DNA from: Acidobacteriota bacterium
GTDB taxonomy: Bacteria > Acidobacteriota > Terriglobia > Versatilivoradales > Versatilivoraceae
Reading direction: 5' to 3'
DNA length: 40,930 nt
NCBI GenBank assembly: GCA_022826755.1
Contig: JAJDUG010000015.1
Location: forward strand, 1-40,930
Both the position numbers and the translations under genes were made by a program. Under the pieces are notes generated by a model. The model worked only from the letters and a program-made list of their open reading frames with translations, did no database searches and was not told the DNA's origin. Positions 1-40,930 of this stretch are shown one piece after another (the first letter of the stretch is position 1; each line of letters starts with the position of its first letter).

Positions 1-198
1 CATTGCCATCCTCCTTTCCGTTGGAATGAGGATGACCCAAACGTGATTGAGTTGAAATCGAAAACGATGACAAACAACTATAACTTCATGTCTCACTGAT
101 ACTTACACGATTAGCTCAAACCGTTAACGGGACAGTACTGATCCACAATCCGAAATTCACGATTCTGGAATCATCTGGGTCGCGTCGACTCGAGAACT
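1..198. other. non-coding left edge
   Basis: No convincing gene is seen. The stretch is clearly richer in A+T than the genes to its right and lies downstream of the minus-strand PSD1 gene that ends at 199. A long antisense frame runs through it but has no protein-like composition. No clear hairpin followed by a T-run was found, so the terminator of the PSD1 gene is not identified. Confidence 0.5.
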
Positions 199-2766
199 CT
201 AGTCCAAGTAGATAAACTCGTTCAAATTCAGCGCCACCAGGCAGAACAACTCCAGGGCCTTGTCGGGGTCCGTTCGGTGGTTTTGCCGCAGCGACTCCAT
301 CAGCTCCAGCCCTCGGTCCACCTCTGTCCCCGTCGGAGGTCGCTGCAGCACCCGGTTGAGGGCCAGGCGAACCTGGCCGGCCGGACCGCTCCCACCCCCG
401 TCCCTGACGAACTCCGCCAGCACCCGGGCCTGCCGGTTCATGAACTCGCCGTTGAGGGTGTGCAGGGCCTGGGTGGGCTGCGTGGTGGAGAAGCGCACCG
501 GGCAGGTGGCGTCGGGGTCGGCGCCGTCGAAGGCCGCGATGAGCGGCACGACCAGGGAACGCTTGGTGTGGATGTAGATGCTCCTGCGGGTCCGGTCCTT
601 GGGCGAGGAATCCCCCCAGTTCTGACCCGGCACCGATTGACCGGCCAGAACCTCCTCGGGAATGATCGGATAGATGCTGGGACCGGTCATGGTCAGGTTG
701 AGGCTGCCGTTGACCGCCAGCACCGAGTCTCGAATCTCTTCGGCCGCCAGCCGCCGCATGTCGAACCGCCACAGCAGGCGGTTCCCGGGATCGCGGGCCA
801 GCCCCTCCTCCCTCGGCCCCGAAGACATCCGATAGCTGTTGGACAACAGGATCATCCGGTGGATGGGCTTCAGGCGCCAGCCACGCTCCACCCATTCCAC
901 CGCCAGCCAGTCCAGCAGTCCGGGGTGGGTGGGGGCGGCCCCCCGAAAGCCGAAGTCGTTGGGCGTCCGCACCAGGCCCTGACCGAAATGGTATTGCCAG
1001 ACCCGGTTGACCATGACCCGCGCCGTGAGGGGGTTGCCGGGACTGGCGATCCAGCGGGCCAGCGCCAGGCGCCGCCCCGAGGTCTTCCCGTTGTCGGGAG
1101 CCGGGTCGAGCCGAGGTTGGGGAGGCGAAAGGACCGAGGGGAAGCCCGGCTCGACCCGTTCTCCCCTGGCCCGATGGCTGCCACGGCCCAGCACGAAGGT
1201 TTCCCGGGGCTCGGGACCCACCTCGGTCACGCAGAGGGCCTGCAGATTCCGGCTGGCCGCGGCCTCTTTCATCCACTCCAGGCGTTTGCCGTATTCGGCG
1301 TAGTTCTCAAGCTGAGCATCGCTCACCAGCTCCGGCACCCGGCTGGCCAGAATCCCGGCCCGGTTCTCTTGCCGGCGGAAGGCCGCCTTCTCTTCCGCCG
1401 ACAGGTCCTCGGCCACCAGCTTCTCGATCTTTTCCAGCTCGCGCAGCACCGGGGCTGACTGCACCCGGTAGCGCCGATCTTTCCAGCCTGCTTCCAGTCG
1501 CCTTCGAGACTCCCGCGGCGGCCCGATGTCGCAAAGCGAGGCCTCGGCCACGGTCTCGGGCTTGCGCACCCCGTAGCGCTTCATGCCGTGGAAGAAGGCC
1601 AGAAAGCGATAGTAGTCCCGCTGGGGAAGCGGATCCAGCTTGTGATCGTGGCAGCGGGCGCAGTTGAGCGTCAGTCCCAGGAACACCTGGCTGGTGGTGG
1701 CGACCACATCGTCCAGGTCCTCGTAGAGTTCCTGCACCGGGTCGACCGGTTCGTCCTGCCAGAGGCCCAGACGGTAGAAGCCGGTGGCGATGATGTTCTC
1801 GGGGGCCGCCGGCTCCAGCTCATCGCCCGCCAACTGCTCCAGGATGAAACGGTCGTAGGGCTTGTCCTGGCTGAAGGCACGGATAACGTAGTCGCGGTAG
1901 CGCCACACCTGCGGCTTGGGTCCGTCCCGCTCGTAGCTGTTGGACTCGGCGTAGCGGACCAGGTCCAGCCAGTGCCTGGCCCAGCGCTCCCCGTACCGCG
2001 GCGATGCCAGCAGCCGGTCCACCACCCGGGCGTAGGCGCCGGGGGCGGAATCGGCCAGGAAGGCCTCCACCTCGGCCGGAGCGGGCGGGAGGCCGGTCAG
2101 GTCGTAATAGGCCCGGCGCAGCAGCACCCGCTTGCCGGCCGGCGGAGAGGGTTCCAGCCCGGCGGCTTCCAGCCTGGCCAGCACGAAGGCGTCGATGGGG
2201 GTCCGGACCCAGTCCTCCCGCTCGACCCCGGGGAGCTCGGGCCGCCGGGGCGGCCGGAAGGACCAGAAATTCCGGCCCTCCTCCACTCGGGGCGATCCCC
2301 CGTTCTCCTCGCCCCCGGGCGGTCCGGGACTCTCTTCCTGTCCGGCAGGCTCCGGCTGCCGCGGCTGCTCTTTCGGCCAGGGCGCTCCCTGCTCCACCCA
2401 CCGCGTCAGCACGGCCACCTGCTCCGGCGGCAGCGGCCCTCCGGGCGGCATCTTGGGGCCGGCGTAGCTGACGGCCCGGATCAGGAGGCTGGAGGCCGGA
2501 TCCTCCGGATCGACCGCCGGTCCCCGACGGCCTCCCTGCAGCATTGCTTCCCGACTGTTCAGGCGCAGATCGGCCTGGACGGTAGGCTGACCGCCGTGGC
2601 AGCCGAAGCATCGGGTCTCCAGGATGGGCCGGACCTGTTGCCGGAAGAAAGCCGCCCGATCATCCTCGGCCTGTTGCGCTCCAACCGAATGGGACCCGGC
2701 CGGGGACAGCAGCGCCAGCACTCCCAGGGTCCAGCAAGGCAGCCAAGGCAGCACGGCGGATCTCAT
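199..2766 (-). CDS. PSD1 / planctomycete cytochrome C domain protein (DUF1549-DUF1553)
   Basis: An 855-residue exported protein. Residues 1-30 form a signal peptide (hydrophobic run LGVLALLSPAG). A haem-type CFGCH motif lies at residues 53-57 in a PSCyt1 domain whose end carries the typical MPPGG motif. A DUF1549 region follows from about residue 185 (RTPIDAFVLARLE, DLTGLPP, RYGERWARHWLDLVRYAE). It includes a second CxxCH (CARCH) in the usual LNCARCHDHKLDP setting. DUF1553 fills the C-terminal third (NPLTARVMVNRVWQYHFGQGLV). The family is abundant in Planctomycetes, Verrucomicrobia and Acidobacteria, where it usually sits next to a DUF1501 sulfatase-like gene. No such partner lies inside this window; the downstream side is non-coding up to the window edge. 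The true function is unknown; a periplasmic redox or polysaccharide-related role is inferred only. The start is the ATG before the signal peptide; no strong ribosome site precedes it. Confidence 0.9.
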   Translation of the reverse strand: MRSAVLPWLPCWTLGVLALLSPAGSHSVGAQQAEDDRAAFFRQQVRPILETRCFGCHGGQPTVQADLRLNSREAMLQGGRRGPAVDPEDPASSLLIRAVSYAGPKMPPGGPLPPEQVAVLTRWVEQGAPWPKEQPRQPEPAGQEESPGPPGGEENGGSPRVEEGRNFWSFRPPRRPELPGVEREDWVRTPIDAFVLARLEAAGLEPSPPAGKRVLLRRAYYDLTGLPPAPAEVEAFLADSAPGAYARVVDRLLASPRYGERWARHWLDLVRYAESNSYERDGPKPQVWRYRDYVIRAFSQDKPYDRFILEQLAGDELEPAAPENIIATGFYRLGLWQDEPVDPVQELYEDLDDVVATTSQVFLGLTLNCARCHDHKLDPLPQRDYYRFLAFFHGMKRYGVRKPETVAEASLCDIGPPRESRRRLEAGWKDRRYRVQSAPVLRELEKIEKLVAEDLSAEEKAAFRRQENRAGILASRVPELVSDAQLENYAEYGKRLEWMKEAAASRNLQALCVTEVGPEPRETFVLGRGSHRARGERVEPGFPSVLSPPQPRLDPAPDNGKTSGRRLALARWIASPGNPLTARVMVNRVWQYHFGQGLVRTPNDFGFRGAAPTHPGLLDWLAVEWVERGWRLKPIHRMILLSNSYRMSSGPREEGLARDPGNRLLWRFDMRRLAAEEIRDSVLAVNGSLNLTMTGPSIYPIIPEEVLAGQSVPGQNWGDSSPKDRTRRSIYIHTKRSLVVPLIAAFDGADPDATCPVRFSTTQPTQALHTLNGEFMNRQARVLAEFVRDGGGSGPAGQVRLALNRVLQRPPTGTEVDRGLELMESLRQNHRTDPDKALELFCLVALNLNEFIYLD

Positions 2767-2895
2767 GGCATTCAGGCTGTTTCTTCAGTGGGAATTCTGG
2801 GATAGGATACACCTCTCGACCGAAAAAGAAAACCACGGGCGGAGGGAGCCGGGCCGGGCGGCCCGGTCCCGCGATCTGCCCCCGCAGGAGCAGCC

Positions 2896-4131
2896 ATGGC
2901 CACCCGACGGGCCCCCATTCACAGCAGGCGGCAGGTCTTGGCGGGCGGGGCTTTGAGTCTGCTGGCCATGGGCCGGGCTTCTCCCTCCAGCGCCGGTCCC
3001 CGGCCCGCATCCCCCTCCGGCGTCTCCCCCGTCCTCCAACCCGGAAAAGCGGCCGAGGCGGGAATGTCGGCGGCCCGCCTCGGGAAGATATCGGCCCGGC
3101 TGAAGGCAGAGACCTCCCGGGGCGGGGTGGGCTCGGCCTCCATCCTGGTGGCCCGCCACTCCAGGGTGGTTCTCCACCAGGGATTCGGAAGGCTGAACCG
3201 GAGTCCCGGGGCGCCCGCCACCCGGCCGGACACCATCTACATCGTAGCCTCCATCAGCAAGCCGGTGAGCGTCTGCGGGCTGATGCTGCTGGTGGACGAG
3301 GGCCGGGTAGCGCTTACCGACCGGGTGCAGCGCCACCTGCCCGAGTTTCAAGGCAGGCTCAAGGAGAGGGTCCTGGTCAGCCACCTGCTCTCCCACACCT
3401 CCGGCCTGCCCGACATGGTGCCGGAAAACACCGAACTGCGGCGGTCCCATGCGCCGCTGAGCCGATTCGTGGCGGCGGCCCTGCACACTCCGCTGCTGTT
3501 CGAACCCGGCGCCCGCTTCTCCTACCAGAGCATGGGCACGCTGCTGGCCGCCGAGATCGCCGAGCGGGTCTCGGGCATGCGCCTGAGAGACCTGCTGCGG
3601 TCCAGGATCTTCCAGCCGCTGGGCATGCAGCGCACCATGCTGGGCCTGGAGGGCCGGAAGATCGAAGAGACTGCCATCTTCCAGGAAGACCGGGATACCG
3701 AGGATTCCAGGCGCTGGGGACCCAACTCCCCCTACTGGCGGGCCATGGGGCACCCCTGGGGCGGCCTCCACGCCACCACCGGCGACCTGGCGGCCCTGTT
3801 GCAGACCTTTCTGAACGGCGGCCGCTACGGAGAGGCGCGGGTCTTCTCGCCGGCCGCCGCGGCGGCCATGACCCGGGACCAGAACGGCGAGCTGGGGGCT
3901 CCCTGGGGATACGGATGGGCCCTGCGGGACTCTCCGGTGTGGAACTACTTCGGAGACCTGGGAACCGCCGGCACCTTCGGGCACGTGGGCATCACCGGCA
4001 CGGTGGCCTGGGCCGACCCCGGGCGCCAACTGATCTGCGTCCTGCTGAGCACCCGCACGGCCGCCCACGAGAACGGCTTCCTGCTCAAGAGCGTCTCCAA
4101 CATGGTGCATGCGGCGGTGGTTGGGAGGTGA
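2896..4131 (+). CDS. serine hydrolase, class C beta-lactamase/esterase-like family
   Basis: A 411-residue exported serine hydrolase. The N-terminus (SRRQVLAGGALSLLAMG) resembles a twin-arginine or Sec signal. The nucleophile motif S-x-x-K is seen as SISK at residues 119-122, in the setting YIVASISKPV. The second motif is Tyr-Gln-Ser (RFSYQSMG, near residue 210), and the third is HVGITGT near residue 360, replacing the KTG of true beta-lactamases. This combination is usual for the broad Beta-lactamase (PF00144) family, which includes esterases and D-amino peptidases; antibiotic resistance should not be inferred. The ribosome site AGGAG at 2886-2890 fixes the start. The gene is divergent from the PSD1 gene, with 129 bp between starts. 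It is followed directly by an inverted-repeat cluster. Confidence 0.9.
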   Translation: MATRRAPIHSRRQVLAGGALSLLAMGRASPSSAGPRPASPSGVSPVLQPGKAAEAGMSAARLGKISARLKAETSRGGVGSASILVARHSRVVLHQGFGRLNRSPGAPATRPDTIYIVASISKPVSVCGLMLLVDEGRVALTDRVQRHLPEFQGRLKERVLVSHLLSHTSGLPDMVPENTELRRSHAPLSRFVAAALHTPLLFEPGARFSYQSMGTLLAAEIAERVSGMRLRDLLRSRIFQPLGMQRTMLGLEGRKIEETAIFQEDRDTEDSRRWGPNSPYWRAMGHPWGGLHATTGDLAALLQTFLNGGRYGEARVFSPAAAAAMTRDQNGELGAPWGYGWALRDSPVWNYFGDLGTAGTFGHVGITGTVAWADPGRQLICVLLSTRTAAHENGFLLKSVSNMVHAAVVGR

Positions 4132-4157
4132 GGCGGCAGGTTGGAAGGTCGAGTAAT

Positions 4158-4514
4158 AAAAGAGTTATCCACGAAGACACACGAAGGACGACGAAGGCAC
4201 ACGAAGGGGTCGGAGTAGACTCGGGAGGGATCCGCCCATAGGGGACGTTGTTGAATTACTGGAATAATTAGTTAAGAGCGCATAGGAGAAGTTGTTGAAT
4301 CAATGCGATTCAGGAACAGCCGATCCAAGTTATTCCAGTAATTCAACAACGTCCCCGGCACTGCACACGAACCAGTGCCCTCAAAGGGGCGCGCCTCTGC
4401 GCTGCAGAAGTCGATGGATTACAAAGGACCGCTGTAGCCCGTGGAGGCATCCACGTCGTCTTTCTTCGTGGCCCTTCGTCGTTCTTGGTGTAACTTCGTG
4501 GATATCTTTTTTCT
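4158..4514. repeat. nested inverted-repeat cluster (outer arms)
   Basis: The 4132-4541 intergenic stretch holds no gene. The outer arms are an imperfect ~50-bp repeat built on ATCCACGAAGACACACGAAG, at about 4158-4208 (forward) and 4456-4514 (reverse complement). A third forward copy lies at 11605-11657, after hyuB. The two arms here bracket an independent 116-bp palindromic element (4241-4356). A short hairpin, GTGGA-GGCA-TCCAC, lies at about 4441-4455. The repeats are intergenic and carry no transposase, so they look like non-autonomous dispersed elements. Confidence 0.7.
4241..4356. repeat. 116-bp element with perfect 27-bp terminal inverted repeats
   Basis: The left arm at 4241-4267 (beginning GGGGACGTTGTTGAATTACT) is exactly the reverse complement of the right arm at 4330-4356, over 27 bp. 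The ~60-bp interior is A+T-richer and carries a partial copy of the arm (GTTGTTGAAT near 4291). A shorter relative with the same arms lies at 12425-12504. The structure fits a MITE- or REP-like palindromic element moved by a transposase encoded elsewhere. It is not a typical intrinsic terminator, since no T-run follows. Confidence 0.8.
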
Positions 4515-4541
4515 TTTCTGTATCCCGGCGGAGGCTTTGGG

Positions 4542-5780
4542 ATGAACGCAATGGACCGGAGGAGATTTCTCAGGCTGGCGGGGACGGCCGTGGCGGCCGC
4601 GGCGGCGCCCTGGCCGCTGTCCGCCGCGGCCTCGGGACCCTGCAAGATCGCCGCCCTGGCCACCACCTACCACGTCCGCTCCCACGCCGACAACTTCATC
4701 ACCCGCTTCCTGGAAGGCTACTGGATCAACGACCGCTATTACCCCCCTCCCTGCCGGGTGGCCTCCCTCTACGTGGAGCAGCAGCACCCCGCCGACATCA
4801 GCGACCGCCTGGCCCGAAGCTGGGGGGTGGCCCGCTACCCCACCATCCGGGAGGCGCTTACTCTGGGCGGCGACACCCTGGCGGTGGACGGCGTCCTGCT
4901 CATCGCCGAGCACGGCGACTACCCCATCAACGTCAGGAACCAGAAGCTCTACCCCCGCTACCGCTATATGGAGGAGATCGTGAAGGTCTTCCGCCAATCG
5001 GGCCGCGGGGTGCCGGTCTTCAACGACAAGCAGCTCTCCTACGACTGGGACCAGTCCAGGCAGATGGTCGACTGGTCCAGGGAGCTGGAATTCCCGTTCA
5101 TGGCGGGCTCCTCGGTATCGGTGACCTTCCGCCGGCCCGAGCTGGACTTTCCGCTGGAGACCCCCCTGGAGGAGGCCATGGCGGTGGGCGGGGGCTGGGT
5201 GGCCGACGGCGGACTGTTCCACCTGCTGGAAACCCTGCAGTGCTTCGCCGAGCGCCGCAAGGGCGGCGAGACCGGAGTGAAGGCGGTGCAGTTGCTGGCC
5301 GACGACGCCGTGTGGAAGGCGGCAGCCGAAGGACGGTTCACCCGCGGCCTCATGGAGACGGCCCTCTCTCGCGGAGCCAAGGTGACGCCGGGGCCGGTGG
5401 AGGAGAAGGCCCGGCAGCCGGTAGCCTGCCTGGTGGAGTACAGCGACGGATTTCGCGGTAGCGCCCTGGCGCTGGGCGGCAAGGCGGCGGAGTACCTGGC
5501 CGCGGTCCGGATCCAGGGAGAACCGGCGCCCCGATCCACCCTCTGCTACATCCCCATCGAGAACTCCAACAACTTCAGCCCGCTGGTGGATTCCATCGGG
5601 CGCATGTTCACCCGGGGCACCCTGGACTACCCGGTGGAGCGAACTCTGCTGACCAGCGGGGCCCTCTCCTTTCTGATGGAGTCCTGGCACCGCGGCCAGG
5701 TTCGCATCGAGACGCCCATGCTGAACATCTCCTACCGGGCGCCCGAAGCCTCCTACCATGCCCGCGGCAGGGGGTCCTGA
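4542..5780 (+). CDS. Tat-exported protein of unknown function
   Basis: A 412-residue protein starting with a clear twin-arginine signal (MDRRRFLRLAGTAVAAAAAPW), so it is probably exported folded. The mature part begins KIAALATTYHVRSHADNFITRF and contains a YIPIENSNNFSPLVDSIGRM stretch in the C-terminal half. The fold resembles oxidoreductase-type alpha/beta proteins (the KIAALATTYH opening is like a Gfo/Idh N-terminus), but I see no clear nucleotide-binding glycine motif, so no function is assigned. GGAGG at 4530-4534, 7 nt before the ATG, supports the start; a second Met follows 3 codons later. The stop is one base before the next gene's ATG, so the two are surely cotranscribed and may act on the same substrate. 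Confidence 0.85.
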   Translation: MNAMDRRRFLRLAGTAVAAAAAPWPLSAAASGPCKIAALATTYHVRSHADNFITRFLEGYWINDRYYPPPCRVASLYVEQQHPADISDRLARSWGVARYPTIREALTLGGDTLAVDGVLLIAEHGDYPINVRNQKLYPRYRYMEEIVKVFRQSGRGVPVFNDKQLSYDWDQSRQMVDWSRELEFPFMAGSSVSVTFRRPELDFPLETPLEEAMAVGGGWVADGGLFHLLETLQCFAERRKGGETGVKAVQLLADDAVWKAAAEGRFTRGLMETALSRGAKVTPGPVEEKARQPVACLVEYSDGFRGSALALGGKAAEYLAAVRIQGEPAPRSTLCYIPIENSNNFSPLVDSIGRMFTRGTLDYPVERTLLTSGALSFLMESWHRGQVRIETPMLNISYRAPEASYHARGRGS

Positions 5781-5781
5781 G

Positions 5782-6720
5782 ATGCGAGCCCCGGGGATCT
5801 ACGCCAACCACACCCGCCTGTTCGACCTGGTGGGACGCCGCACTCCCATCGTGAAGGTGGCCAGCGGCTTCGGGCGCCTGAACGGGCCGCTCTTCAGCCG
5901 CATCGGCTATCTGCTGTTCAGCGATTCCCGCGGCGGCAGGATCTGCCAGTGGACCCTCCCCCACTGGGAAGAGGAGCCCCTGGGAGGCCGGCTCACCACC
6001 TACCAGGTCTGCTCCGGCGAGCCCCAGGGGATCACCTTCGACCATCAGGGCAGGCTGCTGATGTGCGAAAGGAACCCCGGCAGGGTGGTTCGCCGGGAAA
6101 AGGACGGAAGCGCCACCGTGCTGGCCGAAACCTACGGCGGCCGTCCTCTGGGCGCACCCGACGACCTGGTCTACAACATCGACGGCAGCATCTTCTTCAG
6201 CGCCGCCCCCGCGCCCGAGAGCTTCCGGGTCCGGCCCCCGGGCGAACGGCAGGACGTCACCTCCATGCCCCGGCCGGCCGTCTACCGCATCCCCCGCTCC
6301 CAGATCCCCGGCCCCATCCGGCTGGAACGGGCCTCCAACGAATGCAGCCTGCCTACCGGCGTGGCCCTGGGCCCCGGGCAGAACCGGCTCTACCTGGCCG
6401 ATGCCCGCCAGCGGAACATCCGAGCCCACCCCATTGGGGACGACGGCACCCTGGACCCGGGCCGGGTCTTCGCCGAGTTCCCCTCGGACGATCTCGGAAT
6501 CCCGGGCGGCCTCAAGACCGACGAGCAGGGCCACCTCTACGCCTGCGGTCCGGGCGGCCTGTGGGTCTTCTCCCCCGAGGGCGCCCACCTGGGCACCATC
6601 GTCACCCCCGAGCCCCCCACCAACTGCGGTTGGGGCCGAGGTTTCCGGGGGCTCTACCTCACCACCGGGACGTCGCTCTATTTCGTGGGAACCAGGGTAG
6701 CGGGGACCCGCACCTATTAG
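5782..6720 (+). CDS. SMP-30/gluconolactonase/LRE-like beta-propeller protein
   Basis: A 312-residue beta-propeller protein of the SMP-30/gluconolactonase family. Family-like stretches are YLLFSDSRGGRICQW, GITFDHQGRLLMCERNPGRVVR, APDDLVYNIDGSIFFS, LPTGVALGPGQNRLYLADA and LGIPGGLKTDEQGHLYACGPGGLWVF. They give the repeated D-G-x-L/I propeller blades and likely metal-binding Glu/Asn/Asp residues. Lactone hydrolysis of a sugar acid is the family role; the substrate here is not known. A frame-equivalent ATG at 5758 would overlap the upstream gene. I prefer 5782 because a G-rich ribosome site (AGGGGG, about 5769-5774) lies 7-8 nt before it. No signal peptide is seen, unlike the upstream Tat partner. 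Confidence 0.88.
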   Translation: MRAPGIYANHTRLFDLVGRRTPIVKVASGFGRLNGPLFSRIGYLLFSDSRGGRICQWTLPHWEEEPLGGRLTTYQVCSGEPQGITFDHQGRLLMCERNPGRVVRREKDGSATVLAETYGGRPLGAPDDLVYNIDGSIFFSAAPAPESFRVRPPGERQDVTSMPRPAVYRIPRSQIPGPIRLERASNECSLPTGVALGPGQNRLYLADARQRNIRAHPIGDDGTLDPGRVFAEFPSDDLGIPGGLKTDEQGHLYACGPGGLWVFSPEGAHLGTIVTPEPPTNCGWGRGFRGLYLTTGTSLYFVGTRVAGTRTY

Positions 6721-6742
6721 GTTGCGGCTCGAGTTGCGGCGA

Positions 6743-7564
6743 TCACTTCCAGTAGAGGCGGGAGGCGTTTCCACCCATGACGGCCCAGACCTCTTCTCCG
6801 GAAAGAAAGGGCGCGATGCGCTCCAGCCACTTCAAGGCCCTGAGGTAGCCGGACTTCAGCAGCACGTGGGGAAAATCGCTGCCCCAGATCAGCCGGCCGG
6901 GACCGAACTGATCGTAGAGAACCCGCAGCAGCTCGGCGCAGTCCCGGTGGGGATAGGGCTGGCGCGAGCAGTAGTAGGCCCCCGAAACCTTCACCCGGAC
7001 GTTGGGGAGATCGGCCAGTTGGAGCAGCGGCCGATAGACTGCCGTCCCGGGGTCTGCCCCCACCGGGGGATGGGCCATGTGGTCGATGACAACGCGCACG
7101 TGGGGAAAACGCCGGGCCAGCGCCGCGGCCGCAGGCAGGTGGGAGAATCCCGTGAGCAGGCTCACCACCACCCCCAGCCTTCCGGCCGCCTTCCACAGTC
7201 CGAAGGTGGAGGGATGCCCGAAGACCTCGCCCTCCCCGGGCACCTCGGGGCGCAGCCTCAATCCCTTGCATCCCCTCTCGCCGGCCCAGTACTCCAGCCG
7301 TTCGGCCGCGTCCGGCTTGCGGGGATCCACCACGCAGACCGCCTTGTAGCGGTCGGGCTCGCCCGCGGCGGCGTCGGCCACGTAGCTGTTGTCCTCCCCC
7401 GGATAGAGCGGCTGCACCAGGACCGCGCGGTTCACCCCGTACTCATCCATGTACTGGGTGAACAGCTCCAGGGGAACGTCGCACTGGGGGCTGACGGCGG
7501 TGGCCCCCGGGTCGGGATAGTCGGGAGCCGGCCTCCATACATGCAGGTGAGCATCGACGATCAT
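6743..7564 (-). CDS. TIM-barrel amidohydrolase (PF04909 type)
   Basis: A 273-residue metal-dependent hydrolase of the amidohydrolase_2 family, which also includes 2-pyrone-4,6-dicarboxylate lactonase and L-fuconolactonase-like enzymes. It opens MIVDAHLHVW, giving the HxH-type metal site, and later shows VVIDHMAHPP (active-site His) and LIWGSDFPH (catalytic Asp) near the end. An upstream in-frame Met exists, but GGAGG lies 6 nt before the ATG at 7564, which decides the start. The gene converges with the SMP-30 gene (22 bp gap) and diverges from hyuA. Together with the neighbours, lactone or cyclic-amide hydrolysis is plausible; the substrate is an inference. Confidence 0.88.
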   Translation of the reverse strand: MIVDAHLHVWRPAPDYPDPGATAVSPQCDVPLELFTQYMDEYGVNRAVLVQPLYPGEDNSYVADAAAGEPDRYKAVCVVDPRKPDAAERLEYWAGERGCKGLRLRPEVPGEGEVFGHPSTFGLWKAAGRLGVVVSLLTGFSHLPAAAALARRFPHVRVVIDHMAHPPVGADPGTAVYRPLLQLADLPNVRVKVSGAYYCSRQPYPHRDCAELLRVLYDQFGPGRLIWGSDFPHVLLKSGYLRALKWLERIAPFLSGEEVWAVMGGNASRLYWK

Positions 7565-7643
7565 GGCGGCCTCCGGTTGGAACCACTGAGTGGGGGAGAT
7601 TCTATGAGACATCGGTGAATGAGGCAAGAGGGTTAATGAACGG

Positions 7644-7672
7644 TTGACGCCTCTCTTGCCCCTTCCTTAAGA
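7644..7672 (+). promoter_or_regulatory. sigma-70-like promoter for hyuAB
   Basis: TTGACG (7644-7649), a 17-bp spacer, then TTAAGA (7667-7672). This sits 47 bp upstream of the hyuA ATG in the 154-bp divergent region. It predicts a leader of about 40 nt. Confidence 0.5.
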
Positions 7673-7718
7673 TGGGTGGCTTCGCCCTGGACGGAAACCT
7701 GCCGGGGCACCTGTTTCC

Positions 7719-9833
7719 ATGCGCATCGGCATCGACATCGGGGGGACCTTCACCGACATCGTGTGCGTCACTCCGGAGGGGTCCCTGCTGGTGCGCAAGG
7801 TTCCCTCCACCCCGGACGATTACAGCCGATCCGTGCTGGAATGCCTGTCCGGCCTCTTCGAGGAGGCAAGGTCGGGACCGGCCCGGGTCCAGGAAGTGAT
7901 TCACGGCACCACGGTGGCCACCAACGCCCTGCTGCAGGGCAGCGGAGCCCGCACCGCCCTGATCACCACCGAGGGGTTTCGGGACGTGCTGGAGCTGCGG
8001 CGCATCCGCATGCCCGAACTCTACAACTGGGACTGGGACAAGCCGCCCGACCTGGTCCCCCGGCGACTGCGCCGGGAAGTGCGGGAACGCGTGGACGCCC
8101 GGGGCAGGGTGATCATTCCCCCGGATGAGCGCCAGGCCGAGCAGGTGGTCGACGAGATCGCCGCGGCCGGCATCGAATCCCTGGCCGTCTGCCTGATCAA
8201 CTCCTACGCCAATCCGGAGCACGAGGAAAGGCTGGCCGCCATGGTCCGGCGGAAGCAGCCCGACCTGCCGCTCAGCCTCTCCAGCCAGATCCTGCGCGAG
8301 GTCCGGGAGTACGAGCGCACCGCCACCACCGTGGTCAATGCCTACGTGCTTCCCATCGTGCAGCGCTACGTCCAGTCGCTGTTGGACGCTTTTGCCGAGC
8401 TGGGCATGGGGGCGCCGCTGCTCATCATGCAGTCCAACGGCGGCGTGATGACCGCCGAAGCCTGCCGGCGGCAGCCCGTCTACATCATCGAGTCGGGGCC
8501 GGCGGCCGGGGTGATCGCATCCCAGGAACTGGCCAGGCGCATGGACCTGGACAACGTCATTACCTTCGACATGGGGGGCACCACCGCCAAGGCCTCCATC
8601 ATCGAAGAGGGCGCCCTGCAGATCGCCGCCGAGTACGAGGTGGGCTCCTCGCTCTCCAGCGTCAGCCGCCTGATCAAGGGAGGCGGACACCTGATCCGCA
8701 TTCCGGCCATCGACGTGGCCGAAGTGGGGGCCGGGGGAGGCAGCATCGCCTGGCTGGACGCCGGCGGGGCCTTGAACATCGGGCCGCGCAGCGCCGGGTC
8801 CTCGCCGGGCCCGGTCTGCTACGACCAGGGGGGGACCGAGGCCACCATCACCGACGCCAACCTGCTGCTGGGCTACATCAACCCCGAGGGGCTGGTGGGC
8901 GGCGGCCTGCCCCTCAACCGCCGCAAGGCCGAGCAGGCCCTCGCGGAACAGGTTGCCGAACCCCTGGGCCTGGACCCGATCGAGGCGGCCTACGGCGTGC
9001 ACCTGTTGGCCAACGCCGCCATGATCCGGGCGGTGCGGGCGGTCTCCACCGAGCGCGGCCGCGACCTGAGGGAGGCCGTCCTGTTCGCCTTCGGGGGCAG
9101 CGGCCCCATTCACGCCTGCGGCATGGCGGGTTCGCTGGAGATGAGCCGGGCGGTGGTCCCCCTCCATCCCGGACTCTTCAGCGCCTTCGGACTGCTGTCG
9201 GCCGACATCGAGCACCACCGGGTCCAGACCTGCTACCAGGACTCCCGCGCCGCCGACCTGGAACGGCTCAACCGACTCCTGGAGCGCATGGAGTCCGAGG
9301 TGAGGCGGCTGCTGGAGGAAGAGGGCTTCGCTTCGGGCGAGATCCGGATCCTGCGCAAAGCCGACCTGCGCTATTCCGGCCAGTCCTTCGAGCTTTCCCT
9401 GCCCCTTCCCGAGGGCCCTCTGGACGCCGCCGCCATCCGCCGCCTGGAGCAGGACTTCGACGAAGAGCACCAGAAGACCTACGGGCATCGAGCCCGCCAG
9501 GGGGAGGCTTATACGCTGGTCAACCTGCGCCTGATCGGCCGGGTGGCCCAGCGGCGCAGCCTGCTGGGCGACGGGGCCAACGGAGCCGGCCGCTCCTCCC
9601 ACGCCCATCGCAGGGCCTACTTCGGTCCCGACCAGGGGTGGATGGAATGCCCGCTGCCGGCCAGGACCGACCTGAAGAGCCCCCTTCAGGGCCCCCTGCT
9701 GATCGACGAGTTCGACACCACCATCGTGGTCCCTCCCGGCTGGCAGGCCCGGGCCGACGCCTCCGGCAACCTCTCGCTGCTCATGGTCGAACCCTCAACC
9801 GGGGAAGACCGGCCCGGAAAGGCGCTGCCATGA
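7719..9833 (+). CDS. hyuA: hydantoinase/oxoprolinase subunit A
   Basis: A 704-residue ATP-dependent hydantoinase/5-oxoprolinase A-type subunit. It begins with the acetate-kinase-type phosphate loop MRIGIDIGGTFTDIV. It then shows IHGTTVATNALLQG and TEGFRDVLELRR (Hydant_A_N) and TFDMGGTTAKA (second nucleotide site). A C-terminal Hydant_A domain includes FAFGGSGPIHACGMA. Full length for the family. In known enzymes (N-methylhydantoinase, acetophenone or acetone carboxylases, oxoprolinase) subunit A binds ATP and works with subunit B. The gene overlaps hyuB by 4 nt (ATGA), so the two are translationally coupled. The ribosome site is weak. Confidence 0.93.
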   Translation: MRIGIDIGGTFTDIVCVTPEGSLLVRKVPSTPDDYSRSVLECLSGLFEEARSGPARVQEVIHGTTVATNALLQGSGARTALITTEGFRDVLELRRIRMPELYNWDWDKPPDLVPRRLRREVRERVDARGRVIIPPDERQAEQVVDEIAAAGIESLAVCLINSYANPEHEERLAAMVRRKQPDLPLSLSSQILREVREYERTATTVVNAYVLPIVQRYVQSLLDAFAELGMGAPLLIMQSNGGVMTAEACRRQPVYIIESGPAAGVIASQELARRMDLDNVITFDMGGTTAKASIIEEGALQIAAEYEVGSSLSSVSRLIKGGGHLIRIPAIDVAEVGAGGGSIAWLDAGGALNIGPRSAGSSPGPVCYDQGGTEATITDANLLLGYINPEGLVGGGLPLNRRKAEQALAEQVAEPLGLDPIEAAYGVHLLANAAMIRAVRAVSTERGRDLREAVLFAFGGSGPIHACGMAGSLEMSRAVVPLHPGLFSAFGLLSADIEHHRVQTCYQDSRAADLERLNRLLERMESEVRRLLEEEGFASGEIRILRKADLRYSGQSFELSLPLPEGPLDAAAIRRLEQDFDEEHQKTYGHRARQGEAYTLVNLRLIGRVAQRRSLLGDGANGAGRSSHAHRRAYFGPDQGWMECPLPARTDLKSPLQGPLLIDEFDTTIVVPPGWQARADASGNLSLLMVEPSTGEDRPGKALP

Positions 9834-11599
9834 CCCCTCAAGCCCATTCCAGGATCGACCCCATCACCCTGGGCCTGATCCGAAACACTCTCAGCAGCGT
9901 CGCCGACGAAATGGCCAACACGGTAATCCGGACGGCCTACTCCACGGTGATTCGAGACTGCATGGACTTCTCCACGGCCCTGTGCGACCGCGAGGGCCGG
10001 ATGATCTCCCAGGGGGTCACCATCCCCTTCCAACTGGGATCCATTCCCTTCGCCCTGGCCTCCACTCTGAACAAGTACCGGGGCCGGGTCCGGCCCGGGG
10101 ACGTGTTCATCATGAACGATCCCTTCGACGGAGGCATCCACCTGCCCGACATCTTCATTTTTCAACCCGTCTTCCACCGGGATTCCCTGGTGGGATTCTC
10201 GGCGGTAGTGGCCCACCACCTGGACATCGGCGGGCGGGTGCCGGGCAGCGCCGCCTGCGACAACACCGAGATCTTCCAGGAAGGCCTGCGCCTGCCGCCC
10301 CTGAAGCTCTACGAGGAAGGCCGCCCCTCCGAAAGCATCTTCCAGATCCTGGAGAAGAACGTCCGGGTCCCGGTAATGACCCTGGGAGACATCCGGGCCA
10401 AGCTGTCGGCCTGCAAGACCGGCGAGAAGGGCCTGCTCAAGCTGGTGGACCGCTACGGGTCCGAGGTGCTGGACCGCTACTACGAAGAGCTGCTGGACCT
10501 GACCGAAAGAGTGGTGCGGGCCGAGATCCGTTCCTGGCCGGACGGGGAATACGTCTTCGAGGACTACCTGGACAACGACGGAGTGGACGCCGGCACCATC
10601 CCGCTCAAGGTGAAGCTGAGCGTGCGGGGGGACTCCCTGGAAATCGACTTCACCGGGAGCAGCCCCCAGGTGAAGGGCGGCATCAACTCGCCCTTCCCCT
10701 TCACCGTCTCCTGCTGCGGATACGCGGTGCGCTCCATGATGCGGGCCGACATCCCCAACACCTCGGGCTTCTTCCGCCCCATGGAGGTCATCGCCCCGGA
10801 GGGCTCCATCCTGAACCCGGTCATGCCGGCCGCCTCCAGCATGCGGGGCGTGGTGGGCTTTCGCCTGTCGGACGCCCTGTTCGGCGCCTTGGCCCAGGTG
10901 CTGCCCGACCGGGTGCCGGCCGCCGGCGAGGGGGGCAACTCCCTGATCCTGATCGGCGGGTATCGAAAGGGGCGGGATCCCTTCGTCATGTTCGACCTGG
11001 TGGCCGGAACCTGGGGCGCCCGCCCCAACAAGGACGCCAACGACGGCCTGACCAATCCCGGAGCCGTCATCTCCAACATCCCGGCCGAGCTGATGGAGCT
11101 GGAATACCCGGTGCGGCTGGAACAGTATGCCCTGACCGCTGACAGCGGCGGGGCCGGCCGCTACCGAGGGGGGCTGGCAGTGATCCGGGACTGGCGCTAC
11201 CTGGGGGAGGAACCGGCCAACCTGACCATCCGCTCCGACCGCAGGGAGCATCTGCCCTACGGCCTCTACGGCGGTCAACCCGGCTCCGGATCCATGAGCA
11301 TCCTGAATCCGGGGCGCGAGGACGAACGCACCCTGCCCACCATGGTGACCGAGACCATGCAGCCGGGGGAGCTCATCCGCCACATTCAGCCCGGAGGCGG
11401 CGGCTGGGGAGACCCCATGAGCCGCGACCCGGAAGCCGTCCGCCGGGACGTCCTGGACGGCAAGGTGTCGCCGGAAGCGGCCAGGGAGTCCTACGGAGTG
11501 GTCCTGCGGCCCGAAACGCTGGAGATCGACCGGGAGGCCACCCGGCGGGAGCGGGCCGGAACAATGGAGCAATCCACGAATGGCCGCGAAGGACCGTGA
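9830..11599 (+). CDS. hyuB: hydantoinase/oxoprolinase subunit B
   Basis: A 589-residue B-type subunit (Hydantoinase_B family). Typical stretches: DPITLGLIRNTLSSVADEM at the start, MISQGVTIPFQLGS, FIMNDPFDGGIHLPDIF, HLDIGGRVPGS and the C-terminal GAGRYRGGLAV and IQPGGGGWGDP. The ATG at 9830 overlaps the hyuA stop; a longer open frame upstream of it lies inside hyuA and is not protein-like. The reaction depends on the A/B pair, and neither sequence tells which hydantoin, oxoproline or carboxylation substrate is used. No third (gamma) subunit is present, which argues against acetone-carboxylase-type complexes. A dispersed repeat begins just after the stop. Confidence 0.93.
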   Translation: MTPQAHSRIDPITLGLIRNTLSSVADEMANTVIRTAYSTVIRDCMDFSTALCDREGRMISQGVTIPFQLGSIPFALASTLNKYRGRVRPGDVFIMNDPFDGGIHLPDIFIFQPVFHRDSLVGFSAVVAHHLDIGGRVPGSAACDNTEIFQEGLRLPPLKLYEEGRPSESIFQILEKNVRVPVMTLGDIRAKLSACKTGEKGLLKLVDRYGSEVLDRYYEELLDLTERVVRAEIRSWPDGEYVFEDYLDNDGVDAGTIPLKVKLSVRGDSLEIDFTGSSPQVKGGINSPFPFTVSCCGYAVRSMMRADIPNTSGFFRPMEVIAPEGSILNPVMPAASSMRGVVGFRLSDALFGALAQVLPDRVPAAGEGGNSLILIGGYRKGRDPFVMFDLVAGTWGARPNKDANDGLTNPGAVISNIPAELMELEYPVRLEQYALTADSGGAGRYRGGLAVIRDWRYLGEEPANLTIRSDRREHLPYGLYGGQPGSGSMSILNPGREDERTLPTMVTETMQPGELIRHIQPGGGGWGDPMSRDPEAVRRDVLDGKVSPEAARESYGVVLRPETLEIDREATRRERAGTMEQSTNGREGP

Positions 11600-11604
11600 C
11601 GGTC

Positions 11605-11657
11605 GAAAAAGAATTATCCACGAAGACACACGAAGAACGACGAAGGCGCACGAAGGT
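11605..11657 (+). repeat. dispersed CGAAGACACACGAAG-type repeat
   Basis: Third copy of the ~50-bp intergenic repeat found as the outer arms at 4158-4208 and 4456-4514. It is close to identical to the 4158 copy from TTATCCACGAAGACACACGAAG onward. It marks the left border of the lower-G+C NYN segment. Confidence 0.75.
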
Positions 11658-11695
11658 GCCGGCAAGGAGAAAAGACGGGGACGCTGCTTCTCCTG

Positions 11696-12280
11696 TCAAG
11701 ACCAAATGACATCTCTTCGAGTATCGCAATGTGCCAGGAGTTCTATAGCTGGCCTATATCCTGGAATGCAAACAAGGGAAACTTGAAGCCCAGCACGTCT
11801 TGCGTACTTCATGGCAGGGATGCAATCGGTATCATTAGTTATAAGGGCTACCAGTTCAACAGATCGGTTAGCTGCATAGTTCGCCATATCCAATCCGATC
11901 CGCATATCGACACCTTTTTGTTCAAAAGTTGGCCTAAAATCGTCATCGGTTAAGAGACGACCTTCAACAGGAATTCTCTTGGGACTCCAACCTCGAAACT
12001 TGAGTACTCCTCGTCGAACCGCAAAAAGCGGACGTAATGCCAATTCTCTGAGAATACGATCGGATCCTTCAAAATTGCGTTCGTTTCCGGAAACTGGTAA
12101 CGCTGCTTTTCCCTCGTATGGTCCACAATCGTAGAATAGTATTCGATGAATTTCTTCGGCACTTTGTTTCGCACAACCAATTGCAAGTTGCTCAATTAAA
12201 TCTGCAGTAAATTCTTTTCCAGCTCTCCTCGCGTAGACACGAACGTGTCCACCATCTACCAGAATAGCAATCTTTTTCAT
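11696..12280 (-). CDS. NYN-domain (LabA/PIN-like) putative RNase
   Basis: A 194-residue protein almost entirely made of one NYN (PIN-like, DUF88) domain. The acidic residues expected for a metal-dependent nuclease are present: Asp9 in AILVDGGHV, Asp125 and Asp131 in KGVDMRIGLDMA, and Asp150/Asp152 in LITNDTDCIPAM. NYN proteins are single-stranded-RNA nucleases or RNA-processing factors; the target here is unknown. Base composition is visibly lower in G+C than the neighbours, and the gene is framed by dispersed repeats on both sides, which suggests acquisition by transfer. The leader carries two hairpins (12296-12355) and there is no clear Shine-Dalgarno sequence before the ATG, so control by the leader or by the protein itself is possible. 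Confidence 0.85.
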   Translation of the reverse strand: MKKIAILVDGGHVRVYARRAGKEFTADLIEQLAIGCAKQSAEEIHRILFYDCGPYEGKAALPVSGNERNFEGSDRILRELALRPLFAVRRGVLKFRGWSPKRIPVEGRLLTDDDFRPTFEQKGVDMRIGLDMANYAANRSVELVALITNDTDCIPAMKYARRAGLQVSLVCIPGYRPAIELLAHCDTRRDVIWS

Positions 12281-12295
12281 GTCGCTTTAAGAAGT

Positions 12296-12355
12296 AAAGG
12301 GCCTCCAAGAAAATTCCTTTGGAGGCCCTTTGAAGATGTCAGCCCGCCTACGGGC
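12296..12355 (-). promoter_or_regulatory. two consecutive leader hairpins upstream of the NYN gene
   Basis: Read on the minus strand, a small stem CGGGC/GCCCG? pairing across 12342-12346 and 12351-12355 (loop TAGG) comes first. It is followed by a strong stem of about 13 bp pairing 12318-12331 with 12296-12308 (core AAAGGGCCTCC/GGAGGCCCTTT). The strong stem is followed by a moderately T-rich TTTACTTCTT and ends 15 nt before the ATG. It could be an attenuator, an intrinsic terminator of incoming transcription, or an RNA target of the NYN protein. Confidence 0.55.
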
Positions 12356-12374
12356 ATATCGGATGTCTAAGCGC

Positions 12375-12402
12375 ACTATAGCATCTAAGGCTCAAAGCAC
12401 AA
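12375..12402 (-). promoter_or_regulatory. promoter for the NYN gene
   Basis: On the minus strand: TTGTGC (12402-12397), a 16-bp spacer, then TATAGT (12380-12375). Transcription from here would include both leader hairpins in an ~88-nt untranslated leader. Confidence 0.45.
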
Positions 12403-12424
12403 GACAAAAAGGGCGAGAAAAAGT

Positions 12425-12504
12425 GGACGTTGTTGAATTACTGGAATAACTCGGATAGACGGTTCCTGAATTCCGCTTGTTCCAGTAATTCAACAACGTC
12501 CCCG
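12425..12504. repeat. 80-bp element with ~25-bp terminal inverted repeats
   Basis: Short relative of the element at 4241-4356. The left arm at 12425-12449 and the right arm ending at 12504 share the GGACGTTGTTGAATTACTGG core and differ at one base (AATAA against AACAA). The interior differs from the 4241 copy. Confidence 0.75.
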
Positions 12505-12517
12505 ATGCTCCGGCGAC

Positions 12518-12537
12518 TCCCCCCTCAAGGGGGGAGC
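12518..12537. repeat. CTCCCCCC-TCAA-GGGGGGAG hairpin
   Basis: Perfect 8-bp stem with a 4-nt loop, just before the TIR element at 12544. A C-run/G-run hairpin of the same kind flanks the repeat array in the pil cluster at 22465-22494, so the hairpin seems to travel with these elements. Confidence 0.6.
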
Positions 12538-12543
12538 CCACAC

Positions 12544-12748
12544 GGGAACGCGGGCGTCCCGCCCGCAACCTCTTTCCTGGCTGGAGGTCACGGAGCGTCA
12601 GCGGGACGTTGCAGGCCGGCAGCGGGCCTTTCGGCGTGAACCACAATAACAAGACCCACGGCGCCGTTGCCGGTCGATGCAAGCGGCGGAGACGGGTGAG
12701 GCCGCGGCGGACAATGGTGCGGGCGGGACGCCCGCGTTCCCGGGTGGG
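12544..12748. repeat. ~205-bp TIR element (solitary copy of the pil-cluster repeat)
   Basis: The element starts GGGAACGCGGGCGTCCCGCC and ends with the reverse complement (GCGGGACGCCCGCGTTCCC), each arm itself being nearly palindromic. The interior (GGCTGGAGG... GGAGCGTCAGC ... AACGTTGCAGG type) matches the four units at 21467-22446, though it is more diverged. No protein-like frame is conserved, so it looks like a non-autonomous, REP/MITE-like element. The 12281-12871 gap holds this, the NYN leader, the 80-bp element and a short tandem repeat, and no gene. Confidence 0.7.
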
Positions 12749-12835
12749 GCTCCGCCCGCGGTCGAGCCGGTGGGGAGCCAACTCGGCGTTCCGTCAGCGC
12801 AGGCTGCCGGTAGCGTTGTGGGTTAGGGATTTTTG

Positions 12836-12866
12836 CTGACCACTGACCACTGATCACTGACCACTG
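12836..12866. repeat. short tandem repeat CTGACCA/CTGATCA
   Basis: Four to five imperfect 7-bp units (CTGACCA CTGACCA CTGATCA CTGACCA CTG) just downstream of the FAD oxidoreductase stop. A similar but not identical 7-bp-unit array (AGTGGAT type) lies at 35715-35751. Confidence 0.7.
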
Positions 12867-12871
12867 CCGTT

Positions 12872-14044
12872 CTACGCCCGGTTGCCGCCGTAGGCTCCTC
12901 CAATCAGGTCGCCCCGCCGGAACCGCGACAGTGAGAAGCGGCTTATGTCCGCCGCGCGGGCCTGGCCGGCCACGATCTCCTCGGCCATCAGCTCGCCCAC
13001 GCCCGGGGCGATCTTGAAGCCGTGGCCGCTGAAACCGGCGCACATGTAGAAACCCTCGACCCCCTCCACCCGGCCCAAGATGGGATTCCAGTCGGGCGTC
13101 ACGTCGTAGAGGCCGGTATAGGCGTCGATCGCCAGCGCCTTGTGGAAGGAAGGGAAACGCTGCAGGAACCGGTCGCGGGTCTCCCGGATGAAGTCGGCAT
13201 CGGCCGAGCGCTCATAGCCGTCGGGGTCCACCTGCCGGTACTCCTTGGGAAACCCGCGCCCCACCAAGGTTCGCGAGGGTCCGTGGGGGCGGTAGTAAAT
13301 GGCCTTGGCCATGTCCGAAAACACCAGCCGGGGAGGGCCTCCCACCTCGGCGGTTTCCATCAGGATCTCCTCCTCCCGGGTCACCTGGATGGGCGCCTCC
13401 ACCCCGGCCCAGGCGGCCACCCGGCCCGCCCAGGGGCCGGCCGCGTTGACCACCACCCCGGTGGAGATCTCTCCCCGCGGGGTGCGCACCCCGGCGACCC
13501 GCCCTCCCTCGACCCGCAATCCCTCCACGGGCGTCAGAGACAGCAGGCGCCCGCCCCGATCCCGGAACCGCCCGGCGTAGGCGGCGGTGGTGGCATGGGG
13601 GTCGGCATAGCCCGCCCCCGGTTCCCAGGCGATCCGGTCCACGCCGCCCAGGTCGATGCGGGGCTCCATCTCCAGCAACTGCCGCCGGTCGATCTCGCGG
13701 GTGTCGATGCCCAGGCTCCGCTGCATCTCCAGGTTGCGGTCGAAGCCCTCCGAAACGTAGTCGGGAACCAGGAAGGCCCAGCCGCAGTTCACGAACCCCG
13801 GGCTCCCGCCGACCTCATCGTCGAAATGGTGGAAGATCTCCACCGACCGCTTCACCAGCCGCACCAGGTCCGGATGGGAGTAGTGCTGCCGGATGATGGC
13901 GGCCGAACGGCCCGTCCCGCCCGAGGCGATCAGCCCCTTCTCCAGCAGGACCACCTTCCGCAGTCCGGCCTTGACCAGGTTGTAGGCGGTGCTGGCGCCG
14001 TTGACCCCTGCCCCGATCACCACCGCGTCGGCTGTCCTGAACAT
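12872..14044 (-). CDS. FAD-dependent oxidoreductase, DAO / sarcosine oxidase beta-like
   Basis: A 390-residue flavoprotein of the DAO family. The N-terminal dinucleotide fold DAVVIGAGVNGASTAYNLVKAG gives GxGxxG, and the C-terminal GFYMCAGFSGHGFKIAPGVGELMAE is the usual end of sarcosine/glycine oxidase-like enzymes. The middle VVVNAAGPWAGRVA is also typical. The family oxidises secondary or N-methylated amines and D- or glycine-type amino acids with release of an aldehyde or keto acid. Start at 14044, supported by AGGAGG 4-5 nt upstream; a GTG/ATG frame start at 14062 is less likely. The gene follows fic by 71 bp on the same strand. Possible role next to hyuAB: oxidation of N-methyl amino acids such as sarcosine released from hydantoins (inference). 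Confidence 0.88.
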   Translation of the reverse strand: MFRTADAVVIGAGVNGASTAYNLVKAGLRKVVLLEKGLIASGGTGRSAAIIRQHYSHPDLVRLVKRSVEIFHHFDDEVGGSPGFVNCGWAFLVPDYVSEGFDRNLEMQRSLGIDTREIDRRQLLEMEPRIDLGGVDRIAWEPGAGYADPHATTAAYAGRFRDRGGRLLSLTPVEGLRVEGGRVAGVRTPRGEISTGVVVNAAGPWAGRVAAWAGVEAPIQVTREEEILMETAEVGGPPRLVFSDMAKAIYYRPHGPSRTLVGRGFPKEYRQVDPDGYERSADADFIRETRDRFLQRFPSFHKALAIDAYTGLYDVTPDWNPILGRVEGVEGFYMCAGFSGHGFKIAPGVGELMAEEIVAGQARAADISRFSLSRFRRGDLIGGAYGGNRA

Positions 14045-14115
14045 TCGGCCTCCTGAAACCATCCCCGGTGTCCGCTTGAGGGATCAGCGAACTCAAAAGA
14101 GGACCTGCAATGCGT

Positions 14116-15489
14116 CTATGTCCGGAAGTGCTTGGCTACGACCTCCTCGAAGAATCTCCTACCAATATCCTCAATCTTGCCCACGGACGCACGCCCGCTT
14201 CTTTTTCGTTCGACAAACCGTTCTTTGGAAATTTCGTATCCGATCTCAAGCAAATCGGGCACATTTTGCGCCGTCACATTATCAAGTCGTTCATAGTTGT
14301 AGGAATTCTGCGGTTCCTCCCGCGCCACGTGAAGCGTTACGGAACACCTTTCCCTTAATACATAGCTTCCATGTCCGAAGAAAAACAGATAACGGGCCGA
14401 TCGATCCGAACGCCGAAAATCCACGCGAAGAAACCATGTACGCTTTGCCGATTCGCCACGGCTCAAAGCCAAGTACTTTTCGAATTCAAGGCTTCCAAAG
14501 TCCTTGAAATAGACATTCCCGTAGTCGGCCAATTCGTTGAAGACGCCTACGGTTTGCCGAAGATAACTCTTGAGCAGCTCCATCGCGTTCTTCCATACCT
14601 CATACTCATTTTGCGCACGTACCTTCTCCGGTTCAGTGAATTTCTGCGCCAGTGACTGGGCCCATTCTGTTTGCTCCTGCTGTTCTCGAGCAGCATGTTC
14701 GTACTCTTCCAGGCTTTCTTCCAGGCACTCACCAAGGAGAACGATGAACGGGGTCAAATCCGTCGATTGCGATGCCTCAAGCGTATCGTAATAACGAAGA
14801 CGATCCTCCTTGGAAATGATTGCAATCGGATAGCCGTGCCGCATGAGAAGCAAGTTCATAAGAAGGCGGGCTACCCTGCCGTTTCCGTCGACAAACGGGT
14901 GAATCGTCACGAACCAGGTGTGCGCAACCGCGGCCGAAAGCAAACCCGCCACACTGGCGAACGAATCAGGGCTAGGCGTGCTCACTTTACCCAACCAGAG
15001 GCCGAATTCCTGCATGTGAGCGCCAATCGATTCTGGTGGTGACGGGTCAAACTGCGAGCCACTTATCCTGACGGGAACTGACCTGTAAGCTCCGGCCGCT
15101 TCACCGATTCCGTCCAAGACCAGAGAATGGATTTGTCGAATGTCGTTTTCCACAATCGGATATCGTGTTTGTCCCGCCAGGTCTTCCAGAAAATCTATAG
15201 CGTGAGAAAGATTCCGTGCTTCCGCCTGGTCCTTCAGGGGCTTCCCGGTGATGGTAAGACCCAACTCAACGACTTGTCGGGTTTCCCCAACTCCCAGCAC
15301 ATTTCCCTCGATCGCGTTCGAATGATAAATGTTCTTGATTCGAAAATATTTCCGAATTCGGTAGAGAACTTCCGGAGACAGTCTTCCTTCTCCTCGCATT
15401 CGCTTGACTCGATCCGAAAGGCCGTGAAAGTACGAATGTCTCGATTCGTCGTAGCTATAGGGAGTGTTTTCAATTTCGAAATGCGCCAT
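14116..15489 (-). CDS. Fic family protein (putative AMPylase), N-terminal inhibitory helix
   Basis: A 457-residue Fic protein. The catalytic motif HPFVDGNGRVAR is at residues 197-208 and matches HPFx(D/E)GNGRxxR, so it looks active. An inhibitory S-x-x-x-E-G motif, SNAIEGN, is at residues 57-63, which makes it a class II self-inhibited Fic protein. Family members transfer AMP (or another nucleotide) to a target hydroxyl. The C-terminal ~200 residues hold a long charged helical part (about 265-325) and an unassigned domain. G+C content is clearly lower than in thiE (upstream, 11-bp gap) and the FAD gene (downstream), with a sharp boundary near 15500; transfer is likely. The start ATG has only a weak purine-rich site. 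Confidence 0.9.
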   Translation of the reverse strand: MAHFEIENTPYSYDESRHSYFHGLSDRVKRMRGEGRLSPEVLYRIRKYFRIKNIYHSNAIEGNVLGVGETRQVVELGLTITGKPLKDQAEARNLSHAIDFLEDLAGQTRYPIVENDIRQIHSLVLDGIGEAAGAYRSVPVRISGSQFDPSPPESIGAHMQEFGLWLGKVSTPSPDSFASVAGLLSAAVAHTWFVTIHPFVDGNGRVARLLMNLLLMRHGYPIAIISKEDRLRYYDTLEASQSTDLTPFIVLLGECLEESLEEYEHAAREQQEQTEWAQSLAQKFTEPEKVRAQNEYEVWKNAMELLKSYLRQTVGVFNELADYGNVYFKDFGSLEFEKYLALSRGESAKRTWFLRVDFRRSDRSARYLFFFGHGSYVLRERCSVTLHVAREEPQNSYNYERLDNVTAQNVPDLLEIGYEISKERFVERKRSGRASVGKIEDIGRRFFEEVVAKHFRT

Positions 15490-15500
15490 GCCTTTTCTCT

Positions 15501-16187
15501 CTATTGGTCAACCAGGCCTTCCGCTACGGACTGTTGGTCCTTCTCCCGGCCTGGAACCCGATGGGCCAGCTCCCGGTAGCCGGCGGCCCGCTGGCGGACG
15601 TCATCCGCCAGCAGCAGGTCCCGGATGACGGCTGCCGAGTCCACTCCCGACTCGAACAGCGGACGGACGTTTTCCAGGGTGATCCCGCCGATGGCCACCA
15701 GCGGCTTGGCCACGCACTCCCGGATGGCTTGAAGCTCCTGGCGGTCCACCACCGGATCGGGATTCTCCTTGGTCCGGGTGGGAAAGACCGGCCCGATGGC
15801 AACGTAGTCCACCGGGCTGTCCTGGGCCTGGCGGGCCTGCTCCAGCCCGTGGGTGGAAAATCCGATGATGGCCTTCCCGCCCAGAATCTCTCGCGCCTGG
15901 GCGGCGGGCAGGTCCTCCTGTCCCAGGTGCACGCCGTCGGCCCCGCTGACCAAGGCCAGATCGGCGCGGTCATTGACGATGACCTTCAGCCCCAGCGGCC
16001 GCGCCAGGGCCACCAGCCGGCGGCACTCCCGGAACAGATCCCCGGAAGAGAGTTGCTTGCCTCTCAACTGGACCCATTGCACGCCGGCATCGGCCAGCCC
16101 GGTCAGAACCGACTCCAGCGGCCGCTGCAGCACCGCCAGGTCGATGATGGGGTAGAGCGGGAAGATCTTTGTCCCTTGGGACGGCAT
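15501..16187 (-). CDS. thiE: thiamine-phosphate synthase
   Basis: A 228-residue ThiE. It joins the pyrimidine (HMP-PP) and thiazole phosphate to make thiamine phosphate. Family motifs in order: LYPIID strand 1, VQLRGKQLS, VIVNDRADLALVSGADGVHL followed by GQEDLP, GFSTHGLEQA, YVAIGPVFPTRTKENP and PLVAIGGI. The diphosphate and Mg-binding residues are in these motifs. The open frame extends upstream, but the family start is the ATG at 16187 (MPSQGTK). No other thiamine gene lies in this window. It sits 74 bp after accC on the same strand and may be read from the accBC promoter. It ends 11 bp before the low-G+C fic gene. Confidence 0.9.
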   Translation of the reverse strand: MPSQGTKIFPLYPIIDLAVLQRPLESVLTGLADAGVQWVQLRGKQLSSGDLFRECRRLVALARPLGLKVIVNDRADLALVSGADGVHLGQEDLPAAQAREILGGKAIIGFSTHGLEQARQAQDSPVDYVAIGPVFPTRTKENPDPVVDRQELQAIRECVAKPLVAIGGITLENVRPLFESGVDSAAVIRDLLLADDVRQRAAGYRELAHRVPGREKDQQSVAEGLVDQ

Positions 16188-16261
16188 GGGCCGTAAGGAG
16201 CCCCCCCGCCCTGCCGACACGGACGCTGCCGGGGGCCAGCCCCTGAAGTGCCGGGCGCGGG

Positions 16262-17593
16262 TCAGGCGTAGCGCTCCATGAACCCGGTATCCAGGCGGCC
16301 GGCCAGGAAATCGGGTTCCTTCATGATTTTCTGGTGCATTGGAATGGAGGTTCGCACACCCTCGACGATGAACATCTCCAGGGCCCGCTCCATTCTGCGA
16401 ACGGCCTCCGGGCGGCTGGGCGCGTGCACCACCAGCTTGGCGATCAGGGAGTCGTAGTAGGGAGAGATCTGACATTCGGAATAGACGGCCGTGTCCACCC
16501 GCACCCCTGCGCCTCCCGGCACGTGGAAGGCGGTGATCCTCCCCGGAGAGGGCCTGAAGGTCTCCGGGTCCTCGGCATTGACGCGGCATTCGATGCTGTG
16601 GCCCCGCAGCCTGAGGGGTTCCTCCATCTCCAGGGGCTCTCCGGCAGCCATTCGGATCTGCAGCTTGACCAGGTCCACGCCGGCGACCATCTCGGTGACG
16701 GGATGCTCCACCTGAATCCGGGTGTTCATCTCCATGAAGTAGAAGTTCCGGTCCTCGTCCACCAGGAACTCCACCGTTCCGGCGCCGGAGTATCCCACCT
16801 CGGCCAGCGCCTCTTCCACCTGCCTGCCGATTCTCTCCCGAATGTCCTCGTCCACGATCACGGAAGGCGATTCCTCGATCAGTTTCTGATGGCGGCGCTG
16901 GATGGAACACTCCCGCTCCCCGAAGTGAACCACCTTGCCGTGCCGGTCCCCCATCACCTGGAACTCGATGTGGCGAGGCCGTTCCAGGTACTTTTCCAGG
17001 TAGAGATCGGGCACCCCGAAGGCCAGCCTGGCCTCGTTCTCGGCGGTGGAGAAGGCGGACGACAGCTCGCCGGAGCTGCGCACGATTCTCATGCCGCGCC
17101 CCCCTCCCCCGGCCGCGGCCTTGACGATGACGGGATAGCCGATGCCGGAGGCAACCTCCAGCGCCTGGTCCAGGGAATCCAGGGCCCCCCGGCTCCCCGG
17201 CAGCACCGCCAGCCCGGCCTGGACCATGCGGGCCCGCGCCCTGGCCTTGTCACCCATCAGCCGGATCACCTGCGGCGAGGGTCCGATGAAGCGGACGTTG
17301 CAGGCTTCGCAGACCTCGGCGAAGTAGGCGTTCTCGGCCAGGTAGCCGTAGCCCGGGTGAACGGCGTCCACGTCGGTGACCTCGGCCGCGCTGATGACGC
17401 TGGGGACGTTGAGGTAGCTCTCGGAGCTGCGCGCCGGACCCACGCAGACGGCTTCGTCGGCGAAGCGAACGTGCAGCGAGTCCCGGTCAGCCTCCGAAAA
17501 GACGGCGACCGTCCGGATGCCCAGCTCCCGGCAGGCGCAGATCACGCGCAGTGCGATCTCGCCACGGTTTGCCACCAGGATTTTCTTGAACAT
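16262..17593 (-). CDS. accC: acetyl-CoA carboxylase, biotin carboxylase subunit
   Basis: A 443-residue AccC, close to the usual ~450. Start [21 protein letters not shown]-grasp motifs: [18 protein letters not shown] (glycine-rich loop), [26 protein letters not shown] and the active-site loop [15 protein letters not shown]. The C-terminal domain includes [14 protein letters not shown]. It carboxylates biotin on AccB using bicarbonate and ATP, the first step of malonyl-CoA synthesis. accB lies 146 bp upstream on the same strand. A longer frame upstream of 17593 runs through the spacer and is not real. The carboxyltransferase genes accA and accD are elsewhere. Confidence 0.96.
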
Positions 17594-17739
17594 GACGACT
17601 TCCGCTGTTCTCGGGCGGGGTCGACCCGGCTGTCGGAGATTTGGGAGGGGCCCGGGCTGGAGGGGGGACCGGAGAAGATCCGGTACGGTCCCGGGGGAGG
17701 CCTCCGTCCCGGCCGCCAGCGCCCGGTCCGGACCGCGGA

Positions 17740-18228
17740 TCATCCCGTTGGGCGAATCCCGAAAAGCGCTTGATTGTACTCCACGGGCTCGCCGTTGTTC
17801 ACGTAGATCTCGGCGATCTCCCCGTCGGCATCCGAGGGAATCTCGTTCATCAGCTTCATGGCCTCGACGATGCACAGGGTCTGCCCGGACCGCACCCTGT
17901 CGGCTACCTGGACGAAGGGGTCGGCCTCAGGCTTGGCCGCCCGGTAGAAGGTTCCCACCATGGGGGATCGAATCATGTGCAGTTCCGGCTCGGCGGCTTC
18001 AGGAGACGGTGTTACCGCGCCCGCGGGGGTTTCCGCTCCGGCAGCGCCCGGCAGCTCCGGGGCGATTCCTCCGGTGGCGCTCTCCACTGTCACGGCGGGG
18101 GAGCCGGCCGGGGACGAGGGGGCCTCCTTGCGGATCCTGATCTTGACGCCGGTCCGCTCCACCTCCAACTCGGTGATCCCGCTGTCGCAAACCGCCTGAA
18201 TCAACTCCCTGATCTGATCGATGTTCAT
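17740..18228 (-). CDS. accB: biotin carboxyl carrier protein of acetyl-CoA carboxylase
   Basis: A 162-residue BCCP. The N-terminal [24 protein letters not shown] helix-strand is typical. An Ala/Pro/Gly-rich linker spans about residues 36-82, and the C-terminal biotinyl domain follows with the thumb region and the motif EAMKLMNE. Lys125 is the biotinylated residue. AGGGGAG about 6 nt before the ATG supports the start. First gene of accB-accC, possibly extending into thiE. Confidence 0.95.
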
Positions 18229-18306
18229 CCGGTCGCTCCCCTCTTCTCCCGGCCGCCGCCACGGTTGGGCCGACGGCCGAGGCGCCCTTGGCCGGAATAG
18301 CGGCTA

Positions 18307-18335
18307 AGTATAGCCAGAGCCACCGGCAATTACAA
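18307..18335 (-). promoter_or_regulatory. sigma-70-like promoter for accB-accC
   Basis: Minus strand: TTGTAA (18335-18330), 17-bp spacer, TATACT (18312-18307). A transcript would have a leader of about 70 nt before the accB ATG. Confidence 0.6.
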
Positions 18336-18425
18336 CAACCACGACGGACTTGGAAGTCACCCCCGTGACAGGGGAGAATCGTCCATGAAGAAATCCTCGC
18401 GGGAGTGTCAAGCAGGACCGAAAGA

Positions 18426-18791
18426 CTACTGTTGTCTCCGTTCACTTCCAGTCGGTCCGCCCATCCTGTTCTTGATCCAACCGAGGTCGGTAGCGGCCTT
18501 GCCCATTTCAACTTGAAGACCGGAAACGTCCCTTCGAAGATCGGACAACTCGGTCCGGACGCCCTGGATGTCCGTCCTCATTTCTGTCCTGACACCATCA
18601 ATTTCCGCTCCGAGGTCCGTCCTGACGCCATGGAGTTCCGTTCTGAGGTCGTCGATGTTCTTGCCAATGGCGGCATGGGCTTGGCCGGCATTGCGCCATA
18701 GCCCCACGCCTACCCCTATGATTGCAATGAGGAGGGTCAAAACGGAACCAAACCCAAACAAGGGCAACCACTGGATCAACTGGTTATCCAC
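18426..18791 (-). CDS. small membrane-anchored coiled-coil protein
   Basis: A 121-residue protein with a GTG start preceded by AAGGAG at 6-nt spacing. An N-terminal transmembrane segment (residues about 9-32, LFGFGSVLTLLIAIIGVGVG) is followed by a long charged coiled coil. The coiled coil uses repeated units of the type GVRTEL / GVRTDL / GVRTEM / LRRDV, with Leu/Val/Met at heptad spacing; the repeats are visible in the DNA as well. No known domain. Its layout (one TM helix then coiled coil) matches the duplicated micro-proteins at 24455 and 24908, though sequence identity is low. It stands alone between the pil and acc operons. Confidence 0.7.
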   Translation of the reverse strand: MDNQLIQWLPLFGFGSVLTLLIAIIGVGVGLWRNAGQAHAAIGKNIDDLRTELHGVRTDLGAEIDGVRTEMRTDIQGVRTELSDLRRDVSGLQVEMGKAATDLGWIKNRMGGPTGSERRQQ

Positions 18792-18935
18792 CGCCCACTC
18801 CTTTCGCCTTGACGGCTACAATTCTACTACGTTTACGTTGAACCCGATCCGTATCCTGCTGCTGAAGTTTGAGGGAAGCAGGTGCCGTCGCTCGCCGCTG
18901 TCCGTGCCGCCGGCAGTCACTCTCGGCGGGCCGCG

Positions 18936-19010
18936 TTGGCCCCCTCCGGCGGGACTGCGGGCTACACTAACGGGACGCCGCTTTGGCCCCCCTCCGGATC
19001 GACTGCGGGC
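18936..19010. repeat. two direct repeats of ~28 bp
   Basis: Copies at 18936-18962 and 18982-19010 share TTGGCCCCC(C)TCCGG followed, after 2-3 variable bases, by GACTGCGGGC. They lie in the 282-bp gap downstream of pilQ; nothing else was seen there. Confidence 0.45.
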
Positions 19011-19073
19011 GGAGCCCTTGTCGAGCCGAATGGCGAAGGCTGATGCGGTGGGGGGCCAGCCGCCGCCTCCGCC

Positions 19074-20492
19074 CTACAGGATCCGCGGCGAGAGGAAGAA
19101 CAGCAGCTCGCGGGTTTCGCGGACCAGGGAGCGGTTCCGGAACAGGGCCCCTATGATCGGGATTTCGCCCAGTCCGGGCACTTGGCCGCGGTTGTCCTGG
19201 CGGCTGTCGATGAGTATTCCCCCGATCACCACCGTGCCGCCGTTTTCCACCAGGATGGTGGTGGTGGTCTGGTGGGTATTGACGGTGGGGATGCCCTGAA
19301 CCTGGCGCGAAAAATCGGGAGTGGAGTTTTCGATGTCCACGCTCAGCAGGATGGCGTCCTGCCGGGTAATCTGAGGGGTCACGGTGAGGCGCAGCACGAA
19401 ATCGATGAATCGGGCCGAGACGGTGTTGTTCACGGTGGTCTGGATGGGGATCTGGATCCCCTGCTTCACCACCCCTTGCACATTGTTCTGGGTCAGGATC
19501 TTGGGCTTGGAGAGCAGCTTGGCGTTCCCCTTGCGCTCGGCGGCGGTAATGAGGGCGTCGAGAACAAGGTCGGCCGCCAGGCCGGCAGCCAGGTTCAGGG
19601 GGCTGGCCGGCAGGCCCGTTCGAAGGTCGAGGCTCAGGCGCGGGCGATCCTCCCCCGCGGCCGGCTCTCCGGCGGAGTCGGGAGCATCCAGCACCGGAAA
19701 ACGGCTGAAGGACGGCTCGGAACCCGCTTCCTCCTGCTCCCCGCCCCGCCCCCGACGCCCGTAGAGCGCGCTCCACCGCACGCCGATGTCCTGCAGGAAA
19801 CTCCGGCTGGCGGCCACCACCCGGGCTTCGATCTCCACCTGGCGGACCTTGCGGTCCAGTTCCCGCAAGAGGGCGTCCACCGCCTCCAGCCTGGGAGGAA
19901 TGTCCGAAACGACCAGGGCGTTGGTGCGTTCATCCACGATGATGTCTCCCCGGGGAGAGAGCGCCTTCTTGAGAATGGGGCTCAGTTCGGCCGCCTTGGC
20001 GAAGCTGGGCCGGCGAATCCGGGTCTCCAGGTCGGCGGCCGCCACCCTGGCCTGAGCCAGCCGCTGTTGCTGCTGCTGTTCCGCCTCCAGGGTGGAGAGC
20101 CTGGCGATCCTGAGCACGTTGCCGGTCAAGTGCCTGCCCATGCCCTGGTTCTCCAGCACCACGTCCAGAGCCTGGTCCCAGGGCACCTCCTTGAGGAAGA
20201 GGGTGAGGGACCCTTCCACGTCGGGGTCCAGGACGATATTGAGTCCGCTGATCCCGCCGATAAGGCGAAAGAAGTCCTTGAGGTCGGCGTCCTTCAACTC
20301 CAGCGAGATCCGTTCCCCGGAGTAGGCGGGCTCTGCCGTGGAAGGCGCCGGCCGCGCCTCGGCGCCGGCCTTGGGCTCCGGCCCGCCGGACTCGGCCGCG
20401 TCGCACCAGCCCCACGGCCCGGCGGCGCCCAGCCACCAGAGCCACAGCCCGCATCCCCACAGGGCCAAGTGAATTCGGGAGTCACCTCTCAT
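19074..20492 (-). CDS. pilQ: type IV pilus secretin PilQ (short form)
   Basis: A 472-residue secretin with a signal-like N-terminus (LALWGCGLWLWWLGAAGPWG). A secretin/TonB short N-terminal domain spans about residues 60-130 (ISLELKDADLKDFFRLIGGISGLNIVLDPDVEG). An N1-type domain follows (GDIIVDERTNALVVSDIP), and the pore-forming secretin domain fills the C-terminal half (VEIEARVVAAS, NAKLLSKPKILTQNN, GTVVIGGIL, ELLFFLSPRIL). It is clearly shorter than proteobacterial PilQ (~700) because the N-terminal AMIN domains are absent. The pore lets the pilus cross the outer membrane. It overlaps the pilOP fusion by 11 nt and is the last gene of the cluster. Confidence 0.9.
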   Translation of the reverse strand: MRGDSRIHLALWGCGLWLWWLGAAGPWGWCDAAESGGPEPKAGAEARPAPSTAEPAYSGERISLELKDADLKDFFRLIGGISGLNIVLDPDVEGSLTLFLKEVPWDQALDVVLENQGMGRHLTGNVLRIARLSTLEAEQQQQQRLAQARVAAADLETRIRRPSFAKAAELSPILKKALSPRGDIIVDERTNALVVSDIPPRLEAVDALLRELDRKVRQVEIEARVVAASRSFLQDIGVRWSALYGRRGRGGEQEEAGSEPSFSRFPVLDAPDSAGEPAAGEDRPRLSLDLRTGLPASPLNLAAGLAADLVLDALITAAERKGNAKLLSKPKILTQNNVQGVVKQGIQIPIQTTVNNTVSARFIDFVLRLTVTPQITRQDAILLSVDIENSTPDFSRQVQGIPTVNTHQTTTTILVENGGTVVIGGILIDSRQDNRGQVPGLGEIPIIGALFRNRSLVRETRELLFFLSPRIL

Positions 20493-21459
20493 GGCTGGCC
20501 TCCACCGGCGCCGGATACAGCTTCTTCACCACCCGGACGGTCCGCGTCCGTCCGGCGCCACCGTCAACCCGGTGGGCGAAAACCACCCCGTCCTCCCGGA
20601 TCTCCAGGACCCTGCCGTCGAACAGCGGATCGCCCTTTTTCAGCACAAAGGACCGGTCCCGCAGACCGATGGCCAGGGCCGTGTATTCCCCACCGGCCTT
20701 CACCAGCCCCACCAGCCTCAGTTCCGATACCCGTTGCCCCTTCAATCCACGCGGCCTGACGGCGCCGGGGGCAGCCGGTGGAAGGGACGCAGGCGCCTGC
20801 GGGAGCTCGAAGGGATCGCGCCGTCCCCTGCCCCGGTAGCGGTAGGGTGTCCGGGGGGCGGGCGGTGCAGGATCGAGGGGAGCCTCGCCCGCATGGGCGG
20901 GCGGCCGGTAGATGTGAAGAACGGCGGTCAGTTCGGCGGTGAGGGTGTGAGGGGAGGCCTCGGGGCCGGCAGCCGAGATCCGCAGGTCTTCCAGACTCAC
21001 CACCGGGGCCAGCCCCGACAGTGCGCCGCAGAAGTCTCCCAGGTCGTGGTAGGCGCCGGCCAGCACCAGCCCGTGGCGCTGCCGGGAGAAGATCTCGCCC
21101 TCTTGTCCGGGCATCTTCCGAATCCCCTTCACCTTCAATCCCGACTCCACGGCCGCCTCCTGCAGTTGACGCAGCAGGCCGGCCGCCGGCTTTTCCTCCG
21201 GCAGGGCGGCCTCGAGGCTTGCCAGCCTGGAGGCCCACTTCCCGTTCCGGCTCTTCCGGTCCTGAAGTTGCTGCTCCAGCCCCGCGCCCTGCCCCAAGTC
21301 CTGGCTCATGGTGTTTAACTGCTGCCGCTGCAACTCCATTTCAGCGCTGTAGCCGGAGACGAAGAGATACCAGCCCAGACCCAGGATCAGGCCGCCCAGG
21401 CCCAGGGGTATCCCCAACCGCTCCAGCCAGGGAGGCATGGGGGCAATGGTGAGGGTCAT
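20482..21459 (-). CDS. pilO/pilP: PilO-PilP fusion protein
   Basis: A 325-residue protein joining two pilus alignment subunits that are normally separate. Residues 1-185 are PilO-like: short cytoplasmic tail, one TM helix (about 15-35, PLGLGGLILGLGWYLFVSGY), coiled coil, then a ferredoxin-like part (GLVLAGAYHDLGDFCGALSGL). Residues about 205-325 are PilP-like: Pro-rich linker, YRGRGRRDPFELP, and the HR domain ELRLVGLVKAGGEYTALA...FVLKKGDPLFDGRVLEI. PilP normally is a lipoprotein that links PilN/O to PilQ; here it has no lipobox and is anchored through PilO. No stop or frame break is seen between the halves. The start lies at the very edge of the repeat array that separates it from pilN. Confidence 0.82.
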   Translation of the reverse strand: MTLTIAPMPPWLERLGIPLGLGGLILGLGWYLFVSGYSAEMELQRQQLNTMSQDLGQGAGLEQQLQDRKSRNGKWASRLASLEAALPEEKPAAGLLRQLQEAAVESGLKVKGIRKMPGQEGEIFSRQRHGLVLAGAYHDLGDFCGALSGLAPVVSLEDLRISAAGPEASPHTLTAELTAVLHIYRPPAHAGEAPLDPAPPAPRTPYRYRGRGRRDPFELPQAPASLPPAAPGAVRPRGLKGQRVSELRLVGLVKAGGEYTALAIGLRDRSFVLKKGDPLFDGRVLEIREDGVVFAHRVDGGAGRTRTVRVVKKLYPAPVEASHER

Positions 21460-21466
21460 GCGGTTT

Positions 21467-22446
21467 CCCTATTCCTTGCTGGAGGTGGCGGAGCGTCAGC
21501 CCAACGTTGCAGCCAGGCAGCCAGCCTGCCGGCGTGAACGGCATTGGCCAGTCCGAATGAATGGCAAGGCCCCGTTGCCGTTCCATCCCAGTGGCGGAGA
21601 TGGCCAACGCCCCGCTGGGAAAATGGTGCGGGCGGGACGCCCGCGTTCCCGGGTGGGCCATCTTCCACACAACAAACCGGAAACATGATTTACATCACGC
21701 CCAGGAATCGGGCAAGAGGCCGTTTGCAAGCCTCAAGAATCACCCCCGGGAACGCGGGCGTCTCGCCCGCAACCTTATTCCTGGCTGGAGGTGGTGGAGC
21801 GTCAGCCCAACGTTGCAGGCAGGCAGCCATCCTGCCCGCGTGAACTGCGATGGCCAGTCAGAATGAAAGCAAAGGCCCCGCTACCGCTCCATCCCTGCGG
21901 CGCAGTCGGCCTACGCTGTGCCGCGCAAATGTGCGGGCGGGACGCCCGCGTTCCCGGGGGGGCCATCTTCCACACAACAGACCGGGAACCAGATTTACAT
22001 CACGCCCAGGAATCGGGCACGGCCCCGTTTGCAAGCCTCAAGAATCACCCCCGGGAACGCGGGCGTCCCGCCCGCAACCTTATTCCACGCTGGAGGAGAT
22101 GGAGCGACAGCCCAACGTTGCCGGCAGCCAGCCACCCTGCCCGCGTGTACGGCGATGGCCGGTCAGAATCAAAGGCAAGCCCCGTTACCGTTCCATCCCG
22201 GCGGCGCAGTCGGCCTACGCCCCGCTGGGAAAATGGTGCGGGCGGGACGCCCGCAACCTTATTCCTGGCTGGAGGAGATGGAGCGTCAGCGCAACGTTGC
22301 AGCCAGGCAGCCACCCTGCCGGCGTGTACGGCAATGGCCAGTCCGAATGAAAGGGAAGGCCCCGTTGCCGTTCCATCCCGGCGGCGCAGTCGGCCTACGC
22401 TGGGCCGGACAAATGTGCGGGCGGGACGCCCGCGTTCCCGGGTGGG
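21467..22446. repeat. array of four TIR-element units inside the pil cluster
   Basis: About 980 bp with no gene, between pilN and pilOP. Four units of roughly 180-215 bp share the core GGCTGGAGG...GGAGCGTCAGC...CAACGTTGC...TTCCATCCC. The GGAGG core recurs at 21481, 21787, 22092 and 22271, giving steps of 306, 305 and 179 bp. Units 1-2 and 2-3 are separated by a conserved ~88-bp spacer (CCATCTTCCACACAACA...). Units 3 and 4 share one fused terminal repeat at 22238-22254. Unit ends are near-palindromic inverted repeats built on GGGAACGCGGGCGTCCCGCC; unit 1 lacks its left end. A solitary copy lies at 12544-12748. Confidence 0.85.
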
Positions 22447-22464
22447 CATCCTCCACACAACAAG

Positions 22465-22494
22465 AATCACCCCCCCCTCGAGGGGGGCGTGATT
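22465..22494 (-). terminator. strong hairpin just after pilN
   Basis: A 30-nt near-perfect palindrome, AATCAC-C-CCCCCCTCGAGGGGGG-C-GTGATT, with a single C/C mismatch. It begins 6 nt after the pilN stop. On the minus strand it is followed by CTTGTTGTGTGG, only mildly T-rich, so it may terminate partly or protect the pilMN transcript rather than stop it fully. Confidence 0.4.
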
Positions 22495-22500
22495 TCGAGA

Positions 22501-23076
22501 TTATCGGCCTGTCGCCGACCCCTCAAAGGTAAGGGCAAAGGCAAAACCGCCGTTCTGCTCCTGGAAATGGACCAGTTCCACTCGATGGAATTCGCCGGTG
22601 CCCTGTAAACGATCGATGAATGCCGACACCCGGGAGGAATCCGCCGAGACCAGGCCACTGAGCGAGAATGCCCCGTTCTCCCGGCTCAGTTCCTGAAGAC
22701 GCAGCCCCGGGACCTCCTGGACGCAGTCGCTCAGCAGATCCAGAACCCTGACCGGGCGCGCCTGGAGCGCCCTGAGCTGCTCAATGGCCCGGATACGCCG
22801 CTCCATCGACCGGCCCCCTTGCTCCAGCCCCTCGAGTTCCCGGGCCCATTCCTGGTGTTGCTGCCTGAGCCGGCGCACCTGCTGAATCCGAGCCTCCAGG
22901 CCCTGGCTGCGTGCCGCCTGCTCCATGCGCCACTTCAGGACGACGGTCGCCGCGCCCAGCATCATTGCCATGGCCAGCAGTCGCCGAAGGGTGCGGCCAG
23001 GGCCGGCGCGGCCCATCCGCCCCGGCGGTTCCGGCCGGGCGGCTCCGACATCTCCCGCCAGGTTGATCCTAATCAT
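22501..23076 (-). CDS. pilN: type IV pilus assembly protein PilN
   Basis: A 191-residue inner-membrane protein. It opens MIRINLAGD, like the INLLP-type start of PilN that docks into PilM. A TM helix lies at about residues 30-48 (RRLLAMAMMLGAATVVLKW). A coiled-coil stretch rich in Gln/Arg/Glu (about 50-100) and a periplasmic fold (LDLLSDCVQEVPGLRLQELS...FSLSGLVSADSSRVSAFI) follow. It overlaps pilM by 8 nt, so the two are coupled. The downstream neighbour pilOP is separated by ~1 kb of repeats, which is unusual for this operon. Confidence 0.88.
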   Translation of the reverse strand: MIRINLAGDVGAARPEPPGRMGRAGPGRTLRRLLAMAMMLGAATVVLKWRMEQAARSQGLEARIQQVRRLRQQHQEWARELEGLEQGGRSMERRIRAIEQLRALQARPVRVLDLLSDCVQEVPGLRLQELSRENGAFSLSGLVSADSSRVSAFIDRLQGTGEFHRVELVHFQEQNGGFAFALTFEGSATGR

Positions 23077-24121
23077 GGAAGCCCCTGAGAGCCAGGCCCA
23101 CCGCTACCGCCAGGCTGGGCGCCTGCTGGTAGAGACTCTCCTCGTCGACACCTCTGGCGACGGCAATGCTCTTGAAGGGGTCCAGCGGCTCCAGGGGAAC
23201 ATCGAGCCCGCTCTGCAGCCGCTCCGTCAGCCCCGCCAGTTCCGAGCACCCGCCACTCACGTACACCCGTTGTATGGACTCGCCCCCGGCGCCGGCCTCG
23301 AACAGGTCCAGGCTCTTGCGAATCTCCAGCAGCAGGGTCTCCATCGCCGATTGGAGGAGCGCGCCGGACGGCCCCGCTTCCAGGGCTTCCACCGCACTTT
23401 CCTTCTTCGTGCGCTCGGCTTCCTCGAAATCGATCCCGAGCTGCTTCTGCAGCATTGCGGTCAACTGGTTGCCGCCGGCCGGCAGGTCACGGGTGAACAG
23501 CGGGATGCCGCCCCGCGTCACCACCAGGTTGGTGACGGCGGCGCCTATATGGAGCAGCGCGGCCGTGACCGAGGAGCCGGGATCGTAGTTGGACTCGTAG
23601 GCGTTCTGCAGGGCAAAGCAGTCCACGTCCACGACCACGGGAGACAGGCCGGCGCTGGCGATGACCTCGAGGCGGTTCGCAACCCTCTCCTTGCGGGCCG
23701 CCACCAGCAGAACCCGGGTGTCTCCCCCGGCGGAGCTGTCTCCCAGGACCTGGTGGTCCAGATGCACGTCCGACAGATCAAAGGGAATCACCTGCCGGGC
23801 TTCCCACTGGATGGATTCCTCCAGCGCTTCCCGGCTCACGACCGGCAGCGCAAGATTCTTGACAATCACCGAGTGTCCCGAAACCGAGGTGGCCACCTTT
23901 CGGGACCTGATCCGGTTTCGGCTGAAGACCCTGCGAATGGCTGCCGCCACCGAATCCGGGTCCTCGATGGCGCCCTCGGCCACGGCCCCCGGCTCCAGGG
24001 GCTCGAGTCCGGCGCGAACCAGCTCGAAACCGGCCCGGACGCGGCGCAGTTCGACCACCTTGACGGCGCTGGATCCCAGGTCCAGACCCGCCAGGGGTCG
24101 AGGCCTGGAGAACACCCGCAT
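23069..24121 (-). CDS. pilM: type IV pilus assembly ATPase-fold protein PilM
   Basis: A 350-residue actin-like cytoplasmic protein. N-terminal phosphate-1 motif LAGLDLGSSAVKVVEL. SHS2-type region with VATSVSGHSVIVKNLALP and EESIQWEARQVIPFDLSDVHLD. The second nucleotide site is AALLHIGAAVTNLVVTRGG, and the adenosine-type motif is RVYVSGGCSELAGL. It recruits PilN and organises the inner-membrane pilus complex. AGGAGTG about 7 nt before the ATG fixes the start. First gene of the pil cluster, with a strong promoter 167 bp upstream. Confidence 0.93.
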   Translation of the reverse strand: MRVFSRPRPLAGLDLGSSAVKVVELRRVRAGFELVRAGLEPLEPGAVAEGAIEDPDSVAAAIRRVFSRNRIRSRKVATSVSGHSVIVKNLALPVVSREALEESIQWEARQVIPFDLSDVHLDHQVLGDSSAGGDTRVLLVAARKERVANRLEVIASAGLSPVVVDVDCFALQNAYESNYDPGSSVTAALLHIGAAVTNLVVTRGGIPLFTRDLPAGGNQLTAMLQKQLGIDFEEAERTKKESAVEALEAGPSGALLQSAMETLLLEIRKSLDLFEAGAGGESIQRVYVSGGCSELAGLTERLQSGLDVPLEPLDPFKSIAVARGVDEESLYQQAPSLAVAVGLALRGFHD

Positions 24122-24287
24122 GGGATCACTCCTGAATATCGAAGCAGGGAGGGGTAGAGGAGGGAGAACGCGCCGGAGTCCGCCCCCGGGCAGTGCCGAA
24201 GGGGGGCGGTTGCCGGCCCGTCACGGTCCCGAAGACCGAAGGGGCCGACCTCCGAGGGAGATGCAGCGGGAGGGAGTAGACAGGGGA

Positions 24288-24316
24288 ATCTTAAGTTGAA
24301 AGGGGGCCCCTGTCAA
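24288..24316 (-). promoter_or_regulatory. strong sigma-70-like promoter for the pil cluster
   Basis: Minus strand: consensus TTGACA (24316-24311), 17-bp spacer, TAAGAT (24293-24288). Best promoter match in the window. It predicts a leader of about 160 nt before pilM. Confidence 0.65.
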
Positions 24317-24359
24317 GCCCCTATGCCGCCCGCATACCCCCTTCAAGCCCGGCTGGTCG

Positions 24360-24368
24360 TGGTACAAT
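24360..24368 (+). promoter_or_regulatory. extended -10 promoter, cassette copy 1
   Basis: TGG-TACAAT (extended -10). A poor -35 (CTTCAA, 24341-24346) is 16 bp away. The same site in copy 2 reads TGG-TAAAAT. Confidence 0.45.
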
Positions 24369-24454
24369 AATCCAGTGAGTCGTCAACACCATAACCCCAT
24401 GACTTGTCTGATCTCCCTCTCGGCAGGTTCGTCACATTGCAAGGAGCATCGACA

Positions 24455-24667
24455 ATGAATATCAGCCCCGAGTTGATCGCCATCGGCATTCTCGGCGTGG
24501 CTTTGGTCAGCCTGGGATGGAAGGTCTCATCCGACATCCGACAGGAGTTGAAACAGGAAATACACTATGTCCGAGAAGACGTAGCAGACCTCAGAGAACG
24601 GATGGCGCGGCTGGAAGGCCTGTTCGACGGGTTTACCAGAAGAGAACTGGCAGAGCAAGAGAAGTGA
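24455..24667 (+). CDS. micro-protein, TM helix plus coiled coil (copy 1)
   Basis: A 70-residue protein. Residues 5-23 form a TM helix (PELIAIGILGVALVSLGWKV), followed by an amphipathic charged helix ending DVADLRERMARLEGLFDGF. The DLRERMARLEGL signature is a coiled-coil/oligomerisation helix seen in small unassigned bacterial proteins. AAGGAG lies 8 nt before the ATG; an upstream in-frame ATG at 24404 falls in the conserved leader and is not used, in my view. Paralogue of the gene at 24908: the N-terminal 25 residues are almost identical. No known function. Confidence 0.75.
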   Translation: MNISPELIAIGILGVALVSLGWKVSSDIRQELKQEIHYVREDVADLRERMARLEGLFDGFTRRELAEQEK

Positions 24668-24729
24668 CGGCACCAATCCCTGGCTCGCGCCCGGGGCCGG
24701 AGGCTGCTGCCCCCTTGGCGTCTTGTCGC

Positions 24730-24757
24730 AATCCCCGGGTCGACCCCCGGGGATTTT
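24730..24757 (+). terminator. intrinsic terminator, cassette copy 1
   Basis: Stem AATCCCCGGG pairing with CCCGGGGATT around a short loop, followed by TTT. Located 62 nt after the stop of the copy 1 gene. Confidence 0.6.
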
Positions 24758-24812
24758 GCGTATCGTCACTCAACCGCCCCGCAAGCACCCTTCCCTCAAG
24801 CCCGGCTTGTCG

Positions 24813-24821
24813 TGGTAAAAT
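24813..24821 (+). promoter_or_regulatory. extended -10 promoter, cassette copy 2
   Basis: TGG-TAAAAT in the same position of the duplicated leader as the copy 1 site; CTCAAG is present where the poor -35 would be. Confidence 0.4.
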
Positions 24822-24907
24822 TTCCCAGTGAGTCGTCAACACCATAACCCCATGACTTGTCCGATCTCCCTCTCGGCAGGTTCGTCACATTGAAAGGAGC
24901 ATCGACA

Positions 24908-25129
24908 ATGAATATCAGCCCCGAGTTGATTGCCATCGCCATTCTCGGCGTATCCCTGGTCAGCCTGGGATGGAAGGTGACCGGAGACTTGCGCATGGAA
25001 ATCCACCATGTCCGACTGGACGTGGCCGAAATTCGAGGGGATGTAGCCGGTCTCAGAGAACGAATGGCGCGGCTGGAAGGACTGTTCGAAGGGTTTACCA
25101 GGGGAGAACTGATCAAGGAAAAGAAGTGA
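24908..25129 (+). CDS. micro-protein, TM helix plus coiled coil (copy 2)
   Basis: A 73-residue paralogue of the gene at 24455. TM helix PELIAIAILGVSLVSLGWKV, then a charged coiled coil slightly longer than copy 1, with a variable middle (TGDLRMEIHHVRLDVAEIRGDVAGL) and the conserved end LRERMARLEGLFEGF. AAGGAG at 24894-24899, 8 nt before the ATG. The variable segment is where the two copies differ in length. Function unknown; both proteins probably assemble in the membrane as oligomers. Confidence 0.75.
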   Translation: MNISPELIAIAILGVSLVSLGWKVTGDLRMEIHHVRLDVAEIRGDVAGLRERMARLEGLFEGFTRGELIKEKK

Positions 25130-25140
25130 CGGGGGCTTTC

Positions 25141-25182
25141 CCCGGGCTCGCGCCCGGGACCGGCTGCCGCCGCCATGGCGGC
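25141..25182 (+). other. two extra hairpins in the copy 2 3' tail
   Basis: CCCGGG-CTCGCG-CCCGGG at 25141-25158 and the palindrome GCCGCC-AT-GGCGGC at 25169-25182 lie between the stop and the terminator. They give a heavily structured 3' untranslated tail. Copy 1 keeps only weak versions. Confidence 0.5.
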
Positions 25183-25189
25183 TTATCGC

Positions 25190-25221
25190 AATCCCCGGGT
25201 CAACGCCCGGGGATTTTTTTT
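25190..25221 (+). terminator. intrinsic terminator, cassette copy 2
   Basis: Stem AATCCCCGGG / CCCGGGGATT with loop TCAACG, followed by an eight-T run. Best intrinsic terminator in the window. Confidence 0.9.
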
Positions 25222-25290
25222 GCTGTCGGTCGCCCGCGCGACCTCTACAGGTTTGGGGGAGAGCCGCCTGGAGGCCCACCAGGGTAGCCC

Positions 25291-26643
25291 CTACCGCGCC
25301 CCGATGCGGCGCAGCGCCCGGGTGGCTTCCGACACCACCTCGGGGTCATTGTCCTTCAGCAGGGGCCGCAGACTTTCGGCAGCAGAACTATCCCCGATCT
25401 GCCCCAGCGCCAGGCAGAGTCTCCTGCGGATCACCGGATTGCTGTCATTCAGGTAGTTGACCAGATCCGGCGACACCCGGGTCTTCAACTCGAGCAGGTA
25501 GGCCAGAGCCTGCTCGTGGAGCATCCGCTCCTTGAGAGCCGCCACCATCTGGTCGGCGTACTCCTTGCGTCCCAGGTTGTAGAGGGCAAAGCTCACGGCC
25601 AGCCGGGGAGCGGGCTTCTTCTCGGCCAGAAAGGCCCGGGACAGGTCGGGCGCCACCGAGGTGTCTCCCACCCGTCCGATGCCCTCGGCGGCAAACTGGC
25701 GGTACCTGGGGCCTCCGTCGCCCAGGTGGCGCCGAAACACCGGCAGCGAGCTGGGGTCGCCGATGAGCGCCATGGCCTCCAGGCAATTCAGCCGGACGTC
25801 GCGGCCGGGATTCTGATCGTAGAGCGTCTGAATCTGGGGCAGCGCCTCCAGGCTCTTGAACAGCCCCAGGGTCAGGATGGCCTCGTTGCGCACCCTCTTG
25901 TTGGTATTCAGAAGATAGGGCTGGACATCCCCGGCCACCGAGCGGTCCCTGATCTTGTAGAACGACTGCAGGATAGCCACCTGCAGGTTGGGCTCGGCGC
26001 CGTTCATCCCCTCCACCATCTTGGGAATGGCCGCCTTTCCCCGCAGCACCCCCAGGGCATTGGCCGCGTAGAAGCGCACCTCTCTATGGGAGTCGCGCAG
26101 GCGCTCGGCGATGCCGTCGATGACCGCCGGCGCCACCGTCACGTCGGGCTCGATAACGGTGTCATCGCTGGGCACCGGGCCGCTGAAGGGGTTCAGCCTG
26201 GCGTAGAGGCGCTTGGCCTGCCGGGTCAGAAAAGAGCTGGCGTCCTGCTCGGTGTAGAGGTTGACCAGGGCGATGACGGCCTCCCGGCGCACTTCGGGGA
26301 CCCCATCCTCGAGAGCGTTCAACAGCATGGTGACGGCGCCGGGGTCCCTGATCAGGCCCAGGGACTTGACGGCCGCGCGGCGAACCTGGGGGTCCTTGTC
26401 CTCCACCGCCCCCAGCAGCGGGGGGGTGGCCTCCCGGCTGAGCGTCTCGCCCAGCTCCCTGGCCGCCTTCCTGCGGTCGCCGGCCTTCTTGCTCTTCAGC
26501 TTGTCCCGCAGCTCCTCGATGGAATCTCCCCTGGCGTCGGGAACCAGCGGAGCTCCGGCTGGGCTCAGGAGCAGCAACCCGCCGGCCAGGCCGACCAGCA
26601 GGACACGGCAGACCTCTTTTCCCGCCCTGAATGAAACGCTCAT
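25291..26643 (-). CDS. exported HEAT-repeat protein
   Basis: A 450-residue protein with a signal peptide (VCRVLLVGLAGGLLLLSPAGA, residues about 11-31) followed by an almost continuous array of HEAT repeats. Examples: ATPPLLGAVEDKDPQVRRAAVKSLG, AVTMLLNALEDGVPEVRREAVIALV, DSHREVRFYAANALGVL, SSAAESLRPLLKDNDPEVVSEATRALRRIG. Such solenoids serve as protein-binding scaffolds; no catalytic residues are seen, so the role in the periplasm is unknown. A moderate GAGAGG site precedes the ATG. It is 75 bp downstream of the DUF2085 gene on the same strand, so they may be cotranscribed. Confidence 0.88.
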   Translation of the reverse strand: MSVSFRAGKEVCRVLLVGLAGGLLLLSPAGAPLVPDARGDSIEELRDKLKSKKAGDRRKAARELGETLSREATPPLLGAVEDKDPQVRRAAVKSLGLIRDPGAVTMLLNALEDGVPEVRREAVIALVNLYTEQDASSFLTRQAKRLYARLNPFSGPVPSDDTVIEPDVTVAPAVIDGIAERLRDSHREVRFYAANALGVLRGKAAIPKMVEGMNGAEPNLQVAILQSFYKIRDRSVAGDVQPYLLNTNKRVRNEAILTLGLFKSLEALPQIQTLYDQNPGRDVRLNCLEAMALIGDPSSLPVFRRHLGDGGPRYRQFAAEGIGRVGDTSVAPDLSRAFLAEKKPAPRLAVSFALYNLGRKEYADQMVAALKERMLHEQALAYLLELKTRVSPDLVNYLNDSNPVIRRRLCLALGQIGDSSAAESLRPLLKDNDPEVVSEATRALRRIGAR

Positions 26644-26718
26644 GCTTGCCTCTCTTCCGACTCCGACCGATCCAATCCGGGATGGGGCCGCGCCCTTGCA
26701 GCCACCGCCGCCTCGAGC

Positions 26719-27237
26719 TCATTGTCCCATATTCCCGCGGTGGGGTACAGGGCCGGAGCGGGGTCGGCTCTCCAGGTACAGGGTCAGGAAAAGCCCCACC
26801 CCCAGGCCGGCCGGCCCGCCGGTAGCGACCCGCGACCAGAGGGTGCTGTTCCAGGCTCCCGCCAAGTCCAGACCGGCGTCCAGGCCCGTGAGCAGCAGGG
26901 GCCCCAGCAGCAGCACCCGGCGGCCCAGCAACCAGGCCGCATGGCCGCGGGCCAGGGGCGCAAGGAGCACTCCCAGGAACCCGCCCAGGTAGAGGGCCAG
27001 GCAGCGGTTGCACACCGGCAGAACGACACCGGCCAGGCTCAGGGACCGCTGGGGGTCCTGGTGGCAGAGGTGGGAAAAGACGAAGCGGACCGACAGGGCC
27101 ACCGCGGCCTCCCCCTGGAGGACCAGCCAGGGGAACAGCAGGATGGCGGCGCAGCAGACCCCGGAACCCGCCAGCAGCAGGAGCCAGGCCCAGCGTCGGC
27201 GGGAGGGATGGCGAGGGGCGGGAAACGTTGAGGTCAT
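26719..27237 (-). CDS. DUF2085 integral membrane protein
   Basis: A 172-residue multi-pass membrane protein. The family signature is clear: FSHLCHQDPQRSLSLAGVVLPVCNRCLALYLGGFLG, with a His/Cys pair and a second Cys-x-x-Cys (CNRC). At least four hydrophobic segments are visible (about residues 17-43, 60-95, 103-125, 140-155). The conserved Cys and His suggest metal or redox chemistry, but the function of DUF2085 is unknown. The ATG is preceded by a weak GGGAAG site. Upstream lies a relic of the micro-protein cassette. Confidence 0.85.
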   Translation of the reverse strand: MTSTFPAPRHPSRRRWAWLLLLAGSGVCCAAILLFPWLVLQGEAAVALSVRFVFSHLCHQDPQRSLSLAGVVLPVCNRCLALYLGGFLGVLLAPLARGHAAWLLGRRVLLLGPLLLTGLDAGLDLAGAWNSTLWSRVATGGPAGLGVGLFLTLYLESRPRSGPVPHRGNMGQ

Positions 27238-27260
27238 GGGAGCACGACTTCCCGGGAGCC

Positions 27261-27400
27261 GTCAACCGACAAACACCCTGGCTGGCCTGATCTCCCTCCG
27301 GGCAAGTCTTTCAAAGCGGAAGGAGAATCAGCCAAGACCATCAGCGCGGAATCGATTGCAACCGCCATTATGGCCTATCCCCGGTCAGCCTCGGTAGCCT
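27261..27400 (+). pseudogene. decayed third copy of the micro-protein cassette
   Basis: The leader (CTGATCTCCCTC, then a GGCAAG...AAGGAG series) and the first ~25 codons (ATCAGCGCGGAATCGATTGC...) align with the copies at 24455 and 24908. The start codon is changed (ATGAAT to AAGACC) and the frame is lost after GGTCAGCCTCGG. No terminator remains. Only the 5' half is recognisable. Confidence 0.6.
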
Positions 27401-27495
27401 CTTGGTGGCGCGGGCTTCCGATCCTGCGTTGCGGCGATCCTGTCGATGCGGCGGGAGAGTTCATTGAACTCGCGGGAGTGAACCATCATCGTCAT
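27385..27495 (-). CDS. tiny 36-residue protein overlapping the preceding micro-protein gene
   Basis: A short, charged reading frame (MTMMVHSREFNELSRRIDRI...) that starts inside the stop of the gene at 27492-27665 (ATGA overlap). A helical stretch ELSRRIDRIAATQ is followed by a basic, Pro-rich tail. The coupling makes translation plausible, but the frame is short and the sequence partly overlaps the cassette relic on the other strand. Function unknown. Confidence 0.4.
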   Translation of the reverse strand: MTMMVHSREFNELSRRIDRIAATQDRKPAPPRGYRG

Positions 27496-27665
27496 CGGGG
27501 GTTCTCGTCCTTGTGGATGTGGTCCCGAATGAATTGCAGAAGCACCACCGCGTCGGTGAGTTTGCGGTAGATGGCCCACAGCAGACACACCGTCACCAGG
27601 AAGAAGATCACGATGACGGCGAGTTCAGCCAATCTGCCGACGGCGAGAAGGGAAATGAAGTCCAT
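27492..27665 (-). CDS. 57-residue membrane micro-protein
   Basis: Begins MDFISLLAVGRLAELAV, then a strong TM helix (IVIFFLVTVCLLWAIY, about residues 18-36), then a helical tail TDAVVLLQFIRDHIHKDENP. CTGGAGG lies 6 nt before the ATG, which is good support for translation. It does not resemble the 24455/24908 proteins in sequence but has the same layout. No known family recognised. Confidence 0.6.
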   Translation of the reverse strand: MDFISLLAVGRLAELAVIVIFFLVTVCLLWAIYRKLTDAVVLLQFIRDHIHKDENPR

Positions 27666-27980
27666 GTTGACCTCCAGAGGAAAACGGGCCGACCTCATGG
27701 CGAAGCCGGCGTGGCCCCTAATCGGGGTGATCCAGACAACGCAGAGGTTGACGACACCAGTAGAGCACCCACGCGTGCCAAAGCTAAATTACAGAAGTAT
27801 CTGTGAGAAAGGTGTGATAGTTTAGCCGTATAAAATGAGAAGTTAGTGATGTTCCTGTGGAACGGCGCGAAAGCGGCCGGCGGAATTGCGGCAGTTGCGC
27901 GCAATCCCGCATCCTGCGTTCCCGGGTGTCCGCGCCGCCGGCGCCTGTTGCGTTCCGGAGCGGGAAAGGAGATTGGAGCG
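27666..27980. other. divergent intergenic region upstream of the hybrid kinase
   Basis: About 315 bp between the micro-protein gene (-) and the kinase (+). It holds a small inverted repeat ACAGA-AGTA-TCTGT (27791-27804), a possible operator, and an A+T-rich TATAAAAT (27829-27836) as a candidate -10 without a good -35. A reading frame upstream of the kinase start continues back to 27846, but its 45 residues are Arg/Pro/Gly-rich and look non-coding. Part of it (GCATCCTGCGTTCCCGGGTG) resembles fragments of the dispersed repeats. Confidence 0.4.
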
Positions 27981-30338
27981 TTGAAACCCCGCAAAGAACG
28001 GGTGCGGGAGATCGAGGCGCTACGGGCGTCCATCTCCCGGCTGAGCGCCGCGAACCTGCGCATCAGCGAAAGTCCCGACCTCGAAACCGTCCTGCGCGAG
28101 GCGCTGGAAGGCGCCCGTTACCTGACCGGCGCCCGTTGCGGCGCCGCCGCGACCCTGGACGAGGCCGGGCAGCCCGAGGCATTGGTGACGTCAGGCGTCG
28201 CCGAAGAGCGGCGCCGGCGGTTGGCAGCCTGGCCCGACGGGCTGCGTTTCATCGAGCACGTCCGCGAGCTTGCGGCACCGCTCAGGCTTGCGGACCTACC
28301 CTCCTACGTGCGCTCGCTCGGTTTCGTCCCGGACCAGAACCTGCCCCCAACTCTTCTGGGAATGCCAATCCGTCACCGAGGTGTCGATGTCGGATACGTC
28401 TTTCTCGCCGAAAGGGAAGGCGACGGGAGGTTCACGGGCGAGGACGAGGAATTCCTGGGGCTGGTGGCGTTGCCGGCAGGGGCGGCCATCGCCAACCTCC
28501 GCACCCGGAGCGCCGCGCAGCGCTTGCGGGCCGACCTGCAGGCCGTGATCGACACTGCGCCGGTCGGCGTCGTCGTCTTCGGCGCCGGGACCGGCGATGT
28601 GCTGTGGATCAACCGGGAAGCCAAGCGCCTCGTCGAGGAGATGCGCATTCCGGGCCACGGGACCGAGCATCTGCTCAATGTGCTCACGTTTCGGCGCGCC
28701 GACGGTCGCGAGTCCAACTTCTCCGAGACTCCCGTGGCGCGGGAGCTGGACAACTCTGAAACGGTGCGCGCCGAGGAGATCGTGGTCTCGGTCCCCGACG
28801 GACGCAAAGTCACCTTGCTGGTCAACGCGACGCCAAACCGTACCGCCGACGGCACCGTGGTGTCGCTGATTGTCGCCCTGCAGGATCTGGCGCCGATTCA
28901 GGAACTGGAACGCCTGCGGGCCCAGTTCATGAGCATGGTCAGCCACGAGCTGCGCGCGCCGCTGACCTCGATCAAGGGTTCAGCCGCCACGCTGCTGGAG
29001 GCTTCATCGGACCTGGACCCGGAGGAGATGCATGAGTTCTTCCGGATCATCGTCGATCAGACCGACCACATGCGCGGCCTCATCAGCGACCTGCTCGATG
29101 CGGGGCGCATCGAGTCGGGCACGTTGTCGGTGTCGCCGGAGCCCTCGGATGTGGGGGGTCTGGTGGACCGGGCGAGGAACACGTTCCTCAGCGGCGGCGG
29201 GCGGCACGCCGTCCTGATCGACATGCCGCCTGACCTGCCCCCCGTGATGGCCGACCGGCGCCGCATCGCGCAGGTGCTGAACAACCTCTTCTCCAACGCC
29301 GCCCGGCACGCGGCCGAGTCCTCCCCTATCCGGGTCACGGCGCTGCGCGACGGTGTCCACGTCGCGGTTTCGGTTTCCGACGAGGGCAGGGGCGTGCCGC
29401 CGGAGCGGCTGCCCCATCTGTTTCAGAAGTACACAGGCGTCGGAGAGGGAGATGGAGAGCGCGGGCTCGCGGGAACGGGCTTGGGCCTGGCCATCTGCAA
29501 AGGGCTGGTGGAAGCGCACGGAGGCCGTATCCGGGCCGAGAGCGGCGGGACGGGACAAGGCACGCGGGTCACCTTCACCCTTCCGGTGGCCGAAGCGGCA
29601 GGCGCCGGGAGCGCCCCGGAGGCAGGCCGCCTGCGCCCGCTCGGCGAGGGAGGGAACGAGCCCCGCATCCTCGTCGTCGAGGATGACCCGCGGATGCTGC
29701 GCTACGTGCGGGACGCCCTCTCCGCCGCAGGCTACGCACCGCTCGTAACCGGCGATCCTCGGGACCTGTCCCGCATCATCAAGGAAGAGAAACCGCGACT
29801 GGTCGTGCTCGACCTGATGCTGCCTGAAACCGACGGCATCGAGCTGATGAAGAGCATCCCCGAGCTGGCCGACCTGCCGGTCGTCTTCATCTCCGCATAC
29901 GGCCGGGATGAGACCATTGCGGTGGCTCTTGAGGCCGGCGCGGCCGACTACATCGTCAAGCCCTTCTCGACGACGGAGTTGACGGCGCGGATCCGAGCGG
30001 CGCTGCGCCGGCGGGCCGAACCCGAACTGTTCGTGCTGGGGAAACTGGCCATCCGCTACGACCAGCGCCAGGTGAGCGTGGCCGGCCGGCCGGTCGAGCT
30101 GACGGCCAGCGAGTACGCACTGCTGCGCGCGCTTTCGTTGAACGAGGGACGGGTATCGGGCTACGAAGCCCTGGTGCGCCAGGTTTCGGGCAAGCACTAC
30201 AACCGTGACGCGAGGGTCGCCTTGCGATCGCTCGTCAAGAATCTCCGCCGCAAGCTCGGCGATGACGCCGGCGACCCGGCCTACATCCTCAACAAACGCG
30301 GCGTCGGCTACCGAATGCCCCGGCCGGACGGTCCATGA
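27981..30338 (+). CDS. one-protein two-component system: GAF-PAS-kinase-receiver-winged helix
   Basis: A 785-residue sensor-regulator. From the TTG start: a short coiled coil, a GAF domain (about 30-175), a PAS domain (about 185-300) and a HisKA dimerisation domain. The phosphorylated His322 is in MVSHELRAPLTSIKGS. The HATPase_c domain shows an N box (NNLFSNAARHA), DEGRGVPPERLPHLFQKY and GLAGTGLGLAICKGLVEAHGG. The receiver (ILVVEDDPRM, phospho-Asp611 in VVLDLMLP) and an OmpR-type winged helix (VELTASEYALLRAL...VALRSLVKNLRRKLGD...NKRGVGYRMP) complete it. No TM segment, so the signal is cytoplasmic. TTG at 27981 has AAGGAG 9 nt upstream; a start at 27846 would add an implausible 45-residue leader. 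The gene probably controls itself or the neighbouring genes; targets are unknown. Confidence 0.9.
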   Translation: MKPRKERVREIEALRASISRLSAANLRISESPDLETVLREALEGARYLTGARCGAAATLDEAGQPEALVTSGVAEERRRRLAAWPDGLRFIEHVRELAAPLRLADLPSYVRSLGFVPDQNLPPTLLGMPIRHRGVDVGYVFLAEREGDGRFTGEDEEFLGLVALPAGAAIANLRTRSAAQRLRADLQAVIDTAPVGVVVFGAGTGDVLWINREAKRLVEEMRIPGHGTEHLLNVLTFRRADGRESNFSETPVARELDNSETVRAEEIVVSVPDGRKVTLLVNATPNRTADGTVVSLIVALQDLAPIQELERLRAQFMSMVSHELRAPLTSIKGSAATLLEASSDLDPEEMHEFFRIIVDQTDHMRGLISDLLDAGRIESGTLSVSPEPSDVGGLVDRARNTFLSGGGRHAVLIDMPPDLPPVMADRRRIAQVLNNLFSNAARHAAESSPIRVTALRDGVHVAVSVSDEGRGVPPERLPHLFQKYTGVGEGDGERGLAGTGLGLAICKGLVEAHGGRIRAESGGTGQGTRVTFTLPVAEAAGAGSAPEAGRLRPLGEGGNEPRILVVEDDPRMLRYVRDALSAAGYAPLVTGDPRDLSRIIKEEKPRLVVLDLMLPETDGIELMKSIPELADLPVVFISAYGRDETIAVALEAGAADYIVKPFSTTELTARIRAALRRRAEPELFVLGKLAIRYDQRQVSVAGRPVELTASEYALLRALSLNEGRVSGYEALVRQVSGKHYNRDARVALRSLVKNLRRKLGDDAGDPAYILNKRGVGYRMPRPDGP

Positions 30339-30449
30339 CCGCCCCCATTGCATCACTCCGTCTGCACCGCGGCGGGCACATTTACGCGCTTGCAATCTCT
30401 CGGAAGCAGGAGGGCGGGGCGCACGCCGCAAGCAGCACCTCTCTCTTCC

Positions 30450-33400
30450 CTACCTCCTTCGATATCTTTCCCAGGCCGCCTCGTCCGGCACTCCGCGGCT
30501 GAACAGCACCTCGATCTCCCGCTCTTGCGCCGCAGCAGCCTCCGCCGAAACCTGCGCCCCGTCCGCAGTCCCGTCTCCGCGAAGAATACTCAGTACGTGT
30601 CCGCTCCCGGGGTCCCGCGTGATCGTCGTGGGTTGCCTGCTTCCCGCGTCCAGGCTGACTGACCCGACCGGGCCGGTCAGCGTGATCCGCTCGAGCCGTC
30701 CGGCCCATTCGGGCCGCACGGGAAGGGCGAAGGCGAAGGACGGCGCGCCGCCGTGCGACACCCCGGGCATGTCGAATCCCAGCGAGAACAGCACTTCGCC
30801 GCCTGCGTTCTCGCCCGTAATCTTGTACGCGCCGCGTACCGGTGGGAGCATCGGGGGCGCGTCGACCAGGAAGGCGGGCTCCAGGACCGGAGCCCCCGCC
30901 TCGTCCAAACCACCCCAGAGCAAAAGCGACTGTACGGTGCCCGCGCGCCTGTCGGCCGCCCCCGCCGCAGCCTGCCGGTCCAAACGGTAGAGCAGTGCCT
31001 TGGTGAAGTGGTAGTCGCTGATCCACTGGGGTGAACAATAAGCCATCAGGTCCTTGTGGGAGGGCGGAACCAGTCCCCCGCCGCGGAAGTCGTAGCCCCA
31101 CGCCCCGATCGAGGCGGTCGCCGACGGGAACCACAGGTCGGGAGCGCCGGCGCCCCCGCATGGGGCGTGAGACAGGTTCAGGTTGTGGCCCAGTTCGTGC
31201 GCGACCGTGTAGTCCCCGGGCGCCACCACGCTCGACTCGCCCGGCGTGTGCGCCACGCCGATCGAACCCGTGAGGTTCGCCATGGAACCCATGTAGTAGC
31301 CCGTCCCCCCCTCCATCACGCGGATCGCTTCCACCTCCCGGAGCAGTTCAAAGGCATCGCGGGTCGAGGTGCGCACGGCGTCGTGGACCACCAGCTCGAA
31401 CTCGCTGATGGGCAGCAGCGTACGCATCGGCCGGAAGAGCGGACTCTCGGCCGTCAGGCCCCGGCTCAGATCGAGGATCGAGGAGTCCGGACTCTCCCGC
31501 GAGATCATCGGGATCCAGGTCAGCCGCAACGGGGGCATACTCTCCACCTGGACGGTCGCTCGGCCGGTCGCCGGAATGCGGCGCTCGACGCCGAGCCCGG
31601 GGTCGAGCGTGCCCCGGGGATCGACCTCGATCACCATCTCCAGGCCCGGGCGAATTACACCCGCGGGAATCCGGGCGTTGGCAGACTTCGAGAGCCTGCC
31701 CTCCTCGATCTGGATGGGGATGGACTCCGACCCCGCGGGAATGTTCTCGACGTGCACCTCCGCTCCGCCGTCGTAGAACCTGGCCCGCACCGGCGGGATC
31801 GCCGCGTTCGTCTTCCGCCGAGCCGTCACGAACACCCGCAGCAGCGCGGGACGGCCGGCGACCAGCGGCACGGGATAGTCGAGTGATTGCACGGCCTGCG
31901 TGAGATACGCCTTCGAGCGCCCGCCCTTCGAGCAGTGCAGCACGCGCTGGTTTATGACGGTCGCGAGCCACGCTTGGAAACCCGCCTCGTCGGGCGCGCA
32001 AAGCGCCGTGCCCCCGGCGTGGAAGGTGTCGAGCCGATCGAGCGCCGCCAGGCTCGGCGGCAACCCGCCGGCCATTCGCGGGTTGTTGGAGAGATTGAGG
32101 AACTCGAGCCGCGTGAGGCCTCCGAATGTCGTCGGCAGGCCGCCGGTCAGATCGTTGTTCGAAAGGGCCAGGACCCGGGCCGCAGAGAGGCCGCCTAGCT
32201 CGGGCGGGAGTGGTCCCGTCAGGCCGTTGTCGTTGAGCCAGGCGAACTCGAGCGCGGCGAGCGCGCCCAACTCCGCCGGGACCGGCCCCGTGAGGGAGTT
32301 CTGGTTGAGGACCAGCGTGTTCAGGCGGGTGAGATTGCCGAGCGTCTGCGGAATCTCGCCCGAAAGATTGTTTTCGGCAAGATAGAGCTTCTCCAGCCTG
32401 GTGAGCCGGCCGAGTTCCGGCGGGATGGGGCCGCTCAGGTTGCAATACCTCATGACCAGGAACCTGAGCCTCGAAAGGTTGCCGAGTTCGCGCGGTATGG
32501 GTCCCCTTAGCGGAATCCTTTCCAGCCACAGCTCCTCAAGGGCCCCGAGCCGGCCGAGTTCCCCGGGGATCTCGCCCGACAACTGGGTGAAGAACAGGTA
32601 CAACGTCCTGAGGTTGGAGAGATGGCCGAGTTCCGGCGGCAGCGGTCCCTTCAGGGGATTGCCGAACAGTTCGAGCTTCTCGAGGTGTGCGAGCAGTCCG
32701 AGTTCCGCGGGGATGACCCCGGAAAGGTTGTTCTCCGGCAGGACCAGTGAGATAACGCGGCCTCCGGCGTCGATCTCGACGCCGTGCCAATCTCCCAGCG
32801 GCCCGTCCGTCAGCCAGTTGCGCCGGACTTTCCAGTTCGGGCCGCCGGTCGCGTGGTACAGGATCTCCAGGATGTCGCGATCCGTCATCCGGGCACACTC
32901 CACGCCCGTCCCCTCATGCACCGCCACGGTGTTCAGCCAAGCGCGGAAGGGCGCCTCCTGCGGCGCGCACAACCCCGTGCCGGCATAGCTCAACTCCCGG
33001 AGCGGAACCGCCGCGAGAGACGCCGGCAGGCGGCCGTCGAGCGGATTGTGCGCGATCCTGAGTTCGGTCATCGCGGACAGCCGGCCCAGCGCGGCCGGGA
33101 GCTTGCCGGACAGGCCGTTGTTCGTCAGGTCGAGGGCGATCACCCTGCCCAGGGAATCACTCTCGACGCCGTGCCATCCCGCGACTGCCGGTCCGGACAG
33201 CCAGCCGCCCGCGTTCGTCCAGCCGGCGCCGCCCGTCGCCTCGTACAGGGCCCTGAGCCCGGCTTGGTCGGACTCGTTGCAGAAACGCGTGGTGGGCTCG
33301 CCGGACACGCGCGCCGACCATGCCACGAAGGCGGCGGTGCCCGGCAGGCAGAGGTACAGGTTCCGGTGCTCCGGGAAGGCGAAGCTGAACCCCTCCAGTC

Positions 33401-35642
33401 CCGATCCCAGAAAACTGCTCGGAACCGGGCCGTGCAGGATATTGCCATGGAGGAGCAGCGTGTAGAGGCCCGGTATCGCCAGTTGGGGCGGAACCTCGCC
33501 CGTCAGATCGTTATGGCTCAGGTCGAGCCACTCCAGATTGGAGAGGTCGCCGAGTTGCGGCGGGATGGTGCCGCTCAGCCGGTTGTTGGAGACGCCGAGC
33601 GTGGTCATGCGGGCCAGCCGGCCGAGTTGCGGCGGAATCTCGCCTGTCAGGTCGTTCCGGCTCAGGACCAGGTATGAAAGCCTGGACAGGCGCGCGATTT
33701 CGGTCGGGATCGTGCCGCCGAGCGTGTTGTTTTCCAGACTCAGTCGTTCGAGACGGGTCAATTGGGTGATCTCGGCCGGGATCCGGCCGACGAGGTTGTT
33801 CGAATCGAGTTCCAGGCGGACAACCCGTCCCGCCCCATCCACCTTGACGCCGTGCCAGCTTCCGAGCGGCGCCTCCGTCAGCCAGTTGGTCCGTTTGATC
33901 CAGTTGGTTCCACCACTGGCTTCGTACAAGACCGTCAATACCCCGCGCTCCGTGACGGCCACTCGGATGACGGTCGACGCCGTCGCCGTGACACCATCCC
34001 CCGACGTGACGGTGATCCGGTAGGTCGTGGTGACGGTCGGTGACACCTCCCGCGAGCCGGACGGCCCCACCTCGCCGACATCGGGCGTGATCGTCGCGCC
34101 CACCGCGTTCGAGGAGGACCAGGTCAACGTCGCCCTATCGCCCCAATCGATCGACGCGGGCAATGCGGACAACCTCACCGCCGGCCGAATCGGGTCGATC
34201 ACGGCCGGCGGCAGCGTATTGAAGGTGATGATCGCGCGGTCCGGCTCCAACTCGAAGTGCAGCCCGATGACGGCAACCTCCCGGTCGCATCCCACCCGCG
34301 CCGTGCCGCCGCGAAAGCCTTCCGGAATCTCGACAGCGGCGTTGAGCATCCGCGCCACGTTGGTCTTCGCGGGCACCGTTATCGCTCCTGCGCCCAGGCT
34401 CATTCCTTCACTGTCTCGGAGCACGATGCGGCAGGTGGCGTCGGCGGGCGTGTCGTTCGCGATCGCCAACCCGACGGTTCCCGCCGCCGTCAGGACCGGA
34501 AGCTGGACGAGTTCGGCGGCTTGCGAGCTGAAGACCGTGGCCATGCCCACCGGCCTTCCCTCCCCGCCGATCGACGCAAACGCCACTTGGGCCACGACGG
34601 GAACCCCGCAATCGAGCGTGGCGTAACCGGACGCCACGGCCGCTTCGTTCCGGGTGCGCCATGCCAGGTAACCGCCTGCTCCCGGCAGCTCGAAGGTCGC
34701 CGTCACACCCGCCGCCGTGATGCCGCCGGCGTCTTCGAACCGGTCCAGACTCAGGCCGTGCAGTTGGAGCGTGCAGGGACTCGCCGACTGGGAAACATTG
34801 GTGACCAGCAGGACAGATTGCCATCCGCCCCCGTCGGCGATATGCGGCAACCGGTGAAAGCGTTTCGCCTGCAGGTCGGATGGATAGGGAGACGCATCGA
34901 GAATCGCCGGCGGCAGCGTGTTGAAGGTGACGATGCTCCCATCGGACTCCAGCTCGAAATGGAGTCCGACCATGGAGACCGGCTGATCGCAGGAAACCGT
35001 TGCCGACCCTTCCCGGAAGGTTTCCGGAATGGCGATGACGGCGTTGAGCATGTGCGACCGGTTGCTCTTCGAGGGCACCGACAGCACAGCCTCGCCCAGA
35101 GCCACCCCTCGGGTGTCTTGGAGGACAACGTCGCAAGAGGAGTTTGCGTTCTCATCGTTCGCAATCGCGAAGCCGAGCGTGCCCGCCCGCGTCAGGACCG
35201 GAAACTGGAATTCCCGGCCGGCCTGCGAGCTGAACACCGTGGCGATCCCCGCCGGACGCTCCCCCTGGCCGATCGACGCGAACACGACTTGCACCACGAC
35301 GGGCGCCGCGCAATCCAGCGTCGCGTACCCCGAAGCCAGCGCCGCTTCATTGCGGCTCTCCCAGACCAGGTTTCCTGCATGCGCCGGCAGCTCGAACGTC
35401 GCGCTGGAGCCCGATGCCGTCACGCCGTCGACCTCTTCGAACCGGTCCACGGTCAGACCGTGCAGCTCCAGCATGCAGAAGCTCGCCGACTGCGCCACGT
35501 TCGTCACCAGCACCGACGATCGCCACCCGTCGCCGTCGGCGATGTGCGGCAGCAGGTGAACCCGCTTCGCCTGCGCGTCGGACTGGGCGATGGCGGGCAG
35601 CGCCGACAGGAGAACCATCAAGGACACCGCCATTCTACTCAT
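30450..35642 (-). CDS. giant secreted LRR protein with zinc-metalloprotease domain
   Basis: A 1730-residue secreted mosaic. Signal peptide 1-20 (SLMVLLSALPAIAQ). Two homologous ~230-residue modules at about 24-250 and 260-485, both ending FNTLPPA. An Ig/PKD-like domain follows (about 490-560). Three leucine-rich blocks come next, each opened by a LYEA(S/T)GGxxW...WHGV cap, at about 564-770, 795-900 and 917-1215, with plant-type repeats of the LTGEIPPQLG form. After a beta-rich linker comes HELGHNLNLSH at about residue 1482 (HExxHxxxxxH), with a Met-turn-like DLMAYC near 1535, which fits a metzincin. Start: the ATG before the signal peptide; an in-frame TTG at 35687 is unlikely. Likely a cell-surface or secreted protease with ligand-binding repeats; target unknown. 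Confidence 0.85.
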   Translation of the reverse strand: MSRMAVSLMVLLSALPAIAQSDAQAKRVHLLPHIADGDGWRSSVLVTNVAQSASFCMLELHGLTVDRFEEVDGVTASGSSATFELPAHAGNLVWESRNEAALASGYATLDCAAPVVVQVVFASIGQGERPAGIATVFSSQAGREFQFPVLTRAGTLGFAIANDENANSSCDVVLQDTRGVALGEAVLSVPSKSNRSHMLNAVIAIPETFREGSATVSCDQPVSMVGLHFELESDGSIVTFNTLPPAILDASPYPSDLQAKRFHRLPHIADGGGWQSVLLVTNVSQSASPCTLQLHGLSLDRFEDAGGITAAGVTATFELPGAGGYLAWRTRNEAAVASGYATLDCGVPVVAQVAFASIGGEGRPVGMATVFSSQAAELVQLPVLTAAGTVGLAIANDTPADATCRIVLRDSEGMSLGAGAITVPAKTNVARMLNAAVEIPEGFRGGTARVGCDREVAVIGLHFELEPDRAIITFNTLPPAVIDPIRPAVRLSALPASIDWGDRATLTWSSSNAVGATITPDVGEVGPSGSREVSPTVTTTYRITVTSGDGVTATASTVIRVAVTERGVLTVLYEASGGTNWIKRTNWLTEAPLGSWHGVKVDGAGRVVRLELDSNNLVGRIPAEITQLTRLERLSLENNTLGGTIPTEIARLSRLSYLVLSRNDLTGEIPPQLGRLARMTTLGVSNNRLSGTIPPQLGDLSNLEWLDLSHNDLTGEVPPQLAIPGLYTLLLHGNILHGPVPSSFLGSGLEGFSFAFPEHRNLYLCLPGTAAFVAWSARVSGEPTTRFCNESDQAGLRALYEATGGAGWTNAGGWLSGPAVAGWHGVESDSLGRVIALDLTNNGLSGKLPAALGRLSAMTELRIAHNPLDGRLPASLAAVPLRELSYAGTGLCAPQEAPFRAWLNTVAVHEGTGVECARMTDRDILEILYHATGGPNWKVRRNWLTDGPLGDWHGVEIDAGGRVISLVLPENNLSGVIPAELGLLAHLEKLELFGNPLKGPLPPELGHLSNLRTLYLFFTQLSGEIPGELGRLGALEELWLERIPLRGPIPRELGNLSRLRFLVMRYCNLSGPIPPELGRLTRLEKLYLAENNLSGEIPQTLGNLTRLNTLVLNQNSLTGPVPAELGALAALEFAWLNDNGLTGPLPPELGGLSAARVLALSNNDLTGGLPTTFGGLTRLEFLNLSNNPRMAGGLPPSLAALDRLDTFHAGGTALCAPDEAGFQAWLATVINQRVLHCSKGGRSKAYLTQAVQSLDYPVPLVAGRPALLRVFVTARRKTNAAIPPVRARFYDGGAEVHVENIPAGSESIPIQIEEGRLSKSANARIPAGVIRPGLEMVIEVDPRGTLDPGLGVERRIPATGRATVQVESMPPLRLTWIPMISRESPDSSILDLSRGLTAESPLFRPMRTLLPISEFELVVHDAVRTSTRDAFELLREVEAIRVMEGGTGYYMGSMANLTGSIGVAHTPGESSVVAPGDYTVAHELGHNLNLSHAPCGGAGAPDLWFPSATASIGAWGYDFRGGGLVPPSHKDLMAYCSPQWISDYHFTKALLYRLDRQAAAGAADRRAGTVQSLLLWGGLDEAGAPVLEPAFLVDAPPMLPPVRGAYKITGENAGGEVLFSLGFDMPGVSHGGAPSFAFALPVRPEWAGRLERITLTGPVGSVSLDAGSRQPTTITRDPGSGHVLSILRGDGTADGAQVSAEAAAAQEREIEVLFSRGVPDEAAWERYRRR

Positions 35643-35714
35643 GGGTTTCTCAACAACTCCTGTCCCACGTTCGGGATTCGCGCCCAACGCGATTGTGGTC
35701 TTGCCGGAAACGAC

Positions 35715-35751
35715 AGTGAATAGTGGATAGTGATTAGTGGATAGTGGTTAG
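35715..35751. repeat. short tandem repeat AGTGGAT/AGTGATT type
   Basis: About five imperfect 7-bp units (AGTGAAT AGTGGAT AGTGATT AGTGGAT AGTGGTT). Same design as the array at 12836-12866. Confidence 0.7.
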
Positions 35752-35760
35752 ACCCAAACG

Positions 35761-35892
35761 TTAAGCACCTTGTCGATCTCGGCGCAGTCGTTCAAAAAAC
35801 GCAACCAAACCATCAGGCACGTACCGGTTCCCGAATTCCTCCGTTGACCACTCTCCACTCTTCTGAAGCACCTCTGTTTCACTCTGAATGAT
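35761..35892 (-). pseudogene. possible 3' fragment of a decayed gene
   Basis: One frame reads IIQSETEVLQKSGEWSTEEF..., continues VPDGLVAFFERLRRDRQGA and stops. The composition is protein-like (helical, charged, aromatic) and unlike the neighbouring non-coding sequence, but no start or upstream domain remains. I do not recognise the family. Confidence 0.25.
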
Positions 35893-36043
35893 CCGTCCCG
35901 TCGTGGGGGCGGGGGCGCGGCTCGCCGGAAAGCCGCCTTTCCAAACCGTGCGGACACCTTGATCGCGGGGCTTGCGTTGACGGCAAGACCGGACTCCGGC
36001 CCTGCAAGTTCACCTGCCGGGGTGGCGACCGGCCGGCCGGCAA

Positions 36044-39000
36044 TCAAGGGACACCGCGACCCGATGCGTCTTTTCCCGATCCACTCTCGCTGCCGGCGGA
36101 AACACCGCCGGGGTGATGAAGCGGAAACACCGGCAGGGTGATGAAGGTGCGGGTGCCGGGGTCCATTTCCAGGGCCATGGCGGAAAACAGGTATCCCTCC
36201 ACCGAGGTGCAGCGCAGCGACCCCGAGAAGTCGGACGTTTCGGCGCCGGGGAACGCCGTGTCGATGAGCCAGGACGTCTGCCCGTTGGCCGCCAGAGGGA
36301 AAGTGGCGGAGTCCTGCAACACGCCCTCTTTCATCAAATCGCACCGCAGCAGTCCCGGAACCGGTTCCAGGTTGTGAAGCGCGACCCCCGTGTCGATTCC
36401 CTCCTGCTGGCGGCGCACCGGAATGAGGGCGTCGTGGAGGGTCGAGTCGGCCTCCACCGCACCCACCCCGACGTCGGGGTGTCGAAAGCGGAGCATCCCG
36501 CCGATGGGACCGCCCGAATCCACCCGCAACGATCCGGTCACCAGATCTCCTCTGCCATGAGTCGAAATCGTGAGCACTCCCAGAGGCTCGATCGCGGTGC
36601 GGACCGTCAGGGCGCCGTCCCCGGCGACCGCCAGATCGCCGGTGAGATCCACCACTGATTCGGCGGCAATCGGATTGCCTTGCGTGTCATGGAAGTAAAG
36701 ACCGGGGCGGCTCGGTCGGGTGGATGGATTCACCAGGACGATATCGCTGATCCAGGTCCCGTTGGCGAAGTGCGCAAAGTCCAAGGCGGCGTTATTTTCG
36801 CTTGACCCGATCGAGTCCATGTCAAACTGACTCACCGGCACAACCGGCAGCGTTGTGAAGATGCGCTCGCCCGCATCCTGCTCCACGGCCAAGGCGGTGA
36901 ACCGCCCCCTGCCGGGCGCGGTGCAGCGCACCGACCCGACGAAGTCCGACGTGTCGGTCGTGGTGAACGCCTCCTCGATGAACCAGGACGTTTTCCCGTT
37001 GGCCTCCAGGGGGATCTCCACCTCTTCAAGCACAGCACCCTCGCTCAGCAGTTGGCACCGCACCCGCATCGCCTCCTTTCCCCGGTTGTGGAGCGCCGCC
37101 TCCGTTCGAATTCCTCCCGCTTGGCGGCGGGCCGGGAAAAGGACATCCTGGAGGAGTGGGCCGGCTCCCGCTGCGGCGACCCCCGGGCCCGGGATGCTGT
37201 AACGCACAAACCCGCCGATGGGACCATGGGGGAGAACTTTCAGCGATCCCGCAACCAGCTCCCCTCGACCGTGGGTTGAAATCGTGGTTTTGCCTAGCGG
37301 TACCATCCGCGTGCGGACGGTCAAACTTCCGTCCTCTCGAACCTCCAGATCACCCGTCACATCCACCACGGTTTCCGGGTCGATGAGATGGCCCCCCCGA
37401 TCGTAAAAGTAGAGCGCGGGCCGGATCGGATCGGAGACCAGGTTCACAAGCACCACCTCGGAGGTGATTCCGGTGCCATTGGCGAAATGGGTAAAGTGCA
37501 GAGCCCCCGCTCCCGGAGTGGCCTCGGCCCGATCGGAAGCGCGGCTCTTGCCGTTCCGGTTGTTCACCGCCCGCACCTGAAAGCCGTAGACGGTGCCGTT
37601 GTCGAGGCCGCTGACGGTATGTGAGGTGTCGGTGGAACCGATGGAGGTCCAGCCCCGATTCCCGAATATCCAGTACTCGTAATCCGTGATGGGAGCACCA
37701 CCGTCGCTGTAGGGCGTGTCCCAGGACAGCGTCACCGCTCCATCCTTGCCCTCCGCCTGCAGATTTCTGGGGGCATCCGGCGCCGGTGCGGGCACGGTCG
37801 TGTCCCCCGTGTTGTTCGCTACCGGCTGGTTGCTCAGCCCCTCCGCTTCGTTGCCGGCGGCATCCCGGATCGGGCTTGTCCCCCGCCTGTAGCTCACCGT
37901 GATTCCCGTCTCGCCACGGCCCGCGGCCGGAAGCAGGGTCAGCACCACTGTTCGCCCGCCCAGGGTAACACTGGAGACCGTTCGCGCCGAATCGCCGCCT
38001 GCCAGCGTGAAATCGCCGGGCGGCGGCGTCGAACTCTCGTCCAGAGCTTCCCCATAGGTCAGCGTCAGCGCCGCCCCGTTGACCGCCGCCGAGGAAAGAA
38101 CCGGGTTGACCCTGTCCACAAGGTTGGGGCGGAGGATGAACAGGCCCTGCTCGATCACGCTGACAATCACGATTCCACTGTCGAAGAACGGATAGTTGCT
38201 CCATGTTCCGCCCTCGGTGCTGGCCGAGTCGATGCCGGGGTTGAAGTCGAAGAAGGCCACTTCGCTCAGATTGCCGTTGGCGATGTCGGTGATATCCAGG
38301 ATGCGCAATCCGGCGTAGTAGTTCGACTGGTAGGTATAGCCGCCCTTGACGTACAGGTTGTGGTCGATCGCGCTTGTCGTGGAGTCGTGAGAACCCGTGA
38401 GCACCGGGCCGTCGAGATCGCCCACGTCCCACAGGTAGGTACGGGTATTGGCGACATCGGGGTTGTCCGTTTCATCCGCCTCGTCGCCCAGCAGGAAGTA
38501 GGCCTGATCTTCCGTCAGCCATCCCTGGTGGGTGAACCTGGAGCCGCTGTAGCCGGTGCGGGAGAGCATCTCCGGAACCGCCTTGTTGGTCACGTCGACG
38601 ATCGTCAGCGCGTCCTCGTTCGAGTTGAAGCAGATCTCTTTTCCCTGGTGGTCGAGGTCGGGGCCGACGTAGTTCACACACTGCGCATCGTGGGTGTAGC
38701 CGTCGGCGCTGAAACAACCGGCCGAGGTCGGGTTCGCCGGCGTTTGAATGTCGATCATGTGCAACCCGCCGCCGCAATTGTTCGCGCCTACCACGTAAGC
38801 AAAGCCACTGTCTTCGTTGATCGCGATATTGTGGGCACGCGAGAAGCCGGAGTAGTGGGCGGTTTCGGAAAACGTGGCAGGCGGCGAGGCCGCCGATCTC
38901 AACCGGGTCAGGTCAAAGACCTGCATGCCGCTGTCTTCCGCTTCGGTCACTATGAAGGCATGGTCCGCGTATACCTTGATGTCCCGCCAGTCCGAGTCGG

Positions 39001-39502
39001 TGGAGTGAGGTGGAAGATTGCCAAGATAGATCGGGTTGGCCGGGTCGCTAACGTCCACGAACGACGTGCCGCTTTTCCGGCCCATAATGGCGTACTCCTT
39101 GCCGGTCAAGGAATCCGTCCAGCCCCAGATGTCGTTGGCGATGTCGTCGGCGCTGCCGCCGCCAATGTCGTCCAAAGCCAGAAACGACATCAGGTCGATG
39201 TTTCTGCAGGGGTAGGTTCCCGCCATCCCTTCGCTGCAGATTGTCACCGCCCCGGCGAACGTGGTGGCGAGCAGCAACAGCGCCGCCGCCGACCCGGCGA
39301 AGGCAATGGGGAAGAGAGGGTGCCTCCCGCGCCTCTCGGGCGCGGGACAGGGAGGTTCGGACGGGCAGGTTGGCCGTGGGTAAACTCGGTGCGCAGAAGG
39401 CGCGCCCATGCCGGCCCGGTCGGATGGGCCGTCCGCCCCTTGTCGTCCTGAACCAGATTTGCCGGAAACGCGATGCGCGGATGTAAACATCTTGCTCAGC
39501 AT
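36044..39502 (-). CDS. secreted choice-of-anchor-B-type mosaic protein
   Basis: An 1152-residue exported protein. The hydrophobic signal (FAGSAAALLLLATTFAGA) lies at about residues 68-86, so the true start may be later than 39502. Residues about 87-460 match the choice-of-anchor B/LVIVD type: CRNIDLMSFLAL, NDIWGWTDSLTGKEYAIMG, GTSFVDVSDPANPIYLGNLP, DWRDIKVYADHAFIV, SRAHNIAINEDSGFAYVVGAN. A SwmB-like domain (about 465-565) and a fibronectin type III domain (about 575-665, DAPRNLQAEGKDGAVTLSWD) follow. The C-terminus holds two ~225-residue modules (about 667-895 and 906-1130), each opening FxHFANGT and ending TLPV. The last ~20 residues follow a 25-bp duplication and may be altered. Probably cell-surface; function unknown. 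Confidence 0.8.
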   Translation of the reverse strand: MLSKMFTSAHRVSGKSGSGRQGADGPSDRAGMGAPSAHRVYPRPTCPSEPPCPAPERRGRHPLFPIAFAGSAAALLLLATTFAGAVTICSEGMAGTYPCRNIDLMSFLALDDIGGGSADDIANDIWGWTDSLTGKEYAIMGRKSGTSFVDVSDPANPIYLGNLPPHSTDSDWRDIKVYADHAFIVTEAEDSGMQVFDLTRLRSAASPPATFSETAHYSGFSRAHNIAINEDSGFAYVVGANNCGGGLHMIDIQTPANPTSAGCFSADGYTHDAQCVNYVGPDLDHQGKEICFNSNEDALTIVDVTNKAVPEMLSRTGYSGSRFTHQGWLTEDQAYFLLGDEADETDNPDVANTRTYLWDVGDLDGPVLTGSHDSTTSAIDHNLYVKGGYTYQSNYYAGLRILDITDIANGNLSEVAFFDFNPGIDSASTEGGTWSNYPFFDSGIVIVSVIEQGLFILRPNLVDRVNPVLSSAAVNGAALTLTYGEALDESSTPPPGDFTLAGGDSARTVSSVTLGGRTVVLTLLPAAGRGETGITVSYRRGTSPIRDAAGNEAEGLSNQPVANNTGDTTVPAPAPDAPRNLQAEGKDGAVTLSWDTPYSDGGAPITDYEYWIFGNRGWTSIGSTDTSHTVSGLDNGTVYGFQVRAVNNRNGKSRASDRAEATPGAGALHFTHFANGTGITSEVVLVNLVSDPIRPALYFYDRGGHLIDPETVVDVTGDLEVREDGSLTVRTRMVPLGKTTISTHGRGELVAGSLKVLPHGPIGGFVRYSIPGPGVAAAGAGPLLQDVLFPARRQAGGIRTEAALHNRGKEAMRVRCQLLSEGAVLEEVEIPLEANGKTSWFIEEAFTTTDTSDFVGSVRCTAPGRGRFTALAVEQDAGERIFTTLPVVPVSQFDMDSIGSSENNAALDFAHFANGTWISDIVLVNPSTRPSRPGLYFHDTQGNPIAAESVVDLTGDLAVAGDGALTVRTAIEPLGVLTISTHGRGDLVTGSLRVDSGGPIGGMLRFRHPDVGVGAVEADSTLHDALIPVRRQQEGIDTGVALHNLEPVPGLLRCDLMKEGVLQDSATFPLAANGQTSWLIDTAFPGAETSDFSGSLRCTSVEGYLFSAMALEMDPGTRTFITLPVFPLHHPGGVSAGSESGSGKDASGRGVP
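36097..36146. repeat. 25-bp tandem duplication at the 3' end of the mosaic gene
   Basis: Two adjacent 25-bp copies (36097-36121 and 36122-36146), differing at 2 positions, on CGGAAACACCG...GGGTGATGAAG. Because 25 is not a multiple of 3, the duplication shifts the reading frame for the C-terminal tail. Confidence 0.85.
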
Positions 39503-39691
39503 GTTCAGATGCAGTGAGCCATGTTACCCGTTGGCCTGGACGGAGGCTTCCCTCGGTTTCTTGCGACTCGGACCCGGCGGTGTCCCTCGGCGATCGCTTC
39601 GCCCTCGTCTCGGGCCTCCCGGATCCTGGAAAGGGACGCGGAAGTGATGGGTCAGGCGTCGAACGCCATGGCGGTCTGCAACGGCCGCGGC

Positions 39692-40930
39692 TTACTCCCT
39701 GGCCGGGATATAGGCGCCGTCGCCGGTTCTCTCCCCCGGGGCCCCGCCGTCGTTGACCACCCCGTAGGCCAGGAAGGGATTGGCACCCGAAACCCTGCGG
39801 ATCCGAATGTAGCCCTGCATGGTCCCCGGGGCGTGCTTCAGGACCTGGTTGATCTGCTTGAAACCCTTGGCCGGGACCACCAGCTTGTCTTCCTCCGCCA
39901 TGGTAACGGTCTTGCTCAGAGTGGCCGTCTCCCCGTCGTAGATGTCGATCTCGAAGACGATGTCCCGGCCGTCCATCTCCCCGGTGTTGATCAGGGCCAG
40001 GTTGCTGCGGTTTTCCTCATTCTGCTGCAACCCGTCCACCCAGGCGCTGGTGGTGAATCCCTGACCGTGGGGCACCGCCGTGTAGAAGACGCCGTACTGC
40101 CCCTTGGTCCTGTCGTCCGGGTCTGCCTGCGCCACTACCCGGGCTCCGATCACGATCCCGCTCAGGTCTCCCGCCATCGGACTGGCGATCAGGGGCGCAA
40201 CCAGCCCCATGGGCACGTTGAGGCCCAGGTTCTGGCGGGCATAGGCCAGCGCATGGGGAATGATCAGTTGCTGGCCCGGCAACATCGGCACCGGACCGAA
40301 GGCGGCCGTTTTGTCCGCCGTCCGGATCTTGTCGTGGGTGGCGCTGAACATCACCGACTTCGGCTGGTCCGAAAAATTGGTCAGCGTCAGTTCGGTGGTG
40401 AACTGGTTGATCTCCACCACCGCCGGCAGGGTCTGCCCCATGGCGCCCATCAGCGAGCCGGCGCTCACCGGAAAGACAAAGGAGCCGTCCGAGTTGGCGT
40501 TGTCGTTGATGACCCCGTAGGCATAGAAGGGAGCCATGCCCTCCACCCTCTCCACCTTGACGTAGCCCCCGAACATGGGATCGGCCTTGCCGGCATTTTT
40601 CAGCACTTCGTTTACCTGGTGGAACTCACCCGGTCCCAGCGCGTGTTCCCACACCATTTTGCCGCTCGGATCGGTCGCATTCCCGGAAAAGGCCGTGATC
40701 CTCAAGGTGATGGAGCCCTGCGACCCCATGTTCTGGACGGCCACGTTGGAGCGGTCCCCCGGGTTGTCGCGCAGCCCGCACAGATAGACGTAACCGTTCG
40801 GTCGTCCCGGTATGGACATGCGGCCGGGCCAACCGGACGCTGGCGTTGTCGACGGCCGGCACCAGTCGATGTCCCCTGTGCACGGAGGGCGCCCGGACCG
40901 GATCGGCTCGCTGTTCGACAATGCTTGTCC
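39692..40930 (-). CDS. large secreted-type protein, C-terminal 412 residues (partial)
   Basis: The frame is open to the right window edge, so the N-terminus is missing; a TTG at 40921 is only a chance in-frame codon. Two similar halves are visible, around GDRSNVAVQNMGSQGSITLRI and ENRSNLALINTGEMDGRDIVFEI, each followed by a Gly/Phe-rich GxxHQVNEVLKN / GFKQINQVLKH and an (F)YAYGVINDN / FLAYGVVND stretch. This is an internal duplication of a beta-rich module seen in secreted proteins of uncultivated bacteria; I do not know its function. Its theme resembles the modules of the two mosaic proteins to the left but it is not clearly homologous. The 190-bp gap to the left gene holds nothing recognisable. 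Confidence 0.75.
   Translation of the reverse strand, partial: GQALSNSEPIRSGRPPCTGDIDWCRPSTTPASGWPGRMSIPGRPNGYVYLCGLRDNPGDRSNVAVQNMGSQGSITLRITAFSGNATDPSGKMVWEHALGPGEFHQVNEVLKNAGKADPMFGGYVKVERVEGMAPFYAYGVINDNANSDGSFVFPVSAGSLMGAMGQTLPAVVEINQFTTELTLTNFSDQPKSVMFSATHDKIRTADKTAAFGPVPMLPGQQLIIPHALAYARQNLGLNVPMGLVAPLIASPMAGDLSGIVIGARVVAQADPDDRTKGQYGVFYTAVPHGQGFTTSAWVDGLQQNEENRSNLALINTGEMDGRDIVFEIDIYDGETATLSKTVTMAEEDKLVVPAKGFKQINQVLKHAPGTMQGYIRIRRVSGANPFLAYGVVNDGGAPGERTGDGAYIPARE

Follow-up and report, generated by a model that had tools for sequence, protein, structure and literature searches.

Two neighbouring secreted proteins encoded in the window, a stretch of 40,930 nucleotides from an Acidobacteriota contig, carry four homologous modules of about 225 residues. 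Each module consists of two homologous units of about 108 residues, and the second unit is predicted to share the fold of ASRT and TM1070. The reading we favour, with slightly better than even confidence, is that the modules are ASRAH-like single-chain dyads and tetrads acting outside the cell as a glycan-binding retention module. The features concerned are given below in window coordinates.

30450..35687, minus strand: protein A, with a signal peptide, modules A1-A2 (tetrad), Ig-like linker, leucine-rich repeats and metalloprotease-like region
about 31008-31850, minus strand: metalloprotease-like region of protein A, weak M12/M66 matches (Pfam)
31167-31199, minus strand: HEXXHxxxxxH zinc-site motif of protein A, HELGHNLNLSH (from the sequence)
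about 32088-33899, minus strand: leucine-rich repeats of protein A (Pfam LRR families)
about 33918-34202, minus strand: Ig-like linker of protein A
34203..34868, minus strand: module A2 (dyad), by identity to A1 and profile
about 34548-34868, minus strand: A2 N-unit
about 34203-34547, minus strand: A2 C-unit
34905..35570, minus strand: module A1 (dyad), full-length profile match and AlphaFold2 model
about 35250-35570, minus strand: A1 N-unit
about 34905-35249, minus strand: A1 C-unit
36044..39502, minus strand: protein B, with a choice-of-anchor B domain, SWM repeat, fn3 and, at the C-terminus, modules B1-B2
36125..36796, minus strand: module B2 (dyad), by identity to B1 and profile
about 36461-36796, minus strand: B2 N-unit
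about 36125-36460, minus strand: B2 C-unit
36839..37513, minus strand: module B1 (dyad), by the profile from the A seed and AlphaFold2 model
about 37175-37513, minus strand: B1 N-unit
about 36839-37174, minus strand: B1 C-unit
37532-37777, minus strand: fn3 of protein B (Pfam)
37877-38116, minus strand: SWM repeat of protein B (Pfam)
38129-39238, minus strand: choice-of-anchor B domain of protein B (TIGR04312, E 2.8e-148)
39692..40930, minus strand: protein C, 5'-open at the contig end, with three C-type units at about 39695-40795

The tetrad of protein A is N-terminal, directly after the signal peptide (modules at about residues 41-262 and 273-492), with 1,250 amino acids downstream of it. 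The modules of protein B lie at about residues 665-895 and 906-1135, and B2 ends 27 amino acids before the stop. C-terminal anchors vary in the choice-of-anchor B family, by NCBI's naming, and in protein B the modules occupy the place of that anchor; such a position is not universal, since the modules of protein A are N-terminal. Around the HELGHNLNLSH motif of protein A, M12/M66 matches are all sub-threshold, and the region behind the leucine-rich repeats is possibly a divergent secreted metalloprotease, judging from its sequence. Matches of the repeats themselves to Xop effectors and internalins fell far below cut-offs and reflect generic leucine-rich repeats, and we ascribe no effector meaning to them.

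The initial annotation had proposed a module shared by these two proteins and recognizable by an ordered set of motifs, all of which we found in the modules. The H-x-A-[ND]-G motif is HIADG in protein A (residues 48 and 282) and HFANG in protein B (672 and 911), V-L-V-N reads VLVN in the B modules and VLVTN or LLVTN in the A modules, A-x-x-N takes the forms AIAN (A modules) and ALHN (B modules), and the F-x-TLP endings are FNTLP, FNTLP, FTTLP and FITLP. By BLASTP, A1 and A2 share 62% identity (E 1.6e-103) and B1 and B2 share 53% (E 4e-77). Between A and B modules BLASTP gave no significant match (best E 0.096; B1 is 18-21% identical to the A modules), so that their relation is not demonstrable pairwise. 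Iterative profile searches seeded with the modules, a check suggested alongside the original proposal, did unite them. By its second round, a profile built from A alone matched the whole of B1 and B2 (E 9e-14 at a search size of 50,000), a profile built from B alone matched both A modules (E 1.4e-15 and 2.3e-15), and the two iterations converged on the same total of 101 matches. In 150 genomes of the class, several places were matched by A1 and B1 alike, for example G011:C70:146163-146831. Reversed and shuffled frames used as decoys gave zero matches with any of the four models. These sequence comparisons show that the four window modules are homologous.

The block of about 225 residues is not the basic unit, as had been supposed, since each block contains two homologous halves of about 108 residues. 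Alignment of the N-half with the C-half by hhalign scored 95% (E 4e-8) with 92 modules, against 0.5% for a reversed control, and 96.9% (E 1.7e-10) with 133 modules. The two halves are anchored by N22-G39-G79 and N136-G153-G186, with an Asn-to-Gly spacing of exactly 17 in both. In the 133-module alignment the Asn at the end of strand 2 is near-invariant (98% for N22, 97% for N136) and falls in line with the corresponding Asn of ASRT. When N- and C-halves were aligned jointly, the second part came out plainly misaligned, and that alignment was left out of folding.

Cysteine columns in the 133-module alignment are mostly coupled as pairs. In the first half, Cys 30/85 occur together in 32 of 32-34 sequences; in the second half, 144/192 occur together in 16 of 16-17 and 146/190 in 31 of 31. 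The two second-half pairs are mutually exclusive within a C-unit, an apparent swap of disulfide position in one family or else an alignment shift between subfamilies. A1 and A2 have a pair in both halves, and B1 and B2 in the second half alone. This pattern looks like one disulfide per unit, which would fit a location outside the cytoplasm.

Predicted structures of A1 and B1 had the same best matches, TM1070 and ASRT, for the C-unit. The AlphaFold2 model of A1, made from ten alignment rows, had a pLDDT of 67 overall, with most of the second half at 75-93. Its C-unit (residues 116-211) ranked ASRT 2iia first by VIA-align (Z 12.3, rmsd 2.0, 85 of 89 residues aligned), followed by TM1070 1nc7 (Z 11.5) and then by a next match at 7.8, in a list from which the absence of a family does not exclude that family. 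Foldseek gave ASRT rows a TM-score of 0.73 to the target, though at lower rank; its top rows had TM-scores of 0.2-0.26 and were disregarded. The B1 model (pLDDT 75.7) has about eight strands in each half by DSSP, and its C-unit aligned best with 1nc7 (Z 9.3, 102 of 116 residues, rmsd 2.1), with ASRT at 7.5 and the next match at 4.6. Sequence identity to ASRT and TM1070 in these alignments is 7-13%. The models bear out the all-beta sandwich suggested earlier. The fold is not an undescribed one: it resembles that of the ASRT/TM1070-like ASRAH superfamily, described in 2009 (PMC2739507).

Comparison of profiles points in the same direction. An ASRT profile of 11 members, four from Acidobacteriota and seven plasmid-borne homologues, matched the module C-unit by hhalign at 92.5% (E 4.7e-7, for a single comparison) and in register at the strand-2 Asn; the reversed ASRT profile scored 1.1%. 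Ten control profiles from other domains of the same proteins, some of them shallow (1-5 sequences), reached at most 0.7%; we built these because single-sequence controls are uninformative, single C-units scoring low too. The match of ASRT to the N-half was weak (26%), and the fold assigned to the N-unit rests on its homology to the C-unit and on its own predicted strands. A PDB sequence search with a 62-member profile returned chance-level matches only (best copper nitrite reductase, E 0.059). On plasmids, solo ASRT genes (L151-L153) adjoin genes for D-arabinono-1,4-lactone oxidase or GH15, in keeping with the published sugar-metabolism context.

De Souza, Iyer and Aravind described the ASRAH superfamily as a sandwich of eight strands in two 4-strand repeats, in which strand 2 ends with a near-invariant Asn and strand 1 starts with a conserved Trp, and which has a pocket formed partly by the dimer interface and predicted to bind sugar; of its three families in 2009, the extracellular ones always formed dyads or tetrads (PMC2739507). 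In the literature searched, that paper alone uses the name ASRAH for a protein domain. The sandwich of two 4-strand repeats is found in the modelled C-units of A1 and B1 by whole-domain alignment. Neither unit has a frequent Trp column before strand 2, the nearest frequent Trp (42%) lying 8 residues before the strand-2 Asn, at the start of strand 2. At the positions of the ASRT ligand residues His and Cys, -7 and -3, the modules have T/R/N and A/V, and the SHEshChhN signature is lacking; the PF07100 profile had no match in the modules' own genome. Because the Trp and the ASRT ligand residues are absent, we call the modules ASRAH-like rather than members of ASRAH.

No Pfam or NCBIfam profile matched the four window modules, so the view that they belong to no named family held for these copies; some relatives do weakly match DUF5719 (PF18986). 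Seven of 62 relatives matched it at E<=0.1 (best E 1.6e-8), largely over the stretches covered by the module profile, and some exceeded its curated cut-off of 26.2 bits, while the window proteins had no match. We found no mention of DUF5719 in the literature searched, and our guess is that it is the actinobacterial ASRAH lipoprotein.

Arrays follow a 2-or-4 rule. Among C-terminal arrays with complete 5' ends (n=41), 21 contain 1.9-2.3 units and 20 contain 3.9-4.3, with none between or above, so that all 41 are dyads or tetrads like the extracellular ASRAH families. Arrays end at the module end, at most 15 amino acids from the stop, in 49 of 100 cases, and 12 more do so in a permuted phase. Fourteen proteins have an array displaced by half a unit: its first module typically begins near profile position 50 and its last ends near position 47, within 6 amino acids of the stop in 12 of the 14. 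In L140 the array begins at residue 429, at profile position 52, after a CotH domain whose last residue is 420; shifted arrays in L140, L131, L023, L087, L123 and others begin directly after another domain. A beta-propeller (8 x 56 aa) had been considered for the tails of 54-58 amino acids and was rejected, since these match profile positions 3-49 and are thus permuted half-units. The shifted arrays are circularly permuted: either the sandwich itself is permuted between its two 4-strand repeats, or the half-units at the two ends close a ring.

Of 396 Acidobacteriota genomes sampled, 64 carry the module (E<=1e-10); the survey scored a capped number of candidates in each genome, and copy numbers per genome are to be read as "at least". 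We found no relative on viral contigs or on plasmids. Partner domains include leucine-rich repeats, S8, M6, M10 and trypsin-like peptidases, NHL propellers, CotH, BACON, CARDB and PPC. A signal-peptide-like start was present in 18 of 26 module open reading frames compared with 21 of 182 other long open frames, a contrast from a rough script that is indicative only, since the comparison frames include many non-genes. These starts and the coupled Cys pairs agree with the extracellular setting proposed earlier. Of the attachment or secretion role proposed with it, the use of the module as an add-on to very different secreted proteins fits attachment, and the role itself can be put forward as probable at most. 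A-type LRR proteins whose modules are 62-70% identical also occur in genomes of a different family within the class, at L124 (G011:C84) and L131 (G041:C301), each within about 10 kb of B-type or permuted-module proteins, which indicates a cluster shared across families.

A third neighbour, protein C, went unmentioned in the initial annotation. It has three units of the same superfamily, ending 3 amino acids before the stop, and its intact homologues have four. C-type units match the module N-half at 79-95% by hhalign. Every one of the seven genomes of the genus yields 18-32 matches to the C-type set. Counts are 2-15 in the family's other genera, and nine genomes from other families in the class gave no match. 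In most proteins with the set, which L186-L205 represent, it ends 3-7 amino acids before the stop, and it occurs together with collagenase M9, GSDH/Spondin_N and large LRR proteins. The set has the look of a C-terminal domain for anchoring or sorting that is specific to this lineage.

Under the reading we favour, each module would be a covalent dyad of eight-stranded units of the ASRT/TM1070 (ASRAH-like) fold, and two modules in a row would form a single-chain tetrad in place of the homotetramer of solo ASRT. Neighbouring units would pack as in the TM1070 tetramer and so form clefts that may hold a surface or matrix glycan. Situated outside the cell on secreted mosaic proteins, they would serve as a ligand-binding retention module, so that the protease, LRR or propeller joined to them would stay at the cell surface or bound to a target polysaccharide. 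Binding and looping of DNA have been reported for ASRT (PMC8660804), so the ligand of the superfamily may not be a sugar.

The main rival to glycan binding holds that the modules, and the C-terminal ones in particular, bind no ligand and instead, like the T9SS C-terminal domain, serve for recognition by a dedicated export or sorting machine. The frequency with which arrays end close to the stop, the choice-of-anchor B domain upstream of the modules in protein B and the near-terminal, numerous C-type set across the genus all speak for it, and it suits the C-type set more than it does protein A, whose set is N-terminal. It is difficult to reconcile with that N-terminal set behind a signal peptide, with 1,250 amino acids following, or with a length of 220-450 amino acids, far longer than known sorting tags. 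SprA (TIGR04189) was found in 0 of 8 genomes, a search in which the positive control likewise gave no signal. On this evidence we regard a sorting role as unlikely for the modules as a whole.

We give rather little credence to a further possibility, that the units are passive spacers or oligomerization domains, or bind a non-sugar ligand, and resemble ASRT in fold only. In its favour, the modules do not conserve the ligand residues of ASRT, the reported action of ASRT is on DNA (PMC8660804), and packing in twos or fours could serve stability alone. Set against this, strict 2-or-4 arrays fused to many secreted enzymes resemble accessory binding modules more. Spacer domains usually vary freely in copy number. 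Convergence, in which the modules would be a beta-sandwich family independent of ASRT that arrived at its topology, appears quite improbable. The low identity in structure alignments, the lack of a PF07100 match and the missing hallmark Trp would be expected of convergence; ASRT/TM1070 nevertheless came first with a clear gap in both the A1 and B1 models, and the ASRT profile comparison was significant and in register where ten control profiles gave nothing.

The analysis offers a fold and a testable candidate function for a module found on a sizeable, so far unannotated share of the proteins secreted by an abundant phylum. A superfamily with a disputed ligand, sugar or DNA, gains many natural single-chain tetramers that are good structure targets, and there may be a surface-retention system in Acidobacteriota, whose means of holding secreted proteins are poorly known. 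More tentatively, the modules could represent a fourth, uncatalogued ASRAH-like family that serves Acidobacteriota as a general single-chain surface tetramer, in arrays of two or four units possibly permuted into a closed ring, with the C-type set (18-32 per genome across the genus) taking the place of the usual C-terminal anchors and forming a separate system for sorting or retention.

Among known systems, C-terminal signals such as the T9SS C-terminal domain and PEP-/MYXO-CTERM likewise occur terminally on a wide range of unrelated proteins secreted from a single genome. Those signals are short tags or one domain of about 80 amino acids, whereas module arrays span 220-480 amino acids and are sometimes N-terminal. 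Carbohydrate-binding modules and PPC, CARDB and BACON are also accessory beta-domains on secreted enzymes; the comparisons run with PPC, CARDB and BACON gave no profile similarity to the modules, and the ASRAH topology differs from that of CBM4 (PMC2739507). DUF5719 matches some relatives but not the four window modules. ASRT (PF07100; 2ii7/2iia, and TM1070 1nc7) shares the eight-stranded sandwich of two 4-strand repeats and the Asn at the end of strand 2, at about 2 Å rmsd over 85-102 residues. It is, however, a solo cytoplasmic protein with the SHEshChhN signature, its ligand His and Cys and a conserved Trp, which the modules lack, and it forms a homotetramer where the modules form a tandem tetrad in one chain. 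The extracellular ASRAH families, the amidase tetrads of Chloroflexi and the lipoprotein dyads of actinobacteria, are likewise secreted and occur only as dyads or tetrads, each family, like the modules, having its own residues at the ASRT ligand positions. The modules differ from those described in 2009 in belonging to another phylum, in their many different partners and many copies per genome, and in their circularly permuted arrays and paired cysteines.
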